NCBI RefSeq assembly: GCF_007830175.1
Contig: NZ_VLKH01000003.1
Span: 1 to 64,000, forward strand
Length of the DNA stretch: 64,000 nt
Direction of reading: 5' to 3'
From: Sedimentibacter saalensis
GTDB taxonomy: Bacteria; Bacillota; Clostridia; Tissierellales; Sedimentibacteraceae
Below the pieces are notes generated by a model. That model was not told the DNA's origin and ran no database searches. It saw only the letters and a list, made by a program, of their open reading frames with translations. Below, in pieces: positions 1-64,000 of the stretch (position 1 is its first letter; every line of letters starts with the position of its first letter). The position numbers and the translations under genes are program-made.

Positions 1-5
1 GCTTC

Positions 6-362
6 ATTTACATTCCAAGATGGTTCTATTTTAATATACCCGTAATATCAAATGTACTTGCATTTACTTTATTTACATTCCAAGATGGTTCTATTTTAAT
101 CAATGCGCTTCAAAAGGCGCATTCAGGGCTTGTAAATTTACATTCCAAGATGGTTCTATTTTAATTGAAAAAGGAATGAAAATTAAAGACATAAAAAACT
201 ATTTACATTCCAAGATGGTTCTATTTTAATTATGCTCGAAAAATTCAAAATAAAGGACTGATCATAATTTACATTCCAAGATGGTTCTATTTTAATTATT
301 CCCGACAGTGATAGTTTCAGTGGCTGGTTTTCATTTACATTCCAAGATGGTTCTATTTTAAT
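6..362 (-). CRISPR. CRISPR array (leader-proximal end), type I-B
   Basis: Six identical 30-bp repeats lie at 6-35, 71-100, 136-165, 201-230, 267-296 and 333-362, separated by five different spacers of 35, 35, 35, 36 and 36 bp. In transcript sense (minus strand) the repeat starts ATTAAAATAGAACC and ends GGAATGTAAAT. The ATGTAAAT end is the usual 8-nt 5' handle of clostridial type I-B crRNAs, so the array reads leftward away from the cas genes. It continues past base 1, so the total number of spacers is unknown. No repeat degeneracy is visible in these six copies. The spacers could not be matched to targets here. Confidence 0.98.
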
Positions 363-543
363 CCGTTCCAAAACATCAACTCGTTTTACAACACTTTTAC
401 TTGTATAATTGTCTATCTTATAAATTAAAATTCCAAATGCACACTTTTTTCTGCTTTTGAAGCACATTTGCATTCATTGACATTATAAAATAAATATTTG
501 TCGATATACCGTATATTAATCGCTATTTCACATCGACAATATT
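363..543 (-). promoter_or_regulatory. CRISPR leader
   Basis: This AT-rich stretch lies between the last cas gene (cas2) and the first repeat, the usual leader position, and the repeat orientation agrees. A TATAAT hexamer on the minus strand at 487-482 would start a transcript about 110 nt before the first repeat, but its -35 match is poor. An inverted repeat, TTGTCGAT (498-505) and ATCGACAA (531-538), sits at the distal end and could be an IHF-like or Cas1-Cas2 docking structure. That role is inference. Confidence 0.75.
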
Positions 544-822
544 TCAAAGAAAATTTGATGTCTTATCTTCTTGTATTCCCCACAACTCTTTGTCTAACCA
601 TTTTTTATTTCTGCTTTTAAAAATAATAATTGAATCAAGGTTTTTTCGAACATGAACGTTTAACTCAGCTTTTAGTGCTAATATCTGATATTCCGTCAAA
701 TCACCCTCAAAAACAGAATTCTGTACATGGTGTAGATATTTTTTGCATATTTTAAATACTTTACTCAATACTTTTTGTCCATTTTCTTCAAAGCTTATGT
801 CATATACTAATATTACATACAT
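544..822 (-). CDS. cas2: CRISPR-associated endonuclease Cas2
   Basis: Cas2 forms the Cas1-Cas2 integrase that inserts new spacers at the leader end of the array. The 92-residue product has the typical Cas2 length and opens with the first beta strand YVILVYDI, whose Asp is the conserved metal-site position. The start is the ATG at 822: GGAGG lies five bases upstream, whereas the TTG one codon earlier is too close to it. It is the last gene of the cas operon and its stop directly abuts the CRISPR leader. Assignment is firm from sequence and position. Confidence 0.96.
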   Translation of the reverse strand: MYVILVYDISFEENGQKVLSKVFKICKKYLHHVQNSVFEGDLTEYQILALKAELNVHVRKNLDSIIIFKSRNKKWLDKELWGIQEDKTSNFL

Positions 823-848
823 CAATGCCTCCGATTAACATGTAAAAA

Positions 849-1841
849 TCACCACCAAATTTGAAAACCTTCATATTCCTTTTCTCCTAAAATATGTTTA
901 ATTAATTTGTATGCTTCTAACCTAATTAAATATTGATATGAAACATTCTTCTGTAATTCCTTATGTTTAATTGTTGTTTTTAACCTTTCATCCAGTTCAG
1001 TCGTAATAATTCTAGAGGCTTCTTTAGTTAAATGTAGATAATTTAACTCCTTTGTAAAACTTTTTTCAGTTATTTGCTTTCGATTTAGCATTGAAAAAAT
1101 TAACCGGTCACCTATTAAAGGCTTAAATATTTCCGCTAAATCCAAACACAGTGAAAATCTACGCAAACCAGGTTCATGAAGATAACTTATTGTTGGATTA
1201 AGTTGAGTATGATAAACTTCACTAAGCACCTTGGTATAAATAAGTGTATTTACAAAAGAAATCAAGCTATTTATTATATTATCCGGCGGATGCATGACTC
1301 TCTTTTCAAAGTCAATTTCCTGATCAATTATTATATTCCATGAATCATAATATACTTTTCTAATGTTTCCTTCATACCCCATCAATTCTTTAATGTTTGT
1401 ACAATTATTTATGTTTTTGCTAATATTTAAAATTTGATTCATATTTTCTTGTAAATTTTTTCCTCGACCATTATAATATCTTAAATTACGATAAATATTT
1501 CCTGATGCTGCTAATATGAATTTTTTAGCTAAAGCAATTCTTTTTTCGTAATCAATATAATGTTCAACTTGATGTACCAGCAGATCGCCTGCCAATAAAG
1601 TCTCTTTAGGATAAAAACTGCCAGTGTAAAAACTGTAGTAATTAAAAAAATGCATTACAATTCCATACTGTGATAAAATATTAATCAAACTTGTATTTAA
1701 AGACATTTCTGACATAACGTAAATTTCTGATATTCTCTCAATAGGAAGATCCTTCTGATTACCTTCATTATCAGTAAACTTGAGAGTGTTATCACGTCTT
1801 TTTAAATCTCCGTTACTATATATATAATAACTTTGCAGCAT
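849..1841 (-). CDS. cas1: CRISPR-associated endonuclease Cas1 (type I-B)
   Basis: Cas1 is the catalytic integrase of spacer acquisition. The 330-residue product starts MLQSYYIYSNG, has the N-terminal beta domain followed by an all-helical domain, and keeps the metal-site pattern: a Glu in MGYEGNIRK and the block LHEPGLRRFSLCLDLAE. A longer frame begins at 1865, but TTAGGGAGGTTTGTT stands just before the ATG at 1841, and that start avoids overlap with cas4. It lies between cas4 and cas2, forming the adaptation module at the 3' end of the operon. Confidence 0.97.
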   Translation of the reverse strand: MLQSYYIYSNGDLKRRDNTLKFTDNEGNQKDLPIERISEIYVMSEMSLNTSLINILSQYGIVMHFFNYYSFYTGSFYPKETLLAGDLLVHQVEHYIDYEKRIALAKKFILAASGNIYRNLRYYNGRGKNLQENMNQILNISKNINNCTNIKELMGYEGNIRKVYYDSWNIIIDQEIDFEKRVMHPPDNIINSLISFVNTLIYTKVLSEVYHTQLNPTISYLHEPGLRRFSLCLDLAEIFKPLIGDRLIFSMLNRKQITEKSFTKELNYLHLTKEASRIITTELDERLKTTIKHKELQKNVSYQYLIRLEAYKLIKHILGEKEYEGFQIWW

Positions 1842-1852
1842 AACAAACCTCC

Positions 1853-2347
1853 CTAAATATAACACAAGTCATAGTAAGCACATGACTTACATATCTTATT
1901 GTTTATTGAAATTGGTGGAATTTTCATACTGATAATTTCATTTATTTCAGTGACAATTTTATCTATCTGTTCAATATCATCGTCACTTAAACAAACATCA
2001 ATGCTTTGTTTTAAAAGAGGGTAATCAATCTTGCCTCTTATTCCATTTACTCCTCTTTTTTTAAGATAGTACAAATAATATTTCACTTGAAGTATACTGG
2101 CTTCTTCAATCTTTTTGCTTTTCTTTATTTCATGAAGAATTCCTTGACTTCTTATAAAATCAATATTAATTACATTGTCAATATTAATATGCTTGTCATC
2201 TCTTAAATAGCTACTATCATCAAGCAGCTTGCCAATTTTTACATTCTCGCTATCCTGCTCCATATTAATTTCATGGTAGAAATACCAAAGTTTCTTCCTG
2301 CATACTGCATAATAATAAACCATTATTCCCGTAACTGATTTATCCAT
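1853..2347 (-). CDS. cas4: CRISPR-associated exonuclease Cas4
   Basis: Cas4 is a RecB-like nuclease with an iron-sulfur cluster that trims prespacers and selects the PAM-proximal end. The 164-residue protein has the expected four cysteines: C16 near the N-terminus and C153, C156 and C162 in the C-terminal CKSCAYYDLC motif. The RecB core motifs between them are recognisable (a Glu/Lys pair around ILQVKYYLYYL). AAGGAG precedes the ATG. It lies between cas3 and cas1, as in other I-B operons. Confidence 0.95.
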   Translation of the reverse strand: MDKSVTGIMVYYYAVCRKKLWYFYHEINMEQDSENVKIGKLLDDSSYLRDDKHINIDNVINIDFIRSQGILHEIKKSKKIEEASILQVKYYLYYLKKRGVNGIRGKIDYPLLKQSIDVCLSDDDIEQIDKIVTEINEIISMKIPPISINNKICKSCAYYDLCYI

Positions 2348-2369
2348 TTAGAATACTCCTTATCCCATA

Positions 2370-4571
2370 TTAAATGAAGTTGTCACTTTCCTCTTCATTC
2401 AACAAACCTCTTCCTTCAAGCGTTTTTTCATCAAATTCATATTTTAGAGATGTTCTATAAATAACTACATTACCACAAATTGGTTTCCTGTCTCTTTTAT
2501 TGGTATTTCCAGGAATACTGACCGTATAGCTTTTTAATTCGCTTTCCGCCTTAGTCCTTTCTGCAGAATATTTGTTTTGGAGTCCTGCTATTAAATTATC
2601 AAAGTATCCCCCCGTATTAATCTTGTTGAAAATACTGTCAGGAATTAATGAAACAGATGAAATATCTCTAAATTTCTGTTTAGCTTCTTTTTCATCATAT
2701 AATCCCGGAACAATATTCCTACATTCTAAGATTGCCTTTTCTATTCTCCCAGAAAATTTTTCATTGATAAGATCTTGTGTACTGTAAACATCATTAATGT
2801 AATCAATTTTATCTTCTTCTTTAAATAATCTGTCAGAATATTTTTTCAAATAGCATAATGACCTGTCATATAAGTATGAATCATACACTCCTTTCCCCGG
2901 TTCTTTTCCAACTCCGTTCCTGGTATCATAAATAATTATATTTGGATCTTGTTCCAAATAATCTCTTTTCCTATAGCATCTTCCCATCCTCTGAAGCAAA
3001 CTGTCAGCTGTACACATTTCAGTGTACAAGATATCAAAATCTAAATCCAAACTTGCTTCAACAATTTGTGTTGTTATCCATATGCCAACATTATTATTGT
3101 TTTTTGATGTGAAATCCATAATTTTATCTTCAAGCAGATGCCTGTGTTTTTGTATATATTTTGAATGGAGCAGGAAAACATTGCTGCCCTTCAAATTTTC
3201 ATATGTTTCCTGAGCTTTTCTTACGGTATTGCAAATAATCAATACCTTCTTTGATTTACTGTTTTTTACAATATCTGAATATTCAAAATCACCTGATTTT
3301 AAGCTGATAAGATGTCTGTTTTTGTGTGGGCTGTAGTAAACTTGTTGTGGTTTAATGTAATTTATTTTTTGTTTATTGAGATAGTATTCAAATATCGGAG
3401 GCATAGTAGCAGTAATTATGGAAAACTTGCCCCCGGCATCCGTTATAAGCTTGAGTCCATATACTAATTTCCCTATGATTTCTGGAGAATAAGCCTGAAT
3501 TTCATCTATTATTAACTTAGAATATTTCAAATTTGCCAATAATATCTCGCTTCCCCTGTACTTATAGACAAAGGTGAACAGCTGATCAACAGTGCATATG
3601 GTCAAAGGAAAAGCAAGCTTTCTAGTTAAGTTGTTTTTTTCAGTTGAAAGCTCATTTTCCTTTTCAAGCAAGTAGTTAAATGAATCTGAATGAAGCAATG
3701 CAAGTTTATCTTTAGGGCATCCATATTCTTTATTGATTCTTTCATATATGGCATTAATAGATACCTTAAGCGGCAATGTATAAAAAGCCTTGTAGTCTCC
3801 TATCCATAACAATGCTGCTTCAGTCTTGCCGATGCCTGTTGAAGCAATTACAACTAAATTTTCATTCTGATTATTTTTCATATATATTTGCACATCTCGC
3901 AAATTACAGGTGTCTATTTTTTGTTCAACTACATCGCCGATATACTTATCATTGATATCTGGCTTTATTTCAATGGGTACCCTTCTGTCGGAACTTGCCC
4001 AATAATCAAGTTTATTCAAAATTCCCTTTACAACAGCAAACTTAATCCATTCAGAATCTTCAATAGGTTTTTGATTAATGTATACCTTACCGAAGTATCT
4101 TGACTGCAGATTGACTTTCAATCTTTTTTTCAAGTCTTCATCGACCATATTCTTAATTTCACGATCAGTGAAACTATAATCTCTTGTGTGATGAAAATAA
4201 ATTGCGTTAATCAAAATCCTAATATCTTCTTTACAAAATTCACTTTCCAATTCAGATAAGTTCAAAAAAGCAGGACTCAAAAAACCATGAGGCACACTTT
4301 CGCCATTATTAATACTTTTGTACATTTTTTCAATATCTTTTTCAAACTTTAATTCATCCTCAGAAAATGAAATATTTGCTTTTTTTCTTATCATTTTTTG
4401 AAAGTTAAAATTACTTTTCCCACAGTCATGATAGACTGCTGCAAGTTTTATAAGCTGAAGTTCATTGTCACTGAATCTGTCACCATATAAATTTTTTAAG
4501 TATTCAAACCCTTCCAGCAAATGCCCCGTATGCTCATCAATTGTTTCTACGGGATTAGATTTAGCAATCAT
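2370..4571 (-). CDS. cas3: CRISPR-associated helicase-nuclease Cas3 (HD and DExD/H fused)
   Basis: Cas3 is recruited by Cascade to unwind and degrade target DNA. The 733-residue protein carries an N-terminal HD nuclease domain (H14/H17, H48-D49 in YHDCGK, further His at 95 and 127-128), then an SF2 helicase: Walker A STGIGKT with K249, the DEIQ box, ATMPP (motif III) and QRMGRCYR (motif VI). All expected catalytic motifs are present, so it should be active. AAAGGAG precedes the ATG. A GC-rich hairpin at 4591-4612 separates it from cas5 upstream. Confidence 0.97.
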   Translation of the reverse strand: MIAKSNPVETIDEHTGHLLEGFEYLKNLYGDRFSDNELQLIKLAAVYHDCGKSNFNFQKMIRKKANISFSEDELKFEKDIEKMYKSINNGESVPHGFLSPAFLNLSELESEFCKEDIRILINAIYFHHTRDYSFTDREIKNMVDEDLKKRLKVNLQSRYFGKVYINQKPIEDSEWIKFAVVKGILNKLDYWASSDRRVPIEIKPDINDKYIGDVVEQKIDTCNLRDVQIYMKNNQNENLVVIASTGIGKTEAALLWIGDYKAFYTLPLKVSINAIYERINKEYGCPKDKLALLHSDSFNYLLEKENELSTEKNNLTRKLAFPLTICTVDQLFTFVYKYRGSEILLANLKYSKLIIDEIQAYSPEIIGKLVYGLKLITDAGGKFSIITATMPPIFEYYLNKQKINYIKPQQVYYSPHKNRHLISLKSGDFEYSDIVKNSKSKKVLIICNTVRKAQETYENLKGSNVFLLHSKYIQKHRHLLEDKIMDFTSKNNNNVGIWITTQIVEASLDLDFDILYTEMCTADSLLQRMGRCYRKRDYLEQDPNIIIYDTRNGVGKEPGKGVYDSYLYDRSLCYLKKYSDRLFKEEDKIDYINDVYSTQDLINEKFSGRIEKAILECRNIVPGLYDEKEAKQKFRDISSVSLIPDSIFNKINTGGYFDNLIAGLQNKYSAERTKAESELKSYTVSIPGNTNKRDRKPICGNVVIYRTSLKYEFDEKTLEGRGLLNEEESDNFI

Positions 4572-4590
4572 TTATACTCCTTTCTTTTAA

Positions 4591-4612
4591 GGGTTCCATT
4601 TTACTGGAACCC
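4591..4612 (-). other. Intercistronic hairpin between cas5 and cas3
   Basis: An 8-bp perfect stem, GGGTTCCA/TGGAACCC with a 6-nt loop, fills most of the 47-bp gap between the cas5 stop and the cas3 start. It is followed on the minus strand by TTAAAAGAAAGGAG, not a run of T, so it is more likely a processing or attenuation structure than a full terminator. Confidence 0.6.
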
Positions 4613-4618
4613 CTTGAA

Positions 4619-6197
<1,579 letters not shown>

Positions 6198-6198
6198 C

Positions 6199-7854
6199 TT
6201 ATTCCCCTCCGATATTTATTTTATTGTTAGATTCATAATCATTATACTTTAGCCCAAGTATAAAACCTTGACCTATGGCTTTAAACATCTCTTCAGATTC
6301 ATAGCACTCCTTAAATATGTATGGAATAGGTATGCCTTTGCCCGAATAAACCCTGATTATTGAATCTAAATATTGTTCGCAATTTCCTACGGACAATGCG
6401 TTAGACAACTTATACACTAAACTTCTTAAACTGTTATCAATATCCTTTTCCTGAACAGTTTCCGTTAATTTATTTCTCATTGCTATTCCCGCTCTCCAGG
6501 ATATATCAACATTCTTTTTAATTGAATTCATGCTTACCCCTCCTCTGAAAGTAATTTCAATCATTAAAATATCTTTAATATAATTTGTGTTGCCATTATT
6601 TTTTAACTCATATAGAAATAACTCATGCATTAATTGATACTGGCTTCTTTTAAAAAAAATATTATCAATAACTTCGTCATATACGCTAATAAAACTGTCA
6701 TTTTGTTTAATATACTTTCTCTCAAGATGTTTTAAATGCTTCTTGCAATCAACAATTTTTTTGATAGTGTCTTTACTGATGACATTAATTTCAAAATGTT
6801 CTTTGTTTTTACTCTTAATAATAACCTGGATGTTGTATATTTTATTTTCCAACATATCGATTTTCTGATCAGTAAAAATTCGATAAAATTTACTCTTATT
6901 GGTACTTTGCAAGTTTTCATCATCCTTGCTTTCATACGTTCTCATAATTCTGCACATGGCATTTATGCTGCTGTTGTTGTTGATAAATATGGCATCACTG
7001 CCTAAAAACTGAAATCCAAGGGGAACCAGCGTATATAAAAAGGCACATACAGGACACACAAATGCATCAGGTTTTAAGTTCCAGTAATGTGATTTTTTGC
7101 GGCTGACATCATCTGTGGAATCAATCATAAATGATATAGACTTTGTGTTATATGCAAGGTTTGAACATTCTATGCATCTCTTGGTTTTCTTTTTAGTTCC
7201 AGCTACTTCATCTAATAGCGGTTGTACAAAATCCTTTTTATAACATTCTCTTATATCCTTTTTTAGATTAGCTGATAAAAAGAAAGATGTATCACCCAAA
7301 AACATATTCATTTTAGAATACATTAATTCCTTAAATATCAAAACTTCCTGTACCTCAGGTTTATCCAGTATATTGCATATTTCTAAATACGCTCCAATTT
7401 CTTTTTCTAAATTTTTCTCTTTTTTAAGTCTTGCTATAATTTCATCAGTTATTTTACTTATATTGTAATATTCATTCAAAATTATATAACCAGATTTAAA
7501 ACTGTTTTTTTCAAGCATTTGCACAGCTTCTTTAAATATTTTATTTATATTGTCGATATCATCTTTGCTTAGTTCTTCTTTTCCGGCGTATATACTTTCT
7601 ACAATGTGACGTTTCTGCAATATGTCATAAAATCTCGTAGTTTCCTTGAAATTATTGACCATAGCCTTGACATATAAATCTGAAATGTCTCTGCTCATCA
7701 AGAATTCTTTTGATAATTTCATGACCTGTCCATTTATTTCATAATCCATGCCTTCTTCTGCCTTGCTGAATTCCAGTAATTTTATCAATCCACAAATTCC
7801 TGCATTAATCAAAAACGAACTTCCTAATTGAATTTCTATAAAATCATCCAACAC
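6199..7854 (-). CDS. cas8b1: CRISPR-associated large subunit Cas8b1/Cst1
   Basis: This 551-residue protein is the large Cascade subunit that recognises the PAM. It has the pair of zinc-finger motifs that defines the Cst1 (CXXC-CXXC) family: C227-x2-C230 and C267-x2-C270. The C-terminal half is helical with no recognisable nuclease. The position between cas6 and cas7 is standard for the Tneap variant of type I-B. The family was once filed under I-A as Cas8a1; current practice places Cst1 systems in I-B. Confidence 0.93.
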   Translation of the reverse strand: MLDDFIEIQLGSSFLINAGICGLIKLLEFSKAEEGMDYEINGQVMKLSKEFLMSRDISDLYVKAMVNNFKETTRFYDILQKRHIVESIYAGKEELSKDDIDNINKIFKEAVQMLEKNSFKSGYIILNEYYNISKITDEIIARLKKEKNLEKEIGAYLEICNILDKPEVQEVLIFKELMYSKMNMFLGDTSFFLSANLKKDIRECYKKDFVQPLLDEVAGTKKKTKRCIECSNLAYNTKSISFMIDSTDDVSRKKSHYWNLKPDAFVCPVCAFLYTLVPLGFQFLGSDAIFINNNSSINAMCRIMRTYESKDDENLQSTNKSKFYRIFTDQKIDMLENKIYNIQVIIKSKNKEHFEINVISKDTIKKIVDCKKHLKHLERKYIKQNDSFISVYDEVIDNIFFKRSQYQLMHELFLYELKNNGNTNYIKDILMIEITFRGGVSMNSIKKNVDISWRAGIAMRNKLTETVQEKDIDNSLRSLVYKLSNALSVGNCEQYLDSIIRVYSGKGIPIPYIFKECYESEEMFKAIGQGFILGLKYNDYESNNKINIGGE

Positions 7855-7862
7855 ATCACCCC

Positions 7863-8585
7863 CTAACTGATGATTTCAAACAACCCAAAACCCTCTGATC
7901 GTCTTGAACCAATTCCAAATTGATATAAGGCGTTTATTACATCGGTATTTGCTTTCATTTTAAATACACCAATAGATGCAGGTATATTTATGCCAAATGT
8001 TTTTACAATCACTTTTTTCGGATTTATCGGAATAAGCTCCACATCAAAATTGCTAATTTCATTTAAAGAGCAATTTTTCATTTGGTTTTCTACACATTTC
8101 TTCAATCCATCATTAAAATCATTGTCATCATAAAAATAATAAATGTCTTTCTCACCCTTTATGTGATTTCTCACAACCAAAGGCGAGTAAAACTTGACCA
8201 TAACTTCATTTGTTGTAATATTCTTATGGTTTTCAAGCCTTACATGCTTTATTTTCATGAAATTATCATTTGATAATGGATGCGTTTTCCCTTTCCTGCC
8301 AAGAATACTGTTATATAAGTCAATTCCTAAACCTATATCGTTTGTAGATATAGAAAGCAAAACATCTTTCCCTTCAAGATAAATTTCATTTTCCATAAAT
8401 TTAGGACCTGTTAATTTTAAATTGAAAGTAAAATTTTTTTGCTTAGTTCCATTATTACCATATAGATTTTCATACAACTCTTGAGAATTTTCAAATAACG
8501 ATCCTTTAATAAATGATACACATGCTCTGCGGTAATCCAAAGGCAATTCATTTTTACTTAATTCAAACTGAACCAGAATTTTCAT
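7863..8585 (-). CDS. cas6: CRISPR pre-crRNA endoribonuclease Cas6
   Basis: Cas6 cleaves the array transcript within each repeat, leaving the ATGTAAAT 5' handle. The 240-residue product is a tandem ferredoxin-fold RAMP protein with the diagnostic C-terminal glycine-rich loop GIGSRRSEGFG, about 15 residues from the end. AAAAGGAGGTG precedes the ATG. It is the first gene of the cas operon; the upstream 400 bp have no gene and hold the likely promoter. Confidence 0.95.
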   Translation of the reverse strand: MKILVQFELSKNELPLDYRRACVSFIKGSLFENSQELYENLYGNNGTKQKNFTFNLKLTGPKFMENEIYLEGKDVLLSISTNDIGLGIDLYNSILGRKGKTHPLSNDNFMKIKHVRLENHKNITTNEVMVKFYSPLVVRNHIKGEKDIYYFYDDNDFNDGLKKCVENQMKNCSLNEISNFDVELIPINPKKVIVKTFGINIPASIGVFKMKANTDVINALYQFGIGSRRSEGFGLFEIIS

Positions 8586-8950
8586 GTTTTCACCTCCTTT
8601 TCTTAAATTTCATAACATTATTTTAGTTAATTAACTATTTTCTAATATAATTATAAAACATCATGTGTACCATAAACAGGACACTGAAGAAATTAATAAT
8701 ATATTTATGATAATTATTTTTAGGCGAATGATTTTAAGAAGTAATTATGATGGTAAATTTTGATATGAAAAGAATCAGAATTTTCTTATAGTAAGTTACT
8801 ATTGTTATTTGTATACTATTATACACCTTTTTCATTGTTGTTCATACTATTTTATATTTGTATTCATTTATATTTTTAGACAAATTTCTACAAATTATGA
8901 CCTAAATGATAATTAAAACTTCTGTCATTAAAACTTGATAATTTCACAGC
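8586..8950 (-). promoter_or_regulatory. Gene-free region with probable cas operon promoter
   Basis: No gene is seen here. On the minus strand a TATAAT hexamer (8655-8650) lies about 65 bp before the cas6 ATG, with only a weak -35 (TGTTTA) at 17-bp spacing. Between it and the ribosome-binding site lies a perfect 14-bp palindrome, TAGTTAATTAACTA (8624-8637), placed where a repressor would block transcription. The rest is AT-rich sequence without obvious structure. Confidence 0.5.
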
Positions 8951-8995
8951 AAAAAAAATCATCCCAAATCATTATTTGATTCAATTCGGGATGAT
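8951..8995 (-). terminator. Rho-independent terminator after the CWB2-like gene
   Basis: On the minus strand ATCATCCC (8995-8988) pairs with GGGATGAT (8965-8958), followed by eight T (8958-8951). It starts 8 bp after the stop of the gene at 9004 and insulates the cas operon from upstream transcription. Confidence 0.85.
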
Positions 8996-9003
8996 AATTT
9001 TAT

Positions 9004-10113
9004 CTAGTGTTCCATCTTAGACATTATATCCATTACTTCCTCGACGGCAACCTGTGTTTCATGGGATATGTCTGAAAAACTTCCTAAAATGTAGCTGTGC
9101 ATGTACGGCGGCATGTGTGCCATTTCCTTAGACGGATTGACGCTGGTTACATATTCTCTGACAGATGCAGGCATGGAATTCCTGTCTACTAACAGAAGAG
9201 GCGTATGTTTGCTTAAGTGAGCAAACATGACACTGGATATCAGATGATGCCACTTGCTGAGTTCTCCGAATGAAAATGCCCAGCCGTTTCTTGTATTGTG
9301 CTTCCATCCGAAATCATCAACGGGACTTTGGTACCTTGCAAAATTTATTGCAATTGTGTAGGGGTCATTTCCGCTGATTCTATGAATGGTTCCTGTTATT
9401 GAATTTCTTATTTGGGCTTCCACATTTTCACTGACGGTCCTTGTGGAACCCACTATAAAATAATTTTTTCCTCTGTTGCTTAGGATAAAGTTTTGTATGG
9501 GCTGTGGTATTGAATTTTGCTGTACCAGGATAATCGGAACATCCATGTGAGCCGCATAAAAGGCTGCTGGAATCCCCTCAGAATAGTCCTCCCCTGATAT
9601 TACCATTACATCTTTTTTTCCTATTTCAGATTCAGAAGGAACCACGTTAAATCTGAAATCAATAATATCATAACAAGCTCTGTAAACATCTTCAAAGGCT
9701 GTTATTCTGTAAGTAGAAAATCCAAGAGCCATCAATGCATTTTCTATGGATGATGATATGGGGCCCACAACAAGTATCTGTGCCGGTACATTGTCGCCTG
9801 TGGGAGATAGCCTCAATATTTCATTTAAAATAATAGGAGGTATAAAGTTCCTGTCAGTAAACATTATGGGTGCATTGATTGGAAAATGAACAATGCTTGA
9901 GGCGCAAACTCCGTACTGCCACCTGTCGTAAGGTACCATGATGACAGCATTGGGGCGCCAGCTTATATTGCTGCTCGGATATATTATATTAGTAACTGCA
10001 ACATTGTAAGCAAAAATATCATCGAAATTTACTCTTGTAGTATTGGCTGTATCTGAAATCGGATTAAACACTGCCGGCGCCTGCTGCATTGATATATTGT
10101 TAAAAATAGACAT
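9004..10113 (-). CDS. CWB2-repeat-like protein without signal peptide
   Basis: This 369-residue product shows about three degenerate cell-wall-binding-repeat-2 modules. Each has an Asp/Tyr-containing strand, a hydrophobic segment such as PIMFTDRNFIPP, PIILVQQNSIPQP or PLLLVDRNSMPAS, then an ILVVG, YFIVGS or YILGS strand followed by V/I-x3-V-x2. A clear CWB2 signature is RISGNDPYTIAINFARY. CWB2 domains normally anchor secreted proteins to anionic wall polymers, but no signal peptide or membrane segment is visible with either start. The ATG at 10113 is preceded by GCAGGTGAT, while the longer frame from 10167 has no ribosome-binding site. Function is unknown; it could be cytosolic or use a non-classical exit. 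Confidence 0.7.
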   Translation of the reverse strand: MSIFNNISMQQAPAVFNPISDTANTTRVNFDDIFAYNVAVTNIIYPSSNISWRPNAVIMVPYDRWQYGVCASSIVHFPINAPIMFTDRNFIPPIILNEILRLSPTGDNVPAQILVVGPISSSIENALMALGFSTYRITAFEDVYRACYDIIDFRFNVVPSESEIGKKDVMVISGEDYSEGIPAAFYAAHMDVPIILVQQNSIPQPIQNFILSNRGKNYFIVGSTRTVSENVEAQIRNSITGTIHRISGNDPYTIAINFARYQSPVDDFGWKHNTRNGWAFSFGELSKWHHLISSVMFAHLSKHTPLLLVDRNSMPASVREYVTSVNPSKEMAHMPPYMHSYILGSFSDISHETQVAVEEVMDIMSKMEH

Positions 10114-10229
10114 GAAATCACCTGCTTTTTTTAATTTAGTATATGAAGATGATTTCTGATTTGACATACATAATTTGCTTTTATCCAGAACAAATACTGA
10201 ACTTGATCAATTAAAATTAATTTAAAACA

Positions 10230-11078
10230 TTATTTGCTTATTGCTTTTAACATCAGCTCAGCAGGAGCTTTGATTCCGGTCCATATTTCAAAGGCCTCTG
10301 CACCCTGATTAACAAGCATTTTAAGTCCTTCTACCGTCGTGCATCCCATTTCTTCTGCATCCTTCAATAGCCTGGTTTTTCTAGGATTGTAAACAGCATC
10401 GCACACTGTAAGTGAAGGGGTAAGCAGTTCTCTGTCCAATGGACTTGAATCAATGTGTGGTGACATTCCCACGCTTGTTGTATTTATAAGAACATGACAG
10501 TCTGCTATTGCTTTTTTCATGTGGTCATATTCATGTTTTACAGCCACACTCTCTGCTCCCGTCTGTTTGTTTATATCTTCAGCCAGGGAAACTGCCCTTT
10601 CATATGTTCTGTTGCATATGTAAATCTTATTTGCCTTTTTTAGTGCCAGTGTCATGCTAATTGCTCTTGAAGCCCCGCCGCTTCCAAGTATAAAAACATT
10701 TTTTCCATGTATTTTTGTTCCTGTGCTCTCCTCGAATGATTTCAAGAATCCCATGCCATCTGTGTTGTAACCCTTGAGTGTTCCCTCATGAACCACAACA
10801 GTGTTAACGGCACCGATGCATTTTGCATACTCGTCAATTTCATCAAGATACTTCATAATTTCGATTTTATGAGGTATTGTTACATTAAATCCTTCAAAGT
10901 TCATCTTAGCCATGCCCCTCACAACTGTTTCCAAGTTTTCAGGCAATACCTCTATGGGAATATATATTTTGTCTAGATCCAGACTCTCAAATGCTGTGTT
11001 ATGCATGATGGGAGAAAGAGAATGTCCCAGAGGATAGCCCAGCAGCCCTAATAATTTTGTTTTAGTGCTTATAATCAT
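10230..11078 (-). CDS. aroE: Shikimate dehydrogenase
   Basis: AroE reduces 3-dehydroshikimate to shikimate with NADPH in aromatic amino-acid synthesis. The 282-residue protein has the substrate motif GYPLGHSLSPIMHN at the N-terminus, the catalytic Lys in FNVTIPHK, and the nucleotide loop LGSGGASRAI, with NRTYERA after it as in NADP-using enzymes. It ends with the typical GLKMLVNQGAEAFEIWTG. It lies 12 bp downstream of the fumarase beta gene and is probably co-transcribed, a grouping without obvious pathway logic. Confidence 0.96.
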   Translation of the reverse strand: MIISTKTKLLGLLGYPLGHSLSPIMHNTAFESLDLDKIYIPIEVLPENLETVVRGMAKMNFEGFNVTIPHKIEIMKYLDEIDEYAKCIGAVNTVVVHEGTLKGYNTDGMGFLKSFEESTGTKIHGKNVFILGSGGASRAISMTLALKKANKIYICNRTYERAVSLAEDINKQTGAESVAVKHEYDHMKKAIADCHVLINTTSVGMSPHIDSSPLDRELLTPSLTVCDAVYNPRKTRLLKDAEEMGCTTVEGLKMLVNQGAEAFEIWTGIKAPAELMLKAISK

Positions 11079-11089
11079 GTAATATCCTC

Positions 11090-11638
11090 CTATTTTTTGT
11101 ATTTTTCTTTCCCAATTTTATATAAATCATTTCCCTCATTGTCTATTACTACTGTAACAGGGAAATTTTCAACTCTTAGTTTGTAAATTGCTTCTGCCCC
11201 AAGGTCTGGAAAAGCAATCACTTCTGCTTCCTTGATTGCTTCAGCAAGAAGTGCTCCCGCTCCGCCGATTGCAGCAAAATAAACTGCATTGTTCTTGATT
11301 ATTGAATCAACAACCTGCTTGCTTCTAAGGCCCTTGCCAATCATCCCCTTAAGACCGTGGTCCATCAAGAGAGGGGCATAGGCATCCATCCTTCCGCTTG
11401 TTGTGGGACCTGCTGAGCCAATTGCCTGTCCCGGCTTTGCAGGACAAGGACCCACATAATAAATTGTCTGGTTTTTTATGTCCATGGGAAGCTGTTCATT
11501 TTTGTTTATAAGTTCTGCAATTCTTTTGTGAGCAGCATCCCTGCCTGTGTACATGATTCCGTTAAGAAGAACTCTGTCTCCTGCTTTTAAATCGCTCACT
11601 GTTTCGTCAGTCAGCGGTAAATTTACTATTTTAGCCAT
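11090..11638 (-). CDS. fumB: Class I fumarate hydratase, beta subunit
   Basis: This is the C-terminal-type subunit of the oxygen-sensitive [4Fe-4S] fumarase (or the closely related tartrate dehydratase). The 182-residue product carries LLNGIMYTGRDAAHKR and the glycine-rich block IGSAGPTTSGRMD, both characteristic of the family. The longer frame begins at 11650, but that ATG lies in the sequence ATGGAGGTAGACATG, where GGAGG is the ribosome-binding site for the second ATG at 11638. The alpha stop lies about a dozen bases upstream, so the subunits are made together. Fumarase fits a reductive or amino-acid-derived C4 route in an anaerobe. Confidence 0.93.
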   Translation of the reverse strand: MAKIVNLPLTDETVSDLKAGDRVLLNGIMYTGRDAAHKRIAELINKNEQLPMDIKNQTIYYVGPCPAKPGQAIGSAGPTTSGRMDAYAPLLMDHGLKGMIGKGLRSKQVVDSIIKNNAVYFAAIGGAGALLAEAIKEAEVIAFPDLGAEAIYKLRVENFPVTVVIDNEGNDLYKIGKEKYKK

Positions 11639-11649
11639 GTCTACCTCCA

Positions 11650-12495
11650 TTATATAATTGCTTCTTTATGCCTTGCCACATGGCACTGAATGTTTATGGC
11701 AACAGGCATGCTTGCAATGTGTGCAGGAAAAGTTTCTATGTTTACTGCAAGGGCTGTAGTTCTTCCGCCAAATCCCTGAGGACCAATGCCAAGATTGTTT
11801 ATTTCTTCAAGAAGCTCTTTTTCCATTTTTGCCACTACAGGATTTGGATGATGCTGTCCAACTTCCCTCAAAAGAGCCTGTTTGGCAATAAGAGTTGTTT
11901 TTTCAATTGTGCCGCCTATTCCTACTCCAACAATTATAGGTGGACATGGATTTGACCCTGCCCTGTCTACAGCATCAATAACGCACTTCTTAATGCCTGC
12001 TTCACCGTCAGAAGGTTTAAGCATGCATAAGGCGCTCATGTTTTCGCTTCCGCCTCCTTTAGGAGCAATTATCAGCTTAATTTTGTCTCCGGGAACTATT
12101 GTTGTATGAATTATTGCAGGAGTGTTGTCACCTGTGTTTTTTCTCACCATGAAAGGATCATCAACTGCTGATTTTCGAAGATATCCGTTTTTATAGCCTC
12201 TTCTTACTCCTTCATCTATGGCAGAATTAAGGTCTCCCCCAACAAGTCGTACTTCCTGACCCAGCTCCAGAAATATAACTGCAAGTCCGGTGTCCTGGCA
12301 TATGGGAACTTCCTTTGTTCTAGCAATTTCCTGATTCTTCAGAATGTCCTCAAGAATATCTTTTGCTAGAGGCGATTCTTCCTTGTCCACTGCATCTTCT
12401 AATGCTTTTTTAACATCCTGCGGAAGATAGTAATTTGATTCTATACAAAGTTTTTCAACTGTCCTGGTTATATCTTCTACATTAATTTCTCTCAT
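11650..12495 (-). CDS. fumA: Class I fumarate hydratase, alpha subunit
   Basis: This subunit holds the [4Fe-4S] cluster for reversible hydration of fumarate to malate. The 281-residue protein has the three expected cluster cysteines: C66 in PICQDTG, C184 in NPCPP and C271 in NIQCHVARH, plus the GGGSENMS motif. Split alpha/beta enzymes of this type include both fumarase and L-tartrate dehydratase; fumarase is the commoner identity but sequence alone does not exclude the other. AAGGGAG precedes the ATG. Confidence 0.93.
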   Translation of the reverse strand: MREINVEDITRTVEKLCIESNYYLPQDVKKALEDAVDKEESPLAKDILEDILKNQEIARTKEVPICQDTGLAVIFLELGQEVRLVGGDLNSAIDEGVRRGYKNGYLRKSAVDDPFMVRKNTGDNTPAIIHTTIVPGDKIKLIIAPKGGGSENMSALCMLKPSDGEAGIKKCVIDAVDRAGSNPCPPIIVGVGIGGTIEKTTLIAKQALLREVGQHHPNPVVAKMEKELLEEINNLGIGPQGFGGRTTALAVNIETFPAHIASMPVAINIQCHVARHKEAII

Positions 12496-12673
12496 CTTTA
12501 ATCTCCCTTCAACTGTTGCGATATTGTAACATTTATAACTCTCCGTACCTTTCCTTGAACATGAAAGAATATGGACTTATATAATGCTGTTCATAACTAA
12601 ATAAGTTTAATCAATTATATTATAAGCAAAATATTAATTCAATAAAATAAACAGCATATTTTCATAATGTCAG

Positions 12674-12702
12674 TTGCAAATAAACTTCATTAATATTATA
12701 AT
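12674..12702 (+). promoter_or_regulatory. Sigma-A-type promoter for the ytvI-like gene
   Basis: TTGCAA (12674-12679), a 17-bp spacer and TATAAT (12697-12702) lie 29 bp before the start codon at 12732. A sporulation-specific sigma factor was not evident in the sequence. Confidence 0.6.
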
Positions 12703-12731
12703 TGTTCATATAAATAAAATAAGAGGCGGAT

Positions 12732-13805
12732 ATGACTGAAAACGACAAGAAAAAATTCATTGTGAATGTGGCTTTTATAGTAACGGTTTACGCAGTTTTA
12801 TATTTCATTTTTGTTTACATGATTCATTGGGTTATGCCATTTTTGGTTGGTTTTTTAATTGCTCTTGCCCTGCGGCCCATAACAAGGCTTGTTAACAAGC
12901 TTGTTAACAGCACCGGCAAAGGTGTGGCAGTGTTTGTAGTGGCTATGTTTTATGCCGGAGCAGCAACTCTTCTCTGGCTAATACTGTCATTTTTATTCGC
13001 GCAGCTGACAGACATGGTCAAGGTAATGCCGGATTTATATTTTCAAAAACTTGAGCCTGTTCTTTTGGAGTTCAACGACTGGATTGTAGAGAATGCAAAG
13101 TTAATATCTCCTGATGCAGCAAGTGCAATTTCACAGGTTATAACAAATGGCATCAATTATATTTCTGATGTTATTAAAAACATATCGATTTCTGTGGTGC
13201 AGTTTGTTACAAGACTCATTTCAAACTTTCCTCTGTACCTCATAAGCGTTATTTTTACAATTGTCCTTTCAGTGTTCATAAGCGTGGAATACAACAACAT
13301 AACTGCTTTTATAAAGCGCCAGCTGCCTGATAAGTTCAACTCCACATTCACGGAGGCGAAAACCTTCCTTACAGGAACGCTGTGGAAAATGATAAAGTCC
13401 TACATGATAATATTGTTCATTACATTCATTGAACTGTTAATTGGTCTTAACATGCTGGATGTTACATATGCACTTCCATTAGCAGCAATAATTGCTGTAC
13501 TTGACATAATGCCTATTATTGGTACCGGCGGAATATTAATTCCATGGGCCATTGTAGAACTGATTCTCAATAATTACAGAATGGGCGGAGGATTGTTGAT
13601 ACTGTATGTTACGGTAACTGTTGTGAGAAACATAATAGAGCCAAGAATTGTAGGACATCAAATTGGCCTTCATCCTATCATAACAATAACTGCCATGTAT
13701 GCCGGTCTGAGACTGTTTGGATTTGCAGGATTCATAATAGCACCTGTTGTGGCAATACTTGTGAAATACCTAAACGACACAGGAAAAATTCATTTGTTCA
13801 AATAA
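12732..13805 (+). CDS. ytvI: AI-2E-family membrane protein, YtvI-like
   Basis: This 357-residue polytopic protein belongs to the AI-2E transporter/permease family and most resembles the sporulation protein YtvI of spore formers. It has two N-terminal membrane helices, a long amphipathic segment (roughly residues 85-150), then five or six more helices with the conserved LDIMPIIGTGGILIPWAI and the late block PRIVGHQIGLHPIITITAMYAGLRLFG. AGAGGCGG precedes the ATG. The precise transported substrate of YtvI is unknown. It stands alone, with a promoter upstream and a strong terminator downstream. Confidence 0.8.
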   Translation: MTENDKKKFIVNVAFIVTVYAVLYFIFVYMIHWVMPFLVGFLIALALRPITRLVNKLVNSTGKGVAVFVVAMFYAGAATLLWLILSFLFAQLTDMVKVMPDLYFQKLEPVLLEFNDWIVENAKLISPDAASAISQVITNGINYISDVIKNISISVVQFVTRLISNFPLYLISVIFTIVLSVFISVEYNNITAFIKRQLPDKFNSTFTEAKTFLTGTLWKMIKSYMIILFITFIELLIGLNMLDVTYALPLAAIIAVLDIMPIIGTGGILIPWAIVELILNNYRMGGGLLILYVTVTVVRNIIEPRIVGHQIGLHPIITITAMYAGLRLFGFAGFIIAPVVAILVKYLNDTGKIHLFK

Positions 13806-13822
13806 ATAAATATTAAAGCAAA

Positions 13823-13848
13823 AAATCCGGCAAGCCGGAATTTTTTTT
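13823..13848 (+). terminator. Terminator of the ytvI-like gene
   Basis: TCCGGC (13826-13831), an AA loop and GCCGGA (13834-13839) are followed by eight T (13841-13848). Because A-runs also precede it, it could work weakly in both directions. Confidence 0.88.
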
Positions 13849-13856
13849 GCAACAAA

Positions 13857-13878
13857 AAAGCAAGGCGAACCTTGCTTT
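13857..13878 (-). terminator. Terminator of gdhA
   Basis: On the minus strand AAGCAAGG, a 4-nt loop and CCTTGCTT are followed by T residues (13859-13854). It lies 10 bp after the gdhA stop and back to back with the ytvI terminator. Confidence 0.85.
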
Positions 13879-13887
13879 TATTTTTTA

Positions 13888-15231
13888 TTAGATTATTCCC
13901 TGAGCCATCATAGCATCTGCAACTTTTTTGAATCCAGCAAGGTTAGCTCCAGCTACCAGGTTGTATCCCAATCCAGCTTCTTCAGCTGCTGCTACAGAGT
14001 TCTTATAGATGTTTCTCATGATTTCATGAAGTTTAGCATCAACTTCTTCAAATGTCCAAGAATATCTCATTGAGTTCTGGCTCATTTCCAATGCTGATGT
14101 AGCAACTCCGCCGGCATTAACTGCTTTTGAAGGAGCAACTATCATTCCGCTTTGTTGTAAGAATGCCAATGCATCATTTGTAGTAGGCATGTTAGCAACT
14201 TCGATATAGTATTTAGATCCGCTTGCTACTATTTTCTTAGCTTCTTCCATGTTGATTTCATTTTGAGTTGCACATGGCATGTAAACATCTGCTTTTACTG
14301 CCCATGGTTTTTGACCCGGGAAGAATTCAACGCCAAACTTTTCAGCGTAATCCTGAACTTTGTCTCTTCCTGAAGATCTCATGTAAAGCATAAATTCTTC
14401 TTTTTCGCCTTTAACTCCGGCAGGATCGTAAATATATCCGTCTGGACCTGAAATAGCAACAACAGTTCCGCCTAATTGGTTAACTTTCTGAACAACTCCC
14501 CAAGCAACGTTACCGAAACCTGATACTACGAATGTCTTGCCTGCTACTTCTTCTCCGAAGTGGTTCAAAACTTCTTGTGTATAATATACAGCGCCGTATC
14601 CTGTAGCTTCAGTTCTTGCCAAACTTCCGCCAAATGGTATTCCTTTGCCTGTTAATACGCCGTTTTCGAAAGCGCCTCTGATTCTTCTGTACTGTCCGTA
14701 TAAATAACCAACTTCTCTTCCGCCAACTCCTATGTCTCCTGCAGGAACGTCAACGTCTGGTCCTATATGTCTGTAAAGTTCAGTCATGAAGGCTTGGCAG
14801 AATCTCATTACTTCTGCATCTGATTTTCCTCTTGGGTCAAAGTCAGAACCACCTTTAGCTCCGCCTATTGGAAGACCTGTGAGTGAATCTTTGAATGTTT
14901 GTTCAAAAGCCAAAAATTTCATTATACCTGAATATACTGAAGGATGGAATCTTAATCCACCTTTGTAAGGTCCTATTGCTCCGTTAAACTGAATTCTGTA
15001 TCCTCTGTTAACCTGTACTTGTCCTTTATCATCAACCCATGAAACTTTAAAAGAAATGCTTCTTTCTGGTTCAACAATTCTTTCCAACAGACCTGCTGCT
15101 TCATATTCAGGATGTTTTTCAATCATAGGCTCCAAGCTGAATAAAACTTCTTCAACTGTCTGAATAAATTCAGGTTCATTAGCGTCTCTTTTCTTAACTT
15201 GCTCAATTACTCTTTCAATATATGCATTCAT
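13888..15231 (-). CDS. gdhA: Glutamate dehydrogenase (hexameric, about 450-residue class)
   Basis: GdhA interconverts glutamate and 2-oxoglutarate plus ammonia. The 447-residue length and the motifs PYKGGLRFHPSV (substrate-binding Lys), LPIGGAKGGSDFDP (catalytic Lys) and DVPAGDIGVGGRE (catalytic Asp) match the small hexameric bacterial class, as in Clostridium symbiosum. The Rossmann loop is VSGFGNVAWG. Coenzyme preference cannot be set safely, but in amino-acid fermenters this class is often NAD-linked and catabolic. GGAGG precedes the ATG; it is monocistronic with its own promoter and terminator. Confidence 0.96.
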   Translation of the reverse strand: MNAYIERVIEQVKKRDANEPEFIQTVEEVLFSLEPMIEKHPEYEAAGLLERIVEPERSISFKVSWVDDKGQVQVNRGYRIQFNGAIGPYKGGLRFHPSVYSGIMKFLAFEQTFKDSLTGLPIGGAKGGSDFDPRGKSDAEVMRFCQAFMTELYRHIGPDVDVPAGDIGVGGREVGYLYGQYRRIRGAFENGVLTGKGIPFGGSLARTEATGYGAVYYTQEVLNHFGEEVAGKTFVVSGFGNVAWGVVQKVNQLGGTVVAISGPDGYIYDPAGVKGEKEEFMLYMRSSGRDKVQDYAEKFGVEFFPGQKPWAVKADVYMPCATQNEINMEEAKKIVASGSKYYIEVANMPTTNDALAFLQQSGMIVAPSKAVNAGGVATSALEMSQNSMRYSWTFEEVDAKLHEIMRNIYKNSVAAAEEAGLGYNLVAGANLAGFKKVADAMMAQGII

Positions 15232-15274
15232 TAAACAAAACCTCCATGAAATAATATTATGTATTTCCTTCTTT

Positions 15275-15302
15275 ATTATATCAAAATGTATTCACAATTC
15301 AA
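15275..15302 (-). promoter_or_regulatory. Promoter of gdhA
   Basis: On the minus strand TTGAAT (15302-15297), a 16-bp spacer and TATAAT (15280-15275) lie about 45 bp before the gdhA ATG. The surrounding gene-free stretch (15232-15536) otherwise holds the rex terminator and AT-rich sequence; GTTAAC occurs at 15313-15318, but no full Rex palindrome was found. Confidence 0.6.
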
Positions 15303-15483
15303 TCAATTTTATGTTAACTATTTGTAATTTTAACTTTTCGAGACGAATTTTGCACCACCTTTCATAAGTTTTTTAATTTTGAATTATTTTTATTAAATAA
15401 GGATTAATAATGTGTTAATTATTCGTAATATTTGTCCCGGCGCTAAAAAACGGTCTAAAGACTCATTTTAGCTTTCTGGTGTA

Positions 15484-15522
15484 TAAAAAAACAGAGATTT
15501 TTAACTTACGTCATAATCTCTG
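15484..15522 (-). terminator. Terminator of rex
   Basis: On the minus strand CAGAGATT (15522-15515) pairs with AATCTCTG (15499-15492) around a 15-nt loop, then T-rich sequence follows. It begins 15 bp after the rex stop. Confidence 0.82.
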
Positions 15523-15536
15523 CATTTTTTTGAGTT

Positions 15537-16190
15537 TTATTCATTTTTACTTTTTTCCTTGTTCATTCTGTTATAATAATAAGTCAGAGAAAACAAGCTT
15601 TCATTTAAGTGAACATTTTCAACATGTACATTTTCAGGCATTTTTAAATCTTTCGGGGCAAAATTCCATATAGCGTGTATTCCGCATCTCACCAACTGTT
15701 CTGCAACCTGCTGGCTGACACTCTTAGGAGTGCATATAACAGCTATGTCTATTTTTTCTTTTTCGAGAAAATCTTCTAAGTCGTCTGAGTCCATGATCAT
15801 TGCATTTCTTATTGACATCCCTATAAGTTTTGGATTTTTGTCAAACAATGCGACAACTTCATAATCGGCTTCGTAAAAACCTGTATAATTTGCAATTGCC
15901 TGGCCGATATTTCCGGCACCCACTATAATTATCTTGTACTTGTTGTCAAGGCCAAGAATCTTTGCAATTTCATTTCTCAAGTTTTCTACGTCGTAGCCAA
16001 AACCCTGTTGTCCAAATCCCCCGAAATTATTTAAGTCCTGTCTTATTTGTGAAGCTGAAAAACCAGTCATCTCGCTGAGTTCTCTTGATGAAGTTTTATT
16101 AATCCCCATCTTAGTAAGTTCTCCAAGATATCTGTAATATTTTGGTAATCGTCTGATTACCGCAGGTGAAATTCTATCGTGCTTATCCAT
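15537..16190 (-). CDS. rex: Redox-sensing transcriptional repressor Rex
   Basis: Rex senses the NADH/NAD+ ratio and represses fermentation and energy genes when NAD+ is high. The 217-residue protein has the N-terminal winged helix (AVIRRLPKYYRYL, then SSRELSEMTGFSASQIRQDLNNFGGFGQQGFGY) followed by a Rossmann domain with GAGNIGQAI, and it ends in the domain-swapped helix FSLTYYYNRM. AGGAGG precedes the ATG. It lies just upstream of gdhA but is separated from it by a terminator. Confidence 0.97.
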   Translation of the reverse strand: MDKHDRISPAVIRRLPKYYRYLGELTKMGINKTSSRELSEMTGFSASQIRQDLNNFGGFGQQGFGYDVENLRNEIAKILGLDNKYKIIIVGAGNIGQAIANYTGFYEADYEVVALFDKNPKLIGMSIRNAMIMDSDDLEDFLEKEKIDIAVICTPKSVSQQVAEQLVRCGIHAIWNFAPKDLKMPENVHVENVHLNESLFSLTYYYNRMNKEKSKNE

Positions 16191-16208
16191 AATACGCCTC
16201 CTGCTTAT

Positions 16209-16237
16209 ATTTTAACAATCATTCGTTTACATTGCAA
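16209..16237 (-). promoter_or_regulatory. Promoter of rex
   Basis: On the minus strand TTGCAA (16237-16232), a 17-bp spacer and TAAAAT (16214-16209) precede rex. A TTGTTAA half-site (16218-16212) overlaps the -10 box; this equals one arm of the usual Rex operator, but the other arm is degenerate, so autoregulation is only a possibility. Confidence 0.55.
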
Positions 16238-16275
16238 CTATTTTTTTGCAAAAATAAACTTTTTTTCACAATTAT

Positions 16276-16899
16276 TTATGAATTTTTCATAATTATGCTC
16301 TCAACAACATTTGCAGCTTCTTCGCAAGCATCACAACATTTTTCAAAGCGATTGAATGCAATGGTCCATGTCATTATTTCAATGGCATCGGTGCTTGTCA
16401 TGTGAAGTTTTCTTACAGCCTCTGTATATAGGTTGTCTCCGTCTTCTTCAAGTTTATTTATGTGCACAATCTTTTTGTGAATTTCCTTTGATTTCTTGAA
16501 ATTCTTGAATTCCACAAATGTATCCTTCAGCTCCTGGCAGCTTTGAAGAATTATTTTTGAAAAACCAAGGGCATCTTCTCTTATGGACTTGACATTGTAC
16601 ATGTACATGTGCAGAAGCACATCTTCTATGCAGTCAGTAATGTCATCGATTTGATGCAGAAGCTGTACTATGTCTTCCCTGTCAATTGGCGTTATAAATT
16701 CATGGGCAAGTCTTCTAATTATTTCATGTCCTTCCAAATCAGCAGCATGTTCTATTTCATGCATTTTCTTCATCTTTTCCTGAAGTGTTTCCGCATCATA
16801 TTTTTTAATATTGTCATCAAGCATTTCAGCGGCACTGCAGCAGTACTCAGAGAGTTTTATAAATCCGTCAAAATAATCAAAATCATTTTTACGTGCCAT
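16276..16899 (-). CDS. DUF47 (PhoU-like) phosphate-transport accessory protein
   Basis: This 207-residue helical protein belongs to the DUF47/YkaA family, PhoU-fold proteins that sit next to Pit phosphate carriers and are thought to control their activity. The metal-binding repeats appear as EIEHAADLEGHEI and INKLEEDGDNLY (an E-x3-D/E-x2-D pattern). It follows the pit gene by only 15 bp on the same strand, so the two form one unit. No enzymatic role is expected. Confidence 0.9.
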   Translation of the reverse strand: MARKNDFDYFDGFIKLSEYCCSAAEMLDDNIKKYDAETLQEKMKKMHEIEHAADLEGHEIIRRLAHEFITPIDREDIVQLLHQIDDITDCIEDVLLHMYMYNVKSIREDALGFSKIILQSCQELKDTFVEFKNFKKSKEIHKKIVHINKLEEDGDNLYTEAVRKLHMTSTDAIEIMTWTIAFNRFEKCCDACEEAANVVESIIMKNS

Positions 16900-16914
16900 T
16901 TTTCACCTCTTATA

Positions 16915-17967
16915 TTAAAATAATGTTATAAACATTTTTGCCATTAAAAATCCTATTAATCCGCAGCCAGGAAAAGTAAGAAGCCAAGTCCAGACCATTT
17001 CCTTAACAAAACTCCAGTTTACAGATGAAAGTCTTTTTGCAGCTCCCACTCCCATTATTGCTGTTGTCTTTGTATGGGTTGTGCTTACCGGAATTCCTGA
17101 CAATGATGAAATCAAAAGACATGTGGCAGCAGCCATATCTGCTGAAAAACCCTGATATTTTTCAAGCTTGCACATATCCATTCCTACTGATTTTATTATT
17201 TTGTATCCGCCTATGGATGTTCCGAGAGCCATTACAATTGAACACATGAGCATCATCCATAAAGGGATTTGAAAACTTGTAACATTTGCTTGTCCATTTG
17301 CAAGGAATATTCCAAGCATGAACACTCCCATAAACTTCTGTCCATCCTGAGCGCCGTGCATGAATGCCATTGTGGCACCGCTTAATACCTGTGCTTTTTG
17401 AAAAAACATGTTTGTCTTTCTTCTGTTAAATCCTCTGAATATGATTTCAGTCAGTTTTACCGTCACCCATCCCATTATAAATCCAAGTACAGTTGACAGA
17501 GCAAGTCCATAAATTACCTTAATCCATTCATTAGGGTTAATTCCGCCCATGCCGTTATGAATGGCTATGGCAGCTCCTGATATTCCTGCAATAAGAGCAT
17601 GGCTCTCACTGGTGGGTATTCCAAACCACCATGCGGCTGTAGCCCAAGTTACAATGGCAAACAATGCAGCACACAATGCTATGAGGGCTTCCCTTGTGTT
17701 TCCCCCAAAGTCAACCATGTTATAAATAGTCATGGCAACATTTGCATTTATCATAGTCATAATGAATACACCAAAAAAATTGAACACAGCGGCCATTAAA
17801 ATTGCATTTCTTGCTGTAATTGAACGTGTCGAGACGCATGTGGCAATGGCGTTTGGAGCATCTGTCCAACCATTTACCAATATGACTCCCAATGTAAGAA
17901 CTGCAGTTATTAACAGAGGGGGACTAGATATGATTTGTGTAAGAAAATCCGAAAAATGAATAACCAT
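16915..17967 (-). CDS. pit: Pit-family inorganic phosphate transporter
   Basis: Pit carriers import metal-phosphate complexes with cations. The 350-residue protein has about ten membrane helices and the two family signatures: GWTDAPNAIATCVSTRSI near the N-terminus and the inverted GVGAAKRLSSVNW/STTHTKTTAIMG near the C-terminus, with MAFMHGAQDGQKFMG in the middle. The longest frame uses a TTG at 17997, but AGGAG lies correctly before the ATG at 17967. The downstream DUF47 gene is its usual partner. Confidence 0.94.
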   Translation of the reverse strand: MVIHFSDFLTQIISSPPLLITAVLTLGVILVNGWTDAPNAIATCVSTRSITARNAILMAAVFNFFGVFIMTMINANVAMTIYNMVDFGGNTREALIALCAALFAIVTWATAAWWFGIPTSESHALIAGISGAAIAIHNGMGGINPNEWIKVIYGLALSTVLGFIMGWVTVKLTEIIFRGFNRRKTNMFFQKAQVLSGATMAFMHGAQDGQKFMGVFMLGIFLANGQANVTSFQIPLWMMLMCSIVMALGTSIGGYKIIKSVGMDMCKLEKYQGFSADMAAATCLLISSLSGIPVSTTHTKTTAIMGVGAAKRLSSVNWSFVKEMVWTWLLTFPGCGLIGFLMAKMFITLF

Positions 17968-18188
17968 ATTATTCTCCTGACATTCGAATAAATTCAAATT
18001 ATGTAAAAATTCGCATCTTTTTTACATAATTTTTACATACATTTTTAATATAGCACACATAATGCAATTTTTCTACATAATATTTTTTATTAAATGAACT
18101 GTAAAGTAGATTAATATTGAAGTTATTTCTGTAACTTTTGTGTGTAATTTGAATATTATATGAACTAAGACTATTATCGGAGGGTATT

Positions 18189-19196
18189 ATGAAAAAGTAT
18201 ATTTCTTTACTGGTGGTTGTTTTAATGGTTGCATCGCTCTTTCTTGCAGGCTGTGAACAAAAAACAACCGAAAAACAGGACGTTAGGCTTGTGGAGGTTA
18301 CCCATTCCATTTTTTATGCACCTCAGTATGTTGCCATTGAAAAGGGATTTTTTGATGAGGAAGGTTTAAATGTTGAGTTGACAAACGGCGGAGGAGCAGA
18401 CAAGTGCATGGCCGCCCTTGTCAGCGGCGAAGCTGACGTTGCTTTCATGGGACCTGAAGCAAGCGTATACGTATATCTTCAGGGGAGAGAGGATCAGCCA
18501 ATAAACTTTGCACAGCTCACTCAAAGGGATGGTTCCTTTATTGTTGGAAGAGAAGCTGACGACAGCTTCAGCATAGCCAAGCTAAAGGGCAAGACAATTC
18601 TTGGCGGAAGAAAGGGAGGAGTTCCTCTCATGACTCTTGAATATGTTCTGAAACAAAACGGACTGACTCCCGGTACTGACCTGGATGTAAGAACCGATGT
18701 GCAGTTTGATATGATGGCAGGCGCATTTGCTTCCGGAGAAGCAGATTACACCACATTGTTTGAACCTCTGGCATCTACTTTTGAAAAGCAAGGAAACGGA
18801 TATGTACTGGCATCTGTTGGTGAGATGGCAGGATACATTCCATACACATGCTACAGCTCTCTGGAAAGCTACATCGAAAAAAATCCTGAAGTTGTTCAGG
18901 GATTTGCCAACGCTCTTTATAAAGGAATGGTATGGGTTGAAGAGCACACTGCAGAAGAAGTTGCTGAAGCAATTCTTCCTCAGTTTGCAGATTCGGATGT
19001 GAAGTTCATCGCAGAAATAGTCCAGACATACAAGGATCTGGATACATGGAACCCTGACCTTGTTCTTGGAGAAGACGGTTACAACCGCCTTATTGATATT
19101 ATGAAGACTGCAGGGGAAATTGAAGAAGGTGCTCCTTACGGAGAAATTCAAACTCCTGACTTTGCAGTAAAGGCAAAACAAAATTACAAAAAATAA
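18189..19196 (+). CDS. ABC transporter substrate-binding lipoprotein, NMT1/SsuA-like
   Basis: The 335-residue product starts with a lipoprotein signal peptide and lipobox LFLAGC (Cys22), so it is anchored outside the membrane. The mature part matches the NMT1/THI5/SsuA binding-protein fold: HSIFYAPQYVAIEKGFFDEEGL at the start of lobe 1 and a hinge region MMAGAFASGEADYTTLFEP. Members bind sulfonates, nitrate, pyrimidine precursors or riboflavin-type ligands. No ATPase or permease gene is adjacent, so the partners must be elsewhere and the ligand is unknown. GGAGGG precedes the ATG. It is divergent from pit. Confidence 0.85.
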   Translation: MKKYISLLVVVLMVASLFLAGCEQKTTEKQDVRLVEVTHSIFYAPQYVAIEKGFFDEEGLNVELTNGGGADKCMAALVSGEADVAFMGPEASVYVYLQGREDQPINFAQLTQRDGSFIVGREADDSFSIAKLKGKTILGGRKGGVPLMTLEYVLKQNGLTPGTDLDVRTDVQFDMMAGAFASGEADYTTLFEPLASTFEKQGNGYVLASVGEMAGYIPYTCYSSLESYIEKNPEVVQGFANALYKGMVWVEEHTAEEVAEAILPQFADSDVKFIAEIVQTYKDLDTWNPDLVLGEDGYNRLIDIMKTAGEIEEGAPYGEIQTPDFAVKAKQNYKK

Positions 19197-19219
19197 ATAA
19201 TTAAGAATTAAATGTTAAA

Positions 19220-19379
19220 GGACGGCTATGCGCCTCCAGACTATTGACAAACCCCCGACGCCGTCATCCTGAACGATAGTGAAGGATCTCATCTTTTATA
19301 TAAAACATGAGATTCTTCGAGCAAGCTCTCAGAATGACAACGCCAAAATATACTGTCATTAACCAGAGGACGTCTATGC
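19220..19379 (+). repeat. MITE-like palindromic element, copy A
   Basis: The core (19241-19342) begins CTATTGACAAAC and contains complementary halves: GTCATCCTGAACGA...GATCTCAT faces ATGAGATTCTT...CTCAGAATGAC. A nearly identical copy lies in reverse orientation at 61754-61854. Copy A is bracketed by 12-bp direct repeats with one mismatch, GGACGGCTATGC (19220-19231) and GGACGTCTATGC (19368-19379), as expected of a target duplication. It codes for nothing and occupies the gap between two convergent genes. Confidence 0.75.
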
Positions 19380-19416
19380 CGCCCCTTTCTAATTAAATCT
19401 TAACTCTTAATTCTAT

Positions 19417-20490
19417 TTAGTATTGGTTGAATACCGGTGTTACATTGTCATCTTCAAAGTTAAGACCTGCTGCTTCAAATGACAAGCCTTCTATGTTGTA
19501 TTCAACATCTGCTATTTCTTCAAACTGCTCAAGACAAAGAACAACTATTGCGTTCATATCTTCAAATTCTTCCTGTGAAAGGTTCACAGCTTCAACACCA
19601 AGATTAACAACTGCTGTGCCGCCTTTTACTTCAACATCTCTTAAGTTTACGCCAACAGGTATGTTGTTGCTCAGTACCGTATCAGACGGCGCTCCTCCAA
19701 ACAGTCTTTCAACCACTGCAACCGCTGGATTTCCAACTTTTGATGCAGAAAATGTCAAAGGAACATAGTGTCCTTCCACTTCAGTATCAGGAGCTTTATA
19801 ATAAACGGTGTAGTTGATTCCGTTATCTTTACCCTGCAAGTTGATATTTTTTCTTTCAAAAGCAGTGTCTATACTATAGCCTTTAGATAGGGCTGCAATG
19901 TCCTGTCCTTCAACCATGATTTCCACCTTGTCAATTGTAGGAAATTCGGTCAAAGTGTATGTAAGAGCAGAAACCATATTTTTTTCCTGATCTATTGACT
20001 CTGTATTTAATACATGATTGCTTAAATCGACAACGCATAAACCATCCTTAATAGACATTCCTCTTATTTGTGTTCCTTCAGGCAAGACGCCGTGAAGATT
20101 TGATTGAGCTATTTTCTTTTCAATTTCGCTTCCTACAACCATGCTTCTGAGTGTTGCTTTTGCAATTCCTTCTTCCCATGGAATCTTTGTATTTACAGGT
20201 ACTATAAAACCATTTTCATCTTCATAATATGCCAGTATATCTTTCATCTTTTCTTCTTGAGCATTGACAGTGATGGTTTCAACAGCTTCTTGTTCTATAT
20301 CTTCCTTAGCTTCTTCTCCGATGCTGTCATCTACAATTTCAAAATCTGACAAGTCTGCCAAATCTGTTACGTCCGGATTTTCTCCTCCCTTTAGACCAAC
20401 CATCATGTCTAAAGTACTGCATCCTGTTATGCTTGCTGCCAAACAAACAATCAATATTAGAGATATATTCTTCTTAATAGACAATTTCAT
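19417..20490 (-). CDS. GerMN-domain lipoprotein (two GerMN modules)
   Basis: The 357-residue protein has a lipoprotein signal with lipobox SITGC (Cys24), an acidic linker (about residues 40-85), and two consecutive GerMN modules. The first ends in ...LHGVLPEGTQIRGMSIKDGLCVVDLSNHV, the second in ...NNIPVGVNLRDVEVKGGTAVVNLGVEAV. GerMN is named for the sporulation and germination protein GerM and is thought to bind wall or protein partners at the membrane surface. Its role in this organism is unproven. GAGGAGGG precedes the ATG. Confidence 0.85.
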   Translation of the reverse strand: MKLSIKKNISLILIVCLAASITGCSTLDMMVGLKGGENPDVTDLADLSDFEIVDDSIGEEAKEDIEQEAVETITVNAQEEKMKDILAYYEDENGFIVPVNTKIPWEEGIAKATLRSMVVGSEIEKKIAQSNLHGVLPEGTQIRGMSIKDGLCVVDLSNHVLNTESIDQEKNMVSALTYTLTEFPTIDKVEIMVEGQDIAALSKGYSIDTAFERKNINLQGKDNGINYTVYYKAPDTEVEGHYVPLTFSASKVGNPAVAVVERLFGGAPSDTVLSNNIPVGVNLRDVEVKGGTAVVNLGVEAVNLSQEEFEDMNAIVVLCLEQFEEIADVEYNIEGLSFEAAGLNFEDDNVTPVFNQY

Positions 20491-20618
20491 ACCCTCCTCA
20501 CGTCTTTATATAGTATTATATTTGGCATGTACCGAAGATATGATTAATAAATTAAATTAAAAAAATATTATAAAAAAGATGCAGCATTCAACGAGAATAC
20601 CCGCTTAATTTTGCCTGA

Positions 20619-21422
20619 TTATTTAAGCATTATGATTCCACACATGAGACCCCTTTTCCCCTTTTGCCCACGGTGAGAAAAAAACATGTTGTTGTTGCAC
20701 TTGGTGCACAATCCTGACAATTCAATGTTAGAAGTTTTCATTCCATGTTTGACCATGAGATACTTGTTTATTTCCCAAAGGTTGAAATGATATTTTTCTC
20801 CCTTGACAATCATAAAATCCGTATATTTTTCATCGTATTCAAGAAACATGTCTGCCACGTCCTTGTCAACTTCAAAGCAGCACTGTCCAAGAGAAGGGCC
20901 TATGGCTGCAATTATATCTCCCGGATTACTGCTGAAATCCCTCACAAATGCATCCACCATTTCTCCTGCTATGTTATTAAGAGTTCCCTTCCAACCTGCG
21001 TGAGCCATTCCCACCACATTTTTCACAGGGTCGAAAAAAAACAGCGGAGTGCAATCAGCGTGGAATGTCATGAGAGCTATATTTCTTTTATCTGTATACA
21101 AGCCGTCAACATCAGTGTACAAAGGATCCATCATTGCATATCCCTTGTATTCTTCTGTTACATATTTGATGTTCTTTGTATGAGTTTGGTCTGTTTCAAC
21201 AATATCATCCAGATTGATGTTGAGTCTTTCTGCCATTATTCTGTAATTAGTTTTAACATTTTCTTCTTCATCACCTGAACCCATTCCTAAATTCATGGAA
21301 CAGAAATTGCCGCTGCTCACGCCGCCTTTTCTTGTGGTGAAGCAGTGAAACAAGTTTTCATGATTTTCAAGTGACGGAAATGTTACATATTCAAAACCAT
21401 CAATTTCATTTATTTTGTGCAT
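20619..21422 (-). CDS. pgeF: Peptidoglycan editing factor PgeF (YfiH/YlmD family)
   Basis: PgeF-family proteins are Cu/Zn enzymes with purine nucleoside phosphorylase/laccase activity in vitro and a role in removing mis-incorporated residues from peptidoglycan precursors. The 267-residue product has the conserved metal and active-site blocks FHADCTPLFFFD, GMAHAGWKGTLNN and IGPSLGQCCFEV, ending in the GLCTKCNNNMFFSHR...GLMCGIIML signature. It stands alone, divergent from the MocR-type gene. Confidence 0.94.
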   Translation of the reverse strand: MHKINEIDGFEYVTFPSLENHENLFHCFTTRKGGVSSGNFCSMNLGMGSGDEEENVKTNYRIMAERLNINLDDIVETDQTHTKNIKYVTEEYKGYAMMDPLYTDVDGLYTDKRNIALMTFHADCTPLFFFDPVKNVVGMAHAGWKGTLNNIAGEMVDAFVRDFSSNPGDIIAAIGPSLGQCCFEVDKDVADMFLEYDEKYTDFMIVKGEKYHFNLWEINKYLMVKHGMKTSNIELSGLCTKCNNNMFFSHRGQKGKRGLMCGIIMLK

Positions 21423-21581
21423 ATATACTCCTCGAAATAAATTTCATTATAATTATAACATATGAAATATTAATTTAAATGATAATTTAATATGAAATAA
21501 ATCAAATATATGCTAAAATAAGTGTAACTTTAGTTTTTATAAAATCTTGATATTTAAAATGGTCAGTTCAAGGAGGTTTCC

Positions 21582-22952
21582 ATGATAATATCGCCTGTCT
21601 TTGACAAGGAAAGCAGCAAGGCGCTGTACATACAGCTTTACGAATACATAAAGAACGAAATAATATCAGGTCTGTTAAAGCCTGATTCCAAGCTTCCTTC
21701 CATCAGAGAAGCATCAACGACCCTTAACTTAAGCAAGACAACAATTGAAAATGCATACAGCCAGCTGGTGGCTGAAGGCTACATTGAAAATTTCCCAAAG
21801 AGGGGTTACTTTGTATGCGACCTTACAGAATACAACTTTGAAATAAATCATGACGTACAGAAAAACATACTAGATCAGCAGTCTGAAATAAATTATTTAA
21901 ATAACGGCGTTGACAAGGAAAGCTTTGACACTTCAGCATGGAAGAGACTTTACAACAAGGTAATTTCAGATGAAAGAACTGACATTTACTCCAGCGGCTC
22001 CATTCAGGGAGAAAAATTTTTAAGGGATGAAATAGCTAATTTTGTAAATACAATGCGGGGAGGCAACACAAGCGCTGATCAGGTAATTGTTGGAGCAGGC
22101 GTTCAATATCTTTTGGGAATTCTCATAGGAATAATTAAGGAGGATTACAATGCTGTGGCTGTTGAAACACCTGGTTTTAACAAAGCAGAGTTCATATTTG
22201 AAGATTACCTCTTCAACATACACCACATAGAAGTGACGGACAACGGCTTTCCAGTAGAAAAACTAAGAAACAGCGATGCTCATCTCATATATATAAGCCC
22301 TTCACACCAATATCCTCTTGGAACCATCATGCCGGTTAACAAGCGAATGGAGCTTTTGGATTGGGCACAAAAGAACAACGGTCTCATAATAGAAGATGAT
22401 TATGATGGCATGATAAGATATGGAGGAATGCCAATACCAAGTCTTCAGGGACTGGATAAGAATGACTGCGTCATATACCTGGGTTCATTTTCAAAAATGC
22501 TTCTGCCTTCTCTTAGAATAAGCTTCATGGTTATACCTAAAAGGCTTCTTTCGAAATACAATGAAATTAAATACAGGCACACTCAGTCAACTTCTAAAAT
22601 CGACCAGGTAGTTCTTGCAAATTTCATGAAGGAAGGCTACATGCTCAAGCACCTTCGAAAAATCAAAAGAATTTACAGCAAGAAAAACCTGGCTCTCTCT
22701 GCAAGCTTCAAAAAAACATTCAAGGATAGACTGGAAATAATAAATTCTGACTCAGGTCTTCATGTTGTATGCGAAGCATATGTAAAAAAAGATGACATAC
22801 ATTTGATGGAACAAATAAAAAATTCCCGCATTTTGCTAAACATCATAAGCAGAAATGGGGATAAAATAATTTTTTCACTGAATTACAGCGGAATTGATAC
22901 TGATAAAATTCAGGACTTCACAAATTTGCTGGGCAAGGTGTTGTTTGAATAA
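21582..22952 (+). CDS. MocR/PdxR-type GntR regulator with aminotransferase domain
   Basis: The 456-residue protein joins an N-terminal GntR winged helix (residues 1-75: ALYIQLYEYIKNEIISG, then KLPSIREASTTLNLSKTTIENAYSQLVAEGYI) to a fold-type I PLP domain. The PLP lysine is in YLGSFSKMLLPSLRIS, and the conserved EDDYDG and SPSHQYPLG motifs are present. MocR-type proteins use PLP or a PLP adduct as effector, often to control vitamin B6 or amino-acid genes. No pdx or transporter gene is adjacent, so the regulon is not suggested by context. AAGGAGG precedes the ATG. Confidence 0.9.
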   Translation: MIISPVFDKESSKALYIQLYEYIKNEIISGLLKPDSKLPSIREASTTLNLSKTTIENAYSQLVAEGYIENFPKRGYFVCDLTEYNFEINHDVQKNILDQQSEINYLNNGVDKESFDTSAWKRLYNKVISDERTDIYSSGSIQGEKFLRDEIANFVNTMRGGNTSADQVIVGAGVQYLLGILIGIIKEDYNAVAVETPGFNKAEFIFEDYLFNIHHIEVTDNGFPVEKLRNSDAHLIYISPSHQYPLGTIMPVNKRMELLDWAQKNNGLIIEDDYDGMIRYGGMPIPSLQGLDKNDCVIYLGSFSKMLLPSLRISFMVIPKRLLSKYNEIKYRHTQSTSKIDQVVLANFMKEGYMLKHLRKIKRIYSKKNLALSASFKKTFKDRLEIINSDSGLHVVCEAYVKKDDIHLMEQIKNSRILLNIISRNGDKIIFSLNYSGIDTDKIQDFTNLLGKVLFE

Positions 22953-22953
22953 T

Positions 22954-23028
22954 GTAGAGAAGGACTACCGTCTCCCGAAGATAAATTACTGAATTAACAA
23001 TGCGGGAGGACACGAGGTCCTCCCCTAC
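22954..23028. repeat. Composite GTAGGGG hairpin repeat, locus 1
   Basis: Between two convergent genes a minus-strand unit GTAGGGGAGG...TCCTCCCG (23028-23003) is followed by a 26-bp spacer and a degenerate inverted unit (22954-22976, GTAGAGAAGG...TCTCCCG on plus). The intact unit folds into a hairpin. It is the same family as the units at 32402-32492; the spacers are also alike (CATTGTTAATTCAGTAATT here, TGCTGTTACTTCACTGCTT there). Confidence 0.65.
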
Positions 23029-23066
23029 ATTTTAAATTGCCAATGATTCAAATTAAATCAATCAAT

Positions 23067-25757
23067 TTATTTGTTTTTAAATAATTTTTTGTACACTTCT
23101 CCTGCTACCAGAGGGATGAAAGCAAACATCATTACTATTTCCCAGTCAAGCATGGACAATGGCACAACATTGAATATATCGCTTAATATAGGAACATACA
23201 ATACTGCAACCGTAAGAGCAAAAGATGCAAATACAGCCTGAACCATTCTCATGTTGGTAAATACGCCTATTTTAAACAATGTGAATTCCTGAGATCTTGA
23301 AGAAAATGCTCTTAAAAGTTCAGCCGTAATCAATGTTGCAAACACTATACTTCTTTCATGAACTAAATTTTCTGCTCCAGGGTATGCTTTCATTGCCCAG
23401 TAATAGGATAAAAGCGATGCTGCTGATATGGCAATTGCCTGGAATACAATTCCTCCAAGCATTCCTCTATCAAGTATTGGCTCTTTCGTGTCGCGAGGAG
23501 GGTGGTTCATAATTCCCGGTTCTGCATTTTCAACTCCAAGTGCCATAGCAGGGAAACTGTCTGTAACAAGGTTCAGCCACAAAAGCTGTATTGGAACAAG
23601 AGGAACTTCCCATCCAAGCAAAATGCTCACAAATACCAGGAGTATTTCGCCTATGTTGCAGCTTAACAGGAAGAACACAAATTTTTTGATGTTGCTGAAA
23701 ATTATTCTGCCTTCTTCAACTGCGTTAACTATGGTAGCAAAGTTGTCATCTGTAAGAATTACTTCTGCTGTGTTCTTAGCAACGTCTGTTCCGGTGATGC
23801 CCATTGCAACTCCTATGTCTGCCTTTTTAAGTGCAAGTGCGTCGTTTACGCCGTCACCGGTCATTGAAGTGATATGTCCGTTTTCCTTGAGAGCAGTTAC
23901 AATTCTTACCTTGTGGTCAGGCGAAACTCTGGCATATACTTTTGTTTTCTTTACAACTTCTCTTAATTCTTCATCACTGAACGCATCAAGTTCTGCCCCC
24001 ATCATTGCCTGGTCTTCAGATTCAACCATTCCAAGGTCCTTAGCAATTGCATATGCCGTTTCCTTGTAGTCTCCGGTAATCATTACTGCTTCAATTCCTG
24101 CATCTTTACATTCTTTTATGGCATCTTTTACTTCAGGTCTTGCAGGGTCGATCATTCCTACCAATCCCACAAATATCATGTCGTTTTCAACCAGATCGAA
24201 TGACAGGTGTTCAGGAACCTGATCCCATACCTTGTATGCTGCAGACAACACTCTCAGAGCTGAGCGTGCAAATGTCCTGTTCACATCAAGAACTCTGTCC
24301 TTAAGTTCCTTTGTAAAATCCACTATTTCACCGTTAAGAGCAATTTTTGAGCATCTGCTTATAACAATGTCCGGTGCTCCTTTTGTAAATGAAACAACTT
24401 TTCCTTCTATGTAATCTGTGTGGAATGTGCTCATCATTTTTCTAGCAGAGTCAAACGGAAGCTCATTTACCCTCGCATAGGATTTGTTAAGCTGTTCCGT
24501 TGTTTTTCCAAGCTTTCCTGCAAATGTGACAATTGCTCCTTCTGTAGGATCTCCAATTACTTTGTACATTCCTGATGAGTTGTCAAGATGCGCATCATTC
24601 GCCAGGGCTCCTATTGAAGCCAGGTTTATAAGGTTAGGAAGAGCATCCACAGTTATCTGTCTGCCCTCAAGCTTCACAGCTCCAACCGGTTCGTATCCTC
24701 CGCCTTCAATTTCAAGTATTTTATCATCAACGTATGCTTTTACAACAGTCATCTCATTTTGAGTGAGCGTCCCAGTTTTATCTGAACATATTACAGAAGT
24801 TGCGCCAAGAGTTTCAACTGCCAAAAGTTTTTTAACTATGGCATTTCTGCCAGCCATACGGTTCATACCAATGGACAATACTATTGTAACTATTGCAGGA
24901 AGTCCTTCAGGTATTGCTGCAACTGCCAGACTTATGGATGTAAGAAGCATTTCGAGAACTTCTCTTCCCTGCAAAATGCCTACGCCAAATACTACAACGC
25001 ATATTATTATTGTCAGGGTTCCAAGAACTTTTCCAAGCTGGTTAAGCTTTATCTGAAGAGGAGTCTGCTCTTCGTCATAGGATTGTATCTTTGTAGCTAT
25101 GTTTCCTATTTCAGTGCGGTGGCCTGTTCCAACAACTATGCCCTTGCCTCTTCCGTATGTAACGATAGTGCTTGAGAATCCCATGTTGTGCCTGTCACCT
25201 ATTCCGGCCGGTCCTGCAATTGATGCTTTAGCATCCTTTTCTACGGGAACTGATTCTCCTGTAAGTGAAGCCTCTTCGATTTTTAAATTTGAACTTTCAA
25301 TCAGCCTCACATCTGCAGGAATTATATCTCCTGCTTCCAATACAACAACATCTCCTGGTACAATGTCTGCTGCCGGAAGAACCATCTGGTTTCCGTTTCT
25401 TATTACTTTTGCATTAGGAGCACTCATTTTCTGCAGGGCTTCAACTGATTTCTCTGCCTTGCCTTCCTGATAGATACCCAAAACAGCATTTATTACTACA
25501 ATTGCAAGTATTACAAAAGCATCTTCCTTTTCTCCTACTGCTGCTGAAATTCCTGCTGCAATTATCAAAATTATAATCAGAAAATCAGCGAACTGAGCAA
25601 CAAGCTTAGACCAAAAGCTCTTCTTAGCCTGTGCTTCCAATTCATTTTTTCCATATTTTTCTATTCTTTGTAATGCTTCCTGATCGTTGAGCCCGAAATC
25701 TTCATCAGTGCCCAGCTCTGACAAAACATCTTTTTTGCTCTTGTTGTACCATTCCAA
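23067..25757 (-). CDS. Cation-transporting P-type ATPase (Ca2+ type)
   Basis: This P2-type pump probably exports Ca2+. It has the actuator motif LTGES (about residues 165-169), the ion-site helix AIPEGLP, the phosphorylation motif SDKTGTLT with Asp about 326, TGD and the hinge GDGVNDALALKKADIGVAMG, with about ten membrane helices and a C-terminal Cation_ATPase_C region. The start is probably the TTG at 25757: TTAGGAGGATAAATATT precedes it, and the resulting N-terminus (LEWYNKSKKDVL) matches the family. The open frame to 25787 also begins at TTG but runs through that ribosome-binding site. Predicted length is 896 residues. Confidence 0.93.
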   Translation of the reverse strand: MEWYNKSKKDVLSELGTDEDFGLNDQEALQRIEKYGKNELEAQAKKSFWSKLVAQFADFLIIILIIAAGISAAVGEKEDAFVILAIVVINAVLGIYQEGKAEKSVEALQKMSAPNAKVIRNGNQMVLPAADIVPGDVVVLEAGDIIPADVRLIESSNLKIEEASLTGESVPVEKDAKASIAGPAGIGDRHNMGFSSTIVTYGRGKGIVVGTGHRTEIGNIATKIQSYDEEQTPLQIKLNQLGKVLGTLTIIICVVVFGVGILQGREVLEMLLTSISLAVAAIPEGLPAIVTIVLSIGMNRMAGRNAIVKKLLAVETLGATSVICSDKTGTLTQNEMTVVKAYVDDKILEIEGGGYEPVGAVKLEGRQITVDALPNLINLASIGALANDAHLDNSSGMYKVIGDPTEGAIVTFAGKLGKTTEQLNKSYARVNELPFDSARKMMSTFHTDYIEGKVVSFTKGAPDIVISRCSKIALNGEIVDFTKELKDRVLDVNRTFARSALRVLSAAYKVWDQVPEHLSFDLVENDMIFVGLVGMIDPARPEVKDAIKECKDAGIEAVMITGDYKETAYAIAKDLGMVESEDQAMMGAELDAFSDEELREVVKKTKVYARVSPDHKVRIVTALKENGHITSMTGDGVNDALALKKADIGVAMGITGTDVAKNTAEVILTDDNFATIVNAVEEGRIIFSNIKKFVFFLLSCNIGEILLVFVSILLGWEVPLVPIQLLWLNLVTDSFPAMALGVENAEPGIMNHPPRDTKEPILDRGMLGGIVFQAIAISAASLLSYYWAMKAYPGAENLVHERSIVFATLITAELLRAFSSRSQEFTLFKIGVFTNMRMVQAVFASFALTVAVLYVPILSDIFNVVPLSMLDWEIVMMFAFIPLVAGEVYKKLFKNK

Positions 25758-25803
25758 AATATTTATCCTCCTAATATAATTTTCCAAAAATTACGTATAC
25801 ATT

Positions 25804-25833
25804 ATTATAATGTAATTATTGCCATAATTGCAA
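25804..25833 (-). promoter_or_regulatory. Promoter of the P-type ATPase gene
   Basis: On the minus strand TTGCAA (25833-25828), an 18-bp spacer and TATAAT (25809-25804) lie 46 bp before the TTG start. Confidence 0.55.
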
Positions 25834-25882
25834 TATATATTTATTATACATTTAAAATCAAACAATTTTCAACAATATATGC

Positions 25883-25969
25883 AAAAAAATAAACCGAATT
25901 ATTATTCGGCTTATTTTATGAAAAATTATTTAACACATGAAATAAATTCACGGACTTGGAATTTATTTC
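25883..25969 (-). terminator. Tandem hairpins and terminator after the FAD dehydrogenase gene
   Basis: Six bases after the stop codon is a perfect 11-bp stem, GAAATAAATTC/GAATTTATTTC with a 9-nt loop (25939-25969), not followed by T. Downstream, a 12-bp stem with CCGAAT/ATTCGG core (25888-25915) runs into seven T (25889-25883), which is a standard terminator. The first hairpin may protect the message end. Confidence 0.82.
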
Positions 25970-25974
25970 GATCA

Positions 25975-27357
25975 TTATTCTGCTTTATTGTACTTTGAGA
26001 AGAGTATTCTTCCCACATGTACGCCGCTTGCTGATGCTTGAGAAAGGGAATGAGTTACTCCTGAGCTGTCCCCCAGCATATACAAATTCTTAATTTTTGT
26101 TTCAAGATTGTTGTTGACTTCAACTGTCGAATTATAGAATTTTACCTCGACACCGTAAAGGAGAGTGTCTTCATTTGACGTTCCCGGAGCAATTTTATCC
26201 AAAGCATAAATCATTTCAATTATGTCATCCAGCTGTCTTTTTGGAATTACAAGGCTTAAATCTCCCGGAGTTGCATTGAGTGTTGGGTTCGTAAAGCTCT
26301 TCATCATTCTTCTTTCATTTGTCCTTCGGCCGTTTACAAGGTCTCCAAAACGCTGAACAATAACTCCTCCTCCAAGCATGTTGCTGAGCCTTGCAATTGA
26401 TTCCCCATACTCATTGCTGTCATGGAAAGGCTCTGTGAAATTGTTTGATACAAGAAGAGCAAAGTTTGTGTTTGCTGTGTGTAATTTCACGTCCGAATAG
26501 CTGTGGCCGTTTACAGTAACAATTCCGTTTGTGTTTTCATTTACCACCACTCCGTGAGGGTTCATGCAGAACGTCCTTACAAGGTCGTTGTATTTTTTTG
26601 TTCTGTAAACAATTTTGCTTTCATAAACTTCTTCTGTTATGTGCTCAAATACTTCTGAAGGAAGCTCAACCCTTACTCCTATGTCAACCCTGTTTCTCCT
26701 GGTCTTGATGTCCATTTTGTCGCATATGCATGAAATCCACTTTGAGCCTGAGCGTCCTGTTGCAAGAACAAGATCCCTGCATGAATATGTCTTGTTTTTT
26801 GTTTCAACGTGGAATTCATCATTACCTGCATCAATATCAAGAACTTCACAATCAAAAACAAATTCAACTCTTTCCTTCAGATAATCATACATGTTGCCCA
26901 AAATGTTTATATTTCTGTCAGTTCCAAAATGCCTTACCTTTGCATCCAAGAGGTGCAAATCATGCTGAAGCGCCTTTGTCTTAAGAGCTGTATTGGCAGT
27001 TGAGTACAGTTTTGCATCTGAACCTCCCATACCGCAGAGCACCTCATCCACATAGTACATTAAATCCAGGGCTTCCTGGTCTCCCACATACTTGTTCAGG
27101 TATCCCCCGAAATTGTTTGTTATGTTGTACTTGCCGTCTGAAAGACTTCCTGCTCCACCGAATCCGTTCACCACATTGCATATGTTGCAGTGTATGCACG
27201 ACTTTATTTTCTTGTTGTCAATTGGGCACTTTCTCCTGTCAAGGCTGTGTCCTTTTTCTATTATTAAGACTTTAATATCGGATTTTTGTTTTGTAAGTTC
27301 ATAGGCCGTGAACACCCCGCTGGCTCCTGCCCCCACTATTATTACATCATAATTCAT
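25975..27357 (-). CDS. FAD-dependent dehydrogenase (COG2509-like)
   Basis: The 460-residue flavoprotein has an N-terminal dinucleotide motif VIIVGAGASGVFTAYEL, the acidic end LIIEKG, and a cysteine cluster KSCIHCNICNVVNGFGGAG after it, then a second strand DLVLATGRSGSKW and a C-terminal FAD motif LYMLGDSSGVTHSLSQASASGVHVGR. This architecture matches uncharacterised NAD(P)/FAD dehydrogenases of the COG2509 type. The Cys residues near position 55-61 could be redox-active or bind metal. Substrate is unknown. It lies 30 bp downstream of the exporter adaptor gene, possibly as a read-through gene of that operon. Confidence 0.8.
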   Translation of the reverse strand: MNYDVIIVGAGASGVFTAYELTKQKSDIKVLIIEKGHSLDRRKCPIDNKKIKSCIHCNICNVVNGFGGAGSLSDGKYNITNNFGGYLNKYVGDQEALDLMYYVDEVLCGMGGSDAKLYSTANTALKTKALQHDLHLLDAKVRHFGTDRNINILGNMYDYLKERVEFVFDCEVLDIDAGNDEFHVETKNKTYSCRDLVLATGRSGSKWISCICDKMDIKTRRNRVDIGVRVELPSEVFEHITEEVYESKIVYRTKKYNDLVRTFCMNPHGVVVNENTNGIVTVNGHSYSDVKLHTANTNFALLVSNNFTEPFHDSNEYGESIARLSNMLGGGVIVQRFGDLVNGRRTNERRMMKSFTNPTLNATPGDLSLVIPKRQLDDIIEMIYALDKIAPGTSNEDTLLYGVEVKFYNSTVEVNNNLETKIKNLYMLGDSSGVTHSLSQASASGVHVGRILFSKYNKAE

Positions 27358-27386
27358 ATTTATCCTCCAATTACGAATTTCTGTTT

Positions 27387-28589
27387 TTAATACTCAATTA
27401 GAACAACTTCGTTTTCTTTAAGTCCTGAAGTTATTTCTATATTGTCATCGTCCTTTATTCCGGTAGTTACTTCCCTTTCAGTTTCTGCATTGTTTTCTAT
27501 CACTGTCACATACTGCTTTCCTGATTTATCATAAACAGCATCTTTGTCTACAAGAAGCACATTTTCCTTTTCCTCTAGAACAATTACAACATCCATTTCA
27601 GAACCTATTTTGTATCCGTGATTTTCTTCAAGTTCTCCTAAGTCTGCTTCAATTCTTACCCTTTTTTGCTCAACTCCTAAATCTGAAACTTTTGTCTGAG
27701 CCTTAGGGTAAATTCTGCTCACTTTTAGTTCTTCATTACCGCCCTTGCTGTTTATAACAAAAGGCATTCCAACAACTGTATCTTCCGCATCCTCTGCAAG
27801 AACTTCAACATATGCTCCAAGGTTATTTTCATCCTGGATTTCCACAACCACAACACCTGCCTGGGTCATTCCTCCCTGATGGACGTTAAGTTCCGTAATC
27901 ACACCATCAAATTCAGCTTTGATTGAAGATTGTTCAATACTTTTTTCAAGAATTTTTATTTGAATCATTATTTCTTCAACTTGTGCTTCATATTGCTTTT
28001 TAACATTGGATGAAACTCCCCTTATGAGGAGGTTGTAGTTGTTTTTTGCTTCCTGAAGCTGATTTTCAAGGGCTGTCACATCATACTGGGCCTCTTCGTA
28101 CTCAACCTGGCTCACTGCTCCGCTTTCATAAAGCGCTTTAAGTTTATCGAAACTACTTTTGGCAAAACTCAGGTTGTTTTCAATTGTATTGATTTGTAGC
28201 TTCATGTTGGATATTTCCTGAAAGTCTGCTCCTTTGACTGATTCATTGTATGATGCTGTGATTGCCTCAATTTGTTTGTTGGCTCTTTCTATTTCCAGGT
28301 CATAATTATTTTCATATGTCAAAATTATACTACCTTTTTTTACTTTGTCACCAACGGATACATTCAGTGTTTCCACTCTTTGACTCATGTCAGAATAAAA
28401 TGTGTTCACTCTTTTTGAGTAAACAGTTCCGGTTTCTTCTATTGTATTTTGTATTGTGCCCATTTTTACCTTAGATGTTGTACCGTCAAATGTTTTTTCA
28501 CCTAAATTAGACATGGAATACAAGGCAACAGCAAGTATTGTCGAAATTATTGCAATTGATAATATTATAAGTTTTTTCTTATTTTTCAT
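27387..28589 (-). CDS. HlyD/MacA-type efflux adaptor protein
   Basis: The 400-residue protein has one N-terminal membrane helix (KKLIILSIAIISTILAVALYSM), a barrel-sandwich half, a long coiled-coil hairpin (about residues 100-220), and the rest of the barrel with GVITELNVHQGGMTQAGVVVVEI, then a C-terminal beta domain. It is the extracytoplasmic partner of the adjacent ABC exporter. The ATG at 28589 has GGAGGGG five bases upstream; the TTG at 28601 overlaps that site. It is the last gene of the tetR-ATPase-permease-adaptor operon. Confidence 0.9.
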   Translation of the reverse strand: MKNKKKLIILSIAIISTILAVALYSMSNLGEKTFDGTTSKVKMGTIQNTIEETGTVYSKRVNTFYSDMSQRVETLNVSVGDKVKKGSIILTYENNYDLEIERANKQIEAITASYNESVKGADFQEISNMKLQINTIENNLSFAKSSFDKLKALYESGAVSQVEYEEAQYDVTALENQLQEAKNNYNLLIRGVSSNVKKQYEAQVEEIMIQIKILEKSIEQSSIKAEFDGVITELNVHQGGMTQAGVVVVEIQDENNLGAYVEVLAEDAEDTVVGMPFVINSKGGNEELKVSRIYPKAQTKVSDLGVEQKRVRIEADLGELEENHGYKIGSEMDVVIVLEEKENVLLVDKDAVYDKSGKQYVTVIENNAETEREVTTGIKDDDNIEITSGLKENEVVLIEY

Positions 28590-28604
28590 CTTCCCCTCCA
28601 AATT

Positions 28605-30950
28605 TTATGATATTCTGCTTTTCAATGCCTGCATGAAATCCAGCCTGTGAACTTTAGCATATGTCATTAGCTGAGCCAGCACTATAAAAATAATTGTCAA
28701 AATTATTGAAACAACAATGTTATTTAATGTTATGGGCTCATTCATGGTATAAATGTCCGTCGTGTACGTCTTTGCCATATAATCCACGAGCCACATGCCA
28801 AGAGGTATGCCGGCAGCTATTCCAAGGACTGTCATTATCATGTTTTCCCTCACTAACATATTGAAAATCTCAGACTTTGAAAATCCCATGACCCTCAGTG
28901 ATGAAAATTCCATAGTTCTTTCATTGATGCTCATGAGCGTCATGCTGTACACAATTACAAATCCCAAAAGGCCCGAAAATATAACCATAAAAATCATTGA
29001 GGCTGCAGTTACAGTTGTAAATTCCTCAAATGCCCCTCTTAAATCATCCTTAGACATTATGGTTATAGTCTTCATGTCATTAAGTGACCTTGCCACATCA
29101 TCGTCTGTATTTATATAAACACCGTTGGCAACGCCTTTGTCAAGGAAGTTCTCATTCATGTAGTCTATGTTCATGTATCCGTTTATACCAAGACTTTGCT
29201 TGATTATTCCTTTTACTGTCACATAGCCGTCGTCGTGTCCGGGCATGAAATTTTTAAGAAGAACTTCATCTCCAACTCTTGCATCAAGAGAAGATGCGAG
29301 ATTTGAAGATAACAGTATTCCGCTACTAGGCAGTCTCACCGGATTTCCCTTAACATCCTCAAACCCATAAAATACAGTGTTTTCTTCCAGCCCTATAATG
29401 CTTATAATTTTAGACTTTTTGCCGTTTTCTATTTCAAAAGGAACTTCATTTCTTGCTTCCATGTTCCTGTATTTAATTTTTTCTGCAATTTCATTTTTTA
29501 TATCTTCATTTTGAAAGCCGTTGAAGCTTATGTTGTATTCAGCCTTCATAAATTCGTCATAATGTCTGTTGAACATTACGTCTATTATATCAACCATCCA
29601 TATTGTCATTACCATCATACCGCAAGTAATTGCAACCGCTGCTCCTATAAAGACAAACTTTTTCTTTTCCCTGAATATATTTCGAAGAACAATTTTCCAG
29701 GAAAAGGGTACATGGTTCCAGACAATCTTAATATTTTCTATGATAATTCTTTTCCCCTTCTTGGGAGCCTCAGGTTTCATTGACTCTGCAGGATTTATCT
29801 TAACAATGTTTCTTACACCCCAAAAACCTGATATGATACAAAATATAAGTGATAAAAGCACAGATATTAATATTCTGTAGTAATAAACCTTGACCGTAAG
29901 CATGGGAATGTTGAAGAAAACAAGGTAATAATTTGTCATTACACCTGACAGAGCTGTTCCCATCAATGACCCAAACGTTCCTCCTATTATCCCTACGCTT
30001 GCAGCATATTTCAAATAGTGGGACATAATTTCAAAGTCCGTAAACCCCAGGGCCTTAAGAACCCCTATGGATGTTCTGTCTTTTTTTACTATTCTTGAAA
30101 GCATTGTGGTGAGCATGATGGCTGCAAAAATAAGAAATATGATGGGAACTGATTTAGACATCATTTCAAGTCCTTCAATTTCCTGACTCAGCATGCCGTT
30201 GCTCAGCTGATCTTGTTTTTTTATAACTCTCCTCACACCATACTTTTCCAGATTGTCCTCTAAATATTCCTTTGTCTGGTCAAGAGATTCATCATTGTTG
30301 GTGGTTATGAGCATTTCATTGAAACTTCCGTTGGAGCCGTAAATCTTTCTGATATAATCTTCCTCAACATACACCACTCCGAATTTTTCAGGATCCGGAA
30401 GCATTGTCTGTTCATTTTCCATCATGTATGCATATTCTGAACTTGATGCCACAGCTGTTACATTGAATTTATACTGCCTTCCATTTATTCTGAGGAATAT
30501 TTCATCACCCACATTTATGTTTCTTGCAGCTGCAAACTGCTCAATTACTATGACATCATTATCAGACAGAGTCCTTCTTCCTGACTTTATAAACAGCTTG
30601 TTGATTTTGCTTTCATATTTGTCCACAGAAATGACCCTGACATCAACATCTTCATCATTGTCGTCTGTAACAAATGGAGTGTCAAACACGAGCCTTGCTT
30701 CAGCTTCTTTTATATCAGCCTCACCAACTAAGCTGCTCTCAAGCTTCTCAGGCAATCCTGATGCTGTGACAAATATGTCTGCAAAATTGGTTTCCATGTA
30801 ATAATCGTCCAAGGAATCACTTAAGTTAATTGAAGAATTGCTGACAGCAGTGAAGACAAAAATACCCGTTATGATTATTGCAAGAACAGCAATGTATTGA
30901 CCCTTAGTGTTTTTAATCATTCTAAAAAGTCTTTTGTCAAGCTTTTTCAT
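28605..30950 (-). CDS. MacB/FtsX-type ABC transporter permease
   Basis: This 781-residue membrane protein has two FtsX modules: an N-terminal helix with a large extracytoplasmic domain, three helices around residues 270-390, a second extracytoplasmic domain, and three C-terminal helices with the signature MSINERTMEFSSLRVMGFSKSEI. Such permeases drive export or mechanotransmission rather than uptake. The ATG at 30950 overlaps the stop of the ATPase gene (TAATG), indicating coupled translation; the upstream TTG is less likely. Peptide antibiotics or lipids are possible substrates, with no direct evidence. Confidence 0.92.
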   Translation of the reverse strand: MKKLDKRLFRMIKNTKGQYIAVLAIIITGIFVFTAVSNSSINLSDSLDDYYMETNFADIFVTASGLPEKLESSLVGEADIKEAEARLVFDTPFVTDDNDEDVDVRVISVDKYESKINKLFIKSGRRTLSDNDVIVIEQFAAARNINVGDEIFLRINGRQYKFNVTAVASSSEYAYMMENEQTMLPDPEKFGVVYVEEDYIRKIYGSNGSFNEMLITTNNDESLDQTKEYLEDNLEKYGVRRVIKKQDQLSNGMLSQEIEGLEMMSKSVPIIFLIFAAIMLTTMLSRIVKKDRTSIGVLKALGFTDFEIMSHYLKYAASVGIIGGTFGSLMGTALSGVMTNYYLVFFNIPMLTVKVYYYRILISVLLSLIFCIISGFWGVRNIVKINPAESMKPEAPKKGKRIIIENIKIVWNHVPFSWKIVLRNIFREKKKFVFIGAAVAITCGMMVMTIWMVDIIDVMFNRHYDEFMKAEYNISFNGFQNEDIKNEIAEKIKYRNMEARNEVPFEIENGKKSKIISIIGLEENTVFYGFEDVKGNPVRLPSSGILLSSNLASSLDARVGDEVLLKNFMPGHDDGYVTVKGIIKQSLGINGYMNIDYMNENFLDKGVANGVYINTDDDVARSLNDMKTITIMSKDDLRGAFEEFTTVTAASMIFMVIFSGLLGFVIVYSMTLMSINERTMEFSSLRVMGFSKSEIFNMLVRENMIMTVLGIAAGIPLGMWLVDYMAKTYTTDIYTMNEPITLNNIVVSIILTIIFIVLAQLMTYAKVHRLDFMQALKSRIS

Positions 30951-31657
30951 TACCAATCAATCCTTTCAGCAGGAATAGGATCATCATTTATGATGACTTC
31001 CGTGATTTTGCCGCTTCTCATTTTAATTACCTTATCGGCCATCTGCGCTATTGATGCATTATGGGTTATAACCACAACAGTCTTGTTGTATTTTTCGTTC
31101 ATTTCTTTAAGGACTCTGAGTATTGATATACCTGTTTCAAAATCCAGTGCTCCCGTAGGTTCATCACACAGTAGTATTTGAGGATTTTTAGCAACAGCCC
31201 TTGCAATTGCAACTCTTTGCTGTTCACCACCGCTCATCTGAGACGGAAAGTTATCCATTCGTGACCCAAGTCCTACGGCTTCCAACACTTCCTCTATATC
31301 AATTGGGTCCCGGCAAATTTCTGCTGCAAGTTCAACATTTTCCTTTGCAGTAAGCGTTGCCATGAGATTGTAAAACTGAAATACAAAGCCTATTTCATTT
31401 CTTCTGTACATTGTAAGCTCTTTGTCGCTTATTCCCGTTATCATGTCTCCATTGAAGTAAACTTCACCTGATGTTGGAGTGTCCATTCCACCCACAATGT
31501 TTAAAAGAGTGCTTTTCCCTGAACCGCTGGGACCGAGAATCACAATAAATTCACCCCTTTTAACTTCAAAGCTTACATTTTCCAGAGCCTTTACTGTGAC
31601 ATCACCCATTTTGTAAAGTTTGCTTATATTTTCTGCCTTCAATACTACTTCGCTCAT
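30950..31657 (-). CDS. ABC transporter ATP-binding protein, LolD/MacB type
   Basis: The 235-residue ATPase has Walker A GPSGSGKST, Q-loop VFQFYNLMATLTAKENVELA, signature MSGGEQQRVAIARA, Walker B ILLCDEPTGALD and the switch VVITHN. The ENVELA segment is typical of MacB/LolD/BceA-like exporters. It pairs with the downstream FtsX permease, with which it overlaps, and lies 12 bp after tetR. Confidence 0.95.
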   Translation of the reverse strand: MSEVVLKAENISKLYKMGDVTVKALENVSFEVKRGEFIVILGPSGSGKSTLLNIVGGMDTPTSGEVYFNGDMITGISDKELTMYRRNEIGFVFQFYNLMATLTAKENVELAAEICRDPIDIEEVLEAVGLGSRMDNFPSQMSGGEQQRVAIARAVAKNPQILLCDEPTGALDFETGISILRVLKEMNEKYNKTVVVITHNASIAQMADKVIKMRSGKITEVIINDDPIPAERIDW

Positions 31658-31669
31658 ATTCTCACCTGA

Positions 31670-32281
31670 CTACCTTTCTTCAAGAATGCCGTACATTAAA
31701 ATGTTCATGAGCCTTATATACTCGTCTTTAACAACATCATAATATTTCTCATAATTTGATCCATCCTCTGCAAACAGCGGCAAGTACCTGCTCTCTATTA
31801 TGTTTGTCAAGCTTGCCATGAGCAGGACAATGTCATTTGCTTCAATGTTTTTTTTCATTGGCAGACCTTTTATTATGTCCATTAATATATTTATACCGAT
31901 TTGCTTAATTTCCATATATCTTTTTTCTATATCATCTTTTAATTTTTTTGGAGAATTACTAAAGCCTCCAACCAACATTCTATAATGCATGGGGTTGTTC
32001 ATAAAAAATTTGTATTTTACTTCCATCAACTTCATCAAGATTGTTATGAAATCATCCTTAGGAAGTTCCAAATCTTTAAATTCATTTAACGCATCATCTA
32101 TGCATTTGTTCATGGCAGTCATAAAGAGATTTTCCTTTGAACCGAAGTAGTGAAATATGAGTCCTTTGGACACCTCAGCCCGCTGACTTATCCTATCGGT
32201 GTTTGCTTTTTCAAAACCATGTTCAGAAAACTCTTCTATGCTCGCCTGTACTATTTTGTCCTTTTTGGAATTGTCAAGCAT
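31670..32281 (-). CDS. TetR/AcrR-family repressor of the exporter operon
   Basis: The 203-residue protein has the TetR N-terminal helix-turn-helix (KIVQASIEEFSEHGFEKANTDRISQRAEVSKGLIFHYFGSKENLF, residues about 10-55) and a helical ligand domain. It is the first gene of the exporter operon, behind a promoter bracketed by two palindromes that look like its own operators, so autorepression relieved by an exporter substrate is the simple reading. GGAGG is seven bases before the ATG at 32281. Confidence 0.93.
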   Translation of the reverse strand: MLDNSKKDKIVQASIEEFSEHGFEKANTDRISQRAEVSKGLIFHYFGSKENLFMTAMNKCIDDALNEFKDLELPKDDFITILMKLMEVKYKFFMNNPMHYRMLVGGFSNSPKKLKDDIEKRYMEIKQIGINILMDIIKGLPMKKNIEANDIVLLMASLTNIIESRYLPLFAEDGSNYEKYYDVVKDEYIRLMNILMYGILEER

Positions 32282-32299
32282 CAACCCACCTCCTCTTAA

Positions 32300-32348
32300 T
32301 TGACTTAACAGTCAATTATATTATACATTATATTGACTAAGAGGTCAA
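32300..32348 (-). promoter_or_regulatory. Promoter with twin operator palindromes for tetR-exporter operon
   Basis: On the minus strand TTGACC (32348-32343), a 17-bp spacer and consensus TATAAT (32325-32320) form a near-perfect sigma-A promoter. Two 16-bp palindromes share TTGACT at one arm: TTGACTTAACAGTCAA (32300-32315), at and after the expected start of transcription, and TTGACTAAGAGGTCAA (32333-32348), covering the -35 box. Their centres are 33 bp apart, close to three helical turns, as expected for paired TetR-dimer sites. Confidence 0.8.
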
Positions 32349-32377
32349 TATATGAATAAACTCAAACCTATCCACAC

Positions 32378-32400
32378 AAAAAAGAGCCCCTCAAGGCTCT
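32378..32400 (-). terminator. Terminator after the ABC-F gene
   Basis: On the minus strand AGAGCC, a 6-nt loop and GGCTCT (32400-32383) are followed by six T. It lies about 105 bp after the ABC-F stop, with the repeat units at 32402-32492 between them. Confidence 0.8.
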
Positions 32401-32401
32401 C

Positions 32402-32492
32402 GTAGGGGCGGATGTGCCCGCCCGGTGCTGTTACTTCACTGCTTAATGCTAAATTACCAGGTCGTAGGGGCGGATCTTGTGTCCGCCCGGTG
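32402..32492 (+). repeat. Composite GTAGGGG hairpin repeat, locus 2 (two units)
   Basis: Two direct units, GTAGGGGCGGATGTGCCCGC... (32402-32427) and GTAGGGGCGGATCTTGTGTC... (32464-32492), each ending CGCCCGGTG, are separated by 36 bp. Each unit is a GC-rich hairpin that stands out against the AT-rich context. They lie in the 3' untranslated part of the ABC-F gene before its terminator. Confidence 0.7.
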
Positions 32493-32505
32493 TTATTCTC
32501 TTTGT

Positions 32506-34290
32506 TTAATTTTGATTTTCTATCAGTTCTTTAAGGTCATTCAGGTAAATCCACCTGTTCATTTTTTCTTCAAGCTGCACTTCAAGATTTTGTTTTTCAT
32601 CCATTATTTCCTGAAGCTTCATGTAATCTGTGGCACTTTCTTCAAGCTTTGTTTCAGCTTCAGCTATTTTTAATTCAATTGCGGCTATGTCATCGTCGAT
32701 GGTGTTGTACTCCTGCTGTTCCTTGAAAGAAAATTTAAGTTTTTTTGGTTTTTCTCTTGTTTCCTTCTGAACGTCCTTTGTTTGTCTAGGTTTTTCCTGC
32801 TGTTTTTCATTCAATATCCTTACAGCAATGTAATCGGAATATCCTCCGTTGTACATAACAACTGTTCCGTCTCCGGGAAGTTCAAGTACCGTGTCAACCA
32901 CCTTATCCAGAAAATATCTGTCGTGGGATACGGTAATCACTGCACCGCTGAACGTTTCAAGATAATCTTCAAGCACGGTGAGAGTTTCTATGTCAAGGTC
33001 GTTTGTAGGCTCATCAAGAAGCAATATGTTTGGTGCAGTCATGAGCACGCTCAGCAAAAACAACCTTCTTCTTTCTCCGCCGGACAATTTTTTTATTGTG
33101 TTGTACTGCACATCAGGTGAAAACAAAAATCTTTCAAGCATCTGGGAGGCAGTTACACTTCCTTCAGGCGTCTCAACAACTTCAGCTATATTTTTTATAT
33201 AATCTATAACTCTTTGAGAATCATCTATTTCTTTTGCTTCCTGAGAAAAATATCCAACATTGACAGTGCTTCCTATTTCCACATGACCTTTATCCGGCTG
33301 AGTTTTTCCTGCCAGTATATTTAACAGCGTTGATTTTCCCGCTCCATTTTTCCCGACTATTCCAATTCTTGCATCGCGAATCACAGTAAATTCAAAATCA
33401 TCAACTATTTTTTTGTCTCCGAAACTCTTTGAAATGTTCTTAACTTCTATTGTCTTCTTTCCAAGCCTTGAAGATACAGAGCTCAGTTCAAGCTTTTCAA
33501 CCACTTCAGTTCCAAGAGAACTTTTAAGCTTTTCAAACTGTTCAATTCTTCCCTTTGCTTTTGTGCTTCTCGCACGTGCTCCCCTTTGAATCCATGCCAG
33601 TTCCTTTTTGTAAAGCGTCTGTTTTTTCCTGTCGCTGCTTGCTTCCATATCCTCACGGAGGGCTTTCAGTTCCAGAAACTTTGAGTAATTTCCTTCATAG
33701 GAATACAAGTTTCCCTTGTCAAGTTCAATTATCTTGTTTGAAACCCTATCCAGGAAATACCTGTCATGGGTAACCATGAGTATTGCTCCTGAATATTTCA
33801 CAAGATAATTTTCAAGCCAGATAATCATGTCATTGTCAAGATGGTTTGTGGGCTCATCAAGAACCAAAAGCTCACACGGATTTACAAGAGCACTGGCAAT
33901 TGCAACTCTTTTTCTCTGCCCTACCGAAAGCAGATTTACTTTTTTGTCATATTCATCAATTCCAAGTTTGCTCAAAATTGTCTTTGCTTCATATTCCATG
34001 AGAACCTTGGTTTCAGTGCTTGAATTGATGAACACCTGCTCAAGGACAGTGGCATCATTATCAAAGGCCGGGTCTTGTTCAAGAACGCAGATTCTGTCTC
34101 CCGGACTTTTTATTATATTACCGCTGTCCGGCTCTTCGACTCCAGATGCAATTTTTAAAAGTGTGGATTTTCCTGTTCCGTTGATTCCAACCACCCCGAT
34201 TTTATCGCTGTCGTTGATATATAAGTCAACATTATTAAGAAGCACCTTTTCTCCGTAACTTTTATTTACTTTTTCCAGTGTAATTATCAT
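32506..34290 (-). CDS. ABC-F family ATPase (Uup-like)
   Basis: The 594-residue soluble protein has two ABC domains in tandem: Walker A GINGTGKST and signature LLSVGQRKR in the first, then GKNGAGKST and LSGGERRR in the second, with LLVLDEPTNHLD and LLLDEPTNDLD as Walker B. The linker rich in Lys/Arg (KKQTLYKKELAWIQRGARARSTKAK) and the C-terminal coiled coil (about residues 540-590) fit Uup-type ABC-F proteins acting on ribosomes, not transporters. Whether it is a housekeeping factor or gives antibiotic resistance cannot be told from sequence. Confidence 0.92.
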   Translation of the reverse strand: MIITLEKVNKSYGEKVLLNNVDLYINDSDKIGVVGINGTGKSTLLKIASGVEEPDSGNIIKSPGDRICVLEQDPAFDNDATVLEQVFINSSTETKVLMEYEAKTILSKLGIDEYDKKVNLLSVGQRKRVAIASALVNPCELLVLDEPTNHLDNDMIIWLENYLVKYSGAILMVTHDRYFLDRVSNKIIELDKGNLYSYEGNYSKFLELKALREDMEASSDRKKQTLYKKELAWIQRGARARSTKAKGRIEQFEKLKSSLGTEVVEKLELSSVSSRLGKKTIEVKNISKSFGDKKIVDDFEFTVIRDARIGIVGKNGAGKSTLLNILAGKTQPDKGHVEIGSTVNVGYFSQEAKEIDDSQRVIDYIKNIAEVVETPEGSVTASQMLERFLFSPDVQYNTIKKLSGGERRRLFLLSVLMTAPNILLLDEPTNDLDIETLTVLEDYLETFSGAVITVSHDRYFLDKVVDTVLELPGDGTVVMYNGGYSDYIAVRILNEKQQEKPRQTKDVQKETREKPKKLKFSFKEQQEYNTIDDDIAAIELKIAEAETKLEESATDYMKLQEIMDEKQNLEVQLEEKMNRWIYLNDLKELIENQN

Positions 34291-34330
34291 TATAATTGCC
34301 TTTCAATTTTTGTTTAATACAGAAATTCAT

Positions 34331-35047
34331 TTACATTTGCCTTTCCCTATTGATATCTGACTTAAAGAAATCAAAAATCGTGAAAGGGTAATTCTTAGGT
34401 AAAGATGTAAACTCTGTGTATTTTTTTGTTTTGGGATGTTTAAATCCGAATTTGTAAGACCAAAGGGCAGGTATAGTGAAGTCTTTTTTCTTCATAAATA
34501 CCTTGTTGTACTTGTTATCTCCCCATATGGGAGTTCCTGCATTTGAAAATTGCAGCCTGATCTGATGATGTCTCCCCGTAAGGAGATTTATCTTAACAAG
34601 GCAAAGAGTTCCGTATTCTGCAGTTTCAGCAGTTTCCAGAACTTCATACTCAAGTCTTGCAATCTTACCCTGCTTGTCTTCAGCTGTAGTCACTTTTGAC
34701 ATGTTTATTGTCTTAAGTTTTTTTATATAGTCTTCAAGAATTCCCTTATTATTGGCTGGTTTTCCGCACACAACTGCAAAATATTCCTTTTTTGTGTGTC
34801 TTTCCTGCACTTGCCTTGAAAGTTCCTTGTTGGCGAAATCATTTTTAGCGAATACAATCACGCCTCCTACAGGCCTGTCAAGCCTTTGAATGAGACCAAG
34901 GTAAGGATTGTCGCCATTACTTTTCACATAATTGATTCCTGCGCTCATAAGGTCATCATCTTCTGTCTTGTCGCTTTGGGATGGAATTCCCGGAGGCTTT
35001 ATAAGGCAAAGAACATGTTTATCTTCATATATTATATCAAGTTCCAT
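34331..35047 (-). CDS. RluA-family pseudouridine synthase
   Basis: The 238-residue enzyme isomerises uridine to pseudouridine in rRNA or tRNA. The catalytic motif is LIQRLDRPVGGVIVFAK, preceded by the N-terminal IIYEDKHVLCLIKPPGIPSQ and followed by LLTGRHHQIRLQFSNAGTPIWGD. There is no S4 domain, as in the RluC/RluD-like short forms. CAGGAG precedes the ATG at 35047; an earlier ATG (35062) overlaps the ybaK stop in an ATGA junction but lacks a ribosome-binding site. Target position is not predictable here. Confidence 0.9.
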   Translation of the reverse strand: MELDIIYEDKHVLCLIKPPGIPSQSDKTEDDDLMSAGINYVKSNGDNPYLGLIQRLDRPVGGVIVFAKNDFANKELSRQVQERHTKKEYFAVVCGKPANNKGILEDYIKKLKTINMSKVTTAEDKQGKIARLEYEVLETAETAEYGTLCLVKINLLTGRHHQIRLQFSNAGTPIWGDNKYNKVFMKKKDFTIPALWSYKFGFKHPKTKKYTEFTSLPKNYPFTIFDFFKSDINRERQM

Positions 35048-35058
35048 TTTTTCTCCTG

Positions 35059-35535
35059 TCATATTAAATCGGCATATGATGCTTCAGCTGCCCTTAACAA
35101 GTCATCGGGACTGAGTATCATTTGTATTCCAATGGCTCCGCCGCTTACAAGTATTTTGTCCTGAAGGAGGGCAGATTCGTCCACAAATGTTTTGTAATGT
35201 TTCTTCATTCCTATGGGAGAACAACCTCCCCTTATGTATCCAGTATTTTTTGTAAGATCTTTTAAAGGAAGGAGCTCAATGTTTTTTTCACCTGAAGCAG
35301 AGGCTGCTTTTTTTAAATCAAGCTCGTATTCAACAGGAACACAAAATACATACAGTTCCTTGCTGTGTCCAAGAGACACTAATGTCTTAAAAACAGCCTC
35401 CGGGTTTTGCCCTGTTTTGTGAGCAACAGATACCCCGTCAATTTTTCCGTCTTCGCACTCATATGTCAGACAGTCATATTCGATATTAAGTGAATCGAGA
35501 ATGCGCATGGCATTTGTTTTATTTATTTTTTTCAC
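35059..35535 (-). CDS. ybaK: Cys-tRNA(Pro)/Cys-tRNA(Cys) deacylase YbaK
   Basis: YbaK-type proteins hydrolyse mischarged Cys-tRNA(Pro). The 158-residue product has the family blocks DGVSVAHKTGQNPEAVFKTLV, FCVPVEYELDLKKAA and GYIRGGCSPIGMKKHYKTFVDESA, with the conserved catalytic Lys in VFKTL. It sits in a run of small RNA-related genes (trmB, DUF1294, ybaK, rluA-type) with near-zero gaps, so these are likely one operon. Confidence 0.94.
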   Translation of the reverse strand: MKKINKTNAMRILDSLNIEYDCLTYECEDGKIDGVSVAHKTGQNPEAVFKTLVSLGHSKELYVFCVPVEYELDLKKAASASGEKNIELLPLKDLTKNTGYIRGGCSPIGMKKHYKTFVDESALLQDKILVSGGAIGIQMILSPDDLLRAAEASYADLI

Positions 35536-35546
35536 GCTATCACCTC

Positions 35547-35816
35547 TTACAACCTTGTGTACAGCCCATAAATCGCAAAAATGTTAAGAAGAAGAGCTAT
35601 AAAAGTAATTGCAACAAACCCGGCTTTTCTTGTCTTGTGATGGAATAGAAGCATGGCTGCAATGCTTCCGATAGTTCCTCCTAAAAAGCTTGTGAGATGC
35701 AATGTTTTTTCTTCTATTCTCCATTTGTCTTTCCTGGCTTTTTGTTTATCAACATAAAACATCACAAATGAAATCAAATTAATTATTATGAAATATATGG
35801 CTAAATATTTAATCAT
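35547..35816 (-). CDS. DUF1294 membrane protein
   Basis: The 89-residue protein has three membrane helices and the DUF1294 signature: FVMFYVDKQKARKDKWRIEEKTLHLTSFLGGTIGSIAAML followed by FHHKTRKAGF. Function is unknown. It overlaps the trmB 3' end by 4 bp and is translated in the same operon. Confidence 0.85.
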   Translation of the reverse strand: MIKYLAIYFIIINLISFVMFYVDKQKARKDKWRIEEKTLHLTSFLGGTIGSIAAMLLFHHKTRKAGFVAITFIALLLNIFAIYGLYTRL

Positions 35817-36451
35817 TTTAATCTCGCTACCAATTTATTTATTTTTTTGCCCTGCTCTGTAAAACGCTGTTCATATTCGGTCATGACGTTGTCTTCCGCG
35901 TAAGGGCTATTGTGCAGATCTCTTGTGCACATAACAATTTCCCAGTTGTCTGCCTCAAGCTCCTGAAGTGAATACTCAAACAAATCATCATTGTCTGTCT
36001 TCATGTGTATTTCTCCTCCATCTTTAAGCACCTTTCTGTAAACATCAAGGAAATTTTTATGAGTCAACCTTCTCTTATAGTGAGAGGGTTTTGGCCATGG
36101 GTCTGAAAAGTTCAGATAAATTCTTTCTATAGACTTAGGTTCAAAAACATCCGTAAGTATGTCTCCGTTTGAATAAACTACAAAATAATTGTCCGGATCA
36201 TTTTCTATGACGCATTTTGCGCATCTGTACGCAACCTTCACGCTTTTTTCGAATCCAAAGAAATTCACCTGTGGATTTTTTAGAGCCGTTTCCCTTAAAA
36301 ACTTGCCTTTTCCGCATCCAAGCTCAACATGTATGGGGTTGTTGTTTTTGAAGGCGTCATTTAGCATGTATCCTCTTTTTTCCGGTTCAGTGATTGCTTT
36401 TTCGTGATTCTGCAGGTATTCGTACTGACCGTGAACATATCTTAATCTCAT
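35813..36451 (-). CDS. trmB: tRNA (guanine-N7-)-methyltransferase
   Basis: TrmB makes m7G46 in the tRNA variable loop using S-adenosylmethionine. The 212-residue enzyme has the SAM loop VELGCGKGKFL, the following acidic FGFEKS, the conserved YLNFSDPWPKPSHYKRRLTHKNFL and the C-terminal TEYEQRFTEQGKKINKL. It heads the operon that continues with DUF1294, ybaK and the pseudouridine synthase. Confidence 0.97.
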   Translation of the reverse strand: MRLRYVHGQYEYLQNHEKAITEPEKRGYMLNDAFKNNNPIHVELGCGKGKFLRETALKNPQVNFFGFEKSVKVAYRCAKCVIENDPDNYFVVYSNGDILTDVFEPKSIERIYLNFSDPWPKPSHYKRRLTHKNFLDVYRKVLKDGGEIHMKTDNDDLFEYSLQELEADNWEIVMCTRDLHNSPYAEDNVMTEYEQRFTEQGKKINKLVARLK

Positions 36452-36477
36452 AATACACTCCTTAATTTTCTAATAGA

Positions 36478-36506
36478 ATTTTACAATACTTTGTAATAAT
36501 TAACAA
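36478..36506 (-). promoter_or_regulatory. Promoter of the trmB operon
   Basis: On the minus strand TTGTTA (36506-36501), a 17-bp spacer and TAAAAT (36483-36478) lie 26 bp before the trmB ATG. Confidence 0.55.
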
Positions 36507-36522
36507 TATAATTTTATACATG

Positions 36523-36551
36523 TTGCATAAAATACCAAAACCAAGTAAAAT
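36523..36551 (+). promoter_or_regulatory. Promoter of the DUF2179 gene
   Basis: TTGCAT (36523-36528), a 17-bp spacer and TAAAAT (36546-36551) lie 29 bp before the start codon, divergent from the trmB promoter. Confidence 0.55.
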
Positions 36552-36580
36552 AATAGTAACAAAAGAAAAAGGGGTGAATT

Positions 36581-37114
36581 ATGGATTTTCTATTTAACAT
36601 ATCGGGACCAGCTCTTTATATCATAATATTTTGTGCAAAAATAATAGAAGTATCAATTTCAACTGTGCGATTAGTTTTAATCAACAAAGGTGAAAGAGTT
36701 AAAGGCGCATTATTAGCTTTTATTGAAATAATGATTTGGTTGATTGTAGTAAGCTCTGTTTTAAATAACATAACAGAAGATCCAATTAAAGTATTCATTT
36801 ATGCCATTGCTTTCTCAATGGGAAATTTCATCGGTGTTACGCTCGAGTCAAAAATAGCTGTGGGACTGTCATCCATACAGGTAGTGGTAAATGAGGAAAA
36901 TGGTGAAGAGCTGGCAGATATTCTCAGAGATCAGGGTTTTGGAGTAACAATTATTGATGGAAGAGGAAAAAATGACAGCAAGAAAAATCTGTTATTCGTT
37001 CAACTGAAAAGAAAAAAAATTCCTGAAGCAGTGAAGCTTATTAGGCTTACAGCACCTCAGGCTTACATTACAGTCAATGACATAAAGTCCATGATGGGCG
37101 GATATATAAAATAG
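36581..37114 (+). CDS. DUF2179/DUF5698 (UPF0316) membrane protein
   Basis: The 177-residue protein has three membrane helices (about residues 8-85) and a C-terminal DUF2179 domain with QGFGVTIIDGRGKNDSKKNLLFVQLKRKKIPEAV. DUF2179 domains are small regulatory or ligand-binding folds attached to membrane proteins; the function is unknown. Start and terminator are clear, so it is a single-gene unit. Confidence 0.85.
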   Translation: MDFLFNISGPALYIIIFCAKIIEVSISTVRLVLINKGERVKGALLAFIEIMIWLIVVSSVLNNITEDPIKVFIYAIAFSMGNFIGVTLESKIAVGLSSIQVVVNEENGEELADILRDQGFGVTIIDGRGKNDSKKNLLFVQLKRKKIPEAVKLIRLTAPQAYITVNDIKSMMGGYIK

Positions 37115-37121
37115 CATATGA

Positions 37122-37149
37122 AAAGCAGTTCAAGGTGAACTGCTTTTTT
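37122..37149 (+). terminator. Terminator of the DUF2179 gene
   Basis: An 11-bp perfect stem, AAAGCAGTTCA/TGAACTGCTTT with a 3-nt loop, continues into T residues, 8 bp after the stop codon. Confidence 0.9.
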
Positions 37150-37225
37150 ATTGCAGTTCACGACCACAGCATATAGGTAATATTAACAGCCGTATATTGC
37201 ACAACAGTGTTTCCCGGTATTTTAT

Positions 37226-37253
37226 AAAGGAAAGGAGCTGGCTGTCCAGCCCC
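37226..37253 (-). terminator. Terminator of the surface protein gene
   Basis: On the minus strand GGGGCTGG (37253-37246) pairs with CCAGCTCC (37241-37234) with one wobble pair, followed by TTTCCTTT. The T tract is interrupted, so efficiency may be moderate. Confidence 0.7.
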
Positions 37254-37269
37254 TATACTTTACTGTTAA

Positions 37270-40200
37270 TCATTCTGGCATATCAATATCCAAATACCAT
37301 CCGCAAGGTATGCGGGCAACCGCATGAACTGCCACATAATTCTTATTACCGTTAACCTGAACCTCAGCACCATCAGTATATGGGAATTGGCCAGGTGCAT
37401 CAGTCATAACACCTTTCTTTAAAGGCAGCTGAGTTGCACCAATCCATACATGTGTTTCTTCAAATTCAACTCCTTCAAAAGGCTCGAATGTTACACTTAT
37501 ATATCCATTTTCATAATTAATTAACACTTGACCTACTTTTGCTCCTTTGCTTAAGTCGTTGCCGCCTGCACCTGCATAAAGATCAGCTGTGATTGATGTT
37601 GGAGTTGTAGTATCAACTTCTATATACCATCCCCAATTTCCGGATGATGGAAGTACATCCTTATTTTCATGTGAAAACTCACTGCTGTATCCCCAGGCTG
37701 TTTCATCGCTGTAGCACTGGTTCCAGAAGTTTGCGGCTATTTCATTTCCTGTGTCTATGTCACCTGGAAGCTCAATGATACGTTCACCGTCATCCGGTTC
37801 GATTGCTGTCCAATTTTCAGGAATTTCTTCTCTTACACGGTACGTTCCTGCAGGAAGGCCGGCAAATGTATAAGCTCCGTTTGCGCCAGTTTGGCCGGAT
37901 TGTCTGTAATCCTCATCCCAAACTCCATCTTCTTCAATCCATCTGTCAAGATGCATGGTCCATCCTTCTAAAGGATTTTCATTATCTGGTCCGCTGCCAA
38001 GATAATCTTCCCATAAATATCTATATTTGTATGCTGTGATGTCAAACAGCTCTTCATTTTCAAAGTTGTAGAATGGACCTTCTTCACAATCTGATGAATC
38101 TTCAGGCAAGGTTACCTCATGATATATTTTTTCTGTTGTGTCAAAAGGTTCTCTCTGAATCCAGTGGTCCTCATCATCTATAATTTCTTCAACTTTGTAC
38201 TTTCCTGCAGGCAAATCTGTGAAACAATACTTGCCGAACTCATCTGTTTCATCAGAAGCAAATATATCTTCTAGCCAGCCTCCTGTACCTTCATTAAGTG
38301 TTTCATCCCACTTGTACAAATTGATTGTCCATCCTTCAAGGCCTTCTTGTGTTGTGTAATTCAACTTGTAACCTGCGATATTGTATTCTACCGGTGGTTT
38401 ATTTTCAAAGTTGAAGCTCATAACAGCAGAGGCTGTATCTGTATATAAATTAACCCCATCAGATTTTTCTGTTATAGCACCGGTTGATTTGTTGATTTCA
38501 AAGAATTTTCCTGCTTGTGCATCATGGCCGTAAAGTGTACCGTCTCCGCTGAATGCAAGCTGAAGGGAGAAAGTATATCCTGTGCTGCGAATTACTTCAA
38601 ATCCGCTGCCGTCACGATTAACCTTGAAGAATTCATATTTTCCTGAATTTAATCCGAAGCCGTAAATAACACCTTCCGGCGAAATTGCAATGTCCCCGCT
38701 AAATGTCCATGCATGTGTGTTGTTGGATATATCACCCATTTTGGTTGCAACATCAACATCTCCATCTGCCTTAAACGTGACCTCGTACAAATCGTCTGTA
38801 GCACCGCCATAACTGGAAGTCGGGCCTCCTGCTATATAATAATACTTTCCGTCAAAGAAATCGGCACATGCAATTTCTCCCGGCAAATTGCCAAGATATT
38901 CCTGGGTGCTTGTATCACTCAAATATAATTTTGCAAGTCCAGGATAATTTACAAAGTACAGATATCCGCCATCCTTGTCATAAGCAAGACCATTAGGTCC
39001 TATATTGCTAAAGCTCAGTCCACTTTCTAAAGTTATTTGGTAAACTTCGTCGGCATCAGCCGTAAGAGGGTCTACTTTGAATATTTTACCGGTATTACGC
39101 TGAATTCCATATACTATATTTTCTGTTGGAAGTGTCACATAATGGAAGCCATCACCGCCAGGATATACTTGTTCCCAGTCATCATCTATCAAATCCTCTC
39201 TCACACGGTATTCACCCATGGGAAGATCCAAGAAGCAGTACTTGCCTGTTCCATCGGTTTCTACTGGATCCACATAGTCTTCTTCCCAGTCTCCGTTAAT
39301 CCATTTGTCAAGATGAATTAACCACCCGGAAACAGTTTCGCCTGTATCGCTGTTAATTTTGTAACCACTGATTTCATAAAGAGGCGGACATTTATAAACT
39401 CTGATTGCATCCAGATCAAATCCGTCAGTGTTGCCAGAATCTGATGCTGTGATTGTTACATCCCCGTCATTAGGCGCAGTAATAGGCAGAAAGTTTACAG
39501 TAAAGGTGCCTCTTGGTGTGGCATTTGAAGTATATGTAGACGGATACGCTTCAGCATAAACATTTCTTGTTATGTCTATGAATGTTATGCCCTGGGCATA
39601 TACAACTTCATCCGGCAAATAGAACTGAGTTATGCCAAAGCTGCCTTCTGTTGCAGTTGTGCTGTCATGGAAATCTCTGTTAAACAGATTTTCATCGAAT
39701 TCATCCTCAGGAATATAAAGTTCTCTTATCTCTGCCTTGCGTGCAGGAGTTATATAGTTTATAGCTATTCTGTTACCTGCAATGCCTGCATAATATGCAT
39801 TGCCGTCAAGTGCGGGAATGCCAAGGGAAGCATCTATTCCTTCTGTGTCATTTTCTTCATAGGGGTAGATATCCCCGTTTGAATCTTTCACATAGGCACC
39901 TGTCAGATAAACCAGGGTTGCTTCAGCATGCCATCCTGTTGCAGCTCCCCAGGTTACTTCTGCCAGCTCAATATCAGGTTCTCCATCTACATTGAAGAAA
40001 TTATCATCAAATGTATAATTTGTCCATTGGCGGGCAGCCAATCCAAAGAAATACCTGTTGGCCATACCGCCGGCAGTTTGAACTGCATCAAAATCTCCCA
40101 GCGCATTTGCAGGATCCAGTCGCAGATAATGATAATCCGTGTAGCTGCTTATTTTGACAGGAACTCCTGTTCCCTGAGTTACACCGGATGCATACATTTC

Positions 40201-40290
40201 TTCATTTTCCATAGACTGTGAAAATGCCGGAACAGCAAACAGTGACAATAACATAGTAATAACCACTGTCAATGCTACAATCTTTTTCAT
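37270..40290 (-). CDS. Secreted surface protein with three B-type (SdrD/prealbumin-like) domains and a propeller-like insert
   Basis: The 1006-residue product has a signal peptide (MKKIVALTVVITMLLSLFAVPAFS). After a unique N-terminal region (to about 300), three related domains follow, each starting Y/F-x-I-x-(G/A)-YK, containing GW-x-(I/M)-(H/N)-L and ending in a DLPxGxYRVxE-like motif; they lie near 305-390, 645-735 and 745-845. Between the first and second sits a stretch of about 240 residues with repeating aromatic and Gly-Asp motifs (YGFGLNSGKYEFFKVNRDGSG and similar), like a beta-propeller. No LPXTG, SLH or CWB2 anchor is visible, so attachment is unclear. The ATG at 40290 follows GGAGGAG. 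A c-di-GMP-II riboswitch controls it, which suggests a role in adhesion or biofilm. Confidence 0.8.
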   Translation of the reverse strand: MKKIVALTVVITMLLSLFAVPAFSQSMENEEMYASGVTQGTGVPVKISSYTDYHYLRLDPANALGDFDAVQTAGGMANRYFFGLAARQWTNYTFDDNFFNVDGEPDIELAEVTWGAATGWHAEATLVYLTGAYVKDSNGDIYPYEENDTEGIDASLGIPALDGNAYYAGIAGNRIAINYITPARKAEIRELYIPEDEFDENLFNRDFHDSTTATEGSFGITQFYLPDEVVYAQGITFIDITRNVYAEAYPSTYTSNATPRGTFTVNFLPITAPNDGDVTITASDSGNTDGFDLDAIRVYKCPPLYEISGYKINSDTGETVSGWLIHLDKWINGDWEEDYVDPVETDGTGKYCFLDLPMGEYRVREDLIDDDWEQVYPGGDGFHYVTLPTENIVYGIQRNTGKIFKVDPLTADADEVYQITLESGLSFSNIGPNGLAYDKDGGYLYFVNYPGLAKLYLSDTSTQEYLGNLPGEIACADFFDGKYYYIAGGPTSSYGGATDDLYEVTFKADGDVDVATKMGDISNNTHAWTFSGDIAISPEGVIYGFGLNSGKYEFFKVNRDGSGFEVIRSTGYTFSLQLAFSGDGTLYGHDAQAGKFFEINKSTGAITEKSDGVNLYTDTASAVMSFNFENKPPVEYNIAGYKLNYTTQEGLEGWTINLYKWDETLNEGTGGWLEDIFASDETDEFGKYCFTDLPAGKYKVEEIIDDEDHWIQREPFDTTEKIYHEVTLPEDSSDCEEGPFYNFENEELFDITAYKYRYLWEDYLGSGPDNENPLEGWTMHLDRWIEEDGVWDEDYRQSGQTGANGAYTFAGLPAGTYRVREEIPENWTAIEPDDGERIIELPGDIDTGNEIAANFWNQCYSDETAWGYSSEFSHENKDVLPSSGNWGWYIEVDTTTPTSITADLYAGAGGNDLSKGAKVGQVLINYENGYISVTFEPFEGVEFEETHVWIGATQLPLKKGVMTDAPGQFPYTDGAEVQVNGNKNYVAVHAVARIPCGWYLDIDMPE

Positions 40291-40292
40291 TT

Positions 40293-40355
40293 TTACTCCT
40301 CCTTCTTTGACCAATAACATGTATTAACGCACATCCCCTTGTATTTATTAAACAT
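40293..40355 (-). CDS. Possible 20-codon upstream leader ORF
   Basis: Between riboswitch and surface gene lies an unusually perfect ribosome-binding sequence, AAGGAGGTGAT (40377-40367), not used by the main gene. An ATG at 40355 opens a 20-codon frame (MFNKYKGMCVNTCYWSKKEE) whose TAA ends two bases before the main ATG. The spacing to the ATG is long (about 15 nt), which argues against strong use. It may be a coupled leader peptide or a chance frame. Confidence 0.25.
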   Translation of the reverse strand: MFNKYKGMCVNTCYWSKKEE

Positions 40356-40406
40356 GTTGTGTTTCCATCACCTCCTTAGTTATTCATATTAAAACCTCAT
40401 AAACAC

Positions 40407-40429
40407 AAAAACCGACCAAAAGGTCGGTT
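40407..40429 (-). terminator. Expression-platform terminator of the c-di-GMP-II riboswitch
   Basis: On the minus strand AACCGACC (40429-40422), TTTT and GGTCGGTT (40417-40410) form an 8-bp stem followed by a short T run. The ACCGACC arm is also the conserved 3' end of the aptamer, so ligand binding should block this hairpin, giving an ON switch. Confidence 0.75.
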
Positions 40430-40490
40430 ACGCTACTAGCTCCCTCGGAGAAAAGCGTCCATATATGTCTCCGCAATCATCACTACCATA
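40422..40490 (-). promoter_or_regulatory. Cyclic di-GMP-II riboswitch aptamer
   Basis: The minus-strand sequence keeps the class II landmarks: GTGATGATT near the 5' end, GGACGCTTTTCTCCG, and the 3' block GCTAGTAGCGTAACCGACC, which corresponds to GTTAGTAGTGCAACCGACC in the Clostridium acetobutylicum aptamer as I recall it. The P2 stem CGGAGA/TCTCCG encloses ACGCT, which can pair with AGCGT downstream to make the required pseudoknot. P1 is short. A TATAAT (40498-40493) lies just upstream, with a poor -35. It precedes the surface protein gene by about 130 nt. Confidence 0.85.
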
Positions 40491-40683
40491 TTATTATATT
40501 TAAATTTTAACAAGTCCATGCATGATACACCAAATTATATTTCATTAAATGATAATTTGCACTTTGTATATACCCAAGGCAACTGCATGTAAACATTATT
40601 ATTTTTTTGTTATAATTATGCTTTTACAATAATGACATTACTTTGCAATCCTTGTTTTATATGTCTGAAAGATAACTTTCAAA

Positions 40684-40729
40684 ATAAAAAAGGCCTTACA
40701 CGCGACTTGTATCGCTATGCTCAGCCTTA
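40684..40729 (-). terminator. Terminator of the dapA-dapB-dapH-lysC operon
   Basis: On the minus strand AAGGC and GCCTT close a stem with an inner GCGA/TCGC helix, followed by TTTTTT (40690-40684), just after the lysC stop. Confidence 0.75.
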
Positions 40730-40732
40730 TTT

Positions 40733-42055
40733 TTATTTTACAAAAGCATTGTATATTGCTCTTATGGCATTTTCAAAATCCTTGTCATCAACGCCAACTA
40801 TGATGTTTATTTCACTTGAACCCTGGTCAATCATCCTTATGTTTATGTTGTTTTCTCCAAGAGCGTTGAACAGCTTTGCAGAAATACCCGGCCTGAACGC
40901 CATTCTTATACCAACTGTGGATATGAGACTCAGATTCTTGTATGTCTTTACGGAATCAGTGCCCAGTTTATCTTTTAACTCCTCCACAATTTCATGAGTA
41001 GTTTTTTCCACGCATTCTGTGGGAACAACAATTGAAAAACTGTCAATTCCTGAAGGAATGTGGTCTATGCTTATGTTTCTCTCTTCAAATATTTCAAGAG
41101 CCTTTCTTACTACACCAACCTCATTGGCCATGTGTTCCTTGTGAATGTAAAAAAATGTGAAATTTTTTCTTCCTGCAATTCCTGTTATGACATGTCCGTT
41201 ATCATAGTCTTCGTCGACCTGGTCATCGCCCACTATTACCGTTCCCGGATTGTCAGGTTCATTTGTGTTCCTTATGTTTATGGGAATACCTGCTTGTCTC
41301 ACCGGAAATACTGCTTCATCATGAAGAACAGAAGCACCCATGTAGGAAAGCTCCCTCAGCTCCTGGTATGTGATTTTATTAATAGGAAGAGGATTTTTGA
41401 CAATTCGTGGATCTGCCATCAAAAATCCTGAAACATCAGTCCAGTTTTCATACATGTCTGCTTTGGCAACACTTGCCACAATTGAACCCGTTATATCCGA
41501 GCCTCCTCTGGAAAATGTCTTGATGCTTCCGTCTGGATAGGAACCGTAAAATCCCGGAATGATAGCCTTGCTGCTTTTAGAAAGAGCTGCCCCAAGCTTT
41601 TCATTTGTTTTTTTCTTATCCACTGTTCCGTCATACTTGAAAAATATTACATCCTTTGAATCTATGAAGTCGCACCTGAGGTAAGAAGCCATAAGCTTGG
41701 CGCTTAAATATTCTCCTCTGCTTACAATGTAATCTTCATCACATTTATTATCCAGCATATTTCTTATTGTTTCAAACTCACTGTGAAGATCTATGTCCAA
41801 ATTAAGCTCATCCTTTATTTCATTGAACCTGTCTTCAATTAATTTAAGAACAGGAGCGTATGGAACTGAAAACTTCAAGTGTGCATGAGTCAAATACAGC
41901 AAGTCTGTAATTTTGTTGTCATCCTTGAATCTTTTTCCCGGAGCCGAAACAACCACATATCTTCTTTCTTCATTATCTTTTACTATGTCATGCACCTTTT
42001 TGAACTGAACAGCATCTGCCAGCGAAGTGCCTCCAAATTTAGCAACCTTTATCAT
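40733..42055 (-). CDS. lysC: Aspartate kinase
   Basis: LysC phosphorylates aspartate, the first step to lysine, threonine and methionine. The 440-residue monofunctional enzyme has the N-terminal VAKFGGTSLAD motif, FSRGGSDITGSIVA and WTDVSGFLMADPRIV in the kinase domain, and two C-terminal ACT domains (NEVGVVRKALEIFEERNISIDHIPSG; ISAKLFNALGENNINIRMIDQGSSEINI). It is the last gene of the lysine-riboswitch operon, but a separate promoter at 42087-42115 could supply it when the riboswitch is off. GGAGG precedes the ATG. Confidence 0.95.
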   Translation of the reverse strand: MIKVAKFGGTSLADAVQFKKVHDIVKDNEERRYVVVSAPGKRFKDDNKITDLLYLTHAHLKFSVPYAPVLKLIEDRFNEIKDELNLDIDLHSEFETIRNMLDNKCDEDYIVSRGEYLSAKLMASYLRCDFIDSKDVIFFKYDGTVDKKKTNEKLGAALSKSSKAIIPGFYGSYPDGSIKTFSRGGSDITGSIVASVAKADMYENWTDVSGFLMADPRIVKNPLPINKITYQELRELSYMGASVLHDEAVFPVRQAGIPINIRNTNEPDNPGTVIVGDDQVDEDYDNGHVITGIAGRKNFTFFYIHKEHMANEVGVVRKALEIFEERNISIDHIPSGIDSFSIVVPTECVEKTTHEIVEELKDKLGTDSVKTYKNLSLISTVGIRMAFRPGISAKLFNALGENNINIRMIDQGSSEINIIVGVDDKDFENAIRAIYNAFVK

Positions 42056-42086
42056 TTTGTCCTCCTATCTGCATTATAACTTTTTA

Positions 42087-42115
42087 ACAATAACACATGA
42101 AAAGTGCCCTGTCAA
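42087..42115 (-). promoter_or_regulatory. Internal promoter before lysC
   Basis: On the minus strand consensus TTGACA (42115-42110), a 17-bp spacer and TATTGT (42092-42087) lie in the 123-bp gap between dapH and lysC, 31 bp before the lysC ATG. Confidence 0.6.
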
Positions 42116-42178
42116 CAATTATAATACAGATGTACGTCATGTAAATACAACTCTTTGTTTGTGTCCTGTCGTCCTACA

Positions 42179-42880
42179 TTATCCTCTTAAGTCATCCAAA
42201 AGTTTTGTTTTTTCCACAGTCCTGTCATCCTTGTACTTTATAAGCTTCGCAGGGCTTCCTGCCACAACAGCCATTTCCGGAACATCCTCAGTTACGACAC
42301 TGCCTGCTGCAACAACGGCTCCCTTGCCAACCTTTACTCCTTCAAGCACAACAGCATTTGCACCTATGAGCACGTCATCTTCAATTATTACAGGAGCCTT
42401 GCTCGGCGGTTCTAAAACACCGGCTATAACTGCCCCAGCACCCACGTGAACATTTTTTCCTATTGTTCCTCTTGCACCTACAACTGCATTCATGTCCACC
42501 ATTGTTTTTTCTCCGATAACAGCTCCAATGTTTATAACTGCTCCCATCATAATTACTGCATCCTTGCCTATTGTAACCATGTCTCTTATAACAGCGCCAG
42601 GCTCAATTCTTGCCTGTATTTCATTTGTATTGAGCATTGGAATTGCAGAATTTCTTCTGTCATATTCCAAGTGATAATCCTTAATATTTTTATTATCAGC
42701 TATAACTTTTGCTGCATCTTCATATTCTCCTATGAGTATTGCCATTTCTCCTGTTTTGAAAACTTTTAAACCGTATGTTTCCATGTTGTCTATATTTCCT
42801 GAAACGTACAGCTTCACAGGTGTTGATTTTTTTGCTTCCTTAATATATTTAGCTATTTCATATGGATCTTGTAATAACAT
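42179..42880 (-). CDS. dapH: Tetrahydrodipicolinate N-acetyltransferase DapH
   Basis: DapH acetylates 2,3,4,5-tetrahydrodipicolinate with acetyl-CoA, placing the organism in the acetylated branch of DAP synthesis. The 233-residue length with an N-terminal alpha domain ([22 protein letters not shown]) followed by left-handed beta-helix hexapeptides (from [15 protein letters not shown] to [23 protein letters not shown]) is that of DapH, shorter than the succinylase DapD. It follows dapB by 21 bp in the operon. Confidence 0.95.
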
Positions 42881-42901
42881 AATTTCCTCCTGATATTTTT
42901 A

Positions 42902-43609
42902 TTAGGCAATATTTATGATTTTGCCTGTTTCCTTGCCTTTAAATTCGAACATGTCTTCAGTTTCATAAAAACCTGCTGCTTTTTTGCATAGCTTAATTGC
43001 AATGTCAAGCGCACCTCTGGCAAATATTTTTTTTGAAAATGCAGTATGCTTGATTTCAATAATTTCATCTGTTCCTGAAAATATAACCAGATGTTCTCCA
43101 GGTATAGTCCCTGCTCTTAAAGAATGCATCTCTATTTCTTCCCTGCCAGTAACAGATTTTATGTCTTCAGCCAGTGTCTTTGCAGTTCCGCTTGGCGAAT
43201 CTATTTTCTTATTATGATGTCTTTCTACTATATCTATGTCAAAGTCCCTTAATTCATTAGATATTAATTTAAGCATTTTTCGCATAATGTTTATTCCAAC
43301 TGAAGTATTTGATGAAAGTAATACAGGAATTAATTTGCCTGCTTCTTCTATTCTAAGTTTTTCCTCATCAGAAAATCCAGTTGTACAAATCAAAAGAGCA
43401 CATTTTTTTCTTGTTGCATAATCAATTAAAAAATCAAGATTAGCAGGATTTGAAAAATCAATTACTACATCAACTTTACCTAAGTCTTCGCCGTACTGTC
43501 CGTTTCTTGGAGACAATATTCCTGCAATATTAATGTTGTTGTAAGTAGTTGCTTCTTGCTCTATTGTTTTTCCCATGGCGCCCTGTCCGCATAATACTAT
43601 ATTAATCAT
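42902..43609 (-). CDS. dapB: 4-hydroxy-tetrahydrodipicolinate reductase
   Basis: DapB reduces the DapA product with NAD(P)H. The 235-residue protein has the nucleotide loop CGQGAMGK, then DVVIDFSNP, CTTGFSDE, and the catalytic signature ERHHNKKIDSPSGTAK. The loop is a short form typical of clostridial DapB. It starts 12 bp after dapA. Confidence 0.96.
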   Translation of the reverse strand: MINIVLCGQGAMGKTIEQEATTYNNINIAGILSPRNGQYGEDLGKVDVVIDFSNPANLDFLIDYATRKKCALLICTTGFSDEEKLRIEEAGKLIPVLLSSNTSVGINIMRKMLKLISNELRDFDIDIVERHHNKKIDSPSGTAKTLAEDIKSVTGREEIEMHSLRAGTIPGEHLVIFSGTDEIIEIKHTAFSKKIFARGALDIAIKLCKKAAGFYETEDMFEFKGKETGKIINIA

Positions 43610-43621
43610 AATTTTGCCTCC

Positions 43622-44503
43622 TTAACAAGATATCCCGCAGTTTTTCATTTCCTGAATCAATTTTTCCTTGTTCTCCAAAGACATTGGATACAAAGGAGCT
43701 CTAAGTTCAGGGCTGCACATGTTCATGAGACCCATTGCTTCTTTAACAGGTATGGGATTCGTTTCAATAAACAATGCATTTATTAGACCATTTAAAGAAA
43801 GCTGAGCATCTCTTGCGGCCTTCAAATCTCCATTGTTGAAATCATCAACCATTTTTTTTGTTTCTGCAGGCAGTATGTTGGCAACAACTGAAATTACTCC
43901 GTGTCCGCCCAGTGCCATGAGCGGTACAACCATATCGTCGTTTCCTGAATAAACAAGAAAATCTTTTGGGCAAATTCTGATTATTTCTGCAACCATGCTT
44001 ATGTTTCCGCTTGCTTCCTTGATTCCTGCTATATTGTCAATTTTTGAAAGTTCTAAACAAGTCTTTGGTTCAATGTTCATTCCTGTTCTTCCCGGTACAT
44101 TGTAAACAATTATAGGCAAAGATGTGCTCTCTGCAATCATTTTGTAGTGGTTTACCAGACCTCTCTGTGTTGTCTTGTTGTAATAAGGCGTAACAATCAA
44201 AAGACCATCAGCACCTGCTTCTTCGCAAAACTTAGCCTTTTTTATTGCTGATAAAGTGCAATTGCTACCTGCTCCTGCTATAACAGGAATTCTTTTGTCT
44301 ACTCTTTTTACAATAAATTCAACAACCTGATGATACTCATCATCTGTCATTGTCGCAGCTTCTGATGTTGTTCCTGCGGCAATGATGGAACCTGATTTTT
44401 CAACATGCATGTCAACCAGTGTTCCTAATGTTTCAAAGTCAATCTCTCCATTTAAAAATGGCGTTACCAGAGCTACTCCACAGCCTCTTACTAAATCGTT
44501 CAT
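43622..44503 (-). CDS. dapA: 4-hydroxy-tetrahydrodipicolinate synthase (biosynthetic DapA)
   Basis: DapA condenses pyruvate with aspartate semialdehyde. The 293-residue enzyme keeps the Schiff-base lysine K162 (GIKEASG), Tyr134 and Arg139 (YNVPGRTG). The usual GTTGES motif reads GTTSEA here (residues 44-49). The frame is open up to 44686 through the riboswitch, but AAGGAG lies just before the ATG at 44503, which matches the family N-terminus. It is the first gene behind the lysine riboswitch, so this is the biosynthetic copy; a paralogue lies at 47347. Confidence 0.95.
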   Translation of the reverse strand: MNDLVRGCGVALVTPFLNGEIDFETLGTLVDMHVEKSGSIIAAGTTSEAATMTDDEYHQVVEFIVKRVDKRIPVIAGAGSNCTLSAIKKAKFCEEAGADGLLIVTPYYNKTTQRGLVNHYKMIAESTSLPIIVYNVPGRTGMNIEPKTCLELSKIDNIAGIKEASGNISMVAEIIRICPKDFLVYSGNDDMVVPLMALGGHGVISVVANILPAETKKMVDDFNNGDLKAARDAQLSLNGLINALFIETNPIPVKEAMGLMNMCSPELRAPLYPMSLENKEKLIQEMKNCGISC

Positions 44504-44583
44504 ACTTTTCTCCTTAAAATTATTTATTACTAAATAATTTTCATGCCGCTTTTTTATCTTTTTGAGTTTTCCCTGAATGCAAT

Positions 44584-44623
44584 AAAAAAAGCGACATAAG
44601 AGCAAAAGGGCTCTCAGACGCTT
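44584..44623 (-). terminator. Expression-platform terminator of the lysine riboswitch
   Basis: On the minus strand AAGCG/CGCTT closes a stem with an inner AGAGC/GCTCT helix, followed by seven T (44590-44584). It lies between the aptamer and dapA, the expected off-state structure. Confidence 0.88.
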
Positions 44624-44651
44624 ACAAAAAACACCGAACCTTCTGCCCAGC

Positions 44652-44800
44652 ATATTACAGCTCTCTCTTATAGGATTGGGAAGCATCCTATAAAAACAGT
44701 ATTACATCTCTTAAATGTAAGCCCAGGGAAAGAATCCCTTCGGCGAATCACCCTTTCAAAGCTGTGCTTTTACTCTTGATCATCGCAACCTCTGTAATAT
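44652..44800 (-). promoter_or_regulatory. Lysine riboswitch (L box)
   Basis: A perfect 9-bp P1 helix, ATATTACAG (44800-44792) and CTGTAATAT (44660-44652), encloses the conserved L-box core on the minus strand: AGAGGTTGCGATGATCAAGAGTA, GGGTGATTCGCCGAAGG, CTGGG and AGAGAGCTG. The 149-nt size and placement before dapA, with a terminator after it, match lysine-responsive OFF switches. Confidence 0.95.
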
Positions 44801-44826
44801 ACCCACGAAAATATTTAATTTTCATC

Positions 44827-44855
44827 ATTATATGCTCTGTCAAAGATTATGTCAA
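44827..44855 (-). promoter_or_regulatory. Promoter of the lysine-riboswitch operon
   Basis: On the minus strand consensus TTGACA (44855-44850), a 17-bp spacer and consensus TATAAT (44832-44827) lie 26 bp before the P1 helix of the riboswitch. This is the strongest promoter match in the window. Confidence 0.88.
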
Positions 44856-44876
44856 CAACAAAAATTATTTTTTTTA

Positions 44877-45383
44877 TCAATCTTCGTCATATTTACGAAA
44901 TGCAACTATTTCTCCATAAATCATGACGTGATAGTCATTGTTCCTGTAGCTCATTTCATGGATATCTTTATCCAAAAGTTCCGAGTCAATAGACTGCCTG
45001 TACATAACTCTGCACTCATAACTGTCGCAGCCCTTAATGTGAGGCACACTTATTTTCTCACCTTCTGCCATCTCTAAACGGCACTCTTTAACCTTGTCAT
45101 AATTTCTTCCTGATTTTGTGCCGCAAATTTTAAGCTGCTCTTCAAATTCACCTTCCTTTGGAATGCATACTGTAAATTCATCCGAATTTTTCAACACTTC
45201 ATAGGAATATCTTGAATGCCTTACAGCAATAATCATGGACGGTTTTTTCCACATATATCCTATGTATCCCCATCCAATCTGCATTAAGTTGACGTGTTCG
45301 TTGCTTTTTGTAACTAAAAATGCCTTGCTTCTCTGCAGCCTGTTTAGAAACTCAGCTGAATTATTAAAAAAGTTATTATTCAT
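44877..45383 (-). CDS. Flavin-reductase-like (FMN-binding) protein
   Basis: The 168-residue protein matches the flavin-reductase-like split-barrel family: an N-terminal KAFLVTKSNEHVNLMQIGWGYIGYMWKKPSMIIAVRHSRYSYEVLKNSDEFTVCIP segment where FMN binds, and a C-terminal strand-rich half. Clostridial relatives act in electron transfer with ferredoxin or rubredoxin, but the partner here is unknown. It lies downstream of the flavo-iron-sulfur cluster, separated from it by a terminator. Confidence 0.8.
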   Translation of the reverse strand: MNNNFFNNSAEFLNRLQRSKAFLVTKSNEHVNLMQIGWGYIGYMWKKPSMIIAVRHSRYSYEVLKNSDEFTVCIPKEGEFEEQLKICGTKSGRNYDKVKECRLEMAEGEKISVPHIKGCDSYECRVMYRQSIDSELLDKDIHEMSYRNNDYHVMIYGEIVAFRKYDED

Positions 45384-45397
45384 ACAACCTCCTTATT

Positions 45398-45421
45398 AAG
45401 AAAGGCATCTTTTCAGATGCC
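45398..45421 (-). terminator. Terminator at the end of the flavo-iron-sulfur operon
   Basis: On the minus strand GGCATCT, GAAA and AGATGCC are followed by TTTCTT. It lies 6 bp after the stop of the [4Fe-4S] gene. Confidence 0.8.
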
Positions 45422-45426
45422 CTTTT

Positions 45427-45924
45427 TTATAGTCTTTTCATGGAAATTACATTTTCATAATGTTTTTTAGGAAAAGAAACAGCTACAAGCTTTGTAAGGT
45501 CATAGGATTTTAATCCGGTTATTTTTTCAACTTTACCTTCACATACTTCATTGCCTGTTCTGTCTACCAGCACAACCATATGGCCTGCTTCCGGCAAGGG
45601 AAGATATTCATATGGAAATGTAATCAAAGCAGTGTCTTCCCCATAGTTTATATCCATAAGGTGAATTGCTATACCGGGGCACTTTGCCACACAAATTCCG
45701 CAGCCCACACATTTTTCAAAATCTATTACAGGTAGATTTGTAATTGGATTTCCTACACTGATAGCACCCTTTGGACATGAAGTTTCACAAGGATTGCATG
45801 GTATTTGTTCTGTACATTCTATGACAGCAATATTTCCAAGATTGTAATCTTCATTTTTGGGAAAGCCCGGAGAATTTTTCAGTTCTTCTATTGAAGGAGC
45901 TCCGCATTTTTTTAAACATGTCAT
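45427..45924 (-). CDS. 2x[4Fe-4S] ferredoxin-domain subunit
   Basis: The 165-residue protein has two cluster motifs: C37-x5-C43-x2-C46-x3-C50-P and C72-x2-C75-x2-C78-x3-C82-P, followed by a C-terminal beta domain without cofactor motifs. Its start overlaps the HcnB-like flavoprotein gene by 4 bp. By position it is the electron-transfer subunit that would carry electrons from the dehydrogenase flavins to a ferredoxin pool. AAGGAG precedes the ATG. Confidence 0.85.
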   Translation of the reverse strand: MTCLKKCGAPSIEELKNSPGFPKNEDYNLGNIAVIECTEQIPCNPCETSCPKGAISVGNPITNLPVIDFEKCVGCGICVAKCPGIAIHLMDINYGEDTALITFPYEYLPLPEAGHMVVLVDRTGNEVCEGKVEKITGLKSYDLTKLVAVSFPKKHYENVISMKRL

Positions 45925-47024
45925 ACTACCAACTCCTTCCCTTTTTCCAGTATCTGATCTTTAGCTGTCCTTCTTTTTTCTCCAAATTGACCGCATCTTA
46001 ATGAATTCAGTTTATTCCATATTTCATCCATTCTTTCTTCAGCCTTTTCCTTTTCAACTAACCCCAGGTCATAGGCTACGCTTATTCCCGCAAGTCGCCC
46101 TTCTTCCATGGCTGTGCTGGCTTCTTCAATGCCTGCAACATCACCTGCCACATAGATTCCATCAACAGTTGTTCTCATGCATTTGTCGTGTACGGGAACG
46201 TAACCGCCCATGCTTCCTATATATGTGAACTCACATCCGGCCAGCCACACCAATTCAATCATTGGAGTCAATCCCACAGCCAGGCATATGGTATCAACTT
46301 CAAATATTTTTTCTGACCCTTCTACTTCTTTCCAGCTGCTGTCAAGCTGGACTATTTCTACCTTTTCCACTCTGTCTGTTCCGTAAGCTTTTTTTATAGT
46401 ATGGCTTGTGTAAAATGGCACTCCTGCTCTTGCAACTTTTGCAGTATGAACTCCATATCCACCGAGACTTGGTGCTGCTTCCACTATGCCTACAACATCT
46501 GCTCCGGCCTGCATGAGCTGATAAGACACTATTACTCCCACATTTCCTGAGCCAAGCATCAACACCTTTTGTCCCGGAAGAACTCTGTTAAGATTTATCA
46601 TTGTCTGAGCTGCTCCTGCCCCCATAACACCTGGAAGCTCCCATCCGTCAAACTGTACAGAATTTTCAAAAGCGCCTGTGGCCACTATTATTTTTTCTGC
46701 ATGAATTTCTTTGGATCTTTCTTTGTTTTCTATAATCCAGATTTTCTTGTCACTTGTAATCCCGCACACTTCTGTGTTGAGCATTACTTCTATATCCAGA
46801 CTTTTCGTATCATGTAAAAGCTCTGTTCCTATATTTATGCCACGTGTTCCTGCCTTATGTTCCCTTGAGCCAAAAAACTTGTGTATTTGTTTGAAAAGCT
46901 GCCCTCCAGGTTTATTGTTTTCGTCAATTAACAGAACCCTGGCACCTGACTTTGAAGCTTCTATTGACGCAGCAAGACCTGCAGGACCGGCTCCTATAAT
47001 TACAACATCATAATTATTTCCCAT
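45921..47024 (-). CDS. HcnB-like FAD/NAD(P)-binding dehydrogenase subunit
   Basis: The 367-residue protein starts MGNNYDVVIIGAGPAGLAAS with the first dinucleotide fold, has PGGQLFKQIHKFFGS, a second fold KVLMLGSGNVGVIVSYQL, and GIYVAGDVAGIEEASTAMEEGRLAG near the end. It is the family of HcnB, octopine/opine oxidase A and the alpha subunit of dye-linked proline or D-hydroxyproline dehydrogenases. Larger relatives end in a BFD-type [2Fe-2S] domain; here that domain is a separate gene (48207). The start is uncertain: the frame extends to 47060, and ATGs occur at 47048, 47027 and 47024; the fold begins at the last. It overlaps the [2Fe-2S] gene upstream. Confidence 0.85.
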   Translation of the reverse strand: MGNNYDVVIIGAGPAGLAASIEASKSGARVLLIDENNKPGGQLFKQIHKFFGSREHKAGTRGINIGTELLHDTKSLDIEVMLNTEVCGITSDKKIWIIENKERSKEIHAEKIIVATGAFENSVQFDGWELPGVMGAGAAQTMINLNRVLPGQKVLMLGSGNVGVIVSYQLMQAGADVVGIVEAAPSLGGYGVHTAKVARAGVPFYTSHTIKKAYGTDRVEKVEIVQLDSSWKEVEGSEKIFEVDTICLAVGLTPMIELVWLAGCEFTYIGSMGGYVPVHDKCMRTTVDGIYVAGDVAGIEEASTAMEEGRLAGISVAYDLGLVEKEKAEERMDEIWNKLNSLRCGQFGEKRRTAKDQILEKGKELVV

Positions 47025-47337
47025 CATTTTCCCAATCGCCTCTTCCATATTGAGTTTCAACCTTCATGCCGTCTCTTACTTCAGTGACGCAGGTTCTTAC
47101 ATTTGGTATTCCGTCCACAATCATTACACAGTCAGTACATCTTCCAATGCCGCAGTAGATTCCTCTGGGCTTGTTTTTTCTTTCTGTATGCCTGAATGTA
47201 TGGACACCGTTTGCAATTAATGCAGCAGCTATCATTTCACCTTTGTAGGCCGTAATTTCTTTGCCGTCAAATGTTATGGTAACAATTTCCTCTCTAATGT
47301 CCTGCCCTAATATTGGGTGTTCTGCTATTCTTGTCAT
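47014..47337 (-). CDS. HcnA-like [2Fe-2S] subunit
   Basis: The 107-residue protein is a small plant-type ferredoxin fold with cysteines C62, C67, C70 and C83 (YCGIGRCTDC...RTC). Such HcnA/gamma subunits always accompany HcnB-like and DadA-like flavoproteins in multisubunit amino-acid dehydrogenases. It begins 9 bp after the DapA-like gene and overlaps the HcnB-like gene. Confidence 0.88.
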   Translation of the reverse strand: MTRIAEHPILGQDIREEIVTITFDGKEITAYKGEMIAAALIANGVHTFRHTERKNKPRGIYCGIGRCTDCVMIVDGIPNVRTCVTEVRDGMKVETQYGRGDWENDGK

Positions 47338-47346
47338 AGTCCACCT

Positions 47347-48210
47347 CTACAGTACTGCAAGACATTCTTTTACTACCTTTGATACTTCAGGCGTAGGTTC
47401 CGTAAGAGGAAGTCTGTATCCTCCAACATTAAATCCCAAAATGTTCAGGGCATGCTTAACAGGTATGGGACTTGTTGTTACAAACAATCCATCAAATAAA
47501 TTTGTAAGCTCCAGGTTAATTTTTGCTGCCTTCTTCATGTCGGAATTTTCAAATGCGTCTATCATTTCTCCCATTTTTACTCCTGCAACATTTGAAGCAA
47601 CACTTACAATGCCATTCCCTCCAACTGAAAGACATGGCAGCGTCAATATGTCATCACCGCTGTACACCAGAAAATCCTCAGGTGTTTCATTTATCATTCT
47701 TGTAAACTGAGCCATATCACCGCTTGCTTCTTTGATTCCGGCGATATTTTTAATTTCAGCCAACTTTTTCACTGTCTTTACACTTATATTAACTCCTGTT
47801 CTTCCAGGCACATTATAAATAATTATAGGCAAATCAGTACTTTCTGCCACTGCCTTAAAATGTGCGTACAATGATTCCTGATTTGGTTTGTTGTAATATG
47901 GTGTTATTACCAACAGTCCGTCAACATTCAGATCCTTTATATTATTGATATTATCAATTGTTTTCTTTGTATTATTAGTTCCTACCCCAGCTATGACAGG
48001 AATGCTCACATTTTTCTTTATTTCAGAAAGAAGTCTGTATACTTCCTCACTTGTCAATGTAGGTGATTCCCCTGTGGTTCCATTTATAACCAATGCAGAA
48101 GATCTTTCGCCCTCCAGTTTTTTTGCTAACCTTACGGCCTGATCATAATCCACATTTAAGTCTTTATCAAATGGTGTTACCATTGCTGTTATTAATCTTC
48201 CTAAATTCAT
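47347..48210 (-). CDS. DapA-family pyruvate-dependent lyase/deaminase, second copy
   Basis: The 287-residue TIM-barrel protein keeps the Schiff-base Lys160 (GIKEASGD), Tyr132 and Arg137 (YNVPGRTG) and a canonical GTTGESPT motif at 44-51, so it could be a second dihydrodipicolinate synthase. Its position inside a dehydrogenase operon, joined to the BFD gene by a 4-bp ATGA overlap and 9 bp from the [2Fe-2S] gene, argues for a catabolic role. DapA-family deaminases of pyrroline-4-hydroxy-2-carboxylate occur in hydroxyproline operons. Which activity it has cannot be settled from motifs. Confidence 0.8.
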   Translation of the reverse strand: MNLGRLITAMVTPFDKDLNVDYDQAVRLAKKLEGERSSALVINGTTGESPTLTSEEVYRLLSEIKKNVSIPVIAGVGTNNTKKTIDNINNIKDLNVDGLLVITPYYNKPNQESLYAHFKAVAESTDLPIIIYNVPGRTGVNISVKTVKKLAEIKNIAGIKEASGDMAQFTRMINETPEDFLVYSGDDILTLPCLSVGGNGIVSVASNVAGVKMGEMIDAFENSDMKKAAKINLELTNLFDGLFVTTSPIPVKHALNILGFNVGGYRLPLTEPTPEVSKVVKECLAVL

Positions 48211-48473
48211 TTTACGTCCTCCTCTTCCAAAACATGCATTTTTACCGGTCTCACCGGCGCCCTGTAACTTGAGGTTCTTACATCTTCAACCTTAATATTT
48301 AATTCATTTGCAAGTATTTTTTCTACGGTCCTTCTGCAAGTTCTGCCCTGGCATAGACCCATACCGGCACGGGTGAATTTTTTTATTTCGTCAACTGTTG
48401 TTGCACCATCTTTTATTGCCTTTATTATTTCATCCTCGGTAATTTCTTCACACCTGCATATAATTTTGCTCAT
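48207..48473 (-). CDS. BFD-like [2Fe-2S] protein
   Basis: The 88-residue protein carries the bacterioferritin-associated-ferredoxin fold with C6-x-C8 and C41-x4-C46 (ICRCEEIT...GLCQGRTCR). In many relatives this domain is fused to the C-terminus of the HcnB-like flavoprotein; here it is free-standing, as the gamma-type subunit in some archaeal proline dehydrogenases. It lies 12 bp after the regulator gene. Confidence 0.87.
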   Translation of the reverse strand: MSKIICRCEEITEDEIIKAIKDGATTVDEIKKFTRAGMGLCQGRTCRRTVEKILANELNIKVEDVRTSSYRAPVRPVKMHVLEEEDVK

Positions 48474-48485
48474 ATATTCACTTCC

Positions 48486-49232
48486 TTAGTGATAAATATT
48501 GTTTTTGCTGTTTCCGTATATGTTCCAATACGTCAATACATCCTCCATAAGGTTATCCATGTGTTCTGACATCAGTCTTTCTGCTTCTTCTTCATCATTG
48601 TTTTTAATTGCATCATATATTTTTTTATGAGAAGCATTATATGGTGAATTTATTTGTCTTCTAAGGTTCTCAAAAATATTTGATTGCTGCTTGAACGTGG
48701 ATACAATATTGTACAATGATTCTAGAATTGAATTTCTTGAAGCCTTTGCAATGGTTCTATGGAATTCAATGTCTTCATCAGCAATACTTTCACCGCTCTT
48801 TGATTTTTGTTCCTGCCTTTGAATCACTTCTTCAAGCTTATCAAGTTCATCCTGCGTAATATATCTTGTGGCAAGTCTTGTAGTTTCTTTTTCGATGGCA
48901 CGCCTTGCCTGTATTATCATTACGAAGTTTTCAAGTATTTCGGTTGAAATTATTTCATTGAGCTTATCCTGATGAAAATTTATTATTTTAATTGTCTCAG
49001 CTCTTTTTATAGCCAGCTTTCCTTCAGAAGTTATTACTCTTCCGATATTTTTTTGTTTTTCAAGGAATTCACTGTTTTCAAGTTTTGATAAAATCCTGCC
49101 CACAGTAGCTGTGCTTACATCTACATTTTCTTCTCTTAATTTGTTCTCAACAGCCCAAGTTCCTATTGGCTTGTTTGCTTCTTCTATAATTTTTAAAATT
49201 TTTATTTCAATATCATCTAGGATTTGCCTCAT
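48486..49232 (-). CDS. FCD-domain transcriptional regulator with atypical N-terminal winged helix
   Basis: The C-terminal half of this 248-residue protein (about residues 90-235) is an FCD ligand domain: VMIIQARRAIEKETTRLATRYIT, then DEDIEFHRTIAKASRN and SPYNASHKKIYDAI...AERLMSEHM. The N-terminus (DIEIKILKIIEEANKPIGTWAVENKLREENVDVSTATVGRILSKLENSEFLEKQ, then RVITSEGK) does not look like the usual GntR helix-turn-helix but like the NrpR/RNase R-type winged helix. It is likely the local regulator. The ATG at 49232 follows AAGGGTGG; the earlier TTG is weaker. Confidence 0.8.
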   Translation of the reverse strand: MRQILDDIEIKILKIIEEANKPIGTWAVENKLREENVDVSTATVGRILSKLENSEFLEKQKNIGRVITSEGKLAIKRAETIKIINFHQDKLNEIISTEILENFVMIIQARRAIEKETTRLATRYITQDELDKLEEVIQRQEQKSKSGESIADEDIEFHRTIAKASRNSILESLYNIVSTFKQQSNIFENLRRQINSPYNASHKKIYDAIKNNDEEEAERLMSEHMDNLMEDVLTYWNIYGNSKNNIYH

Positions 49233-49320
49233 AATACCACCCTTTTTACAAAATATTCTTGTCAATATTATCTCACACAGGATTATTCATTACAATGGCA
49301 AATCCTAAATTTTACATATT

Positions 49321-50754
49321 TTATGCTTCCATTTGCTTATTGGTTTTTTGTGTAGCAAGAGATACTACAACAAGCAAAATTGCTGAAACTGCCAATGCTA
49401 TAAGCACCTTGTTGCTTCCAAGGGCATTAATCTGACTTAGCACAGCACCGGCTACTATGCTTACTCTTGCTCCCCATGGAGTAACCTTGCTGTTCTTCTT
49501 TCCTTTTTCATGAGCATCCGGTTTTTCCTTCCACAACAAACCTATTACCAGAAGAGGTACAAGTCCTGAACCTGCCATTGAATATGCTCTTGAGAACAAA
49601 CTTAATATTGAACTTGCATATATTGCACCTAGTGCAGCAAATACTCCGATTACTGCAGTGAGCCACTTGGCATATTTAACAAGCTGTTGATCTGTTGTTT
49701 CAGGTTTAAATGGTTTAATTAAATCATTAACTATCAATATTGAAGCTGAGTTAAGATTTGAGTCCGCTGAAGACATACCGGCAGCTAAAACAAGGGCAAA
49801 CACCATTCCTGCCACTGCAACCGGAATTCTGTTCATCATAAACCATGCCATTGCATCTCCAGGTGCCAGGTCTTGTTTGATTGTGAAAATTATCATACCA
49901 ACCAGTGCTGTTAGCATTACAGCAAGTATTGCTATAATACCGCTGTAGAGCATACCGTTTTTAGCAGTCTTTGTATCTGTAGCTGAAAAACATCTCTGCC
50001 AGTAAATTTGTGCCACTAAAATTCCGATGGTACCTGTTACAATCATATTTATTATCTTCATAGGATCAGATATTCCGAACTCCCACATATCTGCTCTTCC
50101 CAGTGCCTGAAGTCTCACTCCGATTTCTCCAACTGAGAAGTTAACTTCCTTGAATGCGTAAACATAAAATATTACTCCAAATATTAAAACAAGTACACCC
50201 TGCAGCAAATCTGTCCAAACAACCGAGTAAATTCCTCCTAATGTTGTATAAATTATAAACACAGCTGAAAACAACAATATTACCGGAAGAGGATCAACTC
50301 CTGTTACAACACTGAAGATATTTCCAAGGGCCTTGCCTTGTCCGCCAACCCATGCAATCATAATGGATGAAGCAAGAACGCCTGCCATTGCTCTTGTTAC
50401 TTTATCTTTTGTAATTAAGTCGTCCAAAAGTTCAGGAAATGTATTGTATGTAAATCTCCCTGCAAATCCTGCAATGAACAAAGCAAAAATTATCTTTGAT
50501 CCCTGCTCTCCAAGAATAAATGCCATCCATGATAAACCTGTTGAATATCCGCTTCCTGCATGGCCTACAAAGTTACCTACACCCATTATTGTTGCAAACT
50601 GAGTGAAGAATATTAGGTACATTGGAAATGTTTTCCCGCCTATTGCATAGTTTGAAAAGCTCAATTCGGCCTTATCTTTTACTTTTAAAGATATACCCAA
50701 GAAAGCGCCGCACATTAATACAGTAATAATCCATAAAGTTGTTCCTAAAGTCAT
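49321..50754 (-). CDS. Sodium:solute symporter (SSS family)
   Basis: The 477-residue protein has about 13 membrane helices and SSS features: FSNYAIGGKTFPMYLIFFTQFATIMGVGNFVGHAG at the sodium-site end of helix 1, TLGGIYSVVWTDLLQGVLV in the middle and LAAGMSSADSNLNSASILIVNDL. The family imports proline, other amino acids, sugars or carboxylates with Na+. The flanking dehydrogenase genes suggest an amino- or imino-acid substrate. AGGAGG precedes the start. Confidence 0.88.
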   Translation of the reverse strand: MTLGTTLWIITVLMCGAFLGISLKVKDKAELSFSNYAIGGKTFPMYLIFFTQFATIMGVGNFVGHAGSGYSTGLSWMAFILGEQGSKIIFALFIAGFAGRFTYNTFPELLDDLITKDKVTRAMAGVLASSIMIAWVGGQGKALGNIFSVVTGVDPLPVILLFSAVFIIYTTLGGIYSVVWTDLLQGVLVLIFGVIFYVYAFKEVNFSVGEIGVRLQALGRADMWEFGISDPMKIINMIVTGTIGILVAQIYWQRCFSATDTKTAKNGMLYSGIIAILAVMLTALVGMIIFTIKQDLAPGDAMAWFMMNRIPVAVAGMVFALVLAAGMSSADSNLNSASILIVNDLIKPFKPETTDQQLVKYAKWLTAVIGVFAALGAIYASSILSLFSRAYSMAGSGLVPLLVIGLLWKEKPDAHEKGKKNSKVTPWGARVSIVAGAVLSQINALGSNKVLIALAVSAILLVVVSLATQKTNKQMEA

Positions 50755-50781
50755 ATATTACCTCCTCATTATTTTATTTTT

Positions 50782-50822
50782 AAAGATTTAATTAAACTGT
50801 GCACTGATTTAATTAAATCTTT
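50782..50822 (-). other. Long AT-rich hairpin between the DadA-like and symporter genes
   Basis: A perfect 15-bp inverted repeat, AAAGATTTAATTAAA (50782-50796) and its complement (50808-50822), with an 11-nt loop, spans the DadA-like stop codon. On the message it precedes the symporter ribosome-binding site. Being AT-only apart from one pair it is a weak terminator at best, but could limit read-through or guide processing. Confidence 0.6.
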
Positions 50823-51969
50823 CAAAACTTAGTTCTTTGATATCCAGCAATGTTTTTTTACCGCATATCATTTGAGAAATTAATTTTCCTGTTACGGGAG
50901 CCATTGCTATTCCGTCCCCTTCATGACCGGCAGCTATGTAAAAACCTTCATTGCCCTTTACTTCTGATATGATAGGTTTTCCGTCAACACATGCAGGCCT
51001 GAATCCAGCAAAGGTTCTTATAATGTGTATGTTCTTAAGTATGGGAAAGAAATCAACAGCCTGATTTACCAATATCTTTATTGCTTCGTAATCAGTATTT
51101 TTATCATAATTTCCTAATTGACGGGTACTCCCAATGAGGTAGTTTCCGTCGCTTGTCTGTGACATGGAAAGCCCTATGCCCAGCTCTTTATGTATGTCAC
51201 TTGTATTTACCAGTTCTGGATTAAGCTTTGAAATTATATATTCAGCACTCCATATATTTTCTCTTCCAAGCTGTGGTATATTTTCTGTTACTGCAATCTG
51301 TCCTTTTTTTGAAGTTATAGGAATATCTATCCCAATTAGTTTCCCTACATCAGCCGCCCATGCTCCGGAAGCATTTATAACATTTTCCGTTTCAATTTCA
51401 GCACCTGAACTTAATTTTAACTGCCAGAAGCTGCTTTTTTTAGTTATTTCAACAGCCTCAGTTCCCTTGTATACATCCATTCCGGCGTTAATTGATTTAC
51501 TCATAAAAGCTCTCATGGCAAACAACGGATTTACCTGTGAATCTTCTGTTCCGTGAGTTGAAGCCACAATATCGTCTTTAACAAAAGGATGGTACTTTTT
51601 TACTGTTTTTTTATCTATGAGCTCTATATCAAGTCCATAATCTTTTTGCTTTGATACATAGTCTTCCATAAAGGACAAATGCTCAAACTTATCTATGAGA
51701 ATCATTCCACCTCTGTTGTGAAACCCTATATCACAATTTAAGTTATTATTAAGATCCTTGTACAGTTTCAAACTTTCTATAGCCAGCTCAAGATTTTTGC
51801 CTGGTTTTTTAGATTGAAGCAATATCATATCATCGCAAGAACCAGAAGCTCCGCTGCCTATTTGATTTTTTTCAACTAATGCTACTTTCTTATTTTCAAG
51901 AGTAAGATAATACGCGCAAGATAAACCTATAATTCCGCCGCCAAGAATAACAACGTCATATTTTTTCAT
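50809..51969 (-). CDS. DadA-like FAD-dependent amino/imino-acid dehydrogenase
   Basis: The 386-residue flavoprotein of the DAO family starts KKYDVVILGGGIIGLSCAYYLT and ends with a typical GFRPACVDGKPIISEVKGNEGFYIAAGHEGDGIAMAPVTGKLI. Relatives are glycine, sarcosine, D-amino-acid and hydroxyproline dehydrogenases, and the beta/HcnC subunit of multisubunit enzymes. Since HcnA-, HcnB- and BFD-like subunits lie in the same operon, it probably forms the catalytic subunit. It is the first gene of the operon, with a clear promoter. Confidence 0.88.
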   Translation of the reverse strand: MKKYDVVILGGGIIGLSCAYYLTLENKKVALVEKNQIGSGASGSCDDMILLQSKKPGKNLELAIESLKLYKDLNNNLNCDIGFHNRGGMILIDKFEHLSFMEDYVSKQKDYGLDIELIDKKTVKKYHPFVKDDIVASTHGTEDSQVNPLFAMRAFMSKSINAGMDVYKGTEAVEITKKSSFWQLKLSSGAEIETENVINASGAWAADVGKLIGIDIPITSKKGQIAVTENIPQLGRENIWSAEYIISKLNPELVNTSDIHKELGIGLSMSQTSDGNYLIGSTRQLGNYDKNTDYEAIKILVNQAVDFFPILKNIHIIRTFAGFRPACVDGKPIISEVKGNEGFYIAAGHEGDGIAMAPVTGKLISQMICGKKTLLDIKELSFERFN

Positions 51970-51993
51970 TCCGTCCTCCCTGTATCGTTACTT

Positions 51994-52009
51994 CTCATCA
52001 TGTGATGAG
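51994..52009. promoter_or_regulatory. Palindrome in the DadA-like leader, possible operator
   Basis: CTCATCA and TGATGAG, separated by TG, form a 16-bp inverted repeat between the -10 box and the DadA-like start codon, a place where a bound regulator would block transcription. The FCD protein encoded in the operon is the natural candidate. Confidence 0.5.
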
Positions 52010-52021
52010 TGCTTTTGATAT

Positions 52022-52051
52022 ATTATATAAACATATCCCATCTCATGTCAA
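52022..52051 (-). promoter_or_regulatory. Promoter of the flavo-iron-sulfur operon
   Basis: On the minus strand TTGACA (52051-52046), an 18-bp spacer and TATAAT (52027-52022) lie 52 bp before the DadA-like ATG. Confidence 0.7.
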
Positions 52052-52059
52052 TACTTTTT

Positions 52060-52357
52060 TAAAAACGTTATCCTGAAATATTGAGGATAATATTACTTTT
52101 TATAAATATAAATGTTGTTTATTCATTTTATTAAGAACGCCCATTTAATACACATTGAAAAACCGTCCGTGAAAAACAAGCGCAGCTTTTTAATTAAATC
52201 ATTTTGACCAGCTGTAATTTTTATGTTTTATAAATTATATGTTCTTTTGAAATATTTATCACATACAAGTTTTAGATAATTTCCATTATTTCGATTAATT
52301 ATTCTAAAAAATTTTTTTGTATTTTTTAAAATCATCAAATATGCGTAATATAATTTA
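52060..52357. other. Gene-free divergent region between the two catabolic units
   Basis: No convincing gene is seen. A 7-bp hairpin TTATCCT/AGGATAA with a 9-nt loop (52068-52090) lies just upstream of the minus-strand promoter and could be a regulatory site. The rest is AT-rich with long A/T tracts before the aldehyde oxidoreductase promoter. Confidence 0.4.
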
Positions 52358-52386
52358 TTGACATTACTGTTAATTTTATATATACT
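52358..52386 (+). promoter_or_regulatory. Promoter of the aldehyde:ferredoxin oxidoreductase gene
   Basis: TTGACA (52358-52363), a 17-bp spacer and TATACT (52381-52386) lie 44 bp before the start codon. Confidence 0.75.
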
Positions 52387-52430
52387 GTTTTTGTCACTAC
52401 TCATCTTTTGATTAGCAAATAGGAGGAGAT

Positions 52431-54302
52431 ATGATCGGAAGGTTTTTAGAAGTAAATTTAACAAACGAGACTGCCAGGGAATTTTTTATTGATAAAAGTA
52501 TTTATAAAAAATTCATAGGAGGAAAAGGCATTGGAGCGTACCTTTTGTTTAAATACTTAAATCCGGGTACAAGCGGCCTTTCTCCAGACAATCCACTTAT
52601 ATTCTTAACTGGTCCCCTTACAGGTTCAGGGTTTCCCACATCCGGCAGAATGGTTGTGGTGAGCAAATCGCCTTTAACAAACACTTATGCTGATTCTCAT
52701 GCCGGTGGATACTTTTCTTTCGAAATGAAACGTGCAGGCTTTGATGGAATCATAATAATAGGAAAGGCACAAGATCACAAATATTTGTGGATAAACGACG
52801 GGAAAATTGAATTTAGGGATGTCAGCCACATCTGGGGTGATAACGTTTCCGAAACTGTTGAAAAACTTAGAAATGAAACTGAAAAGAATGCAAGAGTTGC
52901 CTGCATCGGTCCTGCAGGAGAAAACCAGTCGCTCATCTCTTCAATAATGCTTGACAAGGACAGCGACAAAACAAGAGCAGGAATAGCAGGGCGAACCGGA
53001 CTTGGGGCCGTAATGGGTGCTAAAAATCTTAAGGCTCTTGTTATTAAAGGCAGCGGCAAGTTAGATTTTGAAAATATTGAACTTTTTAATGCAGGAAAAA
53101 ATAATACAAGAAAAGTTGTTGAAATGACTGAATTCATGAAGGTGAGAAACAAGTACGGAAGTGCTAATTTAGTAGGACCAATGAATAAGGGAGGATTTCT
53201 TCCAACAAATAACTTTCAGAAAAGCTTCATTGAAAACGGCGAAGACCTGTACTGTGAAAGCATGAATAACCATAAAAAAAGAAATGCAACTTGTTTCGGA
53301 TGTCCTATTAACTGCGGCCAGATAATTGAAACAAAAAAACACGAAGAGGTCAAAATTGAATATGAGAGCATTGCACTATTAGGAAGCAACAACGGTGTAA
53401 AAAATTTCTCGGATGTGGCAGAAGCATGTTTATTGTGCAATGAACTTGGCCTTGATTCCATGTCTGCAGGTGTTACTGCAGGTTTTGCCATGGAATGCAA
53501 AGAGAAAGGGTTGCTTAATAATGTTCCGGAATTCGGAGATTCAAAAGGGCAGCTTGAGCTTCTAAAAGACATGGCATTCAGAAGAAATGCAGGGAAACTT
53601 CTTTCAGACGGAGTAAAAAGAGCAGCTGAAAAAATAGGAAACGGCAGCGAAAAATTTGCCATACATGTTAAAGGACTGGAAATGGCAGGATATGAACCAA
53701 GAACTTCCTGGGGCATGGCGCTTGCCTACGCAACGTCAGACAGAGGAGCCTGCCATCAAAGGTGCTGGACAGTAAACGCTGAAAGGTCCGGTGTTTTAGA
53801 AATGTTCTCCTTTGATGACAAGGCTAATTTTGTAATAGAAGGGCAAAATGAAAGAGCAGCTGCCTTTTCAGCACTTGTGTGTGATTTTCTTCCATTTAAT
53901 CTAAAGGATTTGTGCACAGCCTTTGAAGGTGTTACAGGCTTGAGTTTTACAGAAAGCGATTATTATGAAGCCGGCGAAAGAATCTGGAACTTAATCAGGC
54001 TTTTTAACATGAGAGAAGGTTTTGAAAGAAAAGATGATACTCTTCCTGACAGAATGTTTGAAGAAAAAGTTAAACTTCCCTCAGGAATTTACACTAAAAA
54101 TGAAGTATCACTTAACAGGACTGACTTTCAAACCGCTCTCAGCAAATATTATAAATTAAGAGGATGGTCAGAAGAAGGTTATCCAACTTACGAAAAACTT
54201 GAAGAACTGGGTCTCTCAGATTATGTAAGAGGTGATAAAGCATGTACATATTTGAAGAATTTATATCAGAAAAATATCCCATCAGTCTCATTGAATATAT
54301 AA
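52431..54302 (+). CDS. aor: Aldehyde:ferredoxin oxidoreductase (tungsten type)
   Basis: AOR-family enzymes oxidise aldehydes to acids with reduction of ferredoxin, using a tungsten-bispyranopterin and a [4Fe-4S] cluster. The 623-residue length, N-terminal KKFIGGKGIGAYLL and the cluster ligands C288-x2-C291-x3-C295 (CFGCPINC) with C484 match the archetype, as do GLDSMSAG (residues 340-346) and AGRTGLGAVMGAKNLKAL. AGGAGGAG precedes the ATG. The gene runs opposite to the dehydrogenase operon and overlaps a MoaD-like gene. Its substrate could be an amino-acid-derived semialdehyde or a general aldehyde; context favours the former but does not prove it. Confidence 0.93.
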   Translation: MIGRFLEVNLTNETAREFFIDKSIYKKFIGGKGIGAYLLFKYLNPGTSGLSPDNPLIFLTGPLTGSGFPTSGRMVVVSKSPLTNTYADSHAGGYFSFEMKRAGFDGIIIIGKAQDHKYLWINDGKIEFRDVSHIWGDNVSETVEKLRNETEKNARVACIGPAGENQSLISSIMLDKDSDKTRAGIAGRTGLGAVMGAKNLKALVIKGSGKLDFENIELFNAGKNNTRKVVEMTEFMKVRNKYGSANLVGPMNKGGFLPTNNFQKSFIENGEDLYCESMNNHKKRNATCFGCPINCGQIIETKKHEEVKIEYESIALLGSNNGVKNFSDVAEACLLCNELGLDSMSAGVTAGFAMECKEKGLLNNVPEFGDSKGQLELLKDMAFRRNAGKLLSDGVKRAAEKIGNGSEKFAIHVKGLEMAGYEPRTSWGMALAYATSDRGACHQRCWTVNAERSGVLEMFSFDDKANFVIEGQNERAAAFSALVCDFLPFNLKDLCTAFEGVTGLSFTESDYYEAGERIWNLIRLFNMREGFERKDDTLPDRMFEEKVKLPSGIYTKNEVSLNRTDFQTALSKYYKLRGWSEEGYPTYEKLEELGLSDYVRGDKACTYLKNLYQKNIPSVSLNI

Positions 54303-54448
54303 ACACAAAAAAAGAATCGGTTCCTTATTTCAGCAGCCAATTTGTTATTTCAGTAAATAACATTCTGGTTGCAAAAATCGAATATGATTCCACCATTTTG
54401 AAATATAATGATAAAATAACGGTTTTGCCTCTGCTTGGCGGAGGCTAA
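54242..54448 (+). CDS. MoaD/ThiS-like small sulfur carrier
   Basis: The 68-residue product overlaps the end of the aldehyde oxidoreductase gene by 61 bp in another frame, with AGAGGTGAT correctly spaced before its ATG inside that gene. It has the beta-grasp look (FVISVNNILVAKIEYDSTILKYNDKITVLPLLGGG) and the C-terminal Gly-Gly tail needed for thiocarboxylate formation; here there are three glycines. Position suggests supply of dithiolene sulfur for the enzyme's pyranopterin. A terminator hairpin covers its final codons. Confidence 0.75.
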   Translation: MYIFEEFISEKYPISLIEYINTKKESVPYFSSQFVISVNNILVAKIEYDSTILKYNDKITVLPLLGGG

Positions 54449-54457
54449 ACCGTTATT
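54415..54457 (+). terminator. Bidirectional terminator between the MoaD-like and aminotransferase genes
   Basis: An 11-bp outer stem, AATAACGGTTT/AAACCGTTATT, continues after a short bulge as an inner GCCTC/GAGGC helix, followed by T on the plus strand and TTTTAT on the minus strand. The arms include the last codons of the MoaD-like gene. Confidence 0.9.
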
Positions 54458-54459
54458 TT

Positions 54460-55650
54460 TTATTTAAGTTTTTTCAGTGCTTCTTCCATTCTGTCCATGC
54501 CGGTCTTTATGTTTTCCATGGAGTTTGAATAGGAAATTCTTATGTTGTGGGGTGCTAAAAATGCAGCTCCCGTTACAACAGCTATTCTGCTTTCTTCAAG
54601 CAGGTAATCGCACATGTCCATAGGATTGTTAATTATGAAATCCTTGTACTTCCTGCCGTAGAAATATTTGATATTCGGCATTACATAAAATGCTCCCTTT
54701 GGCTCATAGCATTTTATTCCTTCCATTTTGTTAAGTCTTTCCACTATGTACTTTCTTCTTTTGTCAAATTCCTTCTTCATTTCCTGGACAAATTCTTCTG
54801 AATTTCTCAAAGCTTCAATTGAAGCATACTGAGCCGGCGAATTAGGGCTTGTGGTTGTGTGCCCCTGGTAGTCGCTCATGGCCTTGATGACATCGGTGGG
54901 ACCTACTGCAAAACCTATTCTCCATCCCGTCATGGCGTAGGATTTCGAAACGCCGTTTATTGTGATTGTCTTTTCTTTTATTTCCGGTGAAATGGAAGCT
55001 GTGCAGCAATTTTGCTCTTCCGTGTAAATTAATTTTTCATAAATTTCGTCGGATATTATATAGAAGTTGTGCTTAACTGCAAGATTCCCTAGTTTTTCAA
55101 CGTCTTGTTTTTTGTATACGGCTCCTGTAGGGTTGTTGGGCGAATTTATGAGAACCGCTTTTGTTTTTGGAGTAATGTGTTTTGCAATTTTGTCTACATC
55201 TAGATCAAAGCCATTTGATTCATCCATTTCCACCAAGACTGCTTTTCCGCCTGTGAGCTTTATCATTTCAATGTAGCTTATCCAGCATGGTGTAGGAACT
55301 ATAACTTCATCATCAGGGTCAACTATGGCCATGAGAGCATTTGTCAGAGACTGTTTTGCCCCTGATGAAACAATCACATCTCTTACAGAATAGTCAAGAT
55401 TGTAGTCTTTTTTGAATTTTCTGCAAACTTCTTCTCTCAAGTCAATCATTCCAGCTGCAGGTGTGTATTTCGTCAATCCCAGGCTGTATGCTTCTTCTGC
55501 TTTTTTTATGATGTTCATGGGCGTATTGAAGTCCGGCTCTCCTATGTTAAAACCAATTACATCAATTCCCTGCTTTTTTAAAAATGCTATTTTTTCGGAT
55601 TGAGCCAGCGTAACTGACGGCACCATTTCCTGAATCCTTTTGCTTATCAT
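54460..55650 (-). CDS. Class I pyridoxal-phosphate aminotransferase (aspartate aminotransferase type)
   Basis: The 396-residue enzyme has the class I/II blocks: GFNIGEPDFNTP, LTKYTPAAGMIDLREEV, SSGAKQSLTNALMAI, NSPNNPTGAVY, DEIYEKLIY, the PLP lysine in NGVSKSYAMTGWRIGFAVGP and the carboxylate-binding Arg in NIRISYSNS. It is of the bacterial subgroup Ib (AspC/AatA of thermophiles and Bacillus). AGAGGTG precedes the ATG at 55650; the frame opens further upstream but without a site. It could transaminate aspartate, glutamate or aromatic amino acids. Confidence 0.92.
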   Translation of the reverse strand: MISKRIQEMVPSVTLAQSEKIAFLKKQGIDVIGFNIGEPDFNTPMNIIKKAEEAYSLGLTKYTPAAGMIDLREEVCRKFKKDYNLDYSVRDVIVSSGAKQSLTNALMAIVDPDDEVIVPTPCWISYIEMIKLTGGKAVLVEMDESNGFDLDVDKIAKHITPKTKAVLINSPNNPTGAVYKKQDVEKLGNLAVKHNFYIISDEIYEKLIYTEEQNCCTASISPEIKEKTITINGVSKSYAMTGWRIGFAVGPTDVIKAMSDYQGHTTTSPNSPAQYASIEALRNSEEFVQEMKKEFDKRRKYIVERLNKMEGIKCYEPKGAFYVMPNIKYFYGRKYKDFIINNPMDMCDYLLEESRIAVVTGAAFLAPHNIRISYSNSMENIKTGMDRMEEALKKLK

Positions 55651-55878
55651 TATACACCTCTTGGTATTAATTTTTAAAAATTTTATATAATTATAACACA
55701 GCAAATTGCAAAATCAATGCAAAATTACATATTCGTTAATTTAATGCAAAGAAAAATTTTTAATGATTTTTTAAGAAATATGTATTATAATAATCACCAT
55801 ATATAAAATAGTATATGCCATTAATCTGATATATATAAAAACAAACTAGATTTACAGTAAATTTTAGGAGATGATACA

Positions 55879-58200
55879 ATGTTATGTTCAGTATGCAAGA
55901 AAAATGTGGCTGTAATATATGTCAATAAAATTGTTGAAGGCAAAATGCAGACTATGGGCTTGTGCATTCCATGTGCAAAAAAACAAGGCCTTGCTCCCAT
56001 GGACCAGATAATGAACCAGAGCGGCATGAAACCTGAAGATTTTGAAAATATTAACAATCAGCTTACGGAAATAATGGGCGACATGGATTTGGAGAAGTTG
56101 ACTCAGACAATAAATTCAGAAGATGGGGAAGGAATGAACTCCCTCATGAATTTCATGAATTCTGCATTTACAGGATCAAATTCTAACAACAATGAGTTTC
56201 AGCCCACAGAAGAAGACGATCATGAAATAGAGACTCCAAATGCAGGAAGTGGCTCAGGTACAAAGGTTAAGGAAAAAGTAAAAAGAAAGAAATTAAAATA
56301 TCTGGACACTTACGGTTCAAACCTCACAGAGCAGGCAAGATATGGTGAAATTGACCGAATCATAGGCAGGGATCGTGAAATAGACAGGGTTATTCAGATT
56401 TTAAACAGACGTTCCAAAAATAACCCCATACTTATAGGTGAACCTGGAGTTGGAAAGACTGCCATCGCTGAAGGACTGGCTGTGAGAATTGCAGAACACA
56501 GGGTTCCTGTGAAGCTTTTTAACACTGAAATATACCTTCTTGACCTGACAGCAGTAGTTGCCGGAACACAGTTCCGCGGACAGTTTGAATCAAGAATGAA
56601 GGCAATAATCGATGAGGCAAAAAAAGCAGGCAACATAATTATCGTAATAGACGAAGTTCACAACATTGTGGGCGCAGGTGAAGCAGAGGGCGGAGCAATG
56701 AATGCTGCAAACATACTTAAACCTGCCCTTGCCAGAGGAGAAGTTCAAATCATTGGCGCCACAACATTGGATGAATACAGAAAACACATTGAAAAAGATA
56801 CGGCCCTTGAGAGAAGATTCCAGCCTGTAATGGTTGATGAGCCTTCTATTGAAGATTCCATAGAAATCGTCAAGGGAATAAAGGATTACTATGAGTTGTA
56901 CCACAATGTAAAAATAACCGACGAGGTTATTGAACAAGCAGTACTCATGTCTGAAAGGTACATTACTGATAGGTTCCTTCCTGACAAGGCAATTGACGTT
57001 ATAGACGAAGCAGGCTCAAGAGCAAACCTTAAAAACAAGGGGCTTGTGGAACTTGAAGCTTTGAAATCAGAACTTTCAAGCATCAGGGATGAAAAAGAAG
57101 AAGCTGCTGAAAATGATGATTATGAAAGAGCAGCCGAACTCAAGGTAAGCGAAATTAGAATTGAAGCAAAAATAAAGGAATTGTCCAATGAATGCGAAAA
57201 TGTGTTCCTTACAACAGAAGACATAGCATATGTAATTGAAGCATGGACTAAAATTCCTGTTCAGAGAATAAATGAAGTCGAGGCAGAAAAGCTAATAAAC
57301 TTAGAAGACAGACTGCACAGGAGAGTCATTGGTCAGCATCCGGCTGTAACAAGCCTTGCAAGAGCCATAAGAAGAAATCGCTCAGGATTCAAGAAGAAGA
57401 AAAAACCTTCATCCTTCATTTTTGTCGGACCTACAGGTGTTGGAAAAACAGAGCTTGCAAGAACATTGGCTTATGAACTGTTTGAAAATGAAGATGCCAT
57501 GATAAGACTTGACATGTCTGAATACATGGAAAAGCATACTGTATCTAAGCTTATTGGAGCTCCTCCGGGATATGTGGGATACGATCAGGCAGGATTTTTG
57601 ACAGAAAAAATCAGAAGAAAGCCTTATTCAGTAATACTGCTTGATGAAATAGAAAAAGCCCACGAAGATGTGTTCAACATCCTCCTTCAGATTCTTGAAG
57701 ACGGAAGGCTCACTGACAATCAGGGAAGAACCGTAAACTTTGAAAATACGGTTATAATCATGACTTCTAATGCAGGAACTTCAATCAAATCTAACAAAAT
57801 CGGCTTTGAAAACAAGGAATACGAAGCAATGGAAGCAAAAGTAAAGGATGCTTTAAAGCAGGCATTCAGACCTGAGTTTTTAAACAGAATTGATGACATA
57901 ATAGTGTTCAGCGAACTTTCAAAAGAAGAACTCAGCAAGATTGTGGAACTTATGCTCAAGGAAGTTGTTCAAGAAGGCAAGGAAAAGAAAATTTCGCTCA
58001 CTATAACAGATAAAATGAAAGATTTCATCCTTGAAAAAGGATACAACACAAAGTACGGAGCAAGACCTTTAAGACGTGCTATTCAAAAATATGTTGAAGA
58101 TGAAGTTTCTGAGGCATATTTGAGAGGAACTTTAAAAGAAGGAAGCTCTGCAACTATTACAGTAAACGATGAAGGCAAGACAGAATTAATAATAGCATAA
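55879..58200 (+). CDS. clpE: ClpE-type AAA+ unfoldase
   Basis: The 773-residue protein starts with a zinc finger, C3-x2-C6 and C34-x2-C37, the hallmark of ClpE, in place of the usual Clp_N repeats. Two AAA+ modules follow: Walker A GEPGVGKT (about 190) and GPTGVGKT (about 515), a short middle coiled coil with a UVR-like motif (EEAAENDDYERAAELKVSEI) and a C-terminal ClpB_D2 domain. ClpE hands misfolded proteins to ClpP during stress. AGGAGATG precedes the ATG. No clear CtsR or CIRCE operator was found upstream. Confidence 0.92.
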   Translation: MLCSVCKKNVAVIYVNKIVEGKMQTMGLCIPCAKKQGLAPMDQIMNQSGMKPEDFENINNQLTEIMGDMDLEKLTQTINSEDGEGMNSLMNFMNSAFTGSNSNNNEFQPTEEDDHEIETPNAGSGSGTKVKEKVKRKKLKYLDTYGSNLTEQARYGEIDRIIGRDREIDRVIQILNRRSKNNPILIGEPGVGKTAIAEGLAVRIAEHRVPVKLFNTEIYLLDLTAVVAGTQFRGQFESRMKAIIDEAKKAGNIIIVIDEVHNIVGAGEAEGGAMNAANILKPALARGEVQIIGATTLDEYRKHIEKDTALERRFQPVMVDEPSIEDSIEIVKGIKDYYELYHNVKITDEVIEQAVLMSERYITDRFLPDKAIDVIDEAGSRANLKNKGLVELEALKSELSSIRDEKEEAAENDDYERAAELKVSEIRIEAKIKELSNECENVFLTTEDIAYVIEAWTKIPVQRINEVEAEKLINLEDRLHRRVIGQHPAVTSLARAIRRNRSGFKKKKKPSSFIFVGPTGVGKTELARTLAYELFENEDAMIRLDMSEYMEKHTVSKLIGAPPGYVGYDQAGFLTEKIRRKPYSVILLDEIEKAHEDVFNILLQILEDGRLTDNQGRTVNFENTVIIMTSNAGTSIKSNKIGFENKEYEAMEAKVKDALKQAFRPEFLNRIDDIIVFSELSKEELSKIVELMLKEVVQEGKEKKISLTITDKMKDFILEKGYNTKYGARPLRRAIQKYVEDEVSEAYLRGTLKEGSSATITVNDEGKTELIIA

Positions 58201-58205
58201 AAAAT

Positions 58206-58228
58206 AGAACCTGGTCTATCCAGGTTCT
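58206..58228 (+). terminator. Hairpin between clpE and degV (probably bidirectional)
   Basis: A 9-bp perfect stem, AGAACCTGG/CCAGGTTCT with a 5-nt loop, lies between the convergent stops. The T content after it (TATTTATT) is modest. Confidence 0.75.
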
Positions 58229-58243
58229 TATTTATTATAGTAT

Positions 58244-59086
58244 TTATTTGTTTAAAAAGCTAACACCCAGAACTCCTGGTCCCGCGTGAGTTCCAATTAC
58301 AGGTCCTATTTCCTGTTCAATTATTTCTTTGATTTTATATTTTTCTTCGATAGTTTCTCTCAGAACTTTCAGCTGGTCGTAGCTTCGGGCATGGAACAGC
58401 AGCACTGTTTTGTCAGACAAGTCATAGTTGTTTTTTTCAATCCATTCGTCAATCCACTTTATTGTTTTGTTCTTGCCTCTTACCTTTTCAATTACTGCAA
58501 GCTTTCCATCTTTGATTTCTATTACAGGCTTAATGTTTAAAATTGAACCAACAACAGCCTGCCCCTTTGAAAGACGTCCTCCCTTTTCAAGGTACTTCAG
58601 GGTATCAAGACCTGCTATGGCAACCACCTTATCTTTTGTTGCTTCAAGTTCTGCAACTATCTGGTCAATTGTCTTTTTTTCATTTACAAGTCTTATTGCT
58701 TCAAGTATCAATGAAAATGTTCCAAGGCACACGCTTCTTGAGTCAATTATACGTATGTTGTCACTGCCTATCATGTCCTTTGCTATACGTGCTGAATCAT
58801 ATGTTCCGCTGAATTCAGAAGCTAAAAATATACCCAGAATCTGGTCACCTTCAAGAAGTATTTCACTGAATGCTTCAACGAAAGCACCAGGAGAAACTTG
58901 AGATGTGGTAGGTAGCTTTTCTGCTTTTTCAAGCTTTTCGAAAAATTCAGATGAGCTCAGCTCAACCTTGTCCAAAAAAGACTTATTTTCAAAGTTCACA
59001 GTCAGCGGAACCATTTTCAGGTTGTATTTTTCAATTATTTCATCTGTTACATCTGACGTGCTGTCTATTACTATTCTAATTCCCAT
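58244..59086 (-). CDS. DegV family fatty-acid-binding protein
   Basis: The 280-residue protein has the DegV blocks: IVIDSTSDVTDEIIEKYNLKMVPLTVNF, LPTTSQVSPGAFVEAF, LASEFSGTYDSARIAKDM, DSRSVCLGTFSLILEA, GLDTLKYLEKGGRLSKGQAVVGSILNIKPVIEIKDG and the C-terminal GPVIGTHAGPGVLGVSF. DegV/FakB-type proteins bind fatty acids and, in some species, present them to FakA kinase. No fakA is present in this window. Confidence 0.93.
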   Translation of the reverse strand: MGIRIVIDSTSDVTDEIIEKYNLKMVPLTVNFENKSFLDKVELSSSEFFEKLEKAEKLPTTSQVSPGAFVEAFSEILLEGDQILGIFLASEFSGTYDSARIAKDMIGSDNIRIIDSRSVCLGTFSLILEAIRLVNEKKTIDQIVAELEATKDKVVAIAGLDTLKYLEKGGRLSKGQAVVGSILNIKPVIEIKDGKLAVIEKVRGKNKTIKWIDEWIEKNNYDLSDKTVLLFHARSYDQLKVLRETIEEKYKIKEIIEQEIGPVIGTHAGPGVLGVSFLNK

Positions 59087-59174
59087 AATAACCTCTCATT
59101 ATCTTTCATATCAAATTTTTTGACTGTTAAAGTAATATTATGCAACTATTCCGTAAAACAGAATAGTTTGTAAG

Positions 59175-59618
59175 CTAAAATTTGTATTTATGATTAAAGA
59201 AAACATCTATGTTTGACAAAACCTTTATCAAAAGCTCTTCCTCTTTGCTGTCCAGTTGCTGCAAGGCGCTTATAACAAGGTCCTTGTGAAAGTCCTCATG
59301 AGCTTTAAAAGCCTCCATTCCCTTATCAGTCAGCTTGATTTTAATAACCCTTCTGTCCTCTACAGAACGGCGCCTTTCAACATATCCTTTTTTGATAAGG
59401 TTGTCTATGGCAGTTGTGAGCGTGCCTGACGTAACCTTCAAATCCTTTGCCGTATCAGACATAGTACGTTCTTTGTTTACTCCGATGTTATCAATTACAT
59501 GCATTTCAGATATTGACAAATCAAAAAAGTTTCCAGTTCTCAAACATTTTTCTTCAATATCCAAGATGTTTGCAAAAAGTCTTACAAGTATTTCATTTAC
59601 AGTTTCATGATTGCTCAT
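59175..59618 (-). CDS. MarR-family transcriptional regulator (FabT-like)
   Basis: The 147-residue protein has a MarR winged helix: LSISEMHVIDNIGVNKERTMSDTAKDLKVTSGTLTTAIDNLIKKGYVERRRSVEDRRVIKIKLTDKG. The sequence resembles FabT, the regulator of fatty-acid synthesis in some Bacillota, and the neighbouring degV gene would fit a lipid theme, but this is only suggestive. It is preceded by AT-rich DNA containing an imperfect repeat of TTGAT-type arms. Confidence 0.85.
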   Translation of the reverse strand: MSNHETVNEILVRLFANILDIEEKCLRTGNFFDLSISEMHVIDNIGVNKERTMSDTAKDLKVTSGTLTTAIDNLIKKGYVERRRSVEDRRVIKIKLTDKGMEAFKAHEDFHKDLVISALQQLDSKEEELLIKVLSNIDVFFNHKYKF

Positions 59619-59680
59619 TAGACCACCTCAATTTATTTTGATAATCAAATTATATTTATAATATCAAGATTTGTCAAGCT

Positions 59681-60271
59681 TTAATTGCGAAGAAGGTACC
59701 TCCACAAGAAATCTTTGGCTTCCTCGGCATAATCAATATTAATGCGCTTTGTTTTCTCTACGGCAAAATTTCTAAACCCATCATCTTCCAAATAAATTTC
59801 ATTTCCCGTAAGGTCAATGCCGTTTTCCTCTTTTGTGATTTTAAGAGCGTTGCACAGCTTACCGGGACCGTTTGAAAGATTTTTTAGCTGAGATTTTGTC
59901 AGGCTTTCCAATGGCTTATTGTATCTGTTCATGCACATGGCATCAATATTTATTACAGGTTCAACAGATCTTATAAGAACTGCGCTGCATATTCCTTCCC
60001 CTTCAGTAACAAAATTAAGACAGTAATACATTCCATAAATGAAATAAACATAGGTGAATCCAGGAGGTCCGAACATTATTTTTGTTCTGGGGGTTACTTT
60101 TCCGCCGTACCCATGGCTTGCCTTATCAATTTCAGCAATGTATGCTTCAGTTTCTGTTATGCGTGATTTGATTAAAACATCATCATACTTTCTGACAAGA
60201 AGTTTGCCAAGCAGATCTTCCCCCACCAGCCTGGCATCCCTGTCATAAAAATCTCTTTCTAATTTATACAT
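59681..60271 (-). CDS. mpg: 3-methyladenine DNA glycosylase (AAG/MPG type)
   Basis: The 196-residue enzyme removes alkylated purines from DNA. It has the AAG blocks LLGKLLVRKYDDVLIKSRITETEAYIAEIDKASHGYGGKVTPRTKIMF (including the catalytic Glu in TETEAY), YVYFIYGMYYCLNFVTEGEG and NGPGKLCNALKITKEENGIDL. It lies 9 bp after tatD on the same strand and is probably co-transcribed with it. Confidence 0.93.
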   Translation of the reverse strand: MYKLERDFYDRDARLVGEDLLGKLLVRKYDDVLIKSRITETEAYIAEIDKASHGYGGKVTPRTKIMFGPPGFTYVYFIYGMYYCLNFVTEGEGICSAVLIRSVEPVINIDAMCMNRYNKPLESLTKSQLKNLSNGPGKLCNALKITKEENGIDLTGNEIYLEDDGFRNFAVEKTKRINIDYAEEAKDFLWRYLLRN

Positions 60272-60280
60272 ACTCTCCTG

Positions 60281-61054
60281 CTAAAGACAAAATAATCTTT
60301 TGAAATTCATGCTTGTTTTTTCTGCAACTTCTTCTGCTGTAATATTTCTAATGGCAGCAATTTCTTCCGCCACATATTTCACGTACTTAGGCTCATTTCG
60401 TTTTCCTCTGAAAGGCTCCGGCGTCAAATACGGAGAATCAGTCTCGATTAAAAGCCTGTCAAAAGGAACATCATGTGCAACAAGCTTCGGTGTCTTTGAT
60501 TTTTTAAATGTTACGGGACCTCCAAGAGAAATATAAAAGCCCAGTTTTATAAATTCTTTTGCCATTTCAACACTGCTTGAATAACAGTGAAGAATTCCTC
60601 TTGTTCCGCTGTAATGCTCTTCCTTCATAATTTTAAACACATCTTCATGGGCATCTCTGTCGTGAACAATGTATGGAAGATCGAGCTCCTTTGCAAGCCT
60701 TATCTGTTCCCTGAACCATTTGCGCTGGGTTTCCCTGTCAGAATTGTCATAATAATAATCAAGTCCAATTTCGCCTATTGCTATTACTTTTTTATTATTT
60801 GCCATTTCCTTAAATAAATTCATTGTATTGTCGTCCATACATTTTGAATCATGAGGATGACATCCTACGGCAGCATAAATAAAAGGATATTTTTCTGCAA
60901 GCTTTACCGCATTTTGTGATGTCTTCAAATCAGCTCCGGGGTTTAAGACGGTATCCACATCATTGTCATACAATGAATTTATAAGTTCTTCCCTGTCACC
61001 GTCAAAACTTTCATCATCAAGATGTGCATGGCTGTCTGTTAATTTATTTTTCAC
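60281..61054 (-). CDS. tatD: TatD family metal-dependent DNase/hydrolase
   Basis: The 257-residue TIM-barrel protein has the metal ligands in DSHAHLDDESF, GEIGLDYYYD, VHDRDAHEDVF, GILHCYSSS and LIETDSPYLTPEPFRGKRNEP. TatD enzymes are 3'-5' exonucleases and quality-control hydrolases. Its start overlaps the upstream membrane protein gene by 11 bp. Confidence 0.94.
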   Translation of the reverse strand: MKNKLTDSHAHLDDESFDGDREELINSLYDNDVDTVLNPGADLKTSQNAVKLAEKYPFIYAAVGCHPHDSKCMDDNTMNLFKEMANNKKVIAIGEIGLDYYYDNSDRETQRKWFREQIRLAKELDLPYIVHDRDAHEDVFKIMKEEHYSGTRGILHCYSSSVEMAKEFIKLGFYISLGGPVTFKKSKTPKLVAHDVPFDRLLIETDSPYLTPEPFRGKRNEPKYVKYVAEEIAAIRNITAEEVAEKTSMNFKRLFCL

Positions 61055-61610
61055 TTTTATTATCCTTCTTACTCTTATTTGATTTCTTCTTGGTGCTTCT
61101 GTATTCTTTCACCAGCTCCTTGAACTCCTCAAGCTGTGGGTCATCCTTCATGAATGTAACATCAATAGATGCATCTCTTGTTCCCACATTGTAAAGTATT
61201 TTCGCCTTTACCTTGTTTTTTGCATCCGGTTTCAAGTAATTTACACCCTTGATTTCTTCCCATCTGATAAGATAGTTTTTTTTGTGAATCCCCAAAGTTG
61301 AAATCTTTGTCTTCTTCAACATGGGTACATACAAGAATATCATTAAAATTGGCAGTATAACCATCCCCAACACAGAATCATCAGTGTATGTCTTGGTGTT
61401 AATCATTCCAATTACTGCAAATCCTGAAAATATAATCAGAGCAATCAATACGATGCTGCTTACCAAGTGCGTTGATTTTTCATCTATGTTTAAATTCATT
61501 AGCACCTGCATATTTTCTTTTTTATACTTCATGTTGTTTCTTACATTTGTAGTAATAAAAAATGTAATGAGCAAAATCATTAATAGATACATTATTGAGG
61601 CAAAATTCAT
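61044..61610 (-). CDS. Membrane protein of unknown function
   Basis: The 188-residue protein has three or four membrane helices: one at the N-terminus (about 5-22) and two or three between 48 and 105. A C-terminal soluble domain follows with LGIHKKNYLIRWEEIKGVNYLKP, reminiscent of a bacterial PH-like/DUF5673 fold, and a lysine-rich tail. No function can be assigned. It overlaps tatD and leads the tatD-mpg unit. Confidence 0.6.
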   Translation of the reverse strand: MNFASIMYLLMILLITFFITTNVRNNMKYKKENMQVLMNLNIDEKSTHLVSSIVLIALIIFSGFAVIGMINTKTYTDDSVLGMVILPILMIFLYVPMLKKTKISTLGIHKKNYLIRWEEIKGVNYLKPDAKNKVKAKILYNVGTRDASIDVTFMKDDPQLEEFKELVKEYRSTKKKSNKSKKDNKSEK

Positions 61611-61701
61611 ATTTTTTCCCTTCTGTTCTTAAAATTTATTTATATACAAGTGTAGCATAATGCTCATTATTTTTCAAGATATACAATCATTATCATTAAT
61701 G

Positions 61702-61726
61702 AAAAAACCCCATTGCTATAATGAGG
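61702..61726 (-). terminator. Terminator of the M19 dipeptidase gene
   Basis: On the minus strand CCTCATT (61726-61720), a 5-nt loop and AATGGGG (61714-61708) are followed by six T. It lies about 160 bp after the stop codon because repeat copy B is inserted between them. Confidence 0.8.
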
Positions 61727-61884
61727 TCGAGTTGATGACAAATTAACATTTGACGTTGTCATTCTGAGGGCGACACGTAAGAATCTCATATTTTCAATAA
61801 AAGATGAGATCCTTCACTATCGTTCAGGATGACAGCGTCGGAGTTTGTCAATAGTTTGACTCTATTATTACAATGGGGTCGAGT
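61720..61884 (-). repeat. MITE-like palindromic element, copy B
   Basis: The core (61854-61754 on the minus strand) matches copy A at 19241-19342 almost base for base through CTATTGACAAAC, GTCATCCTGAACGATAGTG, ATGAGATTCTT and CTCAGAATGACAACG. TGACAAA and TTTGTCA mark its ends as inverted repeats. It is bracketed by 13-bp direct repeats with one mismatch, AATGAGGTCGAGT (61720-61732) and AATGGGGTCGAGT (61872-61884). The left repeat is part of the dipeptidase terminator, so insertion seems to have split that terminator from its gene. Confidence 0.75.
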
Positions 61885-62859
61885 TTATCCTATTACTTTT
61901 TTTATAATGTTGTGGAAATTCTTGTACGCAACCTTCTCAATATCTTCGGCTGTAAAACCTGCTTTTTCCATTTCGATCAGCAACTTGCTTGTCTTTGAAG
62001 CATCTTCCAGCCCTTTTGTATAAGAAGTTTCCTGCTGGCTGAAGCTGCTCATGGAACTGTCATCAAGAAAGTCACAGTAGTCCATGCCTATTCCAACGTG
62101 GTCTATTCCCATGACATTTGCCATGTGTTCAATATGTTGAACAAGCATTCTCACATCCTGCTTTTCAATGTCGTGATGTACAAACTCATTGAATGAATTT
62201 ATACCCACTACTCCTCCCAATTCTGCAATCTTTTTAAGCTGCTCATCAGAAAGATTTCTTGGAACATCACATAAATGTTTACAGTTGGAATGAGATGCTA
62301 TTATAGGACTATCTGTTTCATATGCCACATCCCAGAAAGACTTCTCATTTAAGTGGGAAACATCAAGGAGCATTCTTTTGTTGTTTATTTTACGAACTGC
62401 TTTTTTCCCCAGCTCAGTAATTCCTCTTTGAGGATTACCTCTTACACCTGTAGCCAGGGCATTTTCTTCGTTCCATGTAAGACTTGCATGTCTTGCACCA
62501 AAGTCATAGAAATAATCTATTAAGTTCAGATTTTCACCGATGCTGCTCAATCCCTCAAGGCCTATGAATACATAAAGTTTTCCTTCCCTTTTGGCTTTTT
62601 CAATGTCATCAAATGATCTGGCAATCAATATAGAATCTTTGATATACTCGGATTCTTTTTTGATTGAGTCCACAATTTCCATAGCTCTTTTGTATGGCTG
62701 ATCTGTATATGGAGGATCAATCCAAATTACAAATATGCTGCCTGTTATGTTGCCCTTCTTTAATTTGTCTAGATGGTATCTTCTTATTATATCTTTTTCG
62801 CCATTTAAAGTCTTTATCGCAACATCTGTCCATATATCTGAATGGCCGTCAAAAATCAT
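61885..62859 (-). CDS. Membrane-dipeptidase-like peptidase (M19 family)
   Basis: The 324-residue zinc hydrolase shows the M19 ligands: FDGHSD near the N-terminus, GLEGL (bridging Glu), LLDVSHLN, IIASHSNCKHLCDVPRNL and VGIGMDYCDF. Bacterial members cleave dipeptides, including D-amino-acid-containing ones. It lies 10 bp downstream of the DUF819 transporter-like gene, a pairing that suggests uptake and cleavage of a dipeptide. Confidence 0.92.
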   Translation of the reverse strand: MIFDGHSDIWTDVAIKTLNGEKDIIRRYHLDKLKKGNITGSIFVIWIDPPYTDQPYKRAMEIVDSIKKESEYIKDSILIARSFDDIEKAKREGKLYVFIGLEGLSSIGENLNLIDYFYDFGARHASLTWNEENALATGVRGNPQRGITELGKKAVRKINNKRMLLDVSHLNEKSFWDVAYETDSPIIASHSNCKHLCDVPRNLSDEQLKKIAELGGVVGINSFNEFVHHDIEKQDVRMLVQHIEHMANVMGIDHVGIGMDYCDFLDDSSMSSFSQQETSYTKGLEDASKTSKLLIEMEKAGFTAEDIEKVAYKNFHNIIKKVIG

Positions 62860-62869
62860 GATTTTCTCC

Positions 62870-64000
62870 TTAAAGCAATAAATTTCCTACTATTATACCC
62901 AGGTAAGTACCTACTCCGTAGCCGAAAACTCCGACTAGCATTGCAGGAGCCACCAAGTCTGTCCATCCTTTGGATATTGCCATTGCTGTAGCGGTTGTAG
63001 GTCCGCCTATATTTGCGTTTGACGCAATGATTATTTCCTCAACACTGTAATTTAAGAGTTTTCCAAATCCAAATATTACAGCCATGTTCACTATTACAAC
63101 TATTCCGCAGAACAACAACAGAAGCGGAGAGTTTTGAATAATAAGTGGTATTGATGCAGGAACACCTATTACAACAAAGAACAGATAAATAAGGAATGTT
63201 CCTATTTCCTGGGCTCCTCTTATATTTCCGAAGAAATCAGGGAAAAATGTAGCAGAAGCATTGTAATTGTTGTAATTATAAGGTACTGATTGCTTAAAAG
63301 AATATTGAGCATGCTCATTGCAAAATTACCTGTAGGAATTACACTTCCCAGGAACCCTGCAATTGCTTTTGAAACAGCAACTACTATAAATCCTGTTGCA
63401 ACTGCAAATGCAATGTCTTTCAAAGAGATTTCCTTTCCCTTCCAATAAGCTGCAGCACTTGTACCATCTTCTGTTTTTCCAAGGCTTTCAACCTTGTCCA
63501 CATATGGATGTTTGAAATGTTTTCTGAAAAAATTCACTGTCGGAATAGTTATCAAGGCAAGGAAGTACAACGCCATCAAGAGGTTGTCCGCTACAACCGT
63601 AGCTGATACAAGTTCCCCGGGAACACTGAATGCACTTGATACTGCAACAAAGTTAACTCCTCCGCCAATGTATGAGCCGGTCATCATTCCAGCAATCTCA
63701 GCCAGGTGAGGTATATGTTTTCCCAAAAGTAAAAATCCTAGTATTGCTCCGGCAACAGTTCCCACTGACCCAATGAGGAATATTAAAAGCATTCTTCCGC
63801 TTTCTTTCCATATTTTCTTAATATTGCACTGTAAAAGAAGCATTGGGATTGCCAATGGAACAACATAACCCCATACAGTGTCATAAACCGGTGAATCAAC
63901 AGGTATAACTTTTAAATTTGATAATGCCATTGCTCCGATTAATGCGATTATTGCGCCTGATATCTTTGCAGCCCAGTCATATTTTTGCTCCAGGTAAATG
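62870..64000 (-). pseudogene. DUF819 family membrane protein, frameshifted and partial
   Basis: Two open frames together make one DUF819 (YjcL-like) protein. The upstream part (from the window edge down to 63220) reads MALSNLKVIPVDSPVYDTVWGYVVP... and ends out of frame as MLLLHFSLISSEI. The downstream part, open from about 63270 to 62870, reads ATFFPDFFGNIRGAQEIGTFLIYLFFVVIGVPAS... through GTYLGIIVGNLLL. Joining them near 63253-63256 by restoring one base (CTTCTGCTACA for the expected CTTCT-x-GCTACA) gives the family sequence MLLATFFPDFFGN. The reading frame is open to the right edge, so the N-terminus lies outside. It is either a recent pseudogene or a single-base sequence error. Confidence 0.85.

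Follow-up and report, generated by a model that had tools for sequence, protein, structure and literature searches.

A Sedimentibacter operon that may run the dipicolinate/lysine branch backwards, with a tungsten aldehyde oxidoreductase in place of aspartokinase

Why is a tungsten aldehyde:ferredoxin oxidoreductase (AOR) encoded back to back with a DapA-like lyase, a symporter and the subunits of a flavo-Fe-S dehydrogenase? The window analyzed here, a stretch of 64,000 nucleotides from Sedimentibacter saalensis, raises this question. The first-pass annotation had proposed an amino or imino acid oxidation system modeled on hydroxyproline breakdown, with AOR taking the resulting semialdehyde. 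A catabolic-looking unit that includes AOR, which probably oxidizes the lyase's semialdehyde, survives from that proposal; the proline/hydroxyproline chemistry does not. We suggest that the operon could serve regulated anaerobic catabolism by operating the dipicolinate/lysine branch in reverse, a reading to which we give just under an even chance.

Gene content and a shared operator

Eight minus-strand genes, from the DadA-like gene to the 4Fe-4S gene, are spaced by -4 to 55 bases, and AOR and a MoaD/ThiS-like ORF diverge from them across a shared region of 461 bp. The ORFs and their Pfam families agree with this arrangement as the first-pass annotation had described it. The features are:

44877-45383, minus strand: flavin-reductase-like protein at the operon end, an uncertain member (PF01613)
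45427-45924, minus strand: 2x[4Fe-4S] ferredoxin-like subunit (PF13237/PF12838)
45921-47060, minus strand: HcnB-like flavoprotein subunit (PF07992, TIGR01372)
47014-47337, minus strand: HcnA-like [2Fe-2S] subunit, Fer2_4 (PF13510)
47347-48210, minus strand: DapA2, DHDPS-type lyase (TIGR00674, DapA; 329.5 bits, cut-off 206)
48207-48473, minus strand: BFD-like [2Fe-2S] protein (PF04324, PF17806)
48486-49265, minus strand: FCD-domain regulator, candidate operator binder (PF07729 and PF08461)
49321-50754, minus strand: Na+/solute symporter (SSS), candidate substrate importer (PF00474)
50809-51969, minus strand: DadA-like FAD subunit of the DAO family, putative catalytic subunit of the flavo-Fe-S complex (PF01266, 214 bits)
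51994-52009, no strand: operator with perfect arms, CTCATCA-TG-TGATGAG, between the dadA promoter and the dadA start
52022-52051, minus strand: dadA promoter-like site, 12/12 to the sigma-70 consensus
52358-52386, plus strand: AOR promoter-like site, 11/12 to the sigma-70 consensus
52400-52415, no strand: second operator copy with 2 mismatches, between the AOR promoter and the AOR start
52431-54302, plus strand: AOR (PF01314, 394.5 bits; PF02730, 251.7 bits)
54242-54448, plus strand: MoaD/ThiS-like ORF, overlapping the AOR 3' end (PF02597, E 3.9e-6)

That the minus-strand set is more than a chance assembly is shown by its recurrence, slightly altered, in 11 genomes of the same genus and beyond the phylum; the L039, L045 and L046 copies are truncated where the contig stops. 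Carriers include the culturable Anaerovirgula, Geosporobacter and Anaerosolibacter. The FCD regulator is found in most loci. Copies of the SSS symporter are 54-87% identical in the clusters that have one, and the seven Spirochaete loci with DapA2 have TAXI-TRAP genes and no SSS. Among 97 other loci scanned, the flavin-reductase-like gene has matches beside the cluster only in L056 and L089. The HcnB and HcnA ORFs overlap by 47 bases with their ends as called; the true HcnB start, whose position is uncertain, probably lies inside this overlap.

The predicted complex resembles the heterooligomeric dye-linked dehydrogenases, which according to an excerpt of PMC4575208 include the opine dehydrogenase OdhABC, D-hydroxyproline dehydrogenase, the HCN synthase HcnABC and archaeal L-proline dehydrogenase. 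As in that family, a DAO-family catalytic subunit, an HcnB-like flavoprotein and a small HcnA-like [2Fe-2S] subunit are encoded together. The AF2 model of the DadA-like protein (pLDDT 90.7) has glycine oxidase 4ysh as its nearest solved fold, with L-proline dehydrogenase 1y56_B at rank 6 and iminodiacetate oxidase 6pxs also among the neighbors, and solved relatives of the HcnB-like protein (query 45921-47009) are the sarcosine oxidase alpha subunit 2gag_A and 1y56_A. In contrast to the dye-linked dehydrogenases, the window's complex has an extra 2x[4Fe-4S] subunit (two cysteine motifs are visible by eye in the translation) and a separate BFD protein, and it is linked to a DHDPS-type lyase and aspartate-semialdehyde enzymes.

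A consensus scan found nine promoter-like sites in the region, against 4.6 expected, and also listed the palindrome at 51994-52009 as terminator-like on the plus strand. This palindrome has no other match with one mismatch or fewer in the 3.83-Mb assembly. The operator is present at both divergent promoters in the window and in L056, L057, L058, L061, L064 and L092, and it precedes Asd2 or Ask2 in 11 of 11 same-genus relatives. In L062, AOR is separate from dadA; the operator stands before AOR, and no good copy was found before dadA. There was also no good operator at the tested places in L100, L103, L073 and L113, nor in L077. We infer that the FCD protein would bind the shared palindrome and so keep both divergent promoters repressed as long as substrate is absent.

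AOR or aspartokinase at the semialdehyde step

The genome contains 10 AOR-family genes, so the presence of AOR alone says little; what links it to the cluster is its position, its clade and the operator. The protein has both the N and the C domain of the AFOR family and matches the solved AOR 9mqx at 396 bits. The six cluster AORs form a single clade (support 100/100 in a tree of 20 rows). The MoaD-like ORF proposed as private to AOR is not a conserved partner: no such ORF was seen beside the five other AORs of the clade (by eye, ORFs of at least 45 aa within 400 bases).

Most relatives have something else in place of AOR. The same genes in the 11 same-genus relatives, distant Firmicutes and Spirochaetes are usually accompanied by a second, ACT-less aspartokinase (Ask), mostly together with a second aspartate-semialdehyde dehydrogenase (Asd), whereas an AOR of the one clade takes that position in the window and in four further lyase-carrying lineages. 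Among 31 named loci with DadA and DapA2, 21 have aspartokinase (15 with Asd), four have AOR, six have neither of these aldehyde-oxidizing options and none has both; the window adds a fifth AOR case to this tally. Without the nine same-genus loci, the counts are 12, four, six and none (n = 22). In L039, the closest relative, Ask2 and Asd2 lie between DadA and an aminotransferase, the gap that holds AOR and the MoaD-like ORF in the window. The first-pass annotation had named a regular absence of AOR from related operons as an argument against its link to the operon. AOR is indeed missing beside DadA in 11 of 12 same-genus loci, but all 11 have Ask there (five also with Asd), which explains the absence and leaves the link unrefuted. 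An ALDH-family gene after HcnB in one Desulfobulbaceae locus (L131) is a possible third option; a scan of the other 96 loci gave no match to it.

Gene copy numbers fit this replacement, though not cleanly. Counting one Asd family (TIGR01296), six of six AOR-type genomes have one copy and 10 of 13 aspartokinase-type genomes have two or three; a single copy also occurs in G008 and G015, which have Ask2 and no Asd2 at the locus, and in the Spirochaete G426. Pfam detected no ACT domain in eight of eight cluster aspartokinases examined, and did detect one in the LysC of the window genome. One of the eight is from L113, which has Ask and Asd plus an unrelated AOR (30% identical) 2.4 kb away. Deltaproteobacterial and Spirochaete loci have, close to these genes, a DapB fused to aspartokinase-type ACT domains (Pfam; L131, L097, L121), a fusion consistent with a supply of HTPA that escapes the usual feedback control.

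Based on the operator at both promoters, the cluster-specific AOR clade and the presence of AOR in place of Ask and Asd, we conclude that AOR belongs to the operon's system. Even if the substrate is different from the one that we propose, the exchange of Asd and Ask for AOR at a site that is conserved and marked by the operator clearly illustrates how one metabolic step can be solved by two different chemistries.

The lyase points to the aldehyde. T45, T46, Y106, Y132, R137 and K160 of DapA2 do not vary in alignments of 11 and of 13 rows; the catalytic residues of dihydrodipicolinate synthase (DHDPS) are T44, T45, Y107, Y133, R138 and K161 in E. coli numbering. The best 60 of 109 solved relatives are all named DHDPS. 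DapA2 falls in a clade of 29 rows apart from biosynthetic DapA (support 100/99), with the cluster DapA proteins of two Desulfobulbaceae loci outside it, and a lysine riboswitch heads the unit that encodes a further DapA of the window genome. From its sequence, DapA2 probably cleaves HTPA to pyruvate and aspartate semialdehyde, if the catabolic direction is right. Aspartate semialdehyde is more likely than 2-oxoglutarate semialdehyde, given the DapA score, the kept DHDPS residues, the solved relatives and the lack of PF05544 in the genome. It is probably also the substrate of AOR, as the replacement and the operator suggest.

Dipicolinate as the candidate substrate, and its rivals

In the pathway that we propose, the symporter would bring in a dicarboxylate, for which spore-derived dipicolinate (pyridine-2,6-dicarboxylate) is the likeliest candidate. 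The DadA-HcnA-HcnB-BFD-2x[4Fe-4S] complex would put two electrons on the C=N bond to give dihydrodipicolinate, which would hydrate to HTPA. DAO-family enzymes normally oxidize amines, so the electrons would flow in the reverse of the family's usual direction, and we know of no DAO-family enzyme that reduces a pyridine. Judging by its sequence and gene set, DapA2 would then split HTPA by a retro-aldol reaction into pyruvate and L-aspartate semialdehyde, and AOR, placed here by replacement, clade and operator, would oxidize the semialdehyde to aspartate and reduce ferredoxin, which could pay for the reduction of dipicolinate. In relatives, Asd and the ACT-less aspartokinase would work in reverse, yielding NAD(P)H and ATP. 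Aspartate would be processed further, perhaps by the neighboring aminotransferase; aspartase-like matches in the window genome reach 63 bits at most. We consider the lower half of this pathway, DapA2 and AOR in the catabolic direction, likely, and give dipicolinate itself just short of an even chance of being the substrate.

To our knowledge, dipicolinate is the only abundant, nameable compound two electrons from the HTPA node. Its fermentative degradation was reportedly described by Seyfried and Schink in 1990. The balances that we computed are dipicolinate + 3 H2O = pyruvate + aspartate and dipicolinate + 4 H2O = acetate + propionate + 2 CO2 + NH3. The predicted products agree with those of dipicolinate fermentation in an excerpt of PMC9826295 (2022), according to which dipicolinate accounts for 5-15% of the dry weight of spores and is set free when they germinate. 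The same excerpt cites the phenotype only and states that 'an exact enzymatic pathway ... has not been elucidated'. For anaerobic dipicolinate breakdown, these genes outline a specific route that can be tested. A widespread anaerobic pathway for spore dipicolinate, with HcnABC-type pyridine reduction, opening by reversed DHDPS and a yield of ATP (Asd and Ask) or reduced ferredoxin (AOR), has in our estimate somewhat less than an even chance of being correct. If true, Ask and Asd would be used in reverse for energy, a defined AOR clade would have a function, and there would be a reason for DapB enzymes with aspartokinase-type ACT domains.

The main rival is catabolism of diaminopimelate (DAP) from peptidoglycan. 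The complex or Ddh would oxidize meso-DAP to tetrahydrodipicolinate and a reversed DapB would make HTPA, followed by DapA2 and AOR or Asd/Ask. DadA would then be an amine oxidase, and the racemase-like genes, which suggest a chiral substrate and so count against dipicolinate, would be accounted for; these occur in five of the 31 loci (adjoining DadA in four of seven Spirochaete loci, and inside the operon in L113), identified by PF01177 for L073 and by similarity for the others. DapB-type genes are near some clusters, and Ddh (TIGR01921, 471 bits for L049) comes after the ferredoxin gene in L049 and L077 and is near six other same-genus clusters. However, the operator lies between Ddh and Ask2 in L041, L042, L044, L045, L046 and L048 (a weak site, 15/20, in L048), which places Ddh outside the operator-led unit in these six loci. 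The DapB-Ddh pair of L045 and L046 is behind a lysine riboswitch and appears to serve biosynthesis, the catalytic motif is altered in the DapB copy that follows the L049 operon, and no DapB was seen in 25 of the 31 loci, some of them cut by contig ends. Reversal of DapB with NAD(P)+ should also be strongly uphill. Overall, we think that DAP is unlikely to be the substrate.

Slightly less likely still is the oxidation of some other imino acid, or of a secondary amine resembling an opine (such as a 4-hydroxylated DAP or an amine of the metallophore type), straight to HTPA or aspartate semialdehyde. We know of no abundant natural compound of this kind. Relatives in the family use opines, D-hydroxyproline and L-proline (excerpt of PMC4575208), an iminodiacetate oxidase is among the fold neighbors, and the racemase-like genes again suggest chirality, but DapA2 would be superfluous if the semialdehyde were set free directly.

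It is improbable that the genes work in the biosynthetic direction, from aspartate through the semialdehyde to HTPA, with the complex oxidizing dihydrodipicolinate to dipicolinate. The intermediates and enzymes are identical, the spoVF-asd-dapG-dapA operon of B. subtilis is a model for such an arrangement, and spore formers are among the cluster carriers. However, the clusters have importers (SSS, or TRAP in the Spirochaetes, for which we know of no sporulation) and a substrate-type regulator, AOR would be forced to reduce aspartate without ATP activation, and no lysine riboswitch is ahead of the window's operon. In addition, near-full-length dpaA matches lie elsewhere in five of 17 genomes (G000, G003, G008, G014 and G418), with scores of 174-288 bits that stay under the cut-off of 319.65.

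A hydroxyproline or proline system, with a pyrroline-hydroxycarboxylate deaminase releasing 2-oxoglutarate semialdehyde, is very improbable: its pathway architecture is paralleled by the gene families, but the lyase is DHDPS-type by NCBIfam score and PDB rank, the alternative partners at other loci are Ask and Asd, and the lack of proline racemase or hydroxyproline epimerase, noted earlier for the window, extends to the whole genome (G000, 0 matches to the Pro_racemase family PF05544).

Relation to known systems

The bacterial D-hydroxyproline pathway consists of a dehydrogenase, a DapA-family deaminase and a semialdehyde dehydrogenase, and the window has the same order of flavo-dehydrogenase, DapA-family lyase and semialdehyde oxidation. 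In contrast to that pathway, the window genome has no epimerase, the lyase is DHDPS-type, and the semialdehyde is probably aspartate semialdehyde, oxidized by AOR or by Asd and Ask. The intermediates and three homologous enzymes are shared with lysine and spore dipicolinate biosynthesis (Ask, Asd, DapA; DpaAB). Unlike the biosynthetic pathways, the cluster has a separate DapA clade, an ACT-less aspartokinase, an importer, an FCD-type operator and AOR as an alternative, and its pathway is proposed to run backwards.

In archaea, GAPOR, a tungsten- and ferredoxin-linked enzyme, replaces a phosphorylating dehydrogenase and a kinase (GAPDH and PGK). AOR similarly stands in place of a dehydrogenase and kinase pair, although at the aspartate semialdehyde/aspartyl phosphate node.

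In favor of dipicolinate, L109, L110 and L134 each have a DpaA-like gene at a distance of 7-8 kb downstream from a DadA homologue, with importer genes ahead of it, and weaker DpaA-like matches adjoin the BFD gene in L120 and L130. These proteins score below curated cut-offs and are in clusters without DapA.

The cluster and the adjoining lysine unit

The ORF listing, Pfam and curated family models place in the window every cluster gene that the first-pass annotation had named. DadA, HcnA, HcnB, BFD and a 2x[4Fe-4S] protein (Fer) would form the proposed flavo-Fe-S complex. The genome is 3.83 Mb in 23 contigs, 99% complete, with 6.5% contamination.

Features of the cluster and its neighbour
minus strand, in gene order: DadA, SSS symporter, FCD regulator, BFD, DapA2 (DHDPS-type lyase), HcnA, HcnB, 2x[4Fe-4S] protein, flavin-reductase-like gene
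divergent from this unit: AOR (tungsten aldehyde:ferredoxin oxidoreductase) and a ThiS/MoaD-like ORF
44650-44802, minus strand: lysine riboswitch (RF00168, 75.6 bits), ahead of DapA1-DapB-DapH-LysC

A biosynthetic unit, DapA1-DapB-DapH-LysC, adjoins the cluster. Because this unit is led by the riboswitch and lies beside the DapA2 cluster, the two DapA genes belong to two kinds of context, and the riboswitch marks the boundary between them. Its position also indicates that the listed DapA1 ORF (to 44686) begins too far upstream.

The hydroxyproline- or proline-type oxidation proposed earlier is not supported: the genome has no PF05544 match, and the lyase is of the DHDPS type. The predicted DadA model (pLDDT 90.7) matches glycine oxidase and the L-proline dehydrogenase chain 1y56_B in a fold comparison, and a passage of PMC4575208 places HCN synthase in this superfamily as a relative of the dehydrogenases for opines, D-hydroxyproline and, in archaea, L-proline. 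The predicted fold and these relatives point to redox chemistry at a C-N bond, not to a particular substrate. A plasmid search with DadA (E <= 1e-60) gave no match. Sedimentibacter-type genomes also carry a paralogous HcnA-HcnB-2x[4Fe-4S]-BFD-DadA set, in the window genome at 6818-10136 of L055 (G000:C5:26000-44000) and elsewhere in L050-L054. Most of these sets precede what by eye is a peptidase-like gene of the M24/Xaa-Pro type; they may encode a proline-type dehydrogenase used in fermenting peptides.

AOR and aspartokinase-Asd genes beside DadA

DadA at least 48% identical was found in 12 of the 25 same-genus genomes searched, the window's own included. AOR adjoins DadA at none of the 11 other loci. 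All 11 have an aspartokinase gene immediately upstream of DadA instead, and in five of them (L039, L040, L043, L047 and L049) a gene for aspartate-semialdehyde dehydrogenase (Asd) adjoins it; NCBIfam confirmed two of each enzyme. DapA2 is visible in nine, the contigs of L039 and L045 ending before reaching it. In L047, the end of a distant AOR (31% identical) lies about 3 kb past the ferredoxin gene. In the closest relative (G003, locus L039; DadA 77% identical), the second aspartokinase and Asd (Ask2 and Asd2) lie between DadA and an aminotransferase gene, the one that comes after AOR in the window. Given these common flanks, AOR with the MoaD-like gene and Ask2 with Asd2 occupy the same gap.

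The best 80 of at least 231 DadA relatives in named genomes were examined, so the counts are no census. DadA and DapA2 occur together in 31 of these best 80 loci: 21 have a short aspartokinase (15 with Asd), four a window-type AOR (L056 from Anaerovirgula, L060, L062 and L092), six neither and none both. With the window, the AOR cases number five. Isolates that carry the cluster include Anaerovirgula multivorans, with AOR, and Geosporobacter ferrireducens and Anaerosolibacter carboniphilus, with Asd and aspartokinase. Nine same-genus contigs (L040-L044 and L046-L049), recognized by their length and genes, recur in the scan as L067-L070, L072, L078, L079, L083 and L090 and were tallied only as the latter; without them, the split among the remaining 22 is 12 aspartokinase, four AOR, six neither and none both. 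L100, which has an AOR of the same clade and the symporter and lacks DapA2, was left out of the 31, and AORs that are fragmentary or distant (L079, L103 and L113) were excluded from the AOR count. L113 counts against the alternation, for it combines a complete Asd-Ask-DapA-SSS-HcnA-HcnB-Fer-BFD-DadA set with another kind of AOR 2.4 kb away (13536-15194; 30% identical), downstream of which are two genes that are MoeA-like by eye.

A tree of the six cluster AORs and 14 others, seven of the latter from the window genome, groups the six in a single clade (support 100/100); two of the genome's 10 AORs are absent from the tree. Apart from the window's own, no AOR among 391 genomes sampled from the class was more than 42% identical (matches at E <= 1e-120). 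The alternation fits the genome-wide copy number of one Asd family, TIGR01296: all six AOR-type genomes have one copy, and G003, G006, G013, G014, G022, G422, G423, G424, G425 and G427 have two or three, with G008, G015 and G426 as single-copy exceptions. The idea that AOR is a chance neighbour, from a genome with 10 AOR genes, was rejected on the clade, the operator (below) and the Asd copy number. The first-pass reading of AOR is partly right: it is tied to the cluster, but not as a constant neighbour of DadA in the genus. The "private MoaD" is rejected as a defining part.

In L131 (Desulfobulbaceae), an ALDH-family gene follows DapA-DadA-HcnB and is a possible third way of oxidizing the aldehyde; it had no match at the other loci scanned. 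After the AOR-type cluster of Anaerovirgula, a molybdenum/tungsten cofactor riboswitch (L056:12793-12912) precedes two MoeA-like genes, the first assigned by Pfam and the second by eye.

Promoters and a putative operator

The dadA-AOR intergenic region contains promoter matches of 12/12 for dadA and 11/12 for AOR, among nine promoter-like sites in the scan (4.6 expected). A palindrome lies at each of these two promoters.

Palindromes in the dadA-AOR intergenic region
51994-52009: palindrome 1, perfect arms, just downstream of the dadA -10 box; also terminator-like on the plus strand
52400-52415: palindrome 2, two mismatches, just downstream of the AOR -10 box

Two such matches at the same tolerance also arose in 7 of 100 shuffles, so the window palindromes alone are weak evidence, and the strength of the case comes from the comparison of relatives. 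A search allowing at most one mismatch found the pattern a single time in the window genome. In G003, G006, G013, G417, G419 and G420 the one match is at the cluster; G422, G423, G424 and G428 each have two there, and G418 has none. There are four single-mismatch stray matches across G422, G423 and G428, and a reversed control pattern had no match in any of the 12 genomes. L056, L057, L058, L061, L064 and L092 have sites flanking both promoters. Each of the 11 same-genus loci has an operator ahead of Asd2 or Ask2, scoring 15-20 of 20; among 2000 shuffled windows of 320 bases, five reached 15 and none 17.

Other loci vary. L062 has an operator (2057-2072) ahead of AOR (start 2113) and no good one before dadA (13 of 20). 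In L060, a 15-of-20 site with altered spacing precedes dadA; AOR, which at this locus comes immediately after the ferredoxin gene, has none ahead of it. No good operator turned up at the positions examined in L100, L103, L073 and L113 (10-12 of 20), nor in L077, a locus truncated within Asd. Wherever the operator occurs, AOR thus comes under the same control as the dehydrogenase operon, presumably through the FCD regulator. Operator-like palindromes also turned up in two Spirochaete loci, L075:6837-6858 (16 of 20) and L084:6858-6879 (17 of 20), in a whole-locus scan run without a matched null.

Direction of flow and candidate substrates

DapA2 scores 329.5 bits against the curated DapA model, and the DHDPS catalytic residues are kept in every aligned member. 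Solved relatives are DHDPS in 60 of 60 matches listed (best 60 of 109). The cluster DapA2 proteins form one 29-row clade separate from biosynthetic DapA (support 100/99); outside it fall one Bathyarchaeal row, whose label comes from a weak match, and the DapA of two Desulfobulbaceae clusters. Pfam found no ACT domain in the eight cluster aspartokinases examined, and found one in the window's LysC. From these features, together with the importer, the substrate-type regulator and the AOR alternative, we infer the direction of flow and the substrate of each enzyme: they point to catabolism of HTPA, the product of DapA in the lysine route, to pyruvate and aspartate semialdehyde, and on to aspartate. 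The gene content and the operator, for their part, are direct observations. Aspartase was rejected as a universal next step, since just four of 17 genomes had matches above 450 bits, none of which passed the curated cut-off; G420 has, in addition, two aspartase-like fragments. Literature searches of open-licence PubMed Central papers listed no report of such gene sets. Our best reading, to which we give just short of an even chance, is a catabolic operon running the lysine branch in reverse, with interchangeable aldehyde-oxidizing ends and dipicolinate as the leading candidate substrate.

No DapB was seen in 25 of the 31 DadA+DapA2 loci (best 80 of at least 231 DadA relatives), so the flavo-Fe-S complex should itself supply HTPA or dihydrodipicolinate. 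To our knowledge, dipicolinate is the only stable, abundant compound two electrons away from these. Computed balances make dipicolinate to pyruvate plus aspartate redox-neutral, and dipicolinate to acetate, propionate, 2 CO2 and NH3 exact. However, DAO-family enzymes usually oxidize, which counts against reduction of dipicolinate. So do racemase-like genes in 5 of the 31 loci (again from the best 80 of at least 231), which in turn raise the standing of diaminopimelate (DAP). Such a gene adjoins DadA in four of seven Spirochaete loci with DapA2 and is present in many DapA-less relatives; in L113 it lies (5443-6129) inside an Asd-Ask-DapA2-SSS-Hcn-DadA operon and is 52% identical to the PF01177 protein of L073. 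A passage of PMC9826295, citing Seyfried and Schink 1990, gives acetate, propionate, CO2 and NH3 as shown products of dipicolinate in coculture, and describes the exact enzymatic pathway of the fermentation as not elucidated.

DpaA-like proteins and DapB-ACT fusions
L109:18950-19744, L110:18345-19130, L134:18422-19264: DpaA/SpoVFA-like proteins (NF006162, E 2e-18 to 2e-23, below cut-off)
L131:2939-4174, L097:13399-14643, L121:18-881: DapB fused to aspartokinase-type ACT domains (by Pfam)
L085, L093, L096: the same fusion (by full-length alignment only)

The three DpaA-like genes lie 7-8 kb downstream of DadA/HcnB genes, in clusters without DapA, behind an apparent branched-chain-type ABC importer, and weaker matches adjoin the BFD gene in two Oceanobacillus loci. 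These neighbours lend weak support to dipicolinate as substrate. The fusions occur near TAXI-TRAP/DadA genes in Desulfobulbaceae (Deltaproteobacteria) and Spirochaetes, and are suggestive of feedback having moved onto DapB because HTPA comes from outside.

DAP itself is an unlikely substrate, although it is kept alive by Ddh genes located after the ferredoxin gene, in the same orientation, in L049 (with a DapB of altered catalytic motif) and L077 (Ddh alone). In six same-genus clusters (L041, L042, L044, L045, L046 and L048), Ddh is on the far side of the operator, and in L045 and L046 a lysine riboswitch leads the DapB-Ddh pair, which thus looks biosynthetic. In these six loci Ddh was rejected as part of the catabolic unit, the operator scan and riboswitches placing it outside. 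The second DapB of L049 (2486-3154), after the catabolic operon, has ERYHNKKKAVISGT in place of the catalytic motif ERHHxKKxDxPSGT. That the cluster instead makes dipicolinate is disfavoured, since near-full-length dpaA matches, all below the curated cut-off, lie elsewhere in 5 of 17 genomes (G000, G003, G008, G014 and G418), so that spore dipicolinate there probably does not require the cluster.
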